A stretch of 37,432 nucleotides of DNA from a virus. The notes below the pieces were generated by a model. The model did no database searches, had not been told where the DNA came from, and worked only from the letters and a program-made list of their open reading frames with translations. Each line of letters begins with the position of its first letter. Position 1 is the first letter of the stretch. The stretch covers positions 1 to 37,432 of IMG/VR virus record IMGVR_UViG_3300022187_000091. The stretch is one strand, 5' to 3'. The position numbers and the translations under genes were made by a program. Shown piece by piece: positions 1 to 37,432 of this stretch.

Positions 1-404
1 AACAGTTAGTCCTAAGATTACAAAGAATTACGAATTAGAAGAAGCTCAGAATCTTGATTGGTCTACAGAAGAACTTATCAATGCAAGAACAGAAGTATTC
101 AAAAGAAAAGAAGCTAGAGAGAAGTCTGAAAAGTTTATTAATATAAAGATAAATGATAAGAAACCTATCGGATTATATATACAAGGCGACCCACACGTTG
201 ATGATGATGGTTGTGATTGGGTATCACTTAGAAAGCATATAGATATAGTCAATGCTACAGAGGGTATGTATGCTTGTTCTGTTGGTGACTTGTCTAATAA
301 CTGGGCTAGACGTGGTAAGTTAGCAGGTTTATGGGCAGACCAAACGACAAACGGGGAACAACAGTGGGCGCTTGTAGAGTGGTTAGTCAATGCAACACCT
401 TATA
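1..404. repeat. Left copy of the divergent terminal repeat
   Basis: These 404 bases align without gaps to 37029-37432. I count about 25 substitutions (about 94% identity). The first 113 or so positions are identical and the differences are spread over the rest. Most are synonymous in the metallophosphoesterase frame; four residues change (Asn/Asp, Lys/Asn, Ala/Gln, Glu/Asp). A terminase-made terminal redundancy or a clonal assembly overlap would be identical, so the two ends appear to come from slightly different genomes or from diverged gene copies. Confidence 0.95.
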
Positions 405-898
405 TATTTATAGTTGCAGGAAACCATGATATGTGGGCTATGGAGGGCGACCCTATTAACTGGATGTGTAAACCTCTAAAGACTGTATACTCTAATCATA
501 ACGCAAGACTTAAAATTAAATTACCTAAACACGAAATCAAAGTAAATTGTTCTCATAACTTTAGAGGACATTCAATGTACAATACAGCACACGGTATTGT
601 TAAACACGCATTGTTCAATGCAAGAGACCACTTACTTATAGCAGGTCATACTCATGTATCAGGTTATAGCCCTATCAAGGATGCTAACTCAGATAAGATT
701 ATGCACTGTGTACAGGTAGGTTCATATAAGAAATACGATAACTTTGCTAAGCAACTTAATCTTCCATGTAAGATGATGTCAGCTTGTGCTGTTGCTGTAT
801 TTAATACCAACTTAACTGAAGACCACCCTGACTTCATCAAAGTATTTTGGGAAGTTGAGGAGGGCGCTGACTATCTTAATTATCTAAGGAACAAATAA
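2..898 (+). CDS. Metallophosphoesterase with N-terminal zinc ribbon (3' part)
   Basis: The frame is open from base 2, so the gene is cut by the window edge; its 5' end is the gene starting at 36850. The calcineurin-like phosphoesterase signature is complete: GDPHVDDDG (motif I, D-x-H), GDLSNNW (motif II), GNHD (motif III) and GHTH near the C-terminus, all metal ligands. Such enzymes hydrolyse phosphomono- or phosphodiesters with two metal ions; phage members are often annotated as SbcD-like nucleases, but the substrate here is unknown. Joined across the junction the protein would be about 358 residues. The stop overlaps the next start (TAATG), so it belongs to the tail end of the late operon, just before the small terminase gene. 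Confidence 0.9.
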   Translation, partial: TVSPKITKNYELEEAQNLDWSTEELINARTEVFKRKEAREKSEKFINIKINDKKPIGLYIQGDPHVDDDGCDWVSLRKHIDIVNATEGMYACSVGDLSNNWARRGKLAGLWADQTTNGEQQWALVEWLVNATPYIFIVAGNHDMWAMEGDPINWMCKPLKTVYSNHNARLKIKLPKHEIKVNCSHNFRGHSMYNTAHGIVKHALFNARDHLLIAGHTHVSGYSPIKDANSDKIMHCVQVGSYKKYDNFAKQLNLPCKMMSACAVAVFNTNLTEDHPDFIKVFWEVEEGADYLNYLRNK

Positions 899-1197
899 TG
901 CAACCAATAATTACTTTCTTAAATTGGGAGGACGCAGTCACCCCAACACACGGGTGGACTGACATTAAAGAATTAAAACCTGAACTAGCTGACTGTGTAT
1001 CACTCGGTTTAATAGTTGAGGAAAATGATAAAACTATAACTATAGTCTCTCACATATCAGGTGATAAAGAGGGAACAGATATAGATGGGAGTTTAGTATT
1101 GGACAAGTCATGGATTAAATTCAGACTTGATATACCAGTACCTGAACATCAAACGAACAAGCTCAAAGAGTGGCTATTAAAAAAGGTGGAAGAATGA
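898..1197 (+). CDS. Hypothetical protein between phosphoesterase and small terminase
   Basis: This 99-residue acidic soluble protein is not recognised. Its start shares the A of the preceding stop codon (TAATG) and its stop overlaps the start of the small terminase gene (ATGA), so the three genes are translationally coupled. The C-terminal half (SWIKFRLDIPVPEHQTNKLKEWLLKK, described here only by its ends) looks like a small alpha/beta domain ending in an amphipathic helix. There are no cysteine clusters or membrane segments. Being a gene is well supported; the function is unknown. Confidence 0.75.
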   Translation: MQPIITFLNWEDAVTPTHGWTDIKELKPELADCVSLGLIVEENDKTITIVSHISGDKEGTDIDGSLVLDKSWIKFRLDIPVPEHQTNKLKEWLLKKVEE

Positions 1198-1685
1198 GAG
1201 TAGCAGATGAGAAGAAAGAAAAACTATTTGTAGAATATTTTACAAGTGGAGATACACTGGCTAATGCAACCAAGTCAGCACAGAAAGCAGGATATAATAA
1301 GAACCCATCTCAAATGGGATACTATCTAAAAAGAAAATATGAAAAAGAAATCAGAAAGATTAATGAAGAAAGAATAACATCTGTATCAGGCAAGGCAATC
1401 AATGTACTTGAAGACCTATTACATTCAGACCAAGACTCAGTACGTCTTAACTGCGCTAAACTAATATTAGAATTGGGTAACTACTCATCACAAAATATTA
1501 ATATCAACATGGAAGATAACAAACATAAGTCAGATGCTGAACTGATTGAGGAATTACAGGGACTTGTTGCTAAGATTCCTACCCTTGCACCTAAGTTATC
1601 AGCAATTCAAGATGCTACATCAGAGGAAAACATTGATAGCTCAGATAAGGTATCTACAGAGGACGACAATAGAGTTACTCACTAG
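1194..1685 (+). CDS. terS: Terminase small subunit
   Basis: A 163-residue protein that should recognise phage DNA and recruit the large terminase for packaging. The N-terminal half has the helix-turn-helix layout of phage small terminases: FVEYFTSGDTLANATKSAQK, then AGYNKNPSQMGYYL, about residues 12-50. A helical oligomerisation region follows (GKAINVLEDLLHSDQDSVRL, then CAKLILELGNYSS). The C-terminus is acidic and disordered. I place the start at ATG 1194, behind AAGGTGGA and overlapping the preceding stop (ATGA), rather than the upstream GTG at 1170. Oddly, it lies at the far end of the late operon, separated from the large terminase gene by the entire early region. Confidence 0.8.
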   Translation: MRVADEKKEKLFVEYFTSGDTLANATKSAQKAGYNKNPSQMGYYLKRKYEKEIRKINEERITSVSGKAINVLEDLLHSDQDSVRLNCAKLILELGNYSSQNININMEDNKHKSDAELIEELQGLVAKIPTLAPKLSAIQDATSEENIDSSDKVSTEDDNRVTH

Positions 1686-1697
1686 TCGGTAGTATTG

Positions 1698-1747
1698 ATA
1701 TAGGGAATTAGAATAAACGTGATAACGTCCATTCTAGCCCCCTATAT
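1698..1747. terminator. Long hairpin at the convergent operon ends
   Basis: ATATAGGG (1698-1705) pairs with CCCTATAT (1740-1747), TAGAAT (1709-1714) with ATTCTA (1731-1736), and an inner ACGT with ACGT around a GATA loop, with 2-3 base internal loops between. It sits exactly where the rightward late operon ends (stop at 1685) and the leftward early operon ends (stop at 1734-1736, inside the stem). No strong U-tract follows on either strand, so it may be a bidirectional terminator or an mRNA 3'-end protector. Confidence 0.6.
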
Positions 1748-1967
1748 TCTCCCAAGAGTAGTACATACCTGACACAAGAACAACAAAACCTATTGAATTA
1801 ATAAATATGAGTGGATTATCTCTCGTCAGGATACCCGTCAGCAACCAACCGAGTACCCCGACTGCCTGAACATAGAGATTAGCAGGGTAAATATTATACG
1901 AGGTGAGTATAATTCCTATAACTAAAACAACTGAACTGAACCACTTAAGTTTCTCTATCAACGTCAT
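1734..1967 (-). CDS. Small three-helix membrane protein
   Basis: This 77-residue protein is dominated by three hydrophobic segments: about residues 10-25 (WFSSVVLVIGIILTSY), 30-48 (NLYVQAVGVLGWLLTGIL) and 52-72 (PLIFINSIGFVVLVSGMYYS), joined by very short turns with YPAN and RDNPL. It is the last gene of the early operon, its start overlaps the preceding gene by 23 bases, and its stop lies in the convergent hairpin. Small proteins of this pattern recur in marine phage genomes; the role is unknown. It is far from the holin gene, so a lysis role is only a guess. Confidence 0.75.
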   Translation of the reverse strand: MTLIEKLKWFSSVVLVIGIILTSYNIYPANLYVQAVGVLGWLLTGILTRDNPLIFINSIGFVVLVSGMYYSWENIGG

Positions 1968-2259
1968 CCCACATTCCCTCTGACTTATCTAATGTACCAA
2001 GAACATACTCATCTATTGTTGCATTGTTATAAGTATCATTAGTATTGATTTCTTCTTCAGTCATTTCACTTAATCCTTTTATGGAATCTACATTGTCTGC
2101 CCAGTAAACACCACCGTAATTAATCTCTATATATTCACAACCATATGGACTGGTACATTGGTCTACTAAATTAAATAATTCTCCAACACCTTTTGATTGA
2201 TAAGTAAATATACCAACCAGTTGTTTATCTTCTTTAATTCTTACTAATGCTGTTGTCAT
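1945..2259 (-). CDS. Hypothetical acidic protein
   Basis: A 104-residue acidic protein, unrecognised. The N-terminal half (residues about 1-55) alternates hydrophobic and polar residues like a small beta-rich domain, and the C-terminal half is rich in Asp, Glu and Thr and probably disordered. The start codon overlaps the upstream stop (TAATG) behind a GGTGATGAG stretch. It overlaps the downstream membrane-protein gene by 23 bases, so it is translated as part of a tight three-gene set. Confidence 0.7.
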   Translation of the reverse strand: MTTALVRIKEDKQLVGIFTYQSKGVGELFNLVDQCTSPYGCEYIEINYGGVYWADNVDSIKGLSEMTEEEINTNDTYNNATIDEYVLGTLDKSEGMWDDVDRET

Positions 2260-2786
2260 TACTCATCACCTATTTTACTTAGCGCACTTAACTCTATATC
2301 CCTAATCATGTCTCGCATTTCCATATATGATTTCTTAAACTTCATAAACTTTTCTTTTTCTATTCCCATAAACTCAGGTCTATTATCATCATCATATATA
2401 AATTGTCCCGTACCATCACAATGTATACACTTCTCTATCCTATCTCCGTTTGATATTGTTCCTCTGCCTTGACATACAAAGCAAGATTCATAAAAGATTT
2501 CACGAAATGCTAGGTAGATAAACATTCTCATAAAGAACTTCTCTCCTCTTAGCTCACTAGCTTTGTGGTTTTTCATAAAGATATCACAACACTCTATGAA
2601 GATGTCATCATATAAAGATGTTCTTGACTCATGACTATCTACATACTTAGCCATGAGTATATCGTATTCCCTGTTCTTAAGTTTACAAGTACCTAAGAAG
2701 TGTGATATATCTTCTGTTGTTATTGCGTCATGACTACGTGAACCCACTTCAAGGTTCATTGACTTAGCGCATAACATAGATAGCAT
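2259..2786 (-). CDS. DnaJ-type zinc-finger protein, possible Q-like regulator
   Basis: About 175 residues. Two CxxCxGxG-type knuckles, CFVCQGRG and CIHCDGTG, lie about 18 residues apart in the middle (about residues 102-127) and should bind one zinc. The flanking regions are helical. The same paired motif occurs in DnaJ and in lambdoid late antiterminators of the phage 82 Q type. Its position at the distal end of the early operon is where Q lies in lambdoid phages, so a late-transcription regulator is a reasonable inference, not shown. The start is uncertain: ATG at 2786 lies just past the upstream stop, while an in-frame TTG at 2798 has a better GGAAA sequence before it. Confidence 0.65.
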   Translation of the reverse strand: MLSMLCAKSMNLEVGSRSHDAITTEDISHFLGTCKLKNREYDILMAKYVDSHESRTSLYDDIFIECCDIFMKNHKASELRGEKFFMRMFIYLAFREIFYESCFVCQGRGTISNGDRIEKCIHCDGTGQFIYDDDNRPEFMGIEKEKFMKFKKSYMEMRDMIRDIELSALSKIGDE

Positions 2787-2787
2787 T

Positions 2788-3045
2788 TCAGCTTTCAAAT
2801 ATTTTCCACACCCTGTACTCGTTAGAGGACATTTGTTTAGTTACAATCTTAGCATCTTTATTTTTCAAACGAAACCTATTTGTGTAAGAATATTCTCTCA
2901 TAGCTTGTGCAGTCCTCATACTATCTACAGCAAAAGAATCCCCATGTTCCATAATATCTACAGTATCATAGTATTCTTCATACTTTTTTAGCACAGGTCT
3001 ACCTGGCTCTCTAATAGGTATGTCTTTATCTATCTTGATTGTCAT
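2788..3045 (-). CDS. Small phage protein (DUF7303-like pattern)
   Basis: An 85-residue basic protein. It reads as IKIDKDIPIREPGRP, a GDSF turn, then a helix with repeated Ala/Arg (RTAQAMREYSYTNRF) and a closing strand RVWKIFE. This order (short Pro-rich strand, GDSF, helix, RVW strand) is that of a small protein family found across phages, which I would compare with DUF7303. It could be a nucleic-acid-binding or transcription-related accessory protein; the function is not known. It starts behind AGGAA, 20 bases inside the preceding gene. Confidence 0.6.
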   Translation of the reverse strand: MTIKIDKDIPIREPGRPVLKKYEEYYDTVDIMEHGDSFAVDSMRTAQAMREYSYTNRFRLKNKDAKIVTKQMSSNEYRVWKIFES

Positions 3046-3253
3046 TGTTTTTCCTAGAATAATAATACTCCCTCATCTTTTGTAGTCTAGCTTGTCTTTG
3101 GTCTTCTGATTCACTAGACAACCTATCTTTTTTTCTGTTTAAGATATCATCTCTCTTTTTATAATACCTTTCCTTTGCATATTGTTTTTTTCTTTCCCTG
3201 TTTTCAGGACGTGAATACCATGTGTCCCAATACGTTTGTTTTTTTTCTTCCAT
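3026..3253 (-). CDS. Highly basic Arg/Lys/Tyr-rich small protein
   Basis: 75 residues, with nearly half the residues charged; it contains repeated RERKKQYAKERYYKKRDD-type helical stretches that look like a bZIP-style basic helix or a HNH-associated tail. No defined domain is seen. A good ribosome site (AAAGGAG, 8 bases before ATG) supports the start. It may bind nucleic acid through its charge. The preceding gap (3254-3296) holds only a very short frame and the ribosome site. Confidence 0.65.
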   Translation of the reverse strand: MEEKKQTYWDTWYSRPENRERKKQYAKERYYKKRDDILNRKKDRLSSESEDQRQARLQKMREYYYSRKNNDNQDR

Positions 3254-3296
3254 TATTTTCTCCTTTGTTTATATGCCATAGATAAATACTGCCTGT

Positions 3297-3443
3297 TTAA
3301 GAGTTCACGTTTAGAATCCAAACAAAGCCAATTAAGTAACCAACAGCCGTCTGTTTAAACTAGTATGTAATTCTAAAATCACCTCTGCAGTATCTACCTA
3401 TGAAGAAACACTTAGGTTTGTTGTGTTTCCTTTGCATCGTCAT
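3297..3443 (-). pseudogene. Small membrane-protein gene interrupted by an in-frame amber codon
   Basis: Reading from ATG 3443 (or 3437) the frame gives a basic stretch with FIGRYCRGDFRITY, then TAG (3360-3362), then in the same frame FKQTAVGYLIGFVWILNVNS and TAA. The part after the amber codon is a convincing membrane-like segment and the part before it reads like the basic lead-in of a small phage membrane protein. It fills an otherwise empty 196-base gap in the early operon. Either the gene is decayed, the amber codon is read through, or the resemblance to one continuous protein is accidental. No good ribosome site precedes it. Confidence 0.4.
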
Positions 3444-3449
3444 GCAATT

Positions 3450-3779
3450 CTAAAACGGTGTACCACTCCCATCGAATACTTCTCTTATTTCATCTATCTT
3501 TTTCTTAGTTTCATAGTCATCCTCTTTCAACCAACCTGAGAACTCATATGTATCTTTAGTATTGATAGTAAAATCTTTACCCTCTTTGTTTAAGTTCTTG
3601 TACTTACTGTTACCCATAAATGATTGTGCATTTCTGCTTTCAGTCTCACTTATTATCTTTACTTTCTTGAATAACACTTCATTGATTTCACCATACTCTT
3701 TATCGTTAGTGAATAACTTAATGTATATTCTCTCTCCTGTGTCTGCATTTTTAATTGCAAGGTTTATATACTTTGCCAT
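3450..3779 (-). CDS. Hypothetical 109-residue protein next to recombination genes
   Basis: Not recognised. The first 50 residues (KYINLAIKNADTGERIYIKL, then LFTNDKEYGEINEVLFKK) suggest beta strands with turns; the C-terminus is acidic and ends in EVFDGSGTPF. A clean AGGAG lies 7 bases before ATG 3779. It follows the exonuclease-associated gene by one base, so it is co-translated with the recombination module. A single-strand DNA binding role would fit the neighbourhood but nothing in the sequence proves it. Confidence 0.7.
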   Translation of the reverse strand: MAKYINLAIKNADTGERIYIKLFTNDKEYGEINEVLFKKVKIISETESRNAQSFMGNSKYKNLNKEGKDFTINTKDTYEFSGWLKEDDYETKKKIDEIREVFDGSGTPF

Positions 3780-3780
3780 A

Positions 3781-4143
3781 TTAATCTCCTAGTCTTTGGT
3801 AAAATCCTTTCTCTCTACGTTCATTAGCACTTAGAGTTTGAAACAATCTTAACCTATGTTCTTGTGCTGATATCTTACTGGTAAGTTCAGTTACTAATTT
3901 CTTAGCATCTGCTATCTTATCTATATACATAACAACACCCTCATCTGTCATAGCAATAGCTTCTTTGTGCGCCTGTGTTCCTTTAACATCAGCGCAGTTA
4001 AGTAATGCTACTGCCATAGCAACCTTTTTATTTTCAGTTAGCTTATGTAGTTCTCTCTCAGCTTCAGCTTTCTGTAGTCCAAGTTTCTCTACATAATCTA
4101 CTAATTGTTCTAGCTCAATACTGGGTAACTTAAATGCACTCAT
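3781..4143 (-). CDS. Helical protein associated with the recombination module
   Basis: 120 residues, almost entirely helical, with Lys/Glu-rich amphipathic stretches at about residues 8-45 and 70-105. A central hydrophobic patch (KKVAMAVALLNCADVKGTQA) lies between the two helical arms. The start overlaps the exonuclease gene by 14 bases and is preceded by GGAGGTG. Small coiled-coil proteins of this kind often accompany phage annealing protein and exonuclease pairs, perhaps as partners; the molecular role is unknown. Confidence 0.7.
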   Translation of the reverse strand: MSAFKLPSIELEQLVDYVEKLGLQKAEAERELHKLTENKKVAMAVALLNCADVKGTQAHKEAIAMTDEGVVMYIDKIADAKKLVTELTSKISAQEHRLRLFQTLSANERREKGFYQRLGD

Positions 4144-4792
4144 TGTATTGCACCTCCCCGTTGTATATAAATGATTCTTTGCTCTTTCTTCTTGTTAAGA
4201 AGTCTTTGTCAAGACTGCCTTTCAATAAGTATCTAGCAAACTCATCTACCTTTGGTAACATATAGTTATCTATATAGTCCTCATTGTAAGGTATATAATA
4301 TAACTTTGTATTACCCTTTTGATATATACAAAAGTATGTACCGTCAGCATTATTCTTCCTACTGTTTCTTCTTACAAGATACTGTTGGAAATATACTTGT
4401 GGTAAATATCTTTTAATATATTTATCAAAATCTTCCTGCACAAAATACGGTGATTTGATTTCAACCACTGCATTTTTCTCATCAATAAACCCGTCAGGTG
4501 TACAAGATAACTGCACTAACGTATCATCTGTACTCATGTAATCTTCTGTCATCGTAAACTGTGGTCCTAATAATTCAGAGCCACAGTCAACAACGAGAGA
4601 TTGGGTAGCAATCATGACATGCGCTACTCCATATTTTTCACACTCATGCCCGTGTGAAGTAAACATTTCATTAACAGGTTTGTCTTCTTTCTCGCCAATC
4701 AGAATAGCAAAATGATTCTGCCTTGAACAATAGTCATCATTCCCTATGACTCTTGCTATCTGACTGGCTCTTAAATTATATAGACTGACCAA
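4130..4792 (-). CDS. YqaJ-type viral recombinase exonuclease
   Basis: This 220-residue protein belongs to the lambda exonuclease/YqaJ branch of PD-(D/E)xK nucleases, which resect double-stranded ends to give single strands for the annealing protein. Visible active-site elements are GHECEKYG (about residues 48-55), CTPDGFID (Asp100), AVVEIKSPY (Glu111, Lys113) and PQVYFQQYL (Gln at 132-137). The start is TTG 4792: it has GGAG about 9 bases upstream and it keeps LYNLRASQIARVIGNDDY, the usual family N-terminus, whereas the next Met is only at residue 43. It overlaps the annealing-protein gene by 17 bases, the usual partner order. Confidence 0.85.
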   Translation of the reverse strand: MVSLYNLRASQIARVIGNDDYCSRQNHFAILIGEKEDKPVNEMFTSHGHECEKYGVAHVMIATQSLVVDCGSELLGPQFTMTEDYMSTDDTLVQLSCTPDGFIDEKNAVVEIKSPYFVQEDFDKYIKRYLPQVYFQQYLVRRNSRKNNADGTYFCIYQKGNTKLYYIPYNEDYIDNYMLPKVDEFARYLLKGSLDKDFLTRRKSKESFIYNGEVQYNECI

Positions 4793-5354
4793 GTTTCTCT
4801 ACTCCATCTTTGATATCTTTAACTTTATTAAGATTAGCTTTTAGTTTTTCAAGGTCTCCCTTGATAGCATCATTAACCTCATTGGTTTGATGTTTAGGTG
4901 GTACTTGGTTTTCATTTGATTCTTTCTTTACCTGTTTCTCAGAACTCTTTTCTTTATCTGCTGACGGTATGTCCTCACCTGCATAGATGTAATGACCAAG
5001 ACCAAACATAGCTATACATTTAACTAAGCATCTCATCTTCGCATCACTAATCTGTCTAGCATCAGGATTAACTGTAGCTTTAAACATGTGATTCATAACA
5101 GGCAACCACATCTTCCTTATGATTCCATTGACATTAACAATACAATGTACTGTAACTGTCCCGTCTGCATGTGTTTCGTTAGGCGCAAACTCATAGAAAG
5201 ATTTGGGAAAGTTCTCCATTAAGATTCCCCATGCCCAAGTCCAAGATAGATATGTAGCTACAAAGTTACCACTACCTTTCTTCTCTACATGTTTACTGCA
5301 ATCAATAGGACTAAGTGTGTCCCATATCTGTTTTGATATTGTCTCTGTGTTCAT
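4776..5354 (-). CDS. Single-strand annealing protein (DUF1071/Sak3-like)
   Basis: About 192 residues. The N-terminal two thirds match the DUF1071 (Sak3) family of phage annealing proteins: YLSWTWAWGILMENFP, then DARQISDAKMRCLVKCIAMFGLGHYIYAGEDIP. These proteins coat single-stranded DNA and anneal complementary strands, acting with the exonuclease encoded next to them. The C-terminal third (from about residue 135) is Lys/Glu/Asn-rich and flexible. I chose ATG 5354, which has GGAG seven bases upstream, over ATG 5366. The two-gene set gives the phage a lambda Red-like recombination and concatemer-forming system. Confidence 0.8.
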   Translation of the reverse strand: MNTETISKQIWDTLSPIDCSKHVEKKGSGNFVATYLSWTWAWGILMENFPKSFYEFAPNETHADGTVTVHCIVNVNGIIRKMWLPVMNHMFKATVNPDARQISDAKMRCLVKCIAMFGLGHYIYAGEDIPSADKEKSSEKQVKKESNENQVPPKHQTNEVNDAIKGDLEKLKANLNKVKDIKDGVEKLGQSI

Positions 5355-5385
5355 TTTTTTCTCCATTTGTTTCGTTTATTATATT

Positions 5386-5664
5386 CTACTCAGTTATGTT
5401 TTGCAAGTACCAATCAAGTAAATCTTCTTGTGTACCAAATCGTTCCTCAAATAGTTTAGTATTGTGATGCACTCCTTGATTACCTTGATGATGCTCAGGA
5501 CATAACGGAATAAATCTTTTACTTTTTAATCCCATACCTGCACCTGTTAAGTGATGTATGGTTGGCTCGGTGCGTAGTCCATAATGTTTTTTACAAACCA
5601 CACAACCGAACTCAACTGCCCTATTGTATTCTTCCTTAGTCTTCTTACTAGGTGGTTTAGCCAC
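5386..5664 (-). CDS. HNH nuclease (Ref/NinG-like)
   Basis: About 92 residues with CVVCKK near the N-terminus, IHHLTGAGMGLKSKRFIPLC, then PEHHQGNQGVHHNTKLFEER. This pattern of a CxxC knuckle, HH, PLC and HH is that of HNH endonucleases of the RecA-dependent Ref nuclease or NinG type. Such proteins nick or cut DNA during recombination, which fits the annealing protein and exonuclease genes directly downstream. The start is uncertain: GTG 5664 overlaps the preceding stop (TAGTG) behind GGGAAG, while TTG 5682 would add six residues. Confidence 0.75.
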   Translation of the reverse strand: MAKPPSKKTKEEYNRAVEFGCVVCKKHYGLRTEPTIHHLTGAGMGLKSKRFIPLCPEHHQGNQGVHHNTKLFEERFGTQEDLLDWYLQNITE

Positions 5665-5765
5665 TATAAGATTACTTCCCAAAACAATACGATAGCTGAC
5701 ACTATTATGAATACCTGTACTGAATCAGGTAAATCACAAAAGAAATTAACTAGCTTATCAATCAT
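5664..5765 (-). CDS. Tiny single-pass membrane protein
   Basis: A 33-residue frame starting at ATG 5765, which overlaps the stop of the preceding HTH gene (ATGA), and ending in a TAG that overlaps the HNH start. The sequence has a short polar N-terminus and one hydrophobic helix (VFIIVSAIVLFWEVIL). The overlap at both ends in a tightly coupled operon is the main evidence that it is real. Function unknown. Confidence 0.5.
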   Translation of the reverse strand: MIDKLVNFFCDLPDSVQVFIIVSAIVLFWEVIL

Positions 5766-5995
5766 ACTGCGTCCTCCCTTTTCTCATGTAATATATATTC
5801 AACAAACTTACACCCGTCACCGTTTTTCTTAACACTCTCAATATTATATCCTTTCTCTTTAAGATTAAATATAATAGCTGATAGTCTTGTTGCTTTGTAC
5901 TGCGTGATTGCATCCCATGTAGTTATACTTCCATAGTGTTGCAAGTGCGCCAATACCATTTGACTTTTATTCTTAGCATCAGTTAATAGTTTCAT
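5762..5995 (-). CDS. Winged-helix/HTH protein
   Basis: About 77 residues. The region MVLAHLQHYGSITTWDAITQ, then YKATRLSAIIFNLKEKGYNI, fits a small winged helix of the HTH_39 type: helix, SIT turn, RLSAIIFNLKEKGY recognition helix, then a wing with KNGDGCKFVEYIL. It probably binds DNA and may regulate the early operon or assist replication. ATG 5995 is preferred over ATG 6010 because GGAG lies about 10 bases before it. It overlaps the upstream gene by 17 bases. Confidence 0.7.
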   Translation of the reverse strand: MKLLTDAKNKSQMVLAHLQHYGSITTWDAITQYKATRLSAIIFNLKEKGYNIESVKKNGDGCKFVEYILHEKREDAV

Positions 5996-6206
5996 CAGAT
6001 AGGTCTCCATTTATTTTATTCTTTTTAAATGATTCATACATGCTTTCCATAGCACCATCTACAGTTTCCTGTAACTGCTCAATCATCCTGTCGCAGAATC
6101 TAATAATACTATCAATCTCTATACTGTGTTGTATCTTATTCATATCTTCACACAAATCTTTTATCTCTTTGTATGCGTCAATCTCTCCGTTCATTTTGTC
6201 TATCAT
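5979..6206 (-). CDS. Hypothetical helical protein
   Basis: 75 residues, all-helical and acidic, with heptad-like hydrophobic spacing over residues 10-60 (IKDLCEDMNKIQHSIEIDSI, then RFCDRMIEQLQETVDGAMES); probably a coiled-coil dimer. It starts with a good ribosome site (GGGAG) and overlaps the lambda P-like gene by four bases (ATGA). The family is unknown; its place between replication and recombination genes suggests an accessory role in one of them. Confidence 0.65.
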   Translation of the reverse strand: MIDKMNGEIDAYKEIKDLCEDMNKIQHSIEIDSIIRFCDRMIEQLQETVDGAMESMYESFKKNKINGDLSDETIN

Positions 6207-6625
6207 TTATTTCTCCCATGTTTTTTTATATTATCTATATGATACTGATAATCATTATCATTATCACCCTTATGATTCGCAACGTAGAACTCAGAGAATC
6301 TTACGTTGTGGTCATCCGTCTCTAACTTTAATGTTTTACTTTTTATATCCTGCTCTATGTTCTTCGATATGTCAAGGCACATCTGCATAACTTCTCTCAA
6401 ATCAGGACACCATTCCTTGCTCTGAAAGATTGCGCTATCAGGTAAGAATAATTTATCTATCACTTGTCTGATATGTGGTACACCATTGAGTGTACGTTGC
6501 CATACCTTACCTGTAACAGATAACTTATTCCCCTGCATACCGGTACCATATCCACTCTTGAACTTATGCCCAAACAAAGTAGTCATCATAGTAAACAGAT
6601 TCTTTATATCATTATCATCAAGCAT
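6203..6625 (-). CDS. Possible helicase-loader-like protein (lambda P/DnaT pattern)
   Basis: A 140-residue protein. The pattern LFTMMTTLFGHKF, then VWQRTLNGVPHIRQVIDKLF and WCPDLREVMQMCLDI resembles the core of lambda P/DnaT-like proteins: Trp-containing helix, a helix counting Leu, then W-P-x-L-x-E-F-x-x-x-C. Such proteins bring the host DnaB helicase to the phage origin. The order initiator, three small genes, this gene, recombination genes is like the lambda O-P region. A very good AAGGAGGTG precedes the start and the upstream stop overlaps it (TAATG). The assignment is an inference from pattern and position. Confidence 0.45.
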   Translation of the reverse strand: MLDDNDIKNLFTMMTTLFGHKFKSGYGTGMQGNKLSVTGKVWQRTLNGVPHIRQVIDKLFLPDSAIFQSKEWCPDLREVMQMCLDISKNIEQDIKSKTLKLETDDHNVRFSEFYVANHKGDNDNDYQYHIDNIKKHGRNK

Positions 6626-6813
6626 TACACCTCCTTATATTTTAAATACTTCTTATGTAGCCCTCTACCGTCATCATGTCCGTCAGGGTATGCCTTGACT
6701 AGCAACTTAGAAATACTGCCCGTCTCGTACATCTCACGCACTGCTATCATGGTATCTACATCAGGTTTATGCCAATCACGTGGCAAGTATAGACACTTAT
6801 GTTTATTCCTCAT
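6625..6813 (-). CDS. Hypothetical protein in the replication module
   Basis: About 62 residues from ATG 6813 (an ATG at 6843 would add ten residues but lies deep in the preceding gene). Sequence features: a basic start, DWHKPDVDTMIAVREMYETG and SISKLLVKAYPDGHDDGRGL, which reads like a short helix-turn-helix-like helical domain. The stop shares a base with the next start (TAATG). Not recognised beyond that. Confidence 0.55.
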   Translation of the reverse strand: MRNKHKCLYLPRDWHKPDVDTMIAVREMYETGSISKLLVKAYPDGHDDGRGLHKKYLKYKEV

Positions 6814-7015
6814 TGTCTTTTTTAACCATATGATATTGAGCATAGTAACTCTCTAAGTCTGCTATCTTGTCCCATACCTCACTAATACAATCAGCTATTT
6901 CCTGTCCCTCATCTTCATTATCAAAAACATGGTCAGGTATTGAGTTATCTAAGTCACTCATAGCAGTTCTTAGTTTTCCCCACACACTTTTATTTTCTGT
7001 TGCCGTTCTACTCAT
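6803..7015 (-). CDS. Hypothetical acidic helical protein
   Basis: 70 residues, acidic, helical C-terminal half (EIADCISEVWDKIADLESYY). It has one of the best ribosome sites of the operon (GGAGG, 9 bases before ATG 7015) and overlaps its neighbours on both sides. No family is recognised. Confidence 0.65.
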   Translation of the reverse strand: MSRTATENKSVWGKLRTAMSDLDNSIPDHVFDNEDEGQEIADCISEVWDKIADLESYYAQYHMVKKDNEE

Positions 7016-7178
7016 TTACTTTATCCTCCATTATTGCTCTGCATAATTTTTCTATATCACTACCTCGTATATCTATATCAATATCATAGTCATCTATAGC
7101 GCTTATGAATTGACTTACTGACCATTCATCTAACACCATAGCACCTATCTTATTTAACTCATCATTTTCTACACTCAT
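7008..7178 (-). CDS. Small acidic protein coupled to the initiator gene
   Basis: A 56-residue frame that fills the gap between the initiator-like gene and the next gene. The start at ATG 7178 shares its A with the initiator stop codon (TAATG), preceded by AGAGGAGGT, an almost perfect ribosome site, and the stop overlaps the following gene by 8 bases. The product (VSQFISAIDDYDIDIDIRGS in the middle) is acidic and probably mixed alpha/beta. The translational coupling is the main evidence for it; the function is unknown. Confidence 0.7.
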   Translation of the reverse strand: MSVENDELNKIGAMVLDEWSVSQFISAIDDYDIDIDIRGSDIEKLCRAIMEDKVNE

Positions 7179-7594
7179 TATCTTACCTCCTCTATATCTA
7201 TAATAGTATTGTTATGTTTTGTTTTGTTATGTCTTGTATTGTTATGTAATGTAGTACGTACATTGTTCGTAGTCTTCTTAGTATAATTGTCTTGTGTTTC
7301 CTCAATCTCAGGCATAAGTATTGATACAGTTTTGTCTGACTTTGACACAAGTATTACTCCACTTTCACTCAAGTTTGCTAGAAGTTTGTCCAATGTTCGC
7401 ATACTTTTTATGCCCAACACAGTCTTTAAATATCCAAACTCAAACTCAACTTCAGGTCTACCACCCTCATAGTTATCAGCTATCATTTGTTTTAAAGTTA
7501 CATAGAATCCCATGCCCTCTAAAAAATTAGAGCCACATGCCAACCTAATCTTACTGTCTCGGTATTGATTACTATATTGTTGATACCACTTCAT
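7178..7594 (-). CDS. Replication initiator-like winged-helix protein
   Basis: 138 residues. The first 100 resemble the N-terminal winged-helix domain of phage replication organisers (Lin1244/Lin1753, DUF4373 type): KWYQQYSNQYRDSKIRLACG, GMGFYVTLKQMIADNY, then VEFEFGYLKTVLGIKSMRTL with a closing wing. It probably binds the phage origin. The last 30 residues are a low-complexity Asn/Thr/His/Lys tail with a three-times repeated pentapeptide ([L/R/K]HN[N/K]T), encoded by 15-bp DNA repeats that could be the origin itself, as in lambda O. GGAG lies ahead of ATG 7594. No DNA polymerase gene is present, so replication should rely on the host. Confidence 0.5.
   Translation of the reverse strand: MKWYQQYSNQYRDSKIRLACGSNFLEGMGFYVTLKQMIADNYEGGRPEVEFEFGYLKTVLGIKSMRTLDKLLANLSESGVILVSKSDKTVSILMPEIEETQDNYTKKTTNNVRTTLHNNTRHNKTKHNNTIIDIEEVR
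7209..7246. repeat. Three iteron-like 15-bp repeats inside the initiator gene
   Basis: The octamer TTGTTATG occurs at 7209-7216, 7224-7231 and 7239-7246, spaced exactly 15 bp, with similar T-rich flanks. The spacing and the T-rich run on one strand are what initiator-binding iterons beside an unwinding region look like. They also encode the Asn-rich pentapeptide tail, so selection on the protein is an alternative reason. Confidence 0.6.
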
Positions 7595-7603
7595 TTATAT
7601 CTC

Positions 7604-7768
7604 CTACCCGTAGTTACTGTTATAACATGTTGCTCTCATACCTTTTGACATGTCTCTATTTTTTCTTCTGATTGTTTTAATCACTGATGCTTTGTTTAAC
7701 ACATGCCTACTGTTTCTTTTCTTCTTAACAGATATCTTAGATATCTTATGACGATTTCTTTTTATCAT
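7604..7768 (-). CDS. Small Arg/Lys-rich protein
   Basis: 54 residues with a very high positive charge (KRNRHKISKISVKKKRNSRH, then a second basic stretch), ending in a hydrophilic Tyr/Asn tail. ATG 7768 is chosen because AAGGAGG lies 10 bases upstream; an ATG at 7834 lies inside the preceding gene and lacks this. It overlaps the preceding gene by 23 bases and precedes the initiator gene. It may bind nucleic acid; unrecognised. Confidence 0.6.
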   Translation of the reverse strand: MIKRNRHKISKISVKKKRNSRHVLNKASVIKTIRRKNRDMSKGMRATCYNSNYG

Positions 7769-7898
7769 TTTGTTTATCCTCCTTTTTTTTCTTGCCGTAA
7801 ATCCTATCCCAGTTTTCATTAAATGTTTTATCATCTATAACTCTAGGTCTACGGGTACTACCCTTACCAAGCTCAAGTAATATATCTTCTGTCTTCAT
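7746..7898 (-). CDS. Small phage protein with NWDRIYGKK motif
   Basis: A 50-residue frame starting at ATG 7898 behind AGGAGAA and ending inside the next gene. The product reads MKTEDILLELGKGSTRRPRV, then FNENWDRIYGKKKKED. Short proteins ending in an F-x-x-NWDRI(F/Y)GK motif are very common early genes in phages of many hosts; the function is unknown. This motif makes it likely to be a real gene despite its length. Confidence 0.65.
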   Translation of the reverse strand: MKTEDILLELGKGSTRRPRVIDDKTFNENWDRIYGKKKKEDKQNDKKKSS

Positions 7899-7910
7899 TT
7901 ATTTATTCTC

Positions 7911-8099
7911 CTATTGGTATAATGTTGCTACGATATTTATATATTCTCTTGTGTCTCTATGTTTAAAGTAATGCTCATTGCCTAAGCTATACATGTACAT
8001 ATAATCCTCAAACAAGTCGTATATCTTTTGTGGATAGTTCACGACTTGGTCGCAAACATCAAACACTAAGTCCGTATCAGTTTCTATTGTTGGTTTCAT
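7911..8099 (-). CDS. Hypothetical 62-residue protein
   Basis: Unrecognised. It is acidic and aromatic-rich (FEDYMYMYSLGNEHYFKHRD), with no membrane segment. Start overlaps the stop of the preceding gene by four bases (ATGA), behind GAGGAAATAA. The gap of 12 bases after it holds the ribosome site of the next gene. Confidence 0.6.
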   Translation of the reverse strand: MKPTIETDTDLVFDVCDQVVNYPQKIYDLFEDYMYMYSLGNEHYFKHRDTREYINIVATLYQ

Positions 8100-8362
8100 T
8101 TATTTATTTCCTCATCTGAGTACACAAATTTTACATCTCCTACATTTTCATATTCTATGTAGACTGGATACCTTTTTATTTTTTCCTCTATTGCATCTCT
8201 TATATCTTTTTCTAGTTTGTTTCTTGCTCTGCGCTCCTCTAGTCCAGTCAATGCTCTTGATACAGGTACTGTAGCTACAATTTCTACTTGAGCTGTAACA
8301 CTGTAATGGTCGCACTGTCCTATGATTCCCAAACTATTTTTTAAGTCTAAGTTTTTAAACAT
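8096..8362 (-). CDS. Hypothetical 88-residue protein
   Basis: Unrecognised alpha/beta protein: a beta-like N-terminal stretch (HYSVTAQVEIVATVPV), a charged helix (EERRARNKLEKDIRDAIEEK) and a closing strand (GDVKFVYSDEE). The ribosome site GGGAGATAAATAAA is nearly identical to that of the gene just upstream, which may reflect a local duplication of the leader. Early operon gene, role unknown. Confidence 0.65.
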   Translation of the reverse strand: MFKNLDLKNSLGIIGQCDHYSVTAQVEIVATVPVSRALTGLEERRARNKLEKDIRDAIEEKIKRYPVYIEYENVGDVKFVYSDEEINK

Positions 8363-8363
8363 T

Positions 8364-8543
8364 TTATTTATCTCCCGTTTTTATTTCACTCGTGTTTAAT
8401 ACCTCAATGCTTCTTACAATTTCATCATCATGGCATCTTTGATAGATAACAGTTTTAGCATCTCTCTCAGCATAAGGTTTAGATATGCTATCAACTGTTA
8501 CAACTTTTCTATATATCACTTCCATAGTTACTGTATATTTCAT
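8364..8543 (-). CDS. Small beta-rich protein
   Basis: A 59-residue frame from ATG 8543 to TAA 8364-8366. The sequence MKYTVTMEVIYRKVVTVDSI, followed by a helix with AERDAK and a closing EIVRSIEVLNTSEI, suggests a beta-alpha-beta fold like small DpnD/PcfM-type proteins. The same GGGAGATAAATAAA ribosome site precedes it and the next gene. A hairpin (8564-8590) lies 21 bases before its leader. Function unknown. Confidence 0.65.
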   Translation of the reverse strand: MKYTVTMEVIYRKVVTVDSISKPYAERDAKTVIYQRCHDDEIVRSIEVLNTSEIKTGDK

Positions 8544-8563
8544 TTATTTATCTCCCGTTGCTA

Positions 8564-8590
8564 TTAGGTGGGCATGTCGTACCCACCTAA
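8564..8590 (-). promoter_or_regulatory. Intergenic RNA hairpin
   Basis: A perfect 9-bp inverted repeat, TTAGGTGGG and CCCACCTAA, around a 9-base loop. It lies between two early genes, is not followed by a U-tract on the minus strand, and so is not a simple terminator. Possible RNase III site, mRNA stabiliser or protein-binding element; one of a series in the early region. The rest of 8544-8637 shows nothing else. Confidence 0.6.
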
Positions 8591-8637
8591 CATAACATCT
8601 CTGTTTATTCAGCTACCCCACGTAGCATGAATTCGTT

Positions 8638-8925
8638 TTACTCTTTATCAGATTCAAGCTCATCTTTCAACTCATCAATTGCTTGTTCAATCTTATAATC
8701 AATATCACCCTCATCAACTAAGTCATAGTCACCTATACAAAAGTTATTTGTTAAGTACGTATCAACTGCATCATCAATGTCAGGTTGCTCGATATCATCT
8801 ATACTCTTTTGTAACTCTTGATTTCTAATTGTTTGCTTTGCTACTGCATCAATCAGCGCTTGGCTCATCAAGTCTACTCGATTGTATAACCCGAATGTAA
8901 GTATGTTTAATATATATTTTTTCAT
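8638..8925 (-). CDS. Acidic early protein
   Basis: 95 residues. A short hydrophobic N-terminus (KKYILNILTFGLYN) is followed by a helical stretch (MSQALIDAVAKQTIRNQELQ) and a very acidic C-terminal half (Asp/Glu-rich, ending ELKDELESDKE). The acidic tail resembles DNA-mimic or host-inhibitor proteins only in charge. It is preceded by the AACAACAACGAGGT leader shared by five early genes. Unrecognised. Confidence 0.65.
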   Translation of the reverse strand: MKKYILNILTFGLYNRVDLMSQALIDAVAKQTIRNQELQKSIDDIEQPDIDDAVDTYLTNNFCIGDYDLVDEGDIDYKIEQAIDELKDELESDKE

Positions 8926-8948
8926 TTTTTACCTCGTTGTTGTTAATC

Positions 8949-9016
8949 GGTAGCTAGACACCATGCCTAGCCACCGTGTTGTATAACATTATACAGATTT
9001 GTCTATGTTATGCAAC
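8949..9016 (-). promoter_or_regulatory. Two tandem hairpins after the antirestriction gene
   Basis: GGTAGCTAG (8949-8957) and CTAGCCACC (8967-8975) form a 9-bp stem that pairs completely only in the minus-strand RNA, where the odd pair becomes G-U. A second stem, GTTGTATAACAT (8978-8989) with ATGTTATGCAAC (9005-9016), has one mismatch and covers the stop codon of the antirestriction gene. No U-tract follows. They may process or stabilise the early mRNA. Confidence 0.55.
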
Positions 9017-9913
9017 CATTTCTTTTTTGTCTTGCAATCCGTCAAGATATTTAACCACCTTACTAGCTTGTGTAAATGCCATGTATAGTGCTTTCGGATT
9101 ATCTTTTATACCTTTAATCCAACTCTTAAGATACCTTGCGTGGTCAGGTCTTGGCTCGGAACTAATATTTAATAACCCACATAGGAAAGCGCTACTAGTT
9201 TCAGCAACTAACTCCTCATATGCGTAGTCATTATCTCCGAATCTCTTACCCATAGTTCTGTTAAGTCTATCTTTATGTCCTGTCCAGTGTGCAAGTTCAT
9301 GCAATCTTGTACTGTAATAGCACTCTAATGCACTACTATTATCTGTACCTTTATAGCTAGATAATTCAGGCATCTTGATAATGTCTAAATCAGGTGAGTA
9401 AAATGCTCTATTTCCACCCTCAATTATCTTAGCTTTTGTATTATTTATATATTGCTCAACGTTTTTCATACGTTCAGGTGTAGGAATAGTCTCAGTTTTT
9501 TCCTTGACTATTTCGTATCCGTCCACTTGTTCAGCATTGAACACTACATAATTTCTCATACACCAATATGAATCAATCAGTGGCTCACCGTTATCGTTGG
9601 TAAGTTCTTTTGATTCTTTTTCTACCCATTTACTGAATACAATATGTGTACCTTTCTCACCTTTTTTGATTTTATATCCTGCATCATTCCAGTTCTTAGC
9701 CGTTCCATGAATTTGAGATTTCCAACCGTGTTTTAGTGATTGTAAATATAGAATCAGTGTATTAAGTCCAACGTATCTAATACCTGTAAATTTATTATAT
9801 GGAATACCCGTACTTATATAGTCTTTAAGTCCACTATTCCAGTGACCTTTATCAGTTTCCATAAGTTCAACCATAGCTTTAGATATGTCTTCTATAATTT
9901 TCTTAGTTTTCAT
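9008..9913 (-). CDS. ArdC-type antirestriction protein
   Basis: 301 residues. Residues 1-130 form the ArdC N-terminal domain (DUF1738), known in plasmid ArdC to bind single-stranded DNA: DYISTGIPYNKFTGIRYVGL and YKIKKGEKGTHIVFSKW are typical. The C-terminal half is the zincin-like metallopeptidase domain with HELAHWTGH (His205, Glu206, His209, with a later Glu in EELVAE, residues 233-238, as third ligand). ArdC proteins protect incoming DNA from restriction. As the largest and one of the first genes of the early operon it would be made immediately after entry. It has the ACGAGGT leader and tandem hairpins ahead of it. Confidence 0.92.
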   Translation of the reverse strand: MKTKKIIEDISKAMVELMETDKGHWNSGLKDYISTGIPYNKFTGIRYVGLNTLILYLQSLKHGWKSQIHGTAKNWNDAGYKIKKGEKGTHIVFSKWVEKESKELTNDNGEPLIDSYWCMRNYVVFNAEQVDGYEIVKEKTETIPTPERMKNVEQYINNTKAKIIEGGNRAFYSPDLDIIKMPELSSYKGTDNSSALECYYSTRLHELAHWTGHKDRLNRTMGKRFGDNDYAYEELVAETSSAFLCGLLNISSEPRPDHARYLKSWIKGIKDNPKALYMAFTQASKVVKYLDGLQDKKEMVA

Positions 9914-9955
9914 TTTATATACCTCGTTATGTTGTTGTTTTATATACCATTATTG

Positions 9956-10017
9956 ATATATATATAACCATGCCTTGACATAGTTATATATATATGCCAC
10001 TAGCCGTAACTAGTGGC
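9956..10017 (-). promoter_or_regulatory. Tandem RNA hairpins ahead of the antirestriction gene
   Basis: Two adjoining hairpins. The first in the transcript is GCCACTAG/CTAGTGGC (9996-10017, 6-base loop). The second is a stem of 13 A/T-rich pairs ending in GTT/AAC (9956-9968 with 9983-9995), then one pair that is C-A on the plus strand but U-G in the minus RNA, then ATG/CAT around a 6-base loop. The wobble shows that the minus-strand RNA is the folding molecule. They lie between two early genes without a U-tract; an RNase III-type processing site is the simplest idea. Confidence 0.6.
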
Positions 10018-10030
10018 TATATATTTATTA

Positions 10031-10219
10031 TTAATTAAAACAAATTGTCTCGAATATCTCACGTGTTTCGTACTCGTCAAAGTACATTTTCCACGTAACA
10101 GGCGCATCATTTAAAAAATCATAATGACTTAGCCCTAGCATAAAACAATGTAAAATCCTATCAGTTTCAGAACGGATTAGCTCACGTTTTAAGTCTTCAA
10201 TTAATTGTTGTTGTTTCAT
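10031..10219 (-). CDS. Hypothetical 62-residue early protein
   Basis: An acidic helical protein (QQQLIEDLKRELIRSETDRI, then YFDEYETREIFETICF), unrecognised. It has the shared ACGAGGT leader 8 bases before ATG 10219, which is the best evidence for expression. Very early position suggests a role in host takeover or defence evasion, but nothing in the sequence proves this. Confidence 0.6.
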   Translation of the reverse strand: MKQQQLIEDLKRELIRSETDRILHCFMLGLSHYDFLNDAPVTWKMYFDEYETREIFETICFN

Positions 10220-10243
10220 TTTTTTTACCTCGTTTGTTGTTGT

Positions 10244-10438
10244 TTATTTGAATGAATATTTATAACGGATACATGGTATGTGTGCCGAATATACTGGTAC
10301 GTCATAACATGCTCTATCTTCTCTACCAAAAAACTTGATTTGATAGTTTTTGCATCTTCTTTTTCTTCTACTAGAAATAAAATCAAAAGACTTTATCCCA
10401 TAATAAAAAGCATTTTTGCTGTCTTTTATGTATCTCAT
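10244..10438 (-). CDS. Hypothetical basic early protein
   Basis: 64 residues, rich in Arg, Lys, Tyr and Phe (SSRRKRRCKNYQIKFFGRED), with three cysteines that do not form a clear zinc motif. The ACGAGGT leader lies 5 bases before ATG 10438. It looks like a small nucleic-acid-binding protein by composition only. Unrecognised. Confidence 0.6.
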   Translation of the reverse strand: MRYIKDSKNAFYYGIKSFDFISSRRKRRCKNYQIKFFGREDRACYDVPVYSAHIPCIRYKYSFK

Positions 10439-10458
10439 TTTTACCTCGTTTGTTATTG

Positions 10459-10803
10459 TTATATATATAATCCAGTTTCTATCGCTTCTCTAAAATATTT
10501 ATGTGGCATTTCTGTCGCATTTTCACGACCACCACATACAGAATTCAAGAATCTAGTTACTTGTTTGCTTGTAGTTACTGAATACTTTTCGTCAGTAAAA
10601 TACCAGTTACAATTTTCAAGTATTTGAGAATCACTCATATGACCTAAAATGTATGACTGATAAACCTCACTTTTTATGTAACCATATGCAACCGTAGTTT
10701 CATAACTTACAAGCTCAATTACATCATTTGTTTTTGAACTTGTCACAACTTTCAAATTAGATTTGTTTGTTGGTCTCGCATCATGTGTTATATATTTATA
10801 CAT
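10459..10803 (-). CDS. First gene of the early operon, unknown function
   Basis: 114 residues, unrecognised. The N-terminal half is beta-like and polar (SNLKVVTSSKTNDVIELVSY), the C-terminal half helical (TSKQVTRFLNSVCGG, then YFREAIETGLY). I place the start at ATG 10803 because the ACGAGGT leader sits 8 bases upstream; an ATG at 10845 has no such site. It is the first clear gene transcribed from the control region, so it should be the earliest protein made. Confidence 0.65.
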   Translation of the reverse strand: MYKYITHDARPTNKSNLKVVTSSKTNDVIELVSYETTVAYGYIKSEVYQSYILGHMSDSQILENCNWYFTDEKYSVTTSKQVTRFLNSVCGGRENATEMPHKYFREAIETGLYI

Positions 10804-10866
10804 TTTTTTTACCTCGTTTGTTATTGTTATACCTATATAAATCAATGACTTATATAGCTATAACAC

Positions 10867-10899
10867 GGGTATGAACTCTATAAAATAGAATCCATACCC
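10867..10899 (-). promoter_or_regulatory. 15-bp hairpin in the early operon leader
   Basis: GGGTATG at 10867-10873 pairs with CATACCC at 10893-10899, and TCTAT/ATAGA continues the stem to a 3-base loop. On the plus strand two A-C mismatches interrupt it. In minus-strand RNA both become G-U, giving an unbroken 15-bp stem. It lies in the leader of the first early gene and is not followed by U residues. Strand-specific wobble pairing is good evidence that it works as early RNA. Confidence 0.65.
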
Positions 10900-10919
10900 T
10901 TAGAGATATAAAAATATAA

Positions 10920-11033
10920 CTAACATTTTTTTTTATGGTCACCTAGTTCTATACTGTCGGCACTATTCCCATTGCACTTACCACCTGTTGACCTCATGTC
11001 GTCATTGATGCCGTAGATTTCGCTTTCTGTCAC
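10920..11033 (-). CDS. Candidate 37-residue leader ORF
   Basis: A frame from GTG 11033 to TAG 10920-10922 in the higher-GC part of the early leader. It uses C-ending codons (ATC, TAC, GGC, GAC, GCC) more than its neighbours and encodes a polar peptide with EIYGINDDMRSTGGKC. No clear ribosome site precedes the GTG and no relative is recognised. It could be a chance frame inside a structured RNA. Confidence 0.2.
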   Translation of the reverse strand: MTESEIYGINDDMRSTGGKCNGNSADSIELGDHKKKC

Positions 11034-11235
11034 TGCTTATACTACTCACTTTCGCCAGCGCTAGTCTGATTATCGAACCTCGTATTTACTATATAGAACC
11101 TTTACGAGTTTATTTCAAACTTAGGTGCAACATTACTTGCATTGTTTCTTTAAGTCAGTCCCTACACGATTGACTATGAAAAAATTTCTCTTTTCATGGT
11201 TAAGATATTATCAGGTTCTACAGCAAAAACAAGTA
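10935..11235 (-). ncRNA. Structured, higher-GC early leader or small RNA candidate
   Basis: This part of the long gene-free stretch is clearly richer in G and C than its flanks and contains several small inverted repeats: CTCGTA/TACGAG, TGCAA/TTGCA, AGTCA/TGACT, ATGAAAA/TTTTCAT (11176-11197) and GTTCTAC/GTAGAAC (11215-11239). It has no long frame on either strand. It matches no tRNA, tmRNA or RNase P form that I can recognise. It should be transcribed if the early promoter lies near 11.5 kb, so a regulatory leader or non-coding RNA is possible. Confidence 0.35.
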
Positions 11236-11433
11236 GAACATAGTAAAATAAAAAAATTAAATTTCTTGACATTCAACCAATAATAGACTAGGTAGAACAT
11301 AAGATATTACTAATATACTAAATTGCCCGTTAAACCGTCTTAAATAGCCCATAATAAGACAATAAATAATATGATGTTCTACTATCTAAACTTAAATTAA
11401 ACACGATAACAGGCAATACAGGAAGACACTAAA

Positions 11434-11448
11434 TGAGAACGATTCTCA
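11434..11448. promoter_or_regulatory. Fur-box-like palindrome 1
   Basis: TGAGAACGATTCTCA: 6 of 7 base pairs of a 7-1-7 palindrome. It lies just downstream of a TATAAT on the minus strand (11451-11456), where a start point would fall. Confidence 0.5.
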
Positions 11449-11500
11449 GGATTATACGAACATATTTAAACTCTAAATAATAACCATTCTCAAATGATAT

Positions 11501-11515
11501 TTAGAATCATTATAA
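11501..11515. promoter_or_regulatory. Fur-box-like palindrome 2
   Basis: TTAGAATCATTATAA: 6 of 7 pairs of a 7-1-7 palindrome. It covers the -10 element (11509-11514) of the presumed early promoter on the minus strand, the position from which a repressor would block transcription. Confidence 0.5.
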
Positions 11516-11537
11516 TTTTAGATTTCGCCCAATCCAA
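11509..11537 (-). promoter_or_regulatory. Candidate early promoter
   Basis: On the minus strand TTGGAT (11537-11532), a 17-base spacer and a perfect TATAAT (11514-11509). The -35 matches the consensus only partly. It points into the early operon with a leader of about 700 bases. A second TATAAT at 11456-11451 on the same strand has no good -35. Fur-like palindrome 2 overlaps the -10. Confidence 0.45.
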
Positions 11538-11593
11538 CCGTTAAAGATTCCCATAGATAATATAATAAATATACTATTATAATTTTATTAATA

Positions 11594-11609
11594 AGTTCCA
11601 CGTGAAACA
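11594..11609. promoter_or_regulatory. parS: parS-like centromere site
   Basis: AGTTCCACGTGAAACA differs only in its first base from TGTTCCACGTGAAACA, a known chromosomal parS form, and by two bases from the palindromic consensus TGTTTCACGTGAAACA. The CACGTG core and both GTT/AAC arms are intact. ParB proteins of most bacteria bind this sequence and load onto DNA around it. No ParA or ParB gene is visible in the window, so the site would act through host ParB. It is the only such site seen; other CACGTG hexamers here lack the arms. Confidence 0.7.
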
Positions 11610-11687
11610 TAGAAACATTTAAAAAGAAATTAGAAATAAACGTCTTTTCTTACACACACTCTTTAAAAATATTTTTCCCAATGCAAC

Positions 11688-11702
11688 TGGTAATCATTCC
11701 TA
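11688..11702. promoter_or_regulatory. Fur-box-like palindrome 3 (weak)
   Basis: TGGTAATCATTCCTA: 5 of 7 pairs of the 7-1-7 palindrome, sharing the AATCATT centre of the better sites. Supported mainly by lying 14 bases from site 4. Confidence 0.35.
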
Positions 11703-11716
11703 TTTACTAATGATAA

Positions 11717-11731
11717 TTAGAATCATTCTAA
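11717..11731. promoter_or_regulatory. Fur-box-like palindrome 4
   Basis: TTAGAATCATTCTAA is a perfect 7-1-7 palindrome. With its flank, GATAATTAGAATCATTCTA matches the classic 19-bp Fur consensus GATAATGATAATCATTATC at 15 of 19 positions. Confidence 0.6.
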
Positions 11732-11751
11732 GGGTTATTCTTATATGCTAA

Positions 11752-11766
11752 TGAGAATCATTCTCA
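11752..11766. promoter_or_regulatory. Fur-box-like palindrome 5
   Basis: TGAGAATCATTCTCA is a perfect 7-1-7 palindrome. With its flank, GCTAATGAGAATCATTCTC matches the classic Fur consensus at 16 of 19 positions. It lies about 120 bases upstream of the late promoter. Confidence 0.65.
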
Positions 11767-11885
11767 GCATACCCCTTAACCCCCCCTTGACGCACCGTTC
11801 TTTTAATATATCTCCCATTCATATTCTCTTGGACATATCTATTAGTAGAACATTTACTTAAAGTACCCGTATTAGAATTATGGTG

Positions 11886-11914
11886 TTGACATATTCTACA
11901 AAGTGTTAGATAAT
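11886..11914 (+). promoter_or_regulatory. Late promoter before the large terminase gene
   Basis: A perfect TTGACA (11886-11891), a 17-base spacer and GATAAT (11909-11914, 5 of 6). Transcription would begin about 11920, leaving only a few bases of leader before ATG 11929. No other promoter of this quality precedes the late operon. A GTAGAACAT site lies 33 bases upstream. Confidence 0.75.
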
Positions 11915-11928
11915 GAACTCGGATTATT

Positions 11929-13353
11929 ATGTCTACAGAACAAGAAAGAATAGAACAGATAATATCCACTCTCAAGAAGCGCCAAGAAGAAAATAGACTT
12001 AACTATTACAAGCCCTACAGATTTCAAAAAAACTTCCATGAAACAGGAGTTGAAGCTAACCAACGATTGTTGATGGCGGCGAATAGGGTAGGTAAATCAT
12101 TTGTGGGCGCTATGGAAATGGCAATACATTTGACAGGACTATATCCTGAGTGGTGGGTAGGTAGAAGATACAAAGAGCCAATTAGGGCATGGGTATGTGG
12201 TGCGTCTAATGAAACGACACGTGATATCTGCCAAAGAGAATTATTTGGGCAACCCGACAACCCAAGAGATAAAGGCAAAGGTAGTATACCCAAGCATCTC
12301 ATTGGTGAAACCACGAGGAAACCTGGAGTGCCAAATGCACATTCGTCAGTCCTTGTTAAACATAGTTCAGGTGGGTGGTCGAGAGTTGCCTTTAAAGCAT
12401 ACGAGATGGGTGCTGAAAAATTTATGGGGGAGAGTATCGACTTGGTATGGCTAGATGAAGAACCACCACAAGATATCTACTCTCAATGTGTTACACGTAC
12501 CTTAGACAGGCAGGGAATGGTCTATATGACCTTTACTCCTGAGTCAGGGGTGACTGAGGTAGTACAAAGTTTTACAACCGATTTAAAGCCAGGACAGGCA
12601 TTAGTTACAGCAGGATGGGAAGATGCTGACCACTTGACTGATAAAATGAAAGAACAGATTTTACAAGCACTCCCACCCCATGAAAGGGAGATGCGTAGTA
12701 AAGGGATACCAACGATAGGTAGTGGACTGGTATTCCCCATATTAGAAGACAATTTGACCTGTGAACCCTTTACCATTCCGTCTCACTACCCCCGTATCGC
12801 AGGTCTTGATTTTGGTTATGACCACCCTACAGCTGTTGTATGGGTAGCATGGGATAGAGATGAAGACATAGTTTACATCTATGATGTATACCGTATGTCT
12901 AAACAAACTCCTGATTATCATGCAACACATATCAATGAACGTGAGGGAAGTCATTACATACCGATAGCATTTCCTCATGATGGATACCAACATGATAAGG
13001 GAAGTGGTGTTACATTAGCTGAACATTACAGACAAGCTAATGTCAATATGCTACCGTTTCACTTTGAGAACCCACCTGCATTAGGTGAGAAGAAAGGTGG
13101 TAACAGTGTAGAAGCAGGGATAATGGATATGTTATCTCGCATGGAACAAGGAAGATTTAAAGTCTTCAACACTTGTTATGAGTGGTTTGAAGAATACAGA
13201 TTGTATCATCGTAAGGATGGTAAGATAGTAAAACTAAAGGACGACTTAATGTCTGCTACTCGTTATGCAGTTATGAGTCTAAGACATTCAACAACAGAGA
13301 CTTCTAAGTGGAATAGCAAAGGAAGACTCGGACCAAAGGTCGCAATAGTATAA
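11929..13353 (+). CDS. terL: Terminase large subunit
   Basis: 474 residues, the ATP-driven DNA packaging motor and nuclease. The ATPase part has Walker A LLMAANRVGKSF (Gly-Lys-Ser at about 55-57) and Walker B SIDLVWLDEEPP (about 169-180) with the catalytic Glu. The C-terminal RNase H-like nuclease begins with IAGLDFGYDHPTAVVWVAWD, with the first catalytic Asp near 294. It is the first gene of the late operon, close behind the promoter, and has no convincing ribosome site, so it may be translated from a nearly leaderless mRNA. Length is normal for the family. Headful packaging is likely but the type cannot be fixed from sequence alone. Confidence 0.95.
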   Translation: MSTEQERIEQIISTLKKRQEENRLNYYKPYRFQKNFHETGVEANQRLLMAANRVGKSFVGAMEMAIHLTGLYPEWWVGRRYKEPIRAWVCGASNETTRDICQRELFGQPDNPRDKGKGSIPKHLIGETTRKPGVPNAHSSVLVKHSSGGWSRVAFKAYEMGAEKFMGESIDLVWLDEEPPQDIYSQCVTRTLDRQGMVYMTFTPESGVTEVVQSFTTDLKPGQALVTAGWEDADHLTDKMKEQILQALPPHEREMRSKGIPTIGSGLVFPILEDNLTCEPFTIPSHYPRIAGLDFGYDHPTAVVWVAWDRDEDIVYIYDVYRMSKQTPDYHATHINEREGSHYIPIAFPHDGYQHDKGSGVTLAEHYRQANVNMLPFHFENPPALGEKKGGNSVEAGIMDMLSRMEQGRFKVFNTCYEWFEEYRLYHRKDGKIVKLKDDLMSATRYAVMSLRHSTTETSKWNSKGRLGPKVAIV

Positions 13354-13487
13354 TGGATAACTTAATAGCATCACCAACACAAATGGCATACAAGCTAAGA
13401 GATTTAGAAAATCAAGTAGTTGAGTTGCAAGAAGAATTAAAAAAACTAAAGGAATCAAATGGCAAAAAAACCAAGAAAGATAAGTGA
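13353..13487 (+). CDS. Small coiled-coil protein overlapping the portal start
   Basis: A 44-residue frame whose ATG shares a base with the large terminase stop (TAATG) and which runs 29 bases into the portal gene in another frame. The centre is a clear heptad pattern (LRDLENQVVELQEELKKLKE), followed by a basic tail. The coupling at both ends supports it. Possibly a small packaging or assembly factor; function unknown. Confidence 0.6.
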   Translation: MDNLIASPTQMAYKLRDLENQVVELQEELKKLKESNGKKTKKDK

Positions 13488-15513
13488 CGATGAACTGTCG
13501 GCACAATTAGATTCAGAGATTCAAGGAGCAACTGGATACGCAAATACTGAGCTATCTAATCAAAGAGAAGAAGCTATGCAGTATTATTTGGGTGAACCAT
13601 TTGGTAACGAGATAGATGGTCGTTCTGAAATTGTAACTACTGATGTCAGAGATACAGTTGAATACATTATGCCATCATTGATGCGTATATTTACTACTCA
13701 CAACAACATAGCTGAATTCGAGCCACAAGGTCCAGAAGACGAGGAAATAGCACAACAAGCTACTGACTACTGCAACTATGTATTTAATCGCCAAAATAAC
13801 GGCTTTAAGGTCCTCTATGATGCCTTTAAAGATGCACTTATAAGCAAGACTGGAATCATTAAACATTACTGGGAGCAAAAAGAAGACATCCATACAGAGA
13901 CTTATACCAATCTAACTGAGATAGAATACCAATCTATACTAGCAAATGATGACTATGAAGTTATAGAACACACAGAGATGGTAGTTCAGAAAGCAGTTGT
14001 TGATGATTTTGGTACATTGATTAGTCCTGAAGTAGTAGAGCATGATGTTAAAGCTAAATGCTACAAAGGATATGGACAGGTTAGAGTAGTATCTGTACCA
14101 CCTGAAGAATTTTTAGTTTCACGTAGAGCAACATCATTAGAAGATGCAGACTTTGTTTGTCATAGGGTTAAGAAATCTGTAAGTGATTTAATCAAAGAGG
14201 GTTATGACCCAAACATTGTAAATGATTTACCAGGATACGCACAATCAGAAGCAGAACTTAATGAAGAAAGATTAGCACGATTTAGCTATGATGATGATTC
14301 CGTCCCACCATCCGAGGGTAAAGGGGCAAACAAAAAGGTTTGGATAGACGAATGTTACATAAAAATTGACTATGATGGAGATGGTGTAGCAGAACTTAGA
14401 AAGATTACTAAAGGTGGACAATACATCTTAGATAACGAAGAAATCGACATGATTCCTTTTTCAGCTATCTGTCCTATGCCGATACCACATAAGTTTTATG
14501 GCATGTCTATTGCTGATACTGTCAAAGATATTCAACTAATTAAATCAACAATCATGCGTAACCTATTGGATAATATGTATTTAACCAATAACGCAAGATA
14601 TGCTGTACTTGCAGGACAAGTAGAACTAGATGATTTACTTACATCACGTCCAGGTGGGATTGTAAGAATGAGAAGTCCTAATGCTGTAACAGCGCTACCT
14701 ACTCCACAGATTCAACCATATGCATTTCAAATGGTTCAATACCTTGATAACATCAGAGAAGAAAGAAGTGGGGTATCTAAGATGACACAAGGTCTAAATC
14801 CTGACGTATTAACTTCACATGTAACATCAGGTGCAGTTTCAGCAGCAACAGAGTCTGCAATGCAACGTGTAGAGTTAATAGCTCGTATATTTGCAGAGAC
14901 AGGTATCAAAGATTTATTTAGAAACATATATGCTTTAGTACAGAAGTACGAAGATAGAAAGAAAATGTTTTATCTCAACAATAAGTTTATACCGATTGAT
15001 GTATCAAGATGGAAAGATAAATTAAATTGTGTAGTTAATGTAGGTGTTGGTAGTGGTAGTCAACAAAGTAAAATGACAACAATGTCATCAATCATGCAAA
15101 TACTAGGAACATTAGTACAACAAGGTGGTATGGGTACATTAGTTACACCTAAGAACTTATACAATGCTATTAGTGAATATATAGCACAATCAGGATATAA
15201 AAACACAGACCAGTTTATATCTAATCCTGAAATGATGCCACCTAAACAACCACCACAACCTACAGTAGATGAACAGGTTAATATGCAAAAAGGTCAGATT
15301 GAATTACAAAAATTACAATTACAAGCTGCTGAATTAGAATTAGATACTAAGTTGAAACAACAAGAACTTGAATTGAAAAAACGTGAAGCTCAAGTTAACT
15401 TCATGATTAAACAACAAGACTTACAACTTAAACAACAAAAATTAGAACAAGGTGAAATGGAAATTGCGCTTGAAGCTACACAACAAAGACCTGTAAAGAT
15501 AGGAGACGATTAA
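13459..15513 (+). CDS. Portal protein
   Basis: 684 residues. The protein forms the ring at the capsid vertex through which DNA enters and leaves, and binds the large terminase. It follows the large terminase gene and has the usual sequence of P22-like portals of marine podoviruses: YLGEPFGNEIDGRSEIVTTD, then DTVEYIMPSLMRIF in the clip/stem region, and MTQGLNPDVLTSHVTSGAVS near residue 440. The last 90 residues (from about 590) are a long Gln/Lys/Glu/Leu coiled coil, as in P22 portal barrels. AAGGA lies ahead of ATG 13459. Confidence 0.9.
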   Translation: MAKKPRKISDDELSAQLDSEIQGATGYANTELSNQREEAMQYYLGEPFGNEIDGRSEIVTTDVRDTVEYIMPSLMRIFTTHNNIAEFEPQGPEDEEIAQQATDYCNYVFNRQNNGFKVLYDAFKDALISKTGIIKHYWEQKEDIHTETYTNLTEIEYQSILANDDYEVIEHTEMVVQKAVVDDFGTLISPEVVEHDVKAKCYKGYGQVRVVSVPPEEFLVSRRATSLEDADFVCHRVKKSVSDLIKEGYDPNIVNDLPGYAQSEAELNEERLARFSYDDDSVPPSEGKGANKKVWIDECYIKIDYDGDGVAELRKITKGGQYILDNEEIDMIPFSAICPMPIPHKFYGMSIADTVKDIQLIKSTIMRNLLDNMYLTNNARYAVLAGQVELDDLLTSRPGGIVRMRSPNAVTALPTPQIQPYAFQMVQYLDNIREERSGVSKMTQGLNPDVLTSHVTSGAVSAATESAMQRVELIARIFAETGIKDLFRNIYALVQKYEDRKKMFYLNNKFIPIDVSRWKDKLNCVVNVGVGSGSQQSKMTTMSSIMQILGTLVQQGGMGTLVTPKNLYNAISEYIAQSGYKNTDQFISNPEMMPPKQPPQPTVDEQVNMQKGQIELQKLQLQAAELELDTKLKQQELELKKREAQVNFMIKQQDLQLKQQKLEQGEMEIALEATQQRPVKIGDD

Positions 15514-15671
15514 TGTCTTTTCCAAAATATTCAGGTCATGGCAAATCAGATAGAGCAAGATTAATTTCAAATAAAATAAAAAAACTTAAGGATGAGGGAT
15601 ACAAACAAGACCAAGCAGTAGCTATAGCATTGGACATGTATCGCAAAAAGAAAAGGTTGCCACTAGCATGA
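15513..15671 (+). CDS. Small conserved phage protein with QAVAIA motif
   Basis: 52 residues, starting at an ATG overlapping the portal stop behind AGGAGA. After a basic lead (YSGHGKSDRARLIS) comes KIKKLKDEGYKQDQAVAIAL and a basic tail. The phrase GY/RP-x-x-QAVAIAL is common in tiny proteins encoded beside phage head genes. It may bind DNA or the capsid; function unknown. Confidence 0.65.
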   Translation: MSFPKYSGHGKSDRARLISNKIKKLKDEGYKQDQAVAIALDMYRKKKRLPLA

Positions 15672-15892
15672 AAGATAAGGATATCAACACAGAAATAGAA
15701 TTACTTAAACAAGATGTACATATCATCAAGACTAATCATCTTGCGCATATAGAAGCAGATATGCGTGATGTAAAAGATGAAGTTAAAGAAATTAAAACAG
15801 AAGTATTTAGATTTAAATATATAGCTTATGGAGCTATTGTTGTTTTTGTTTTGATGAGTGATAAATTTAACGACATATTGAGGTTACTATAA
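15668..15892 (+). CDS. XhlA-like protein: coiled coil plus membrane helix
   Basis: 74 residues. Residues 5-48 form an amphipathic helix (IELLKQDVHIIKTNHLAHIE, then DMRDVKDEVKEIKTEV), followed by a single membrane segment (YIAYGAIVVFVLMSD). This layout matches the haemolysin XhlA family, which assists holins. It lies far from the holin gene at 35.5 kb, so a lysis role is uncertain; a membrane-bound virion or assembly role is also possible. ATGA overlap with the preceding gene. Confidence 0.6.
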   Translation: MKDKDINTEIELLKQDVHIIKTNHLAHIEADMRDVKDEVKEIKTEVFRFKYIAYGAIVVFVLMSDKFNDILRLL

Positions 15893-15975
15893 TGAAATGT
15901 CCTAAAACTGGTAAACAATGTAAGACCTGCAAAGGTAAATGCAAGAAGATGAAAGGAACTAAAAAGAAATACTAA
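15892..15975 (+). CDS. Tiny Cys/Lys-rich protein
   Basis: 27 residues, MKCPKTGKQC followed by KTCKGKCKKMKGTKKKY. Four cysteines (3, 10, 13, 17) among many lysines could bind one zinc. It begins and ends with TAATG overlaps with its neighbours, which is strong evidence for translation despite its size. Function unknown; strong positive charge suggests nucleic-acid binding. Confidence 0.6.
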   Translation: MKCPKTGKQCKTCKGKCKKMKGTKKKY

Positions 15976-16133
15976 TGGCTAAGTTATGCGCTAAAGGCAA
16001 AGCTGCTGCCAAAAGAAAGTTTAAAGTTTACCCAAGTGCTTATGCCAATATGTATGCATCAGGTGTTTGTTCAGGAAGAATAAAACCTAAAGCATCTTCT
16101 AAAGGAAAACGTAATGGCAAAAAAAGGGCTTAA
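15975..16133 (+). CDS. Small basic conserved marine-phage protein (AKRKFKVYPSAYAN)
   Basis: 52 residues: KLCAKGKAAAKRKFKVYPSA, YANMYASGVCSG, then a Lys-rich tail. This exact style of sequence recurs in many marine phages, often near head genes. Function is not known. Two cysteines frame the conserved core. TAATG coupling to the gene before it, and the next gene starts inside it at 16114. Confidence 0.75.
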   Translation: MAKLCAKGKAAAKRKFKVYPSAYANMYASGVCSGRIKPKASSKGKRNGKKRA

Positions 16134-16377
16134 AGAATGGGTAAAAGAAAAATGGGTAGATATTGGCGCACCTAAAAAGAATGGTAAATATCAACCTTGT
16201 GGTAGGTCAAAGGGTAGTAAAAGAAAATATCCTAAGTGCGTACCATTAGCTAAAGCAAAAACTATGTCTGCATCAGAGAAAGCATCTGCTGTTTCTAGAA
16301 AACGTTCTAAAACACAAGGTGTAGGAGGTAAACCAACCTATGTCTCAACGTTCAAAAAAAGAAGAGGGAAAGCATAG
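16114..16377 (+). CDS. Basic conserved phage protein (DUF5872-like)
   Basis: 87 residues. GLKEWVKEKWVDIGAPKKNG, YQPCGRSKGSKRKYPKCVPL and KAKTMSASEKASAVSRKRS are the hallmarks of a small basic protein common in marine phages, comparable to DUF5872. Two cysteines (in QPCGRS and YPKCVPL) may bind metal. It overlaps the preceding gene by 20 bases. Role unknown; possibly a DNA-associated virion protein. Confidence 0.75.
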   Translation: MAKKGLKEWVKEKWVDIGAPKKNGKYQPCGRSKGSKRKYPKCVPLAKAKTMSASEKASAVSRKRSKTQGVGGKPTYVSTFKKRRGKA

Positions 16378-16519
16378 AAGCGAATATTATTCAAATAGAT
16401 ATGACTATTACATAAATATAGGTTATACTAATGGAGAGTCTTGTAAGTTAGCACATAGAGACTTAGCAAAAGAATTTAAACAAAAGAACCCAACAGAAGA
16501 TAAATTAAAACAGATTTGA
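16340..16519 (+). CDS. Hypothetical 59-residue protein
   Basis: Starts at ATG 16340 inside the preceding gene, behind TAGGAGGT, one of the best ribosome sites of the late operon. The product is basic and tyrosine-rich (SEYYSNRYDYYINIGYTNGE) with a helical C-terminus. It is not recognised. The ribosome site makes translation likely. Confidence 0.6.
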   Translation: MSQRSKKEEGKHRSEYYSNRYDYYINIGYTNGESCKLAHRDLAKEFKQKNPTEDKLKQI

Positions 16520-16686
16520 CAAAAGAAGAATTACAAAAATTTATGTTACATAACCGACTTTCTGTCGAGGAATTTCATCGTAAGATAGGATATAGTCCTG
16601 ACATCATACGCAAGTTTCTCAAAGGCACAAAGAAAGTTCCTGACCATTTTAGTCAGGAATACTTAGAAAAAACACTCCAACAGTAA
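16516..16686 (+). CDS. Small Cro-like helix-turn-helix protein
   Basis: 56 residues if TTG 16516 is used, which overlaps the preceding stop (TTGA), or 47 from ATG 16543. The sequence LSVEEFHRKIGYSPDIIRKF followed by LKGTKKVPDHF is a textbook XRE/Cro helix-turn-helix: two helices, a Gly-Tyr-Ser turn and a recognition helix. It should bind DNA. A regulator between portal and capsid genes is unusual; it could act on the control region or on packaging. Confidence 0.6.
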   Translation: MTKEELQKFMLHNRLSVEEFHRKIGYSPDIIRKFLKGTKKVPDHFSQEYLEKTLQQ

Positions 16687-16772
16687 TTAACTAGACCCAC
16701 ACAAACAGATAGACTCAAAATGGTTTGAGGACCTAGACCTGTGCGTATGGATAGCATTACAGGAAAATATAA
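16687..16772 (+). other. Short non-coding gap with hairpin and direct repeat
   Basis: CTCAAA/TTTGAG around a 4-base loop (16714-16729) sits between two copies of CTAGACC (about 16691 and 16733). It is not followed by a U-tract. It may set apart the small-protein block from the head genes; nothing else is visible. Confidence 0.4.
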
Positions 16773-17030
16773 ATGGAAGACAAAAAAGAAGCTGCTATTA
16801 AAGCAGGACAAGACGCAAAGTTATTACTTGAGAATCCTCAAATGGTAGCTGCATTTAACAGTGTACTTAATAACGGATATCAACAATGGATATCTACAGA
16901 TATTAAAGATACTGAAGCAAGAGAGTCTCTTTATCATAAACAAAGAGCAATCCTTGAAATAAAAAATACTTTAGTACAAACCATAGAAAATGGTCAAATA
17001 TTAGAGGAAGAAAGAAATAAAGAGAAATGA
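16773..17030 (+). CDS. Conserved head-region protein
   Basis: 85 residues, helical. AKLLLENPQMVAAFNSVLNN, then DTEARESLYHKQRAILEIKN and LVQTIENGQI follow the pattern of small proteins encoded between portal and scaffold genes in many podoviruses; their role is unknown. ATG 16773 follows AGGAAAA. The stop overlaps the next start (ATGA). Confidence 0.7.
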   Translation: MEDKKEAAIKAGQDAKLLLENPQMVAAFNSVLNNGYQQWISTDIKDTEARESLYHKQRAILEIKNTLVQTIENGQILEEERNKEK

Positions 17031-17380
17031 TAAAACTAAAGGAAAACATTCCTGATGAAAATATCAGACGGCTTTATTCTGCAATATTATTACAAGGAAT
17101 AGAAGATTGTTTAATTCAGAAACAAGACTTTTTTATTTATCGTACAGGTAGAAAAAACTACGGATACGTTGATAACCAATATAAGCAAATAACTCATAAT
17201 CAAGCAAGAGAAAAAAGAAACTTACTTAGATATAGAGACGATGCAAGAAGTTGGTTTAACAAAGATAATAAAGATTTTGTATTTGTTTGTAATGCAGCAG
17301 GATATGACCCTGAAACAGTTATATCAAAACTAAATAAACATGTATTAAAATTAATTGAGGAACTTAAAAATGTCAGATGA
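17027..17380 (+). CDS. Hypothetical protein with FVFVCNAAGYDPETV
   Basis: 117 residues. The C-terminal half (NLLRYRDDARSWFNKDNKDF, then VFVCNAAGYDPETVISKL) resembles a short DNA-binding-like helical domain found in small proteins beside phage terminase or capsid genes (ARxW...F..VC..AG.DP..V). Function unknown. ATGA overlap at the start; 11-base overlap with the scaffold gene at the end. Confidence 0.65.
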   Translation: MIKLKENIPDENIRRLYSAILLQGIEDCLIQKQDFFIYRTGRKNYGYVDNQYKQITHNQAREKRNLLRYRDDARSWFNKDNKDFVFVCNAAGYDPETVISKLNKHVLKLIEELKNVR

Positions 17381-18389
17381 TAACATAATAAAACAAAGTA
17401 CACATAAAGGAATTCCAGTGACTGACGTAAGGTCAGCACAAGAAGCACTTCTAGGATTAATGGAAACTCCAAAAGAGCAGGTCCAAGAATCTGAAGAAGT
17501 AACAGAAACTCAGGAAGATGTTTCTGAACAGGCAATGGAAGTTGCCGAATCAGTTGACACAGAAGTAGAAGATTCAAATGAATTAACTGCTGAAGATATA
17601 TCTGATGATACTCAACAAGAGGAAGTCGAGGAACGAACTTTCACCGTTAAAGTAAACGGCAAGGAAGTAGAAGTGACCCAAGACGAACTATTAGATGGGT
17701 ATAGCAGAACTTCTGATTACATACAAAAAACTCAAGTATTGTCTGAGCAACGCAAAAAAGTAGAAGATGAGCTTACTGCGACTCAACAAGAAAGACAGCG
17801 ATACACACAGGCACTTGAGCAGTTAGAAGAATCTACAGACTATGAGATAGCTCAACTTAAGTCACAAGATTTGGAAAAACTCAAGGAAGAAGACCCACTA
17901 GCTTACATGCAACGTAAAGATGCACTGCGTGATTTGGAAGAAAATAAAATAAAAATTGCAAATCAAAAAGCGAAAGCACAAGAAGCAGAGCAAAAAGAAA
18001 TGCAAGGTAAGTTAATGCAACAAAGAGAAGAACAGTTAAAGATATTAACTGAAAAATTACCTGAATGGAATGACCCTGAAAAGGGAACTAAACTAAAGTC
18101 AGACATAAAAAATTATGCTATGGCTAAAGGTTTTTCTGAACAGGAAATAAGTATGTTAATAGATGCAAGAAGCATACAAGTTCTTCACGATGCAATGAAG
18201 TATGAGAATCTTTTAAATGCAAAGATTGCAAATAAAAAGAAAAAGGTAGTACCTAAAGTACAAAGACCTGGAACATCTACTTCTAAAGGTGAGGTTAAAT
18301 CTGAGCGTGTTAAGCAATTAAAATCCAAAGCTAGAAAATCAGGCAAAGTCAATGATGCTGCAAAGTATATTGAATCTATGCTTGGCTAG
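17370..18389 (+). CDS. Capsid scaffolding protein
   Basis: About 339 residues, directly before the major capsid gene. It is acidic in the first third (Glu-rich, residues 25-90), has a short beta-like segment (RTFTVKVNGKEVEVTQDELL), then a long charged coiled coil (about 125-230), and a basic C-terminus that would bind the capsid protein. This is the usual composition and position of phage scaffolds. Start at ATG 17370 behind GAGGAAC; an ATG at 17355 lies further inside the previous gene. The protein is expected to be lost or degraded during maturation. Confidence 0.8.
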   Translation: MSDDNIIKQSTHKGIPVTDVRSAQEALLGLMETPKEQVQESEEVTETQEDVSEQAMEVAESVDTEVEDSNELTAEDISDDTQQEEVEERTFTVKVNGKEVEVTQDELLDGYSRTSDYIQKTQVLSEQRKKVEDELTATQQERQRYTQALEQLEESTDYEIAQLKSQDLEKLKEEDPLAYMQRKDALRDLEENKIKIANQKAKAQEAEQKEMQGKLMQQREEQLKILTEKLPEWNDPEKGTKLKSDIKNYAMAKGFSEQEISMLIDARSIQVLHDAMKYENLLNAKIANKKKKVVPKVQRPGTSTSKGEVKSERVKQLKSKARKSGKVNDAAKYIESMLG

Positions 18390-18423
18390 TTTTTTAATTA
18401 ACTTATAACACAAAGGTGAAATA

Positions 18424-19365
18424 ATGGCACAATTATCAAACACATTTGAAACGTTTGATGCCGTTGGAAATCGTGAAGACTTACAAAATGTAATCTATGA
18501 CATTTCTCCAACAGATACACCATTCATGTCTAGTATTGGTACTGGCGCTGCTACTGCAGTTAAACATGAATGGCAAACAGATAGCTTGGCTTCTGCTGCA
18601 TCAAATGCTCAAATAGAGGGAGATGACTCTCCAAGTGCTGCATTATCTGCTACTACTCGTGTTCACAACTATACACAGATTTCTTACAAACCTGTTATGG
18701 TTTCAGGAACTCAAGAAGCAGTAGACCATGCAGGTCGTAACTCTGAACTTGCTTATCAAATAGCTAAAGCAGGTAAAGAACTTAAACGTGATATGGAACT
18801 AGACCTAACAGGTAAAACTGCTGATTCAGCAGGTTCTGGAAATGGAGCTTCTGCTCGTAAATCTAGAGGTTTTGAGTCATGGACAGAAACCAACAACAGC
18901 TATGCATCTGATGGTGGAAACTCATCAGGTACTGTAACAGATGGTACACAAAGGGTACTTACAGAAGCTATCTTAAAAGGTGAGTTAAAATCTTGCTTTG
19001 ATAATGGTGGTGACCCTGACCTACTAATCGTTGGTTCATTCAACAAACAAAAAGTATCAGGATTTACTGGTAACTCAACTCGTATGGACATGGCAGAAGA
19101 TAGAAGCTTAGTAGCTACTATTGATGTTTATGTTTCTGACTTCGGTGAAGTTAGAGTTGTTGCTGATAGATTCCTACGTTCTTCAGGTAGAAGTGCGTTA
19201 GTAGTTGATACAGAAATGTTTGCGACTGGTTTCTTGAGACCTTTCCAAACACAAGAACTAGCAAAAACTGGTGATGCTGAAAAACGTTTACTACTCGCTG
19301 AGTGGACACTCGTTGCTAAAAACGAAGCATCTTCAGCTACTATTGCTGACTTGACAACTTCATAA
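18424..19365 (+). CDS. Major capsid protein, SU10 type (DUF5309)
   Basis: 313 residues. NVIYDISPTDTPFMSSIGTG, TAVKHEWQTDSLASAASNAQ, NYTQISYKPVMVSGTQEAVD and AGKELKRDMELDLTGKT are typical of the SU10 major capsid family with the HK97 fold. Hundreds of copies build the shell. It follows the scaffold gene and has a good AAAGGTGA ribosome site; two hairpins follow the stop. No proteolysis signal or protease gene is visible, so maturation probably does not involve N-terminal cleavage. Confidence 0.93.
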   Translation: MAQLSNTFETFDAVGNREDLQNVIYDISPTDTPFMSSIGTGAATAVKHEWQTDSLASAASNAQIEGDDSPSAALSATTRVHNYTQISYKPVMVSGTQEAVDHAGRNSELAYQIAKAGKELKRDMELDLTGKTADSAGSGNGASARKSRGFESWTETNNSYASDGGNSSGTVTDGTQRVLTEAILKGELKSCFDNGGDPDLLIVGSFNKQKVSGFTGNSTRMDMAEDRSLVATIDVYVSDFGEVRVVADRFLRSSGRSALVVDTEMFATGFLRPFQTQELAKTGDAEKRLLLAEWTLVAKNEASSATIADLTTS

Positions 19366-19371
19366 AAAATA

Positions 19372-19419
19372 TACAACAACCCGTTGTAAGGGGTAGGTTT
19401 TACTTCATTTTCCTACCCC
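19372..19419 (+). terminator. Two hairpins after the major capsid gene
   Basis: TACAAC/GTTGTA (19372-19388) is followed at once by GGGGTAGG/CCTACCCC (19390-19419, 14-base loop). No U-tract follows, so full termination is unlikely. Such structures can protect the 3' end of an abundant capsid mRNA or reduce read-through. The rest of 19366-19496 holds another weak stem around TTAATAA/TTATTAA and the ribosome site of the next gene. Confidence 0.55.
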
Positions 19420-19496
19420 ACCCAAGATACTGATTAATAATGACCTTGAAGAATGTATCACTTCGGAACGAGGGTTATTAATACAAGGAGACTTTA

Positions 19497-19844
19497 ATGA
19501 GAACATTAAACGATTATTTTGTAACAGCAGAGATAGAAGACGTATCTACTGCATCTAGTACATTCGTACCAGTGCCTGACGGTGGACGAGTAATTAAAAT
19601 TATATCTGCACTACAAGGTGCTATTAGTGGTGGTGATGCTGCAGTTTCTTTTGAAATTGGTGGTACTGCTATTACTGGTGGTGGCATTACAGTTGCTAAC
19701 TCAGGTTCAGCAGCAGGTGATGTAGATTCAGCAGAACCAACAGCAGCTAATAGAGTTGAAGAAAATGGAACTATCGAAATGATTACAGATGGTGGTTCTA
19801 CAGGAACAGCTAAACTATTAGTAACATTTGTAATTAGGAGATAA
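19497..19844 (+). CDS. Putative capsid decoration protein
   Basis: 115 residues, beta-rich with Gly/Ala/Ser loops. RTLNDYFVTAEIEDVSTASS, VPVPDGGRVIKIISALQGAI and the closing GTAKLLVTFVIRR occur in a family that follows SU10-like capsid genes in many phages. By position and fold it may bind the outside of the capsid, but this is an inference. AAGGAG precedes ATG 19497. Confidence 0.7.
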   Translation: MRTLNDYFVTAEIEDVSTASSTFVPVPDGGRVIKIISALQGAISGGDAAVSFEIGGTAITGGGITVANSGSAAGDVDSAEPTAANRVEENGTIEMITDGGSTGTAKLLVTFVIRR

Positions 19845-19846
19845 GA

Positions 19847-20134
19847 ATGAGTAGTCCTAACTATGGTTTAAGAGTAACCAATACTCTTGTTAGAAGTGTT
19901 GGTGGTACATCTGCTCAATCAGCAGCTACTGACGCAAACACAGAGTATGTAAGAATAGTATCTGATACTGATGGTGTTCATATTGCTTTTGGTGCTAATC
20001 CAACAGCAACTACAAGCACAACCATATTAGGTGCATACGACCCTGAAATCTTTAAGATAGATGGTGGTATGAAAATCGCTGCAATTATTGCAAGTGGTTC
20101 AGGTAACATTTACATAGATGAGTTAAGCGAATGA
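19847..20134 (+). CDS. Small beta-rich virion protein
   Basis: 95 residues: SPNYGLRVTNTLVRSVGGTS, DANTEYVRIVSDTDGVHIAF, closing with AAIIASGSGNIYIDELSE. A single beta-sandwich domain, as in small head or decoration proteins encoded beside SU10-type capsid genes. It overlaps the next gene by four bases (ATGA). Exact role unknown. Confidence 0.65.
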   Translation: MSSPNYGLRVTNTLVRSVGGTSAQSAATDANTEYVRIVSDTDGVHIAFGANPTATTSTTILGAYDPEIFKIDGGMKIAAIIASGSGNIYIDELSE

Positions 20135-20430
20135 GAAGAAAGATAGGCAATGGTCAAACATTTCATTACCATGAACCTACTGGTGAGTTTGCTATAGAAC
20201 ACATCGAAAATATACAACCCCTTTTAGACCAAAATAAAAAACTACAAAATGAAGACCATAGTATACGAGACGAGTTTAGACTCTCTGCTCGTATACCTAT
20301 GACTGTAGTTTATGAATGGAAAAGACTATTTGGGGTTGATGTATATAAAAAAGACCATGCACAAGCAGTAAAAAAATTATTAAACAGTCCTGATTACAGG
20401 TATCTAAAGACAACTAATAGGCGCATATAA
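20131..20430 (+). CDS. Conserved protein between capsid and neck genes
   Basis: 99 residues. FHYHEPTGEFAIEHIENIQP, then IPMTVVYEWKRLFGVDVYKK and LLNSPDYRYLKTTNRRI. The ending D-Y-R-Y-L-(K/R)-T-T is common in small proteins of this position in podoviruses. It may be a head completion or tail-associated factor. Coupled by ATGA to the preceding gene and TAATG to the adaptor gene. Confidence 0.65.
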   Translation: MRRKIGNGQTFHYHEPTGEFAIEHIENIQPLLDQNKKLQNEDHSIRDEFRLSARIPMTVVYEWKRLFGVDVYKKDHAQAVKKLLNSPDYRYLKTTNRRI

Positions 20431-21056
20431 TGGCAATAACTAATTACTCAGAACTCAAATCAGCAATAGCTGACTGGTTAGATAGAACAGATTTAACTGA
20501 CCAAATACCTGACTTTATTACACTAGCAGAAGCTAGACATAAAAGAGATTTTAAAATCAGAAGAATGGAAACAAGAGTTACAGCAGATACTATAGCTGAT
20601 ACTGAGTATTACACATTACCTGCACAGTATGTTGCTATGCGTAATATACAACTAAATACTAATCCTAAAACATCTTTAGAATATTTAACACCTGAACAAA
20701 TGGACAGGATATATGCAGGAAGTAACAAAGGTAAACCTAAAGCATATACAATTATAGGTAATGATATACAACTAAGACCACTACCTGATAGCACATATGA
20801 AATAGAAATGTTGTATTACAAATACTTTACCCCATTATCGGATTCAGCACCTACCAATGATATGCTTACATATCATCCTGATGCTTATTTATATGCTTCA
20901 TTAGTAGAAGCAGAACCTTATTTACAAAACGATAAACGAATTCAAACATGGGCTAGTTTCTATGATAGAGCCAAAAAAGATATAATAGATTCTAATGAAA
21001 GAGATAGACACTCAGGTGTAGCACCAACTACACGTATTGATTATGGATTGTATTAA
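20430..21056 (+). CDS. Head-to-tail adaptor protein
   Basis: 208 residues. The pattern YSELKSAIADWLDRTDLTDQ, IPDFITLAEARHKRDFKIRR, TADTEYYTLPAQYVAMRNIQ (read without gaps for the last two) and LEYLTPEQMDRIYAGSNKGK is that of the SU10-type adaptor/T7 gp11-like family, which forms the ring below the portal and joins the tail. A helical bundle at both ends flanks a beta insertion. The gene order capsid, small proteins, adaptor supports it. Confidence 0.8.
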   Translation: MAITNYSELKSAIADWLDRTDLTDQIPDFITLAEARHKRDFKIRRMETRVTADTIADTEYYTLPAQYVAMRNIQLNTNPKTSLEYLTPEQMDRIYAGSNKGKPKAYTIIGNDIQLRPLPDSTYEIEMLYYKYFTPLSDSAPTNDMLTYHPDAYLYASLVEAEPYLQNDKRIQTWASFYDRAKKDIIDSNERDRHSGVAPTTRIDYGLY

Positions 21057-21247
21057 TGACTACATGGACAGAGCAATCCACAACTAGTACAGCTTGGGAA
21101 ATAGAGGGAACATTTTTTTTTAAAACAGAAGATGATTTATTGTTTTTTAAAACAGAAGATAATATTCTTTTTGAGCAAGAAAACATACCAGTATTAACAG
21201 TTGATGATTGGACAGTACAATCGACAACAGCAACCACATGGACATAA
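21056..21247 (+). CDS. Small Trp/Thr-rich repeat protein
   Basis: 63 residues with two internal duplications: TTWTEQSTTSTAWE at the start and DDWTVQSTTATTWT at the end, and FFFKTEDDLL/FFKTEDNILF in the middle. Such proteins occur before tail-fibre genes in marine phages; the role is unknown. TAATG coupling at the start, and the fibre gene begins right after the stop. Confidence 0.65.
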   Translation: MTTWTEQSTTSTAWEIEGTFFFKTEDDLLFFKTEDNILFEQENIPVLTVDDWTVQSTTATTWT

Positions 21248-22861
21248 ATGGCAAATAAGAAATTTTCAGAATTAACAGAAGTTACCACCCCTAATAGTGA
21301 GTCTATATTTGCTACAGCTTATGATGGGGATAACTTTAAAGTTACATTAACAAACATTGCTGCAAACATGCCGTCTATTACTACAACTGGCACAGTTACA
21401 GCTACAACATTTATTGGTAACGTCACAGGCAATGTTACAGGTTCAGTTACAGGTAACGCAGATACAGCTACAGCTTTAGCTACAGGTCGTACTATAGGTA
21501 TGACAGGTGATGTTACTTGGACTTCATCGTCATTCGATGGCACGGGGGATGTAACAGGTACAGCTTCTATAGGTACTGGTGTTATTGTTGATGCTGATGT
21601 CAATGCAAGTGCTGCAATAGATGCAAGTAAAATACATGATGGAACAGTTTCTAATACAGAATTTGGATATTTAAATGGTGTTTCTTCTGCAATACAAACG
21701 CAGATGGACACAAAGATTACAGCTAGTTCTACAGATACTCTAACCAATAAAACAATTAATACAGCTAGTAATACGATTACTATAGTAGAAGCAGACATAT
21801 CAGACCTTGGCTCATACATTACAGCATCTTCTACAGACACACTAACAAACAAGACATTTGATGCTAATGGAACAGGCAATAGTCTTTCTAATGTTGAGGT
21901 AGCAGATTTAGCATCAGGTGTTCTTGATACTGATATATCAACTGTTTCTGCATCTGATGATACACTAGCATCAGCAAAAGCAATTAAAACTTATGTCGAT
22001 GCACAAGTTACAGCACAAGACTTAGACTTCCAGGCAGATACAGGTGGTGCATTATCTATTGACCTAGATTCTGAAACACTAACCTTTACTGGTGGTACAG
22101 GTATAGATACAAGTGGTAGTGGTAATGCAGTTACTTTTGCGATTGATTCAACTGTTGCAACTTTATCAGGCACACAAACACTAACGAATAAAACAATCAA
22201 TAGTGCATCGAATACTATAACGATTACAGAATCAAACATATCTGATTTAGGAGCTTACATAACTGCAAGTTCAACTGACACTCTAACTAATAAGTCAGGA
22301 AGTAACAGTCAATGGACTAACGATGCAGGATATATTACAGCTTCATCAACAGATACACTTACCAATAAATCAGGTAATATCAGTCAATGGACAAATGATT
22401 CATCATACTTAACTGGCAACCAAACCATAACATTAAGTGGTGATGCTAGTGGTAGTGGTACAACAGCTATTACAGTTACAGTTGCAGATGATTCACACAA
22501 CCATATCATATCTAATGTCGATGGATTACAAACAGCATTAGATGGCAAAGTAGTAGAAACAGCTTCTACAGGTAGTGCTGAGATTCCTGCAGGTACAACA
22601 GGCGAAAGAGATGGTACACCTAGTGCAGGTTATTTAAGATTTAATACAACTGATTCATCATTTGAGGGCTACGATGGTAGTGCTTGGGGAAGTATTGGTG
22701 GAGGAGCATCAGCAGGTGGTGCTATCTATGAAAACACAGATGATATAACATCTGACTATACAATAACATCAGGCAGTAATGGATTTTCAGTTGGACCAAT
22801 GACAATAGCAAGTGGTGTAACAGTAACAGTTCCTAGTGGACAAAGGTGGGTAATACTATGA
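21248..22861 (+). CDS. Long tail fibre protein with repeats
   Basis: 537 residues. The N-terminal part (ANKKFSELTEVTTPNSESIF) resembles fibre attachment regions. The middle (about residues 155-385) is built of repeats of the form TASSTDTLTNKT with SNTITI and SDLGSYI, plus QWTNDAGY/QWTNDSSY, typical of trimeric fibre shafts. The C-terminal part has the fibre phrase GTTGERDGTPSAGYLRFNTT. It probably binds the host surface or carries the other fibre proteins. ATGA overlap with the following gene. Confidence 0.8.
   Translation: MANKKFSELTEVTTPNSESIFATAYDGDNFKVTLTNIAANMPSITTTGTVTATTFIGNVTGNVTGSVTGNADTATALATGRTIGMTGDVTWTSSSFDGTGDVTGTASIGTGVIVDADVNASAAIDASKIHDGTVSNTEFGYLNGVSSAIQTQMDTKITASSTDTLTNKTINTASNTITIVEADISDLGSYITASSTDTLTNKTFDANGTGNSLSNVEVADLASGVLDTDISTVSASDDTLASAKAIKTYVDAQVTAQDLDFQADTGGALSIDLDSETLTFTGGTGIDTSGSGNAVTFAIDSTVATLSGTQTLTNKTINSASNTITITESNISDLGAYITASSTDTLTNKSGSNSQWTNDAGYITASSTDTLTNKSGNISQWTNDSSYLTGNQTITLSGDASGSGTTAITVTVADDSHNHIISNVDGLQTALDGKVVETASTGSAEIPAGTTGERDGTPSAGYLRFNTTDSSFEGYDGSAWGSIGGGASAGGAIYENTDDITSDYTITSGSNGFSVGPMTIASGVTVTVPSGQRWVIL
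21717..22372 (+). repeat. Repeats encoding TASSTDTLTNK shaft units
   Basis: Four full units begin near 21717, 21819, 22258 and 22333, and a shortened one near 22180 (TNKTINSASNTITI). The codons differ between copies while the residues are kept, so the repeats are old and selected at protein level. Confidence 0.75.
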
Positions 22862-23829
22862 CATGTAAGCTAAACGCAGACACATCAGACGGATTAAAGA
22901 TAGTATCAGATACAAGTGGTGAAATAGACTTACAAATTGATGCTTCAACTAAAGTACACATGGCAAGTGATGGTAAATTAGGTATAGGAACTACAAGTCC
23001 TAGCAGCAAACTTACTGTTCAAGATTTTGGTAATGACGCTGCTCTTTATGTCGGTGGTGGTCTTAAAATGGACGATGGACCAGGAAATCCATGGTATTTA
23101 GGTAAAGGAATTTTAGGGTCTACAGGTTCAGAGTTTTTAATTGGTAATGGAAGTAATGAACTTTTAAGAATAGACCAAAGTGGTAATGTAGGTATAGGAA
23201 CTACCTCACCAACAGGTAGATTTACTGTTAAGCAAACAGGATTTGGAGCAACCAATACATTATTTGACAGCTCACATGGTACAACCCCACAAGGAATAGT
23301 TATAGATTTTAGTTCAGCTTCACCTGATAACAATTCACAAGCATTTTTAACATGCAGAGATTCTACTACTAATAGATTAGTAATACACTCAGATGGTGAT
23401 ATAGATAACCATGATAATAGTTATAGTGGTTTTTCAGATGTAAGATTAAAAGAACAAATTACTGATTCAGGTAGCCAATGGGAAGATATAAAAAATTTAA
23501 GAGTAAGAAAATTTAAGTTTAAACAAGATGTATCTGAAAAAGGTGATAGTGATGATTTATTAAGACTAGGTGTTATTGCACAAGAATTAGAATCATCAGG
23601 CATGAGTGGTCTCGTAAGCACAAAACCTGAAATTTTATGGACAGATGAAGATGAGTTACCTGTAGATGAAGATGGAAATCCAACTGTATCTGTGGGTGAT
23701 GTTAAATCAGAAGAAATTAAATCAGTTAAATATTCTATTTTATATATGAAATCAGTTAAAGCATTACAAGAAGCTATGGACAGGATTGAAACACTTGAAG
23801 CAAAAGTAACAGCATTGGAGAATAATTAA
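22858..23829 (+). CDS. Tail spike or fibre with S74 self-cleaving chaperone domain
   Basis: About 323 residues. The front part has two LGIGTTSPSSKLTV/VGIGTTSPTGRFTV fibre motifs. The C-terminal 130 residues are a Peptidase_S74 intramolecular chaperone: SDVRLKEQ with the catalytic Ser at about residue 193, LRLGVIAQELESSGM and a final coiled coil (KALQEAMDRIETLEAKVTAL). This domain trimerises the fibre and then cuts itself off. I use ATG 22858, which overlaps the previous stop (ATGA), not the GTG at 22846. Confidence 0.85.
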   Translation: MTCKLNADTSDGLKIVSDTSGEIDLQIDASTKVHMASDGKLGIGTTSPSSKLTVQDFGNDAALYVGGGLKMDDGPGNPWYLGKGILGSTGSEFLIGNGSNELLRIDQSGNVGIGTTSPTGRFTVKQTGFGATNTLFDSSHGTTPQGIVIDFSSASPDNNSQAFLTCRDSTTNRLVIHSDGDIDNHDNSYSGFSDVRLKEQITDSGSQWEDIKNLRVRKFKFKQDVSEKGDSDDLLRLGVIAQELESSGMSGLVSTKPEILWTDEDELPVDEDGNPTVSVGDVKSEEIKSVKYSILYMKSVKALQEAMDRIETLEAKVTALENN

Positions 23830-24950
23830 TGGCTCTCACTTTACATGGTACAGTATCAGATAACACAGTAGCTTTAGATAGAAAGACTGCTACTCCATTG
23901 ATTATAAATGGCGATATGGCTATAGCTCAAAGAGGTACTTCTGTTACAGGTGTTACAGGTTCAGGGTCTCCTGTTGTAATTGATAGATTTAGAAATGTTA
24001 TATCTAGTTTAGGAACTTGGACTGTAAGTCAGTCTACTGATGTTCCAACAGGTCAGGGCTTTACAAATTCATTTAAAATGGATTGTACAACAGCAGAAAC
24101 TTCACCATCAGCATCATCTTATAATACCCTTTCACATAGATTTGAAGGTCAAAATTTACAAATGCTAAAAAAAGGCACGTCTAGTGCTGAAAGTGTAACT
24201 GTATCCTTTTGGGTTAAGGCAACAAAAACAGGAACAAATATTGTTGAGTTATATGACCAAGATAATGCTAGACAAATATCACAAGCATACACAATAGATA
24301 GTGCAAACACATGGGAAAAGAAAGTATTGTCTTTTGCAGGTGATACTACAGGTGCATTAGATAATGACAATGCTTTTAGTATGCAAATACAATTTTGGTT
24401 AGGTGCAGGTAGTGATAGAACATCTGGCACTTTGAACACAAGTTGGGCATCAATAACAAATGCAAACAGGGTAGTAGGTCAAGTTAATCATGCAGACAGC
24501 ACATCTAATGATTGGTACATAACAGGTGTTCAACTAGAAGTAGGAACATTTGACAGCAACAGCATACCACCATTTCAGTTTGAAGATAGAGCAACAAGTC
24601 TAGCTAGATGTCAAAGGTATTTTCAGATACAGGTTTCAGGTTCTACAGGTTCAGGTTATGCTAATGGTTCTTTTAGAACAAACAATAATGCACAAATAAC
24701 ACATCATTTTAGAACTGAAATGAGAGCAAACCCAACTTGTACACAAATAGCAGGTAGCAATATGATTGCACATGATACTGCTGATGGAAACAACATTACA
24801 ATAACTAGCATTGACAGTTTATTATATAATTCAAATGGTGGGGCAATTATTGCATATAACTTATCAGGCACATCTGCAGCTGCAGGTGATGGTTGTTGGA
24901 TATATAATACAGGTTCTACACCAGGTATTACATTTGATTCGGAGTTATAA
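23829..24950 (+). CDS. Tail fibre protein with carbohydrate-binding-like domain
   Basis: 373 residues. LIINGDMAIAQRGTSVTGVT, FEGQNLQMLKKGTSSAESVT, SFWVKATKTGTNIVELYD and WYITGVQLEVGT follow a family of marine phage fibre proteins whose middle is a jelly-roll like carbohydrate-binding modules. The conserved CQRYFQ stretch and a variable C-terminal tip follow. It probably contributes to receptor binding. TAATG coupling to the small gene after it. Confidence 0.75.
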   Translation: MALTLHGTVSDNTVALDRKTATPLIINGDMAIAQRGTSVTGVTGSGSPVVIDRFRNVISSLGTWTVSQSTDVPTGQGFTNSFKMDCTTAETSPSASSYNTLSHRFEGQNLQMLKKGTSSAESVTVSFWVKATKTGTNIVELYDQDNARQISQAYTIDSANTWEKKVLSFAGDTTGALDNDNAFSMQIQFWLGAGSDRTSGTLNTSWASITNANRVVGQVNHADSTSNDWYITGVQLEVGTFDSNSIPPFQFEDRATSLARCQRYFQIQVSGSTGSGYANGSFRTNNNAQITHHFRTEMRANPTCTQIAGSNMIAHDTADGNNITITSIDSLLYNSNGGAIIAYNLSGTSAAAGDGCWIYNTGSTPGITFDSEL

Positions 24951-25120
24951 TGGAAGTTACATCAGCACAATATACATTAAATATTTTAGGACAAAATGGT
25001 GGCATAAAAGCAACAATAAATGGTGTTGTATGTCATGTACCAATAGACACAGCAAACACACACTACCAAGCAATTCAAGAATGGGTTGCCGAGGGTAATA
25101 CAATACAGGAAGCAGATTAA
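24950..25120 (+). CDS. Small fibre-associated protein 1
   Basis: A 56-residue frame, coupled to its neighbours at both ends by TAATG. It reads TSAQYTLNILGQNGGIKATI, a histidine-containing middle, then YQAIQEWVAEGNTIQEAD. The ending, A-I-Q-x-W-V-A-E-G-N-T-I-x-x-A-D, is typical of tiny proteins placed after phage fibre genes and often annotated as fibre chaperones. Function inferred from position. Confidence 0.65.
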   Translation: MEVTSAQYTLNILGQNGGIKATINGVVCHVPIDTANTHYQAIQEWVAEGNTIQEAD

Positions 25121-25650
25121 TGGCTAGTATAAAACTAACAGGTGATACTTCAGGTGAAATAACAATCTCAGCTCCAGCTGTAGCAGGAACTAATACTCTT
25201 ACTTTACCTGCTGAGACAGGCACAGTTGGAATTGTTGGACCTACATTTAGTGCTTATCTATCATCAGCACAAAGTATTAGTTCTAGTACATCTACTAAAT
25301 TAACATTTAACACAGAAGAGTTTGATACTAATTCTAATTATGATAATGCTACTAACTATCGTTTTACTCCAACAATTGCTGGATACTATCAAATAAATGC
25401 TATCGGAAGAGCATCTGGAACATCAGTAACTACTGCATTAATAGACTTATTTAAAAATGGGTCTGTTTTACGTCAATTAGCATCTAGTAGAGATAGCACA
25501 TCATCTAGTCAAACATTAAGTGGTTCTGCTTTAGTGCAGATGAATGGCACAACAGATTATTTAGAAATATATGGAACTATTACAGGAACAAGTCCTTCAT
25601 TTTTAGCAACACATACTAATTTTTCAGGATTTTTAGTGAGAACATCATAA
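25120..25650 (+). CDS. Tail fibre tip with C1q-like jelly roll
   Basis: 176 residues. The first 38 residues (ASIKLTGDTSGEITISAPAV, then GTNTLTLPAETGTVGIV) are a fibre lead often found in marine phages. Residues 40-176 are a C1q/TNF-like domain: PTFSAYLSSAQSISSSTSTK, FTPTIAGYYQINAIGRASGT and FLATHTNFSGFLVRTS. Such trimeric tips bind host surface sugars or proteins. Coupled to both neighbours by TAATG. Confidence 0.75.
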   Translation: MASIKLTGDTSGEITISAPAVAGTNTLTLPAETGTVGIVGPTFSAYLSSAQSISSSTSTKLTFNTEEFDTNSNYDNATNYRFTPTIAGYYQINAIGRASGTSVTTALIDLFKNGSVLRQLASSRDSTSSSQTLSGSALVQMNGTTDYLEIYGTITGTSPSFLATHTNFSGFLVRTS

Positions 25651-25814
25651 TGACACTATACGAAAAAATATTAAAAATCAGGTCAAACTTAACAGTAGAT
25701 GATTTTGATTATGATACAGGAACTATCAAATTACAAAATGATGGTAATGGTGATTATATAGCTGAATGGAATCACCCAACTGAAACACAACCAACAGCAG
25801 AGGAACTAGCATAA
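25650..25814 (+). CDS. Small fibre-associated protein 2
   Basis: A 54-residue acidic frame, TLYEKILKIRSNLTVDDFDY, then GTIKLQNDGNGDYIAEWNHP and TQPTAEEL. The second half is a well-known motif of small proteins beside phage fibre genes. TAATG coupled at both ends. Perhaps a chaperone or a bound accessory of the fibre before or after it. Confidence 0.65.
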   Translation: MTLYEKILKIRSNLTVDDFDYDTGTIKLQNDGNGDYIAEWNHPTETQPTAEELA

Positions 25815-26554
25815 TGGGATTAGAAACAGGAACATATATAGATAGTCTTAATACCTCAAATCCAGGGGCAACTGATTCTGTTGCTCAAGGTGATGACCAT
25901 TTAAGACTTATCAAATCAACAATAAAAAATACATTCCCCAATATAACAGGGGCAATGACAGCAACACACACAGAATTAAATTTACTTGATGGTTGTACGG
26001 CAAATACCACAGAACTTAACTATGTAGATGTAGCAACACTTGGTACAGCAGAAGCATTAAAAGCCCTAACTGTAGATGCTAATTTAGATGTAACAGGTAT
26101 AAGAAATCTAACAGTTACAGGAGACGTTACTAATGCAAGTGGTACATTAACAACATTACAAGCTGTATATCCTGTAGGTTCTATTTATATTAATGCAGCA
26201 GTATCAACTAACCCTGGAACATTACTAGGTTTTGGTACATGGGTTGCTTTTGGTACAGGTCGTACTATGGTAGGTATTGATGCTGCACAAACAGAATTTG
26301 ACACACTAGAAGAAACAGGTGGTGCTAAAACACATACACTAAGCACATCTGAGATACCATCTCATACCCATACAACAGCTTCAAATAATTCAGGGGCTAA
26401 CAATAACCTACATCATAGTAATAATTCTTTTGTAGCAGTAGGTGATGGAACTAGCAATACAGCAACAGTTACAAGTAATGCAACTGGTAGCGGTTCTGCC
26501 CACAACAACTTACAACCATATATCGTTGTATATATGTGGAAAAGGACTGCATAG
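25814..26554 (+). CDS. Tail fibre/collar-type protein with HxH motif
   Basis: 246 residues. The start GLETGTYIDSLNTSNPGATD, then AQGDDHLRLIKSTIKNTFPN is a common fibre N-terminus. The C-terminal half begins YPVGSIYINAAVSTNPGTLL, continues GFGTWVAFGTGRTMVGID and contains SEIPSHTHT and HNNLQPYIVVYMWKRTA, as in T4 short-fibre/gp10-like tips and phage collar domains. The HxH pair in such trimers holds a metal ion in T4 fibres. Probably a receptor-binding protein. Confidence 0.8.
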   Translation: MGLETGTYIDSLNTSNPGATDSVAQGDDHLRLIKSTIKNTFPNITGAMTATHTELNLLDGCTANTTELNYVDVATLGTAEALKALTVDANLDVTGIRNLTVTGDVTNASGTLTTLQAVYPVGSIYINAAVSTNPGTLLGFGTWVAFGTGRTMVGIDAAQTEFDTLEETGGAKTHTLSTSEIPSHTHTTASNNSGANNNLHHSNNSFVAVGDGTSNTATVTSNATGSGSAHNNLQPYIVVYMWKRTA

Positions 26555-28099
26555 ATGCCTACATTTGTAGCACCTGCCCCAAAGGGCATGATAAAGGATA
26601 CAAACAATACTGTACTCCCACCTGAGTTTTATTCACATGCAAGTAATATAAGGTTTACTGATAATGCAGGAAAGAAAATCAAAGGACATGATGCAGTATT
26701 TGGCACACCTACAGTAGCTCCATACTTTGTATTGAATTGGTCTAATAACACAGCATCATATTGGTTTTATGGTGGAGCAACAAAAATATATAGAACTGAT
26801 GGTACTACTCATACAGACGTTACAAGGACTTCAGGTGGCGATTATGCCACTAATTTAACTACAATAGGTAATTGGACAGGAACTGTCTATAATGGGCTTC
26901 CTATCCTTTGTAATGGGGTAGATGACCCACAAGCACTATCTAATACAGGTTCTAGTAACTTTGTAGATTTACCTAACTGGGCAGCAAGTACAACTTGTAA
27001 AACCATAAAAGCATTTGGTAACTATCTAATGGCACTTAATCTTACTGAAAGTGGAACAGAATATCCTAACAAAGTAAGGTGGGGTGATGCAGCAGAGAAC
27101 TTTAGTTTTCCATCTACATGGACTGCAGGTGCAACTAATGATGCAGGTGAAGTTACCATAGGTGATGAATCAGACTTTATTGTTGATGGTCTAGCACTTA
27201 AACAATCGTTTGTAATATACAAAGAAAACTCTACATGGATAGCTAACTATATTGGTGGTAATCTTGTATTTAGTTTCCAAAAACTATTTAACGATACAGG
27301 TGTACTAAGCAGAAATTGCGTAGCTGAATTTGAGGGTAGACATTTTGTAGTTACTCAAGGGGATTTAGTGGTACACGATGCTGTAAGAAAACAATCGGTA
27401 GCTACTGATTTAATTAAAAAAGAATTATTTGATGATATAAATGATGCATATTATAATCTCACTTTTGTTGCACATAACGTACAGCAAACAGAAATGTGGG
27501 TATGCTATCCTAGTATAGGGTCGCAATATTGTAATAAAGCATTAATTTATAACTATGTTAACAACTCATTTACTTTTCGTGATTTGCCTGATATTTATCA
27601 CATTGGTTCTGGAATTGTAGACCCTGGTGCTACATCCATAACTTGGAACACACAGACAGCTACATGGACAACTTACGATGGAATATGGGGCGAGAGAACC
27701 TATAATCCTACAGAAAGAAGTATATTGATGGCAGGTGTTGCAGATACTAAATTGTATCGTGGTGATTTTGGCAGACAGTTCGATGGTGAAAACTATATAT
27801 CTACACTAGAAAGAAAAGGATTAACCTTAGATGGTAATACCAATACTGTTAAACAAGTCAGAAAGCTAACCCCTAAAGTAGGTGGTTCAGGACAAGTTGT
27901 TATATCAGTTGGAAGTTCAATGTCACCTAATGGTACATACACTTATACAGCAGGACAAAACTTTGACCCAACACAAAACAACAAAGTAGATTGTAGGTCA
28001 ACAGGTAAATACATCGCAGTAAGATTTCAACACACAGACAACAGTCCATTTGAACTTAATGGTTACGATTTAGAGTATGAAGTTATAGGGGAAAGATAA
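26555..28099 (+). CDS. Tail nozzle/stabilisation protein
   Basis: 514 residues, nearly all beta. The start PTFVAPAPKGMIKDTNNTVL, LPPEFYSHASNIRFTDNAGK and later TWIANYIGGNLVFSFQKL and RHFVVTQGDLVVHDAVR show repeated blades, as expected for the propeller-like tail proteins of podoviruses (P22 gp10, T7 gp12 type). It probably forms the lower tail tube below the adaptor ring. Length and position agree. Confidence 0.7.
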   Translation: MPTFVAPAPKGMIKDTNNTVLPPEFYSHASNIRFTDNAGKKIKGHDAVFGTPTVAPYFVLNWSNNTASYWFYGGATKIYRTDGTTHTDVTRTSGGDYATNLTTIGNWTGTVYNGLPILCNGVDDPQALSNTGSSNFVDLPNWAASTTCKTIKAFGNYLMALNLTESGTEYPNKVRWGDAAENFSFPSTWTAGATNDAGEVTIGDESDFIVDGLALKQSFVIYKENSTWIANYIGGNLVFSFQKLFNDTGVLSRNCVAEFEGRHFVVTQGDLVVHDAVRKQSVATDLIKKELFDDINDAYYNLTFVAHNVQQTEMWVCYPSIGSQYCNKALIYNYVNNSFTFRDLPDIYHIGSGIVDPGATSITWNTQTATWTTYDGIWGERTYNPTERSILMAGVADTKLYRGDFGRQFDGENYISTLERKGLTLDGNTNTVKQVRKLTPKVGGSGQVVISVGSSMSPNGTYTYTAGQNFDPTQNNKVDCRSTGKYIAVRFQHTDNSPFELNGYDLEYEVIGER

Positions 28100-28821
28100 T
28101 GGCACAAGCTCCTAAGTATGTACCTAATCCTGTACCTGCTAACTCAGAAGATTTACCTAGATATATATTTGAAGAACTTACTAAGCTACAAGGAGCATTA
28201 CAAGAAAACCCTATAGCATTTATAGAAGAAAAGAATGTTGAACCTAGCAGAGTAAAGCAAGGTGATATCGCTTATGCTGATGGGACTAACTGGAATCCAG
28301 GACAAGGTGAAAACCTATATTACTATGATGGTACTGTATGGAGAGCATTTGCAGGTGGTAGTGGTGCAGGAGACTTTGGTTTCTTTTATGATACAACTGA
28401 CCAAACACCAACATTAGTAAATACAGCTTATGCAATAACATTTGACAGTTCAGGTGATAAACAAGGTATAAGCATTGATGGTACAGATGCAAGTAAACTT
28501 AACTTTACCCATACAGGTAAATACTATATTAGTTTTCATGCGACCTTATCATCTAATAGTGCTAGTACAAAAACTGTATATTTTTTTCCAAAGATAAATG
28601 GAGTAACTAGTGCTCAATCTACAGCCATTTCTACACTACATGAGAATGGGCAGAAGAAAATTGTATCTAGGAATGGAATATTTAATATAACAGCAGGACA
28701 ATACTTACAAGCATTTTGGGCATCAAGTAGTACAGATGTAGAATTACAACATAATGCAGCTACAGCATTTGCCCCCGAAACCCCATCTGTTACACTTAGT
28801 ATAGTACAAGTAAGTCAATAG
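28099..28821 (+). CDS. Minor tail protein with C1q-like C-terminus
   Basis: 240 residues. The N-terminus (NSEDLPRYIFEELTKLQGAL) is a common anchor helix in proteins that bind podovirus tails. The centre holds a YYYDGTVWRAF fibre motif and a Gly-rich hinge. Residues 95-240 resemble a C1q/jelly-roll domain (FTHTGKYYISFHATLSSNSA, then PSVTLSIVQVSQ). It may be the adaptor carrying the fibres or another receptor-binding protein. TAATG overlap at the start. Confidence 0.65.
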   Translation: MAQAPKYVPNPVPANSEDLPRYIFEELTKLQGALQENPIAFIEEKNVEPSRVKQGDIAYADGTNWNPGQGENLYYYDGTVWRAFAGGSGAGDFGFFYDTTDQTPTLVNTAYAITFDSSGDKQGISIDGTDASKLNFTHTGKYYISFHATLSSNSASTKTVYFFPKINGVTSAQSTAISTLHENGQKKIVSRNGIFNITAGQYLQAFWASSSTDVELQHNAATAFAPETPSVTLSIVQVSQ

Positions 28822-28830
28822 GAGAAATAA

Positions 28831-29265
28831 ATGATATACGTTTCAGGAATACCTGCTCGATACATTGATGATGTATGGAGTGAATGTGAAAAATATGTAG
28901 TCATGGGTATAAATAAAGCGCAAGAAGAAATGAATGAACATGATATTTATTTCTTTTTAAAAGATGCAGAGATGCAACTATGGGTTGTGTTTGATGAAGA
29001 AAACGAAAAACAAATTAAAGCTGTAGTTACTACACAAATAATAAATTATCCACAGAAAAAAGTCTGCCGTATTGTTACATTAGGTGGAGAGGGAATGGAT
29101 GAATGGGTAGCACAGGTATTAGATGTACTAGAAGAATGGTCAACAGAACAAGACTGTGATGCCATGGAAACAGTATGTAGAAAAGGATTTATTAAAAAAT
29201 TAAAAAACTTTGGATATGAACAAACATATTCGATAGTTGGAAAAGAACTCACAACAATACATTAG
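28831..29265 (+). CDS. GNAT-like protein (T7 gp13-like)
   Basis: 144 residues with the alternating helix/strand order of GNAT acetyltransferases: YFFLKDAEMQLWVVFDEENE, IKAVVTTQIINYPQKKVCRI, then a short VTLGGEGMDEW motif and an A/B-like helix pair. The T7 internal virion protein gp13 and its relatives have the same fold and the same place just before the ejection proteins. Whether it is catalytic is unclear because a classical acetyl-CoA loop is not evident. AGGAGA lies ahead of ATG 28831. Confidence 0.65.
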   Translation: MIYVSGIPARYIDDVWSECEKYVVMGINKAQEEMNEHDIYFFLKDAEMQLWVVFDEENEKQIKAVVTTQIINYPQKKVCRIVTLGGEGMDEWVAQVLDVLEEWSTEQDCDAMETVCRKGFIKKLKNFGYEQTYSIVGKELTTIH

Positions 29266-29275
29266 GAGAACATTT

Positions 29276-30193
29276 ATGAGTAAAGGTGGTGGAGGTACAA
29301 CCCAAACTGTACAAAAAGCCGACCCATGGATAGGGCAACAACCCTATCTAACTGATATATTTGGAGAAGCACAAAGATTATATAGGCAAGGTCCTATGGA
29401 GTTTTTCCCTGGTCGTACATATGCTGCGCCAAGTGAAAGAACTTTACAAGCAGAAGAAATGATTGCTCAACAAGCATTAGGTGGACAACAAGCTATGGCT
29501 CAACAAGTAGCTCAAGCTCAACAGTTCGGATTAATGCAACCACAAATGTTACAATATAATCCATATCTTGCAGGTGCAACAGAAGCTGCACTAAGACCAG
29601 TATATGGACAAGCACAAGGATTATTGCAACAAGCAAGACGTGGCGCTACCCAAGCAGGACAGTTAGGTGGTACAAGACAAGCTATACTTGAACAAGGAGT
29701 AATATCAGACTACTTGCAAAAGGCAGGTGATATCAGTTCTCAAATGTATTCTAAGGCATATCAAGATGCTATTGATGCTCAACAAAGAGCAATTAGTTTA
29801 GCACCATCTGTTATGCAAATGGGGTTAGCTCCTGCTCAGACATTAGGTCAAGTAGGTTTAGCTGAACAAGCAAGACAACAACAAGCTATAGATGAAGCAC
29901 GTGCTAGGTTTGAGTTTGGGCAACAAGCACCTACACAAGCATTAAGAGATTACTCTGCTATAGCAGCAGGTAGTATCTTACCACCAACAACTACAGCTAC
30001 ACAAACAGGTGGAGACCCATCGTTTATGCAACGAGCAGTAGGTGGTACTTTAATGGGGTTAGGTACTTATGGAACTATAGGTTCAGGAATGTTGGGTGGA
30101 ACTGCTGCAACAAGCACGGCAGCAGCAACTGGACTAGCAAGTCTAGCAGGTCCAATAGGTATAGCTGTTGGGTTAGCTAGTTTATTTGATTAG
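29276..30193 (+). CDS. Internal virion/ejection protein, P22 gp7-like
   Basis: 305 residues. The start SKGGGGTTQTVQKADPWIGQ and the Gln/Ala-rich helices of the first 230 residues (QQALGGQQAMAQQVAQAQQF, LLQQARRGATQAGQLGGTRQ) are typical of internal proteins packed in the capsid and ejected with the DNA. The last 60 residues are Gly/Ala/Thr-rich and hydrophobic (GTLMGLGTYGTIGSGMLGGT and ATGLASLAGPIGIAVGLASL), probably a membrane-inserting part. Start at ATG 29276 behind GGAG. Confidence 0.75.
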   Translation: MSKGGGGTTQTVQKADPWIGQQPYLTDIFGEAQRLYRQGPMEFFPGRTYAAPSERTLQAEEMIAQQALGGQQAMAQQVAQAQQFGLMQPQMLQYNPYLAGATEAALRPVYGQAQGLLQQARRGATQAGQLGGTRQAILEQGVISDYLQKAGDISSQMYSKAYQDAIDAQQRAISLAPSVMQMGLAPAQTLGQVGLAEQARQQQAIDEARARFEFGQQAPTQALRDYSAIAAGSILPPTTTATQTGGDPSFMQRAVGGTLMGLGTYGTIGSGMLGGTAATSTAAATGLASLAGPIGIAVGLASLFD

Positions 30194-30201
30194 GAGATAA
30201 C

Positions 30202-30798
30202 ATGTTAGGATTATTTAACGAAATAGCGAACTGGAATCTTTTTAAATCAGAAGAAGAAAAAGAAAAAGAAAGAAGACAGGCAATATCTCAAGGATTATTA
30301 GAATCAAGACCGTCTGTTTTTATGTCAGCACAAGATAGAGAAATAATGAGCAATGCTGATAAACCATTGCCACCACTTTATCCTGGAGGTCCATCTTTTA
30401 CTCGTGTTGAAAAACCTGTAGAGTATCCTGGATTATTAGAAGAAGCTAGGAAAGAATATCTTTCTATGGCAGCTCAACCTTTTACTGAAGAAAATTTACA
30501 ACAACAAATAGAGGCAGAACAAAAACTAAAAGAAGTTTCTATGGCTACAAATCCAATAGATAGTGGAGCTAAAGCTAGGTTAGCAGAAGCATATAATATA
30601 CCTATAAAAGAAATAGCTGAAACACCCACCGAATCAACAATGAGTCCATTAACTTTACTTACTTTATTAAGTGCATTTAGTGGTGGGAGTAGTGGAAGAC
30701 CTACTCCTCCAACAATAATGCCTACTCAAGCTACACCAGGTTTAATGTTACAAACACAAGACCCATATGAAAAATATAGAAGACGAGGATTATTATAA
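30202..30798 (+). CDS. Hypothetical protein in the ejection block
   Basis: 198 residues. A charged helical N-terminus (LFKSEEEKEKERRQAISQ), a Pro-rich centre (KPLPPLYPGGPSF) and a Gly/Ser-rich hydrophobic stretch (SPLTLLTLLSAFSGGSSG) near the C-terminus. AGGAG precedes ATG 30202. It lies among ejection-protein genes and is probably an internal virion protein; not recognised. Confidence 0.65.
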   Translation: MLGLFNEIANWNLFKSEEEKEKERRQAISQGLLESRPSVFMSAQDREIMSNADKPLPPLYPGGPSFTRVEKPVEYPGLLEEARKEYLSMAAQPFTEENLQQQIEAEQKLKEVSMATNPIDSGAKARLAEAYNIPIKEIAETPTESTMSPLTLLTLLSAFSGGSSGRPTPPTIMPTQATPGLMLQTQDPYEKYRRRGLL

Positions 30799-31415
30799 TG
30801 ATAGATGAGAAAGAACTACAAAAACTAACAGAATCATTAGGTGGAGTAGTTGCTCCAACATCATTAAGTGATGACCCAAAACAAATGCTTAAGGCAATAC
30901 AGAATGCTGCATTGATTAGAGCAGGTGTAGGTATGCTTGGGCAAAGAAGACCTGGTGAATCAGGATATGATGTAGCTAGTAGAGTTTTAACTGATGTATC
31001 TAAAACAGCTCAAGGACAATTATCAACTTATGCTAAGTTAGCTGCTGCTCAAAAAACAAAAGGTACTTCTGTTGCAAAAGAACAAAGAAGTATAGCTAAA
31101 GATGCTTTGACTGCATATGATAAACTATATTATGAAAAAGATGAACTTGGTAATTTAGCTAGAGTAAAAAAATCTTTCCAGTTTGGGGTTGGTGGAGAAC
31201 AAGACCCAGTAGATTTACCTAATAAAGAACTTTTCAAAAACAAATTATTTCCATTATATTTAGATAATCAAAATCTTTTTGAATATGTAGAACAAAAACA
31301 TTTAGCAGCAGTTAGGGAATTTAAAAATAGAGGAACTGTAAATGGTATTAAAGTTGCTAAATGGGATTGGGATGATACTATGAATAGTTTTGAAACAAGT
31401 ATGTTAGGACGATAA
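30798..31415 (+). CDS. Putative internal virion protein
   Basis: 205 residues, helical. NAALIRAGVGMLGQRRPGES, GYDVASRVLTDVSKTAQGQL and AKLAAAQKTKG in the first half look like the small-residue helices of ejection proteins; the second half is charged. TAATG coupling to the preceding gene. Placed between two ejection-type genes; not recognised by family. Confidence 0.65.
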   Translation: MIDEKELQKLTESLGGVVAPTSLSDDPKQMLKAIQNAALIRAGVGMLGQRRPGESGYDVASRVLTDVSKTAQGQLSTYAKLAAAQKTKGTSVAKEQRSIAKDALTAYDKLYYEKDELGNLARVKKSFQFGVGGEQDPVDLPNKELFKNKLFPLYLDNQNLFEYVEQKHLAAVREFKNRGTVNGIKVAKWDWDDTMNSFETSMLGR

Positions 31416-34400
31416 ATGCCTGTAAATATATTTGATAGAGAAGAAATAGAACAAATTTCAAGTGGTCCTAAACCACAAGAAATAGATATTTTTTCCGAAG
31501 ACGCAACACCATATGATGCTATTAATAAAGATACTATAGCATCTCAAAGACCTGTAGACAGTATAAAAGATATGTCAGTATCTGAAGCATTTTGGTTTAG
31601 CTCATCTATGGGCGCATCTGATACATATAGAGGTGTACAACAATTAAGAGGAAAAGATTTAGAATCCATGAGAATGGAACAAAGAAGACTAAACTCTTTA
31701 TTTGAAAGTGATAAACATGGAACTACAGCATTACTTGGATATATAGCAGGAGTAATAGCTGACCCTGCAGGATGGGCATTACCTGTAATGAAAGCTAAAA
31801 GCATAGGTTCTTTGGTAGCACAAGGAATAGGATATGGTGGTGTTGCAGGATTTACTGGTTATGTAGATGAAGATAACGGGCAAGAAAGATTAACTAATGC
31901 AGCTTTTGGTTCTCTTGCAGGTGGTGGTTTGACAGGGGTGCTAGGTTTAGTTGGTAGAAAACATTTAGGTTTTGATGAACCTAAAAAAGATGTAGACCTT
32001 GACGAAATACTTGGAGAAGAAATACAAAGGGATAGAAAAAAAAGAAGAAGAAATGCTGAAAAAGCTAGATACACAAATGGGGATGAAGAATTAACTTATC
32101 TTGAAAGTTTTAAAAAAAATGTATCTAAACCAGTATACGATAGTATGGTAAGAAATCCATTAGGATATACAACATCAGCAGTTGTAGGATATAACGTATT
32201 TAACAATTTAGAAGATGCACAGTCTTCTGAAGACTTTTTAAAAAATGCAGCAATTACAACATTAGCATTTGTGGGTGGTAAAAAAATAGGAGACCATGCA
32301 AATAAAACTGAAATTGCTGACAAAGTAATAGGAAGCATAAGTACAGAAGCTCAATTAAATAGAAGTATATTAGCTAAAAAAAGACAAATGGATTCTAACT
32401 TATTAGGTTATCAAGGTAAACTTGCAAAACTTGCAGATGAAGCAGAAAAGTTAGATGAAGCTGATAGAAAAATTCTTTATCAAGTTATGTCAGGTGATTT
32501 AACTATGGATGAAGTATATGATTTAGATGCAGGAGAAAAAATATTTAGAAAGACTTTGCCTTATGATGACAAAGTTGCTGCAGGTAAATTATTAACAAAA
32601 GAACAGGCGCTAGAAAGAGAGGGTGCTGCTGCTGTAGATGTGCCTGTAGAAGACTATTTAGGAATTAGTTTACCAACTTCTGTAAAAGACATAGCTAGAT
32701 TAAATGATAAAAAAATAAAATTGTTTAAAGAACTTGGAGAAGATTTAAGAGACGCAGGGTTATTAGATGATGACGTATTTAAAACAAATATAGATACATA
32801 TATTAAAAGATTATATAACTTAGAAAATAATAACAACACAGAGTTTATAAAGAAAAGTATCAATAACTTATTAACAATAAGGGGAGATAGTCTAAGACCT
32901 AGAGGTACACAAATTACCATAAACACAGCAGGTAGAACTGAAAAAGAAGTTTTAGATGAAGTTAATCATTTGGTTACAGGTTTAGAAAAAGAAAGAAAGA
33001 TTGATTACAAAACAAAAAATGATTATGAAAAAAGATACGAAGACCAAACATCTTTTCCTAACTCATCATACAAAAAAAGAGTTGGCAAAATAATAAATAG
33101 AGTTGCTAAAGATGACCCAAGATATATAAAAGGAGTTGATGATTTAGACCAACCATCTAACTATGGAATACTAGTTAAGAAAGATGACGAGGGTAATTAT
33201 GTTGTTAATTATCAGCTAACAAAAAAACAAAGGCAAGGTCTAAAAGAAATTGAAGATGCAGCTAAAGGCATAAAAGCTACTGCCATGGAATTAAACTCTA
33301 CATTAGGATTAGGTAAATTTTATCAAGGTCTTTATGATATAGGGTTGCAAAAAGGTTTTGTTAGAACTCAAGATTCATTTTTAAACAAAGCATTAAATGA
33401 TAGTAACATAACAAAGATAATTGGAGCAGATGGAAAACCTGTATATTCAACTCCTGAATTAACAGAAATTGCTCAAAAGATGTCAGAGATTAGAACGACT
33501 CAAACAATGAGACGTGAAGTAGGTAATGTTCTTACTGACCTAGAATACATTAGACTTAAAACACAATTCAATCAATTACAAAAAGCAACAAACGAAAAAG
33601 CACAAAAGATAGAAAGAAAGATTAATCGAACTCTTAAACAATCTATAGATGAAGCTCCACTAATTATGTATTCTGCTAAAGATAATGAGGGAAGAATACT
33701 TGGAGAGTATGCAACACGTGAAGAAGCAAAAGAAGTTCTTATAAAAAATAGATTAGATACAAAAAACATAGGTGAAGAAGAATATGTTTTTGTTCCTGAT
33801 AAAAAAATAAACGTAACTAAAAAACAAACTCTAGCTCAAAGATTAATTAACAAACAAAGAGACGAGCAAAGTCAATTAACTGAAGCAGAAAAAAATATCT
33901 TTCAACCTAGGATAAGTAAGTACGGTAAGCTAACAGGTAATCTAGTAAAAAGAAAAGAGTTTAATGATATAAAGTTTTTACAAGAAGCAGTAGATACTAA
34001 CTGGTCTAGACCATTTGGAGAAAGTTATTTTACTATGCAAAGTTTTTGGAAAAAAACAAAAACAGTATACAACCCAGTTGTACATTTTAATAACTTTGTA
34101 TCTAATATATCTCTTTATTATTTATCAGGTGGGGACTGGACAGAATTAGCTAAGTCATTTAAATATGGAAAACTAATGAGACAGTATGATTTAGGTAAGA
34201 TAGAAAAAGAACAATTACCTAAAGACTTACAAGAGATGGTAGACGAGGGTGTGTTTGGCGCTGATTATATAACTGCAGAATTAAAGAAAGGATTAAATCC
34301 TGACGAAATATATAAAACCATAAACGTATCTAGTGCAGATAAACCTGGTGGATTATTTAATGTAATATTTGATTCATTACCTAAACAATTTAAAAATGCT

Positions 34401-35495
34401 AAAAAACTTTTTGGAGAAAATGTTGATGCTCCTTTAACAGCATGGTATCAATTTGAAGATAGAATATTCAGATACGGTTTATACAAAACAAAAAGAAAAG
34501 AAATTAATCCTGAGACAGGTAAATTATATACTCAAGAAGAAGCAGCAGATGCAGCTATAAGACAGTTTGTTGATTATGATATCAAATCAAACAGTGTTAA
34601 TGCTGTAAGAAATACTTTTGTACCTTTCTTATCTTACTCATATAGAATGATTCCTATTTTAACTAAAGCTGCAATATCAACTCCTGAAAGAATGGCAGTG
34701 CTAGGTCTTGGAATGTATTTAATAGATGATTCAATGAGAATTAAAGCAGGAGATACAAAACAAGAACAAAGAAGACAAAGACAATATATGCAAGGAACAA
34801 AAGATGATAAAGCATTTAGTCTTCCATTTATGCCTTATTCAAACATAAGACTACCATATGACTCTAAAGAGGGAGTTGCTAGGTATTTTGACATAGGTAG
34901 AAAGTTACCTGGTGGTGATATATTTAAAATGGAACAAGAACTTGGTCAACCAGTACCTGGTATCCCGTCTATATTAGGACCTGGAGGACCTGCTTTAGAT
35001 TTTGTAAATAAAATAGTAGTTGGTAGAGACCCGTTTACAGGACAAAGTTATAACCCTATAGATGAAAAGTCTAGTCCTATTGGTGGAGCTTTAGGATATA
35101 GAGTTGGTAAATTTGCAGAGGGATTTATTCCTAACTTACCATTACCTTTTGAAGATGCAAGTTTTGGTTTGATATCAGATACTCCTGCATACAAAAAAAT
35201 AGAAAGAACATTTACTCCTGGCGCAAGAAAAGGATTAAGTGAAGACTTAACTAAAACTGAAACTCTTTTAAATAGCATAGGTCTATCTATTAATGAAGCA
35301 GATGTTAGTAAATTATCTGATATAAGTGCTAGAGAAATAAGAAGATTAAACAATAATTTAAAACAAGCAACTAAATCTCTTGCAGTACAGGTTGGTAAAA
35401 AAGAAATAACAGCTAAAGATTACCATGAAAGACTTAACAAGTTAAAAGAAACATATAAAAGAGAAGTTTCTAAATTAACAAGAGGTACAAAATGA
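31416..35495 (+). CDS. Large internal virion/DNA-ejection protein
   Basis: 1359 residues, the largest protein. Residues about 100-185 are hydrophobic and Gly-rich (TTALLGYIAGVIADPAGWAL, GYGGVAGFTGYV, AAFGSLAGGGLTGVLGLVGR); then long charged helices. About residues 870-1110 hold FNNFVSNISLYYLSGGDWTE, YQFEDRIFRYGLYKTKRKE, and NTFVPFLSYSYRMIPILTKA, which occur in very large phage proteins that are ejected with the genome (T7 gp16-like role). No clear lytic transglycosylase or peptidase motif is seen. The C-terminus is a charged coiled coil. Confidence 0.75.
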   Translation: MPVNIFDREEIEQISSGPKPQEIDIFSEDATPYDAINKDTIASQRPVDSIKDMSVSEAFWFSSSMGASDTYRGVQQLRGKDLESMRMEQRRLNSLFESDKHGTTALLGYIAGVIADPAGWALPVMKAKSIGSLVAQGIGYGGVAGFTGYVDEDNGQERLTNAAFGSLAGGGLTGVLGLVGRKHLGFDEPKKDVDLDEILGEEIQRDRKKRRRNAEKARYTNGDEELTYLESFKKNVSKPVYDSMVRNPLGYTTSAVVGYNVFNNLEDAQSSEDFLKNAAITTLAFVGGKKIGDHANKTEIADKVIGSISTEAQLNRSILAKKRQMDSNLLGYQGKLAKLADEAEKLDEADRKILYQVMSGDLTMDEVYDLDAGEKIFRKTLPYDDKVAAGKLLTKEQALEREGAAAVDVPVEDYLGISLPTSVKDIARLNDKKIKLFKELGEDLRDAGLLDDDVFKTNIDTYIKRLYNLENNNNTEFIKKSINNLLTIRGDSLRPRGTQITINTAGRTEKEVLDEVNHLVTGLEKERKIDYKTKNDYEKRYEDQTSFPNSSYKKRVGKIINRVAKDDPRYIKGVDDLDQPSNYGILVKKDDEGNYVVNYQLTKKQRQGLKEIEDAAKGIKATAMELNSTLGLGKFYQGLYDIGLQKGFVRTQDSFLNKALNDSNITKIIGADGKPVYSTPELTEIAQKMSEIRTTQTMRREVGNVLTDLEYIRLKTQFNQLQKATNEKAQKIERKINRTLKQSIDEAPLIMYSAKDNEGRILGEYATREEAKEVLIKNRLDTKNIGEEEYVFVPDKKINVTKKQTLAQRLINKQRDEQSQLTEAEKNIFQPRISKYGKLTGNLVKRKEFNDIKFLQEAVDTNWSRPFGESYFTMQSFWKKTKTVYNPVVHFNNFVSNISLYYLSGGDWTELAKSFKYGKLMRQYDLGKIEKEQLPKDLQEMVDEGVFGADYITAELKKGLNPDEIYKTINVSSADKPGGLFNVIFDSLPKQFKNAKKLFGENVDAPLTAWYQFEDRIFRYGLYKTKRKEINPETGKLYTQEEAADAAIRQFVDYDIKSNSVNAVRNTFVPFLSYSYRMIPILTKAAISTPERMAVLGLGMYLIDDSMRIKAGDTKQEQRRQRQYMQGTKDDKAFSLPFMPYSNIRLPYDSKEGVARYFDIGRKLPGGDIFKMEQELGQPVPGIPSILGPGGPALDFVNKIVVGRDPFTGQSYNPIDEKSSPIGGALGYRVGKFAEGFIPNLPLPFEDASFGLISDTPAYKKIERTFTPGARKGLSEDLTKTETLLNSIGLSINEADVSKLSDISAREIRRLNNNLKQATKSLAVQVGKKEITAKDYHERLNKLKETYKREVSKLTRGTK

Positions 35496-35926
35496 TACCG
35501 TTTGAAATCATTACCATGTTAGGTTCATCATTACTTACTGGTGTACTATCTATATGGTCACAAAAATCTAAAGATAACGCAGACCAACAACGATATCTCA
35601 TGCAAAGAGCAGAGATAGAAAGAGCATCGGTTGATGATGCAAGAAAAGATAACAACCAATATCAATCTACAACAAGAAGATGGATGGCATTGTTATCAGT
35701 TATATTTATTATATGTCTACCTAAGATAGCAGTATTCTTAGACCCATCAGTACAAGTACATCTTATGTATCTTGAACAAGTTAAAGAGGGTTGGTGGATA
35801 TTTGGTAGCACAGAAGAAGTTACAACATTTAAAGGTATCAGTGGTATTGTAATTACTACAGCAGATACACATTTTCTAGCAGCGATATCAGGATTTTATT
35901 TTGGTAGCGCAGCAACAAGGAGATAG
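35492..35926 (+). CDS. Holin, three membrane segments (GTA-type)
   Basis: 144 residues with three hydrophobic segments: about 2-22 (IPFEIITMLGSSLLTGVLSI), 66-85 (ALLSVIFIICLPKIAVFL) and 118-140 (GIVITTADTHFLAAISGFYF). A charged helix follows the first (DQQRYLMQRAEIERASVDDA). The layout, with TTRRWMALL before the second helix, resembles 3TM holins of the gene-transfer-agent type. It should form the membrane hole at lysis. It lies directly after the ejection genes, as expected for a lysis gene, but no endolysin gene is recognised nearby. Confidence 0.75.
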   Translation: MIPFEIITMLGSSLLTGVLSIWSQKSKDNADQQRYLMQRAEIERASVDDARKDNNQYQSTTRRWMALLSVIFIICLPKIAVFLDPSVQVHLMYLEQVKEGWWIFGSTEEVTTFKGISGIVITTADTHFLAAISGFYFGSAATRR

Positions 35927-35927
35927 C

Positions 35928-36176
35928 ATGGCAATAACAAGAGCAGGTGAAACATTTTCAGGATATAATAAACCAAAGAACTCACGTAAAGGTGGTAAGA
36001 AGTTTGCTGTATTAGCCAAAGAGGGAGATAAGATTAAACTTATCAGATTCGGTGATGCTAATATGAAGATTAAAAAGAACATACCGTCAAGACGTAAATC
36101 ATTTAGAGCAAGACACAAGTGTGATACTGCTAAATCTAAACTAACAGCTAGGTATTGGTCATGCAAAAAGTGGTAA
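35928..36176 (+). CDS. Conserved basic phage protein (RARHKCDTAK...RYWSCKKW)
   Basis: 82 residues. GKKFAVLAKEGDKIKLIRFG, then DANMKIKKNIPSRRKSFRAR and HKCDTAKSKLTARYWSCKKW is a family present in a very wide range of phages. The His/Cys residues (RHKC and WSCKKW) could bind zinc. Function unknown. ATG 35928 is chosen because AGGAGA lies 6 bases upstream. It shares a basic, Cys-containing character with the small proteins at 15.9-16.4 kb. Confidence 0.75.
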   Translation: MAITRAGETFSGYNKPKNSRKGGKKFAVLAKEGDKIKLIRFGDANMKIKKNIPSRRKSFRARHKCDTAKSKLTARYWSCKKW

Positions 36177-36280
36177 AGAAAGAAACAAAAAAACAGAAAC
36201 AAATAAAGAAATGGATTAAGTTTCAAGAAGAACTAAATAGAACTCACAAGACTAGAGTGGGTGTTTTGAAACCTAATTAA
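36161..36280 (+). CDS. Small basic protein overlapping the preceding gene
   Basis: A 39-residue frame from ATG 36161 to TAA 36278-36280, Lys-rich (KKETKKQKQIKKWIKFQEEL), ending VGVLKPN. It overlaps the preceding gene by 16 bases and its stop lies in the stem of the next hairpin. No family is known. Its place in an otherwise empty stretch supports it moderately. Confidence 0.5.
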   Translation: MQKVVKKETKKQKQIKKWIKFQEELNRTHKTRVGVLKPN

Positions 36281-36302
36281 AGCTAGAAATAGCAGAGGTT
36301 TC
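36268..36302 (+). promoter_or_regulatory. Hairpin with GAAA tetraloop before the small membrane gene
   Basis: GAAACCT (36268-36274) pairs with AGGTTTC (36296-36302), and inside it GCTA-GAAA-TAGC forms a GNRA tetraloop stem. The outer stem covers the stop region of one frame and the AGAGG before the next start, so it could hold back translation of the following gene. Confidence 0.5.
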
Positions 36303-36307
36303 ATGCC

Positions 36308-36436
36308 ATGATAAACTTAATTAAGTTCTTACTAAGTAAGGTAAGGACGAAATATCTAAGACCTGAGATATCAGTCTTAGAGTTTATACTAATATTAGTT
36401 ATGTCATATTACATCACTAGATGGCTATATGCTTAA
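36308..36436 (+). CDS. Small single-pass membrane protein, possible lysis accessory
   Basis: 42 residues from ATG 36308, with a basic front (LSKVRTKYLRPE) and one membrane helix (SVLEFILILVMSYYITRWLY). It lies soon after the holin gene, so it may be a holin accessory, antiholin or spanin-like peptide, but there is no lipobox or periplasmic domain. Its ribosome site is partly buried in the hairpin before it. Confidence 0.5.
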   Translation: MINLIKFLLSKVRTKYLRPEISVLEFILILVMSYYITRWLYA

Positions 36437-36453
36437 ACTAATAGGAGATAACT

Positions 36454-36666
36454 ATGAGCGCAAACATCCCTTATACAAAGAGGGAAATGCAAATCATCAG
36501 GGCTATCCATGCCATAGAACCTAATGCTAGGTTCAGTATCAAAGACAGGATAAGAGGAAGACTTGACTATCAGTACGGTGGTGTAGTATTCTTTAATTGT
36601 CTACCAATAACTTGGGACGAGATAATGGATAAGATTGATGAGCAAGAAGAAAGAAGACCTTATTAG
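36454..36666 (+). CDS. Hypothetical 70-residue late protein
   Basis: NIPYTKREMQIIRAIHAIEP, NARFSIKDRIRGRLDYQYGG and VVFFNCLPITWDEIMDKIDE suggest a helical DNA-binding-like domain. Not recognised. TAGGAGATAA precedes ATG 36454. It overlaps the DUF3310 gene by 29 bases, so the two are co-translated. Confidence 0.65.
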   Translation: MSANIPYTKREMQIIRAIHAIEPNARFSIKDRIRGRLDYQYGGVVFFNCLPITWDEIMDKIDEQEERRPY

Positions 36667-36853
36667 TAATCCACCCCACTATACAAAGGGGATAGAAACT
36701 ACTAAGTATATACGGTCATGGGATATGGACTATGTTCGAGGTAACATCATCAAGTATGTTACAAGATTTCCGTATAAAGGTACACCTGTGCAAGATTTAA
36801 AGAAAGCACGTTGGTACTTAGATTATTTAATAAATGAGGAAGAAAATAAATGA
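36638..36853 (+). CDS. DUF3310 protein
   Basis: 71 residues from ATG 36638 (a TTG at 36635 adds one residue). NPPHYTKGIETTKYIRSWDM, DYVRGNIIKYVTRFPYKGTP and DLKKARWYLDYLI are the complete DUF3310 signature, a small phage family sometimes called nucleotide kinase-like without proof. Its usual neighbours are nucleotide or DNA metabolism genes. Its stop overlaps the next start (ATGA), linking it to the metallophosphoesterase. Confidence 0.88.
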   Translation: MSKKKEDLISNPPHYTKGIETTKYIRSWDMDYVRGNIIKYVTRFPYKGTPVQDLKKARWYLDYLINEEENK

Positions 36854-37432
36854 CATACCAAATCAACAATAATGGTGGTAACTATAGTAGAGTAGGTATC
36901 ATACAAAGAGACGAGGATGGTAATGCGCTACAATGTCCTCATTGTGATTCAACTCACTTAATTAAAGCAGGTCATTGTGGTACAGAAAAGAAAAGAAAAA
37001 GATGGAAGTGCAGGACTTGTAATAAAAAAACAGTTAGTCCTAAGATTACAAAGAATTACGAATTAGAAGAAGCTCAGAATCTTGATTGGTCTACAGAAGA
37101 ACTTATCAATGCAAGAACAGAAGTATTCAAAAGAAAAGAAGCAAGAGAAAAGTCTGAAAAGTTTATCAACATAAAGATAGATGATAAGAAACCTATTGGA
37201 TTATATATACAAGGAGACCCACACGTTGATGATGATGGATGTGATTGGGTATCATTAAGAAACCATATAGATATTGTTAATCAAACAGATGGTATGTATG
37301 CCTGTTCTGTTGGTGACTTGTCTAATAACTGGGCTAGACGTGGTAAGTTAGCAGGATTATGGGCAGACCAAACGACCAATGGGGAGCAACAGTGGGCGCT
37401 TGTAGAATGGTTAGTTAATGCAACACCATATA
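36850..37432 (+). CDS. Zinc-ribbon metallophosphoesterase (5' part, cut by window end)
   Basis: This is the start of the gene whose end is at 2-898. The first 60 residues hold a zinc ribbon, LQCPHCDSTHLIKAGHCGTE, then KKRKRWKCRTCNKKTVSP, with two CxxC knuckles in a basic setting like the InsA/transposase-type DNA-binding ribbons. The phosphoesterase domain begins near residue 90 (IGLYIQGDPHVDDDGCDW, then GDLSNNWARR). The fused ribbon suggests that the enzyme is directed to DNA. ATG 36850 overlaps the preceding stop (ATGA). The window ends inside the gene. Confidence 0.88.
   Translation, partial: MTYQINNNGGNYSRVGIIQRDEDGNALQCPHCDSTHLIKAGHCGTEKKRKRWKCRTCNKKTVSPKITKNYELEEAQNLDWSTEELINARTEVFKRKEAREKSEKFINIKIDDKKPIGLYIQGDPHVDDDGCDWVSLRNHIDIVNQTDGMYACSVGDLSNNWARRGKLAGLWADQTTNGEQQWALVEWLVNATPY
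37029..37432. repeat. Right copy of the divergent terminal repeat
   Basis: Partner of positions 1-404. Both copies are in the same orientation and in the same reading frame of the phosphoesterase gene, so joining them closes the map at about 37,028 unique bases. Confidence 0.95.

Follow-up and report, generated by a model that had tools for sequence, protein, structure and literature searches.

The sizeable gaps in the upstream part of the leftward gene block of this uncultured marine phage carry tandem hairpins that fold best in minus-strand RNA, covary in relatives, recur at a defined position ahead of start codons and stay in place while the adjoining genes are exchanged. We give a probability of roughly one half to the reading that they are leader or intercistronic RNA elements setting the processing and stability of each early mRNA. 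The record analysed, here called the window, comprises 37,432 bases with 35% G+C. Its structural genes run rightward, starting with the terminase at 11929 and including portal, scaffold and major head protein, while a leftward block extends from 10805 to 1734. Because genes for an ArdC-like antirestriction protein, a Sak annealing protein and a RecE-like exonuclease sit in this block, we accept the label of early genes for it, which we infer from gene content and orientation and regard as likely. By terminase, Pelagibacter phage Baldr and vibriophages come closest among isolates, with 57-60% identity; against genomes the identity is only 43-50% (Psychrobacter, Zavarzinia, Aestuariispira and a Rhodospirillales bin).

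A sequence-only reading of this DNA had described five hairpins, at 8564, 8949, 9956, 9996 and 10867, as separating early genes. All five are where it placed them, but the description as separators needs correction, given that 9956 and 9996 lie in one gap and 10867 belongs to the leader of the first gene. The list was also incomplete, additional hairpins lying at 10825-10865, 9941-9962, 8978-9016 and 8607-8632 (Table 1). Each of the four gaps between 8.5 and 10.9 kb contains a tandem row of two or three hairpins; an unstructured A/C-rich leader and the Shine-Dalgarno sequence come next, and the start codon lies 13, 19, 22 or 27 nt past the last hairpin. All other junctions from 10.8 to 8.5 kb are shorter than 25 nt, so that gaps and hairpins coincide over this interval. 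In the ArdC leader the outer arms of hairpin 9956 can alternatively pair within hairpins A and C. The block (A)ATGTTAGTTATATTTTTATATCTC, next to the first hairpin, is invariant in the window and four relatives despite diverged upstream flanks; it is possibly a -10 region or a pairing partner of the first gene's Shine-Dalgarno sequence. The hairpin at 8607 includes, on the minus strand, a mini reading frame (ATG CTA CGT GGG GTA GCT GAA TAA); L101 differs there by one synonymous change, and the frame could be a chance occurrence or a leader peptide.

Table 1. Positions of genes, hairpins and associated features in the window and in other contigs
Feature	Sequence	Coordinates	Strand	Remarks
Fur-box-like palindromes	window	11432-11448, 11476-11492, 11715-11731, 11750-11766; also 6241-6265		
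Conserved block (A)ATGTTAGTTATATTTTTATATCTC	window	10900..10925	-	directly 5' of first hairpin; identical in window, L002, L011, L101, L102
Hairpin A, first leader	window	10867..10899	-	15 bp, loop of 3
Hairpin B, first leader	window	10825..10865	-	11-bp upper helix, 1x1 G.G mismatch, lower helix
Leader of gene 10459-10805	window	10806..10824	-	with Shine-Dalgarno (ACGAGGTAAAAA)
First leftward gene	window	10459..10805	-	114 aa from ATG, no function assigned
62-aa gene	window	10031..10219	-	upstream of 9914-10030 gap
Hairpin A, ArdC leader	window	9996..10017	-	9 bp, UACG loop; extendable to 9988-10024
Hairpin B, ArdC leader	window	9956..9995	-	AU-rich, up to 17 bp
Hairpin C, ArdC leader	window	9941..9962	-	TATATATCAATAATGGTATATA; overlaps 3' arm of B
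ArdC-like antirestriction protein	window	9008..9913	-	301 aa; Pfam ArdcN 5.7e-20, MPTase-PolyVal 4.5e-41; PHROG 7245
First hairpin, 8926-9007 gap	window	8978..9016	-	GTTG.ATAACAT...ATGTTAT.CAAC, includes TATAAT
Second hairpin, 8926-9007 gap	window	8948..8976	-	8949 hairpin; 13 bp, loop TGG
95-aa gene	window	8638..8925	-	no function assigned
First hairpin, 8544-8637 gap	window	8607..8632	-	
Second hairpin, 8544-8637 gap	window	8562..8592	-	8564 hairpin; 13 bp, 16 with foot 8557-8596
59-aa gene	window	8364..8543	-	3' of 8564 element; unrelated genes in its place in relatives
First-leader hairpin with apical domain	L002	888-1000		
First-leader hairpin with apical domain	L011	5140-5268		
First-leader hairpin with apical domain	L101	1042-1150		
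First-leader hairpin with apical domain	L102	726-830		
First-leader hairpin with apical domain	L190	695-		
First-leader hairpin with apical domain	L191	1857-		
First leader with 17-bp hairpin	L019	321-498		
First leader with 17-bp hairpin	L020	510-744		
First leader with 17-bp hairpin	L022	4176-4425		
First leader with 17-bp hairpin	L024	7029-7278		

Predicted RNA energies are lower on the minus than on the plus strand for every one of the five hairpins: -19.1 vs -13.3 kcal/mol for 8564, -21.2 vs -12.0 for 8949, -18.6 vs -13.5 for 9956, -17.3 vs -15.9 for 9996 and -20.5 vs -13.0 for 10867. When each gap was compared with 500 dinucleotide shuffles, the minus-strand z-scores were -9.0 (10806-10930), -6.0 (9914-10030), -5.2 (8926-9007) and -4.6 (8544-8637), with none of the 500 shuffles as low as the minus-strand value in any gap; the plus-strand scores in the same order were -5.4, -3.4, -2.1 and -3.5. 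The late gaps 13354-13458 and 15893-15974 have sense-strand z-scores of about 0. Two further gaps with a folding excess were noted, in the window only, at 3254-3449 (minus-strand z -4.75) and 36177-36453 (plus-strand z -4.3). The gap survey of the contigs used a crude gene caller, and its per-contig z means are hence rough.

The close relatives (L002, L011, L101, L102, L015, L094, L097 and L111) provided alignments of 5-7 sequences per gap, all loci, here and in the comparisons below, being uncultured contigs of which some perhaps come from the same populations. Stem pairs were kept in 100% of cases and compensatory changes, whose absence would have spoken against the sequence-only reading, were found in all four gaps. 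The clearest instance is hairpin 9996, where both sides changed in 4 of the 9 pairs and one side in 3, with 100% pairing in five phages, for example GCCACTAG...CTAGTGGC against CCCGTTGA...TTGACGGG. One pair changed on both sides in each of hairpins 9956 (100% paired), 8949 (100% paired in five phages, 2 further pairs changed on one side), 10867 (basal 12 pairs 100% kept in five phages, 3 changed on one side) and 8564 (13 pairs kept in seven sequences, 2 changed on one side), and the 10 pairs of hairpin 8607-8632 were kept in 7 of 7 sequences. With alignments this small (5-7 sequences) the shuffle test is weak in three of the four gaps, where 49-81 of 500 shuffles scored as high, and 9914-10030 is the only window gap that is individually convincing.

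More distant contigs (L005, L004, L188, L190, L191 and L064 among them) show the same layout at up to nine places each, namely a GC hairpin A, missing in some copies, then hairpins B and C, a leader of the type AAAATCAATAACTTATGGAG and the start codon, 25-29 nt past the last hairpin. Across 23 distant copies, both-side changes occurred in 11 of the 13 pairs of helix B, and helices B and C together had 97 cells with both-side changes vs 34 in shuffles; sliding one arm by 1-3 columns as a control lowered pairing from 95.5% to 16-50%. A covariance model, R1, was built from the distant copies alone with the window left out, and its sole strong match in the window is 9924-10000 on the minus strand (46.8 bits, E 1.8e-6). 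The ArdC leader thus genuinely belongs to the distant family. R1 also matched the corresponding position in each of the five close relatives that possess the 9914-10030 gap, and the first leader weakly (10813-10868, 20.2 bits); it gave no match to the 8564 and 8949 elements and none below E 0.1 in eleven other terminase relatives searched. The other window gaps have their architecture in common with the ArdC leader and may or may not be homologous to it. No Rfam family matched at gathering score, blastn did not find the element in the collection of isolate phages searched, and full-text searches, whose partial coverage of the literature makes them weak evidence of absence, returned no prior description. 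The arrays thus represent a covariation-supported family of structured leaders from uncultured marine phages that is absent from Rfam.

These alignments also bear on which nucleic acid is under selection. In a hairpin search that scored G-U and A-C equally, the window stems contained 9 G-U and 0 A-C pairs; the corresponding counts for structured gaps in close relatives were 39 and 1. In the distant arrays the raw ratio is 32:24, a fixed A.C mismatch at columns 10/42 adding to the A-C count, and within helices B and C it is 27:10. The sequence-only reading had attributed G-U pairs in minus-strand RNA to three hairpins (8949, 9956 and 10867); such pairs are present, but its count was too low, since all five show the G-U excess. 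The ratios of 9 to 0 and 39 to 1 therefore point to selection on the transcript, and they rule out selection for a DNA-level cruciform alone. Together with the compensatory changes in four gaps and the covarying pairs of the distant helix B, they strongly support, from sequence comparison, the earlier proposal that selection acts on the minus-strand transcript.

The distant copies display a further pattern, in which a segment 2 of ATAG type, after hairpin B, can pair either with segment 1, 5' of B (fold I), or with segment 3, 3' of B (fold II, hairpin C). This could constitute a three-strand RNA switch, in which the fold, and with it expression of the next gene, would be set by a protein, by the speed of transcription or by translation of the gene upstream. 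One such three-strand copy lies at 7250-7325 of L005. In the 23 copies, segments 1 and 2 are paired in 93.9% of cells and hairpin C in 94.8%, each with 3 pairs changed on both sides, and the three segments co-vary (CTAT/ATAG/CTAT, TCAT/ATGA/TCAT, CCAT/ATGG/CCAT), segment 1 being equal to segment 3 in 22 of 23. The folds differ by at most about 4 kcal/mol in all 23 copies, and every copy has the mismatch at columns 10/42, which separates B from its lower extension and stops fold I from becoming continuous. The alternative pairing of the outer arms of hairpin 9956 is a counterpart in the window. However, neither fold consistently buries the Shine-Dalgarno sequence, no terminator lies 3' of the elements, the alleles partly track phage lineages, so that independent triple changes are few, and hairpin C is absent from the first leader and two window gaps. 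We regard a switch as rather doubtful, and the three-strand pairing may be either a conformational switch or a by-product. Somewhat more doubtful still is a modular version before each early gene, in which two identical segments would compete for the third and be held near balance by the always-unpaired mismatch. If true, upstream ribosome traffic or transcription speed would decide the fate of the next gene's mRNA, through a switch module placed before up to nine genes and retained during gene swaps.

The elements are also conserved relative to their surroundings. The 8564 element is 91-99% identical in most relatives, among which at least five unrelated genes are found downstream of it and at least three different ones upstream; in some relatives the 8949 and 10867 elements, too, are followed by unrelated genes, and the ArdC protein of L011 is only 54% identical while the adjoining leader hairpins are conserved. 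By these comparisons the elements are fixed joints around which neighbouring genes are exchanged, and they offer a concrete model for how gene-swapping operons keep each mRNA working, the punctuation shape being conserved as sequences and genes change. A second copy of the ArdC end with the TATAAT hairpin block, at 4871-4906 of L101, precedes another gene, lacks the following 8949-type hairpin and is likely a recombination scar. Fixed elements with exchanged flanks, the 8564 element above all, would also be seen if they were terminators or cassettes of promoter and terminator, of the kind termed PeSL (promoter early stem-loop), serving mainly gene shuffling. We hold this to be very improbable, since a U-tract is absent past every hairpin, at most one gap has a recognisable promoter, and recombination does not require strong RNA-level covariation. 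The lack of a U-tract had been claimed before and is borne out, the 8 nt past each stem having 0-4 scattered U and no run; intrinsic terminators are rejected on this ground. As for promoters, a search of the minus strand of the four gaps for sigma70-like sites gave no 9/12 match, the nearest (10942-10913) lying just upstream of the first hairpin, and TTGCAT-N16-TATAAT occurs in the 8926-9007 gap only, inside a hairpin arm.

We favour punctuation of the early mRNA because the elements have a shape without common sequence, occur several times per operon, lack the signature of a terminator, keep within a narrow range of distances to the start codon and leave most ribosome sites open. A long polycistronic early transcript would be cut at or beside the hairpins by a host endonuclease of the RNase III or RNase E type, and the remaining hairpins would protect the new RNA ends, so that every early gene would have a separate mRNA with a lifetime of its own; the cleavage, the enzyme and the stabilisation are steps that we infer. 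Such an element would act through its shape and end just 5' of the ribosome footprint, and would hence be independent of the neighbouring genes, which could therefore be swapped at the joints. The stem sequences differ freely among copies, as recognition by double-stranded shape would predict, and RNase III-like processing or stabilisation would be the most economical function. The single stems, at 9-15 bp, are short for RNase III and count against it, only the B-type stems reaching 17-20 bp. As natural shape-only parts with many variants, the elements would allow direct tests of RNase III or RNase E punctuation rules.

The order of hairpin, leader and start codon suits a pure 5' stabiliser, a ribosome standby site or an insulator equally well. 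Under such a function the hairpins would remain uncut and either block 5'-end-dependent decay or shield the ribosome site from upstream RNA, which we consider unlikely. It accords with the narrow spacing from last hairpin to start codon in window and distant arrays alike, with the A/C-rich unstructured leaders, and with the TATAAT that all relatives have 5' of hairpin 8949 and from which transcription could begin at the hairpin. That TATAAT, however, is embedded in the conserved arm of a different hairpin and has a poor -35 (TTGCAT), and the other gaps revealed no comparable promoter. Sequestration of the Shine-Dalgarno sequence by the hairpins is rejected for three of the four leaders, in which its unpaired probability is 0.72-0.98. 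In the first leader (10806-10925, minus strand) it (GAGGUAAAAAAAA) is predicted to be paired, apparently with the upstream block UUUUUAUAUCUC in a helix enclosing hairpins A and B, and this prediction hints at regulation there; both sides are nearly invariant, which makes covariation uninformative at this pairing.

In six relatives the first-leader hairpin bears an apical domain of about 50 nt that is conserved among them, ATTGTGCCRYTTATC...GGTTRTRYGGRTTT, has no Rfam match and is lost in the window. In L019, L020, L022 and L024 the first leader has a different hairpin of 17 bp, TTGCTTATGTTGT...ACAACATAGGCAA, in which G-U variants occur, and upstream of it lies a long structured RNA. The apical domain and the tandem arrangement of leader stems would suit sites at which an RNA-binding protein of phage or host attaches, such as an antitermination site resembling HK022 put or lambda nut. 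We judge this quite improbable, as the elements have no common stem or loop sequences, the window has lost the apical domain and an array of nine per operon does not resemble nut or put; a single sequence-specific protein, in particular, is less likely because the stem sequences diverge so freely.

Between the first leader and the terminase, 11196-11928 comprises about 730 nt without an obvious gene, is 72-75% identical to L019, L020 and L022 and contains repeated GTAGAACA/TGTTCTAC. Fur-box-like palindromes (AATGAGAATCATTCTCA) in the divergent non-coding region 11396-11930 number 8 matches vs 0.27 expected; they are conserved in relatives at shifted positions, and may serve as operators at which a host iron regulator or a phage repressor binds. 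At 11886-11914 a strong sigma70-like site, TTGACA-17-GATAAT, is directed at the terminase.

Among known systems, PeSLs reportedly join a sigma70-like promoter to an effective terminator. The likeness lies in stem-loops among small early genes of a gene-exchange region, with the element outliving the adjoining genes, and the difference in that the phage elements here have no U-tract and at most one promoter-like block. PeSLs were described in T4-type phages (Arbiol 2010, Comeau 2014; PMC4503421). In the cip-cel operon of Ruminiclostridium, stem-loops in six intergenic regions are cleavage signals and stabilise both new ends (PMC10311766). There, too, stem-loops occupy several gaps of one operon; cleavage and end protection are proven by end mapping in that bacterial operon, which is not homologous to the phage elements, whereas they are proposed here. 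The RNase III sites of T7 (R0.3, R1.1 and others) likewise are hairpins between early genes, on the transcript strand, with no U-tract and shortly before the next gene. A control on the public T7 record gave sense z-scores of -1.5 to -4.5 for the early gaps, the antisense being near 0 or weaker in five of six, so that gaps with known RNase III sites have a sense-over-antisense folding bias similar to that of the window. The asymmetric 4/5-nt internal loop of T7 R1.1 (PMC6121014) is absent here, the window stems being continuous or interrupted by a 1x1 mismatch or single bulge. The T7 sites have a common sequence, AAGGTC...GGCCTT, whereas the window hairpin arms differ from site to site and, unlike the T7 sites, the stems are tandem, nearly perfect and within a narrow range of distances to the downstream start codon. 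By analogy, the T7 RNase III sites are the model that the phage elements would resemble in effect.
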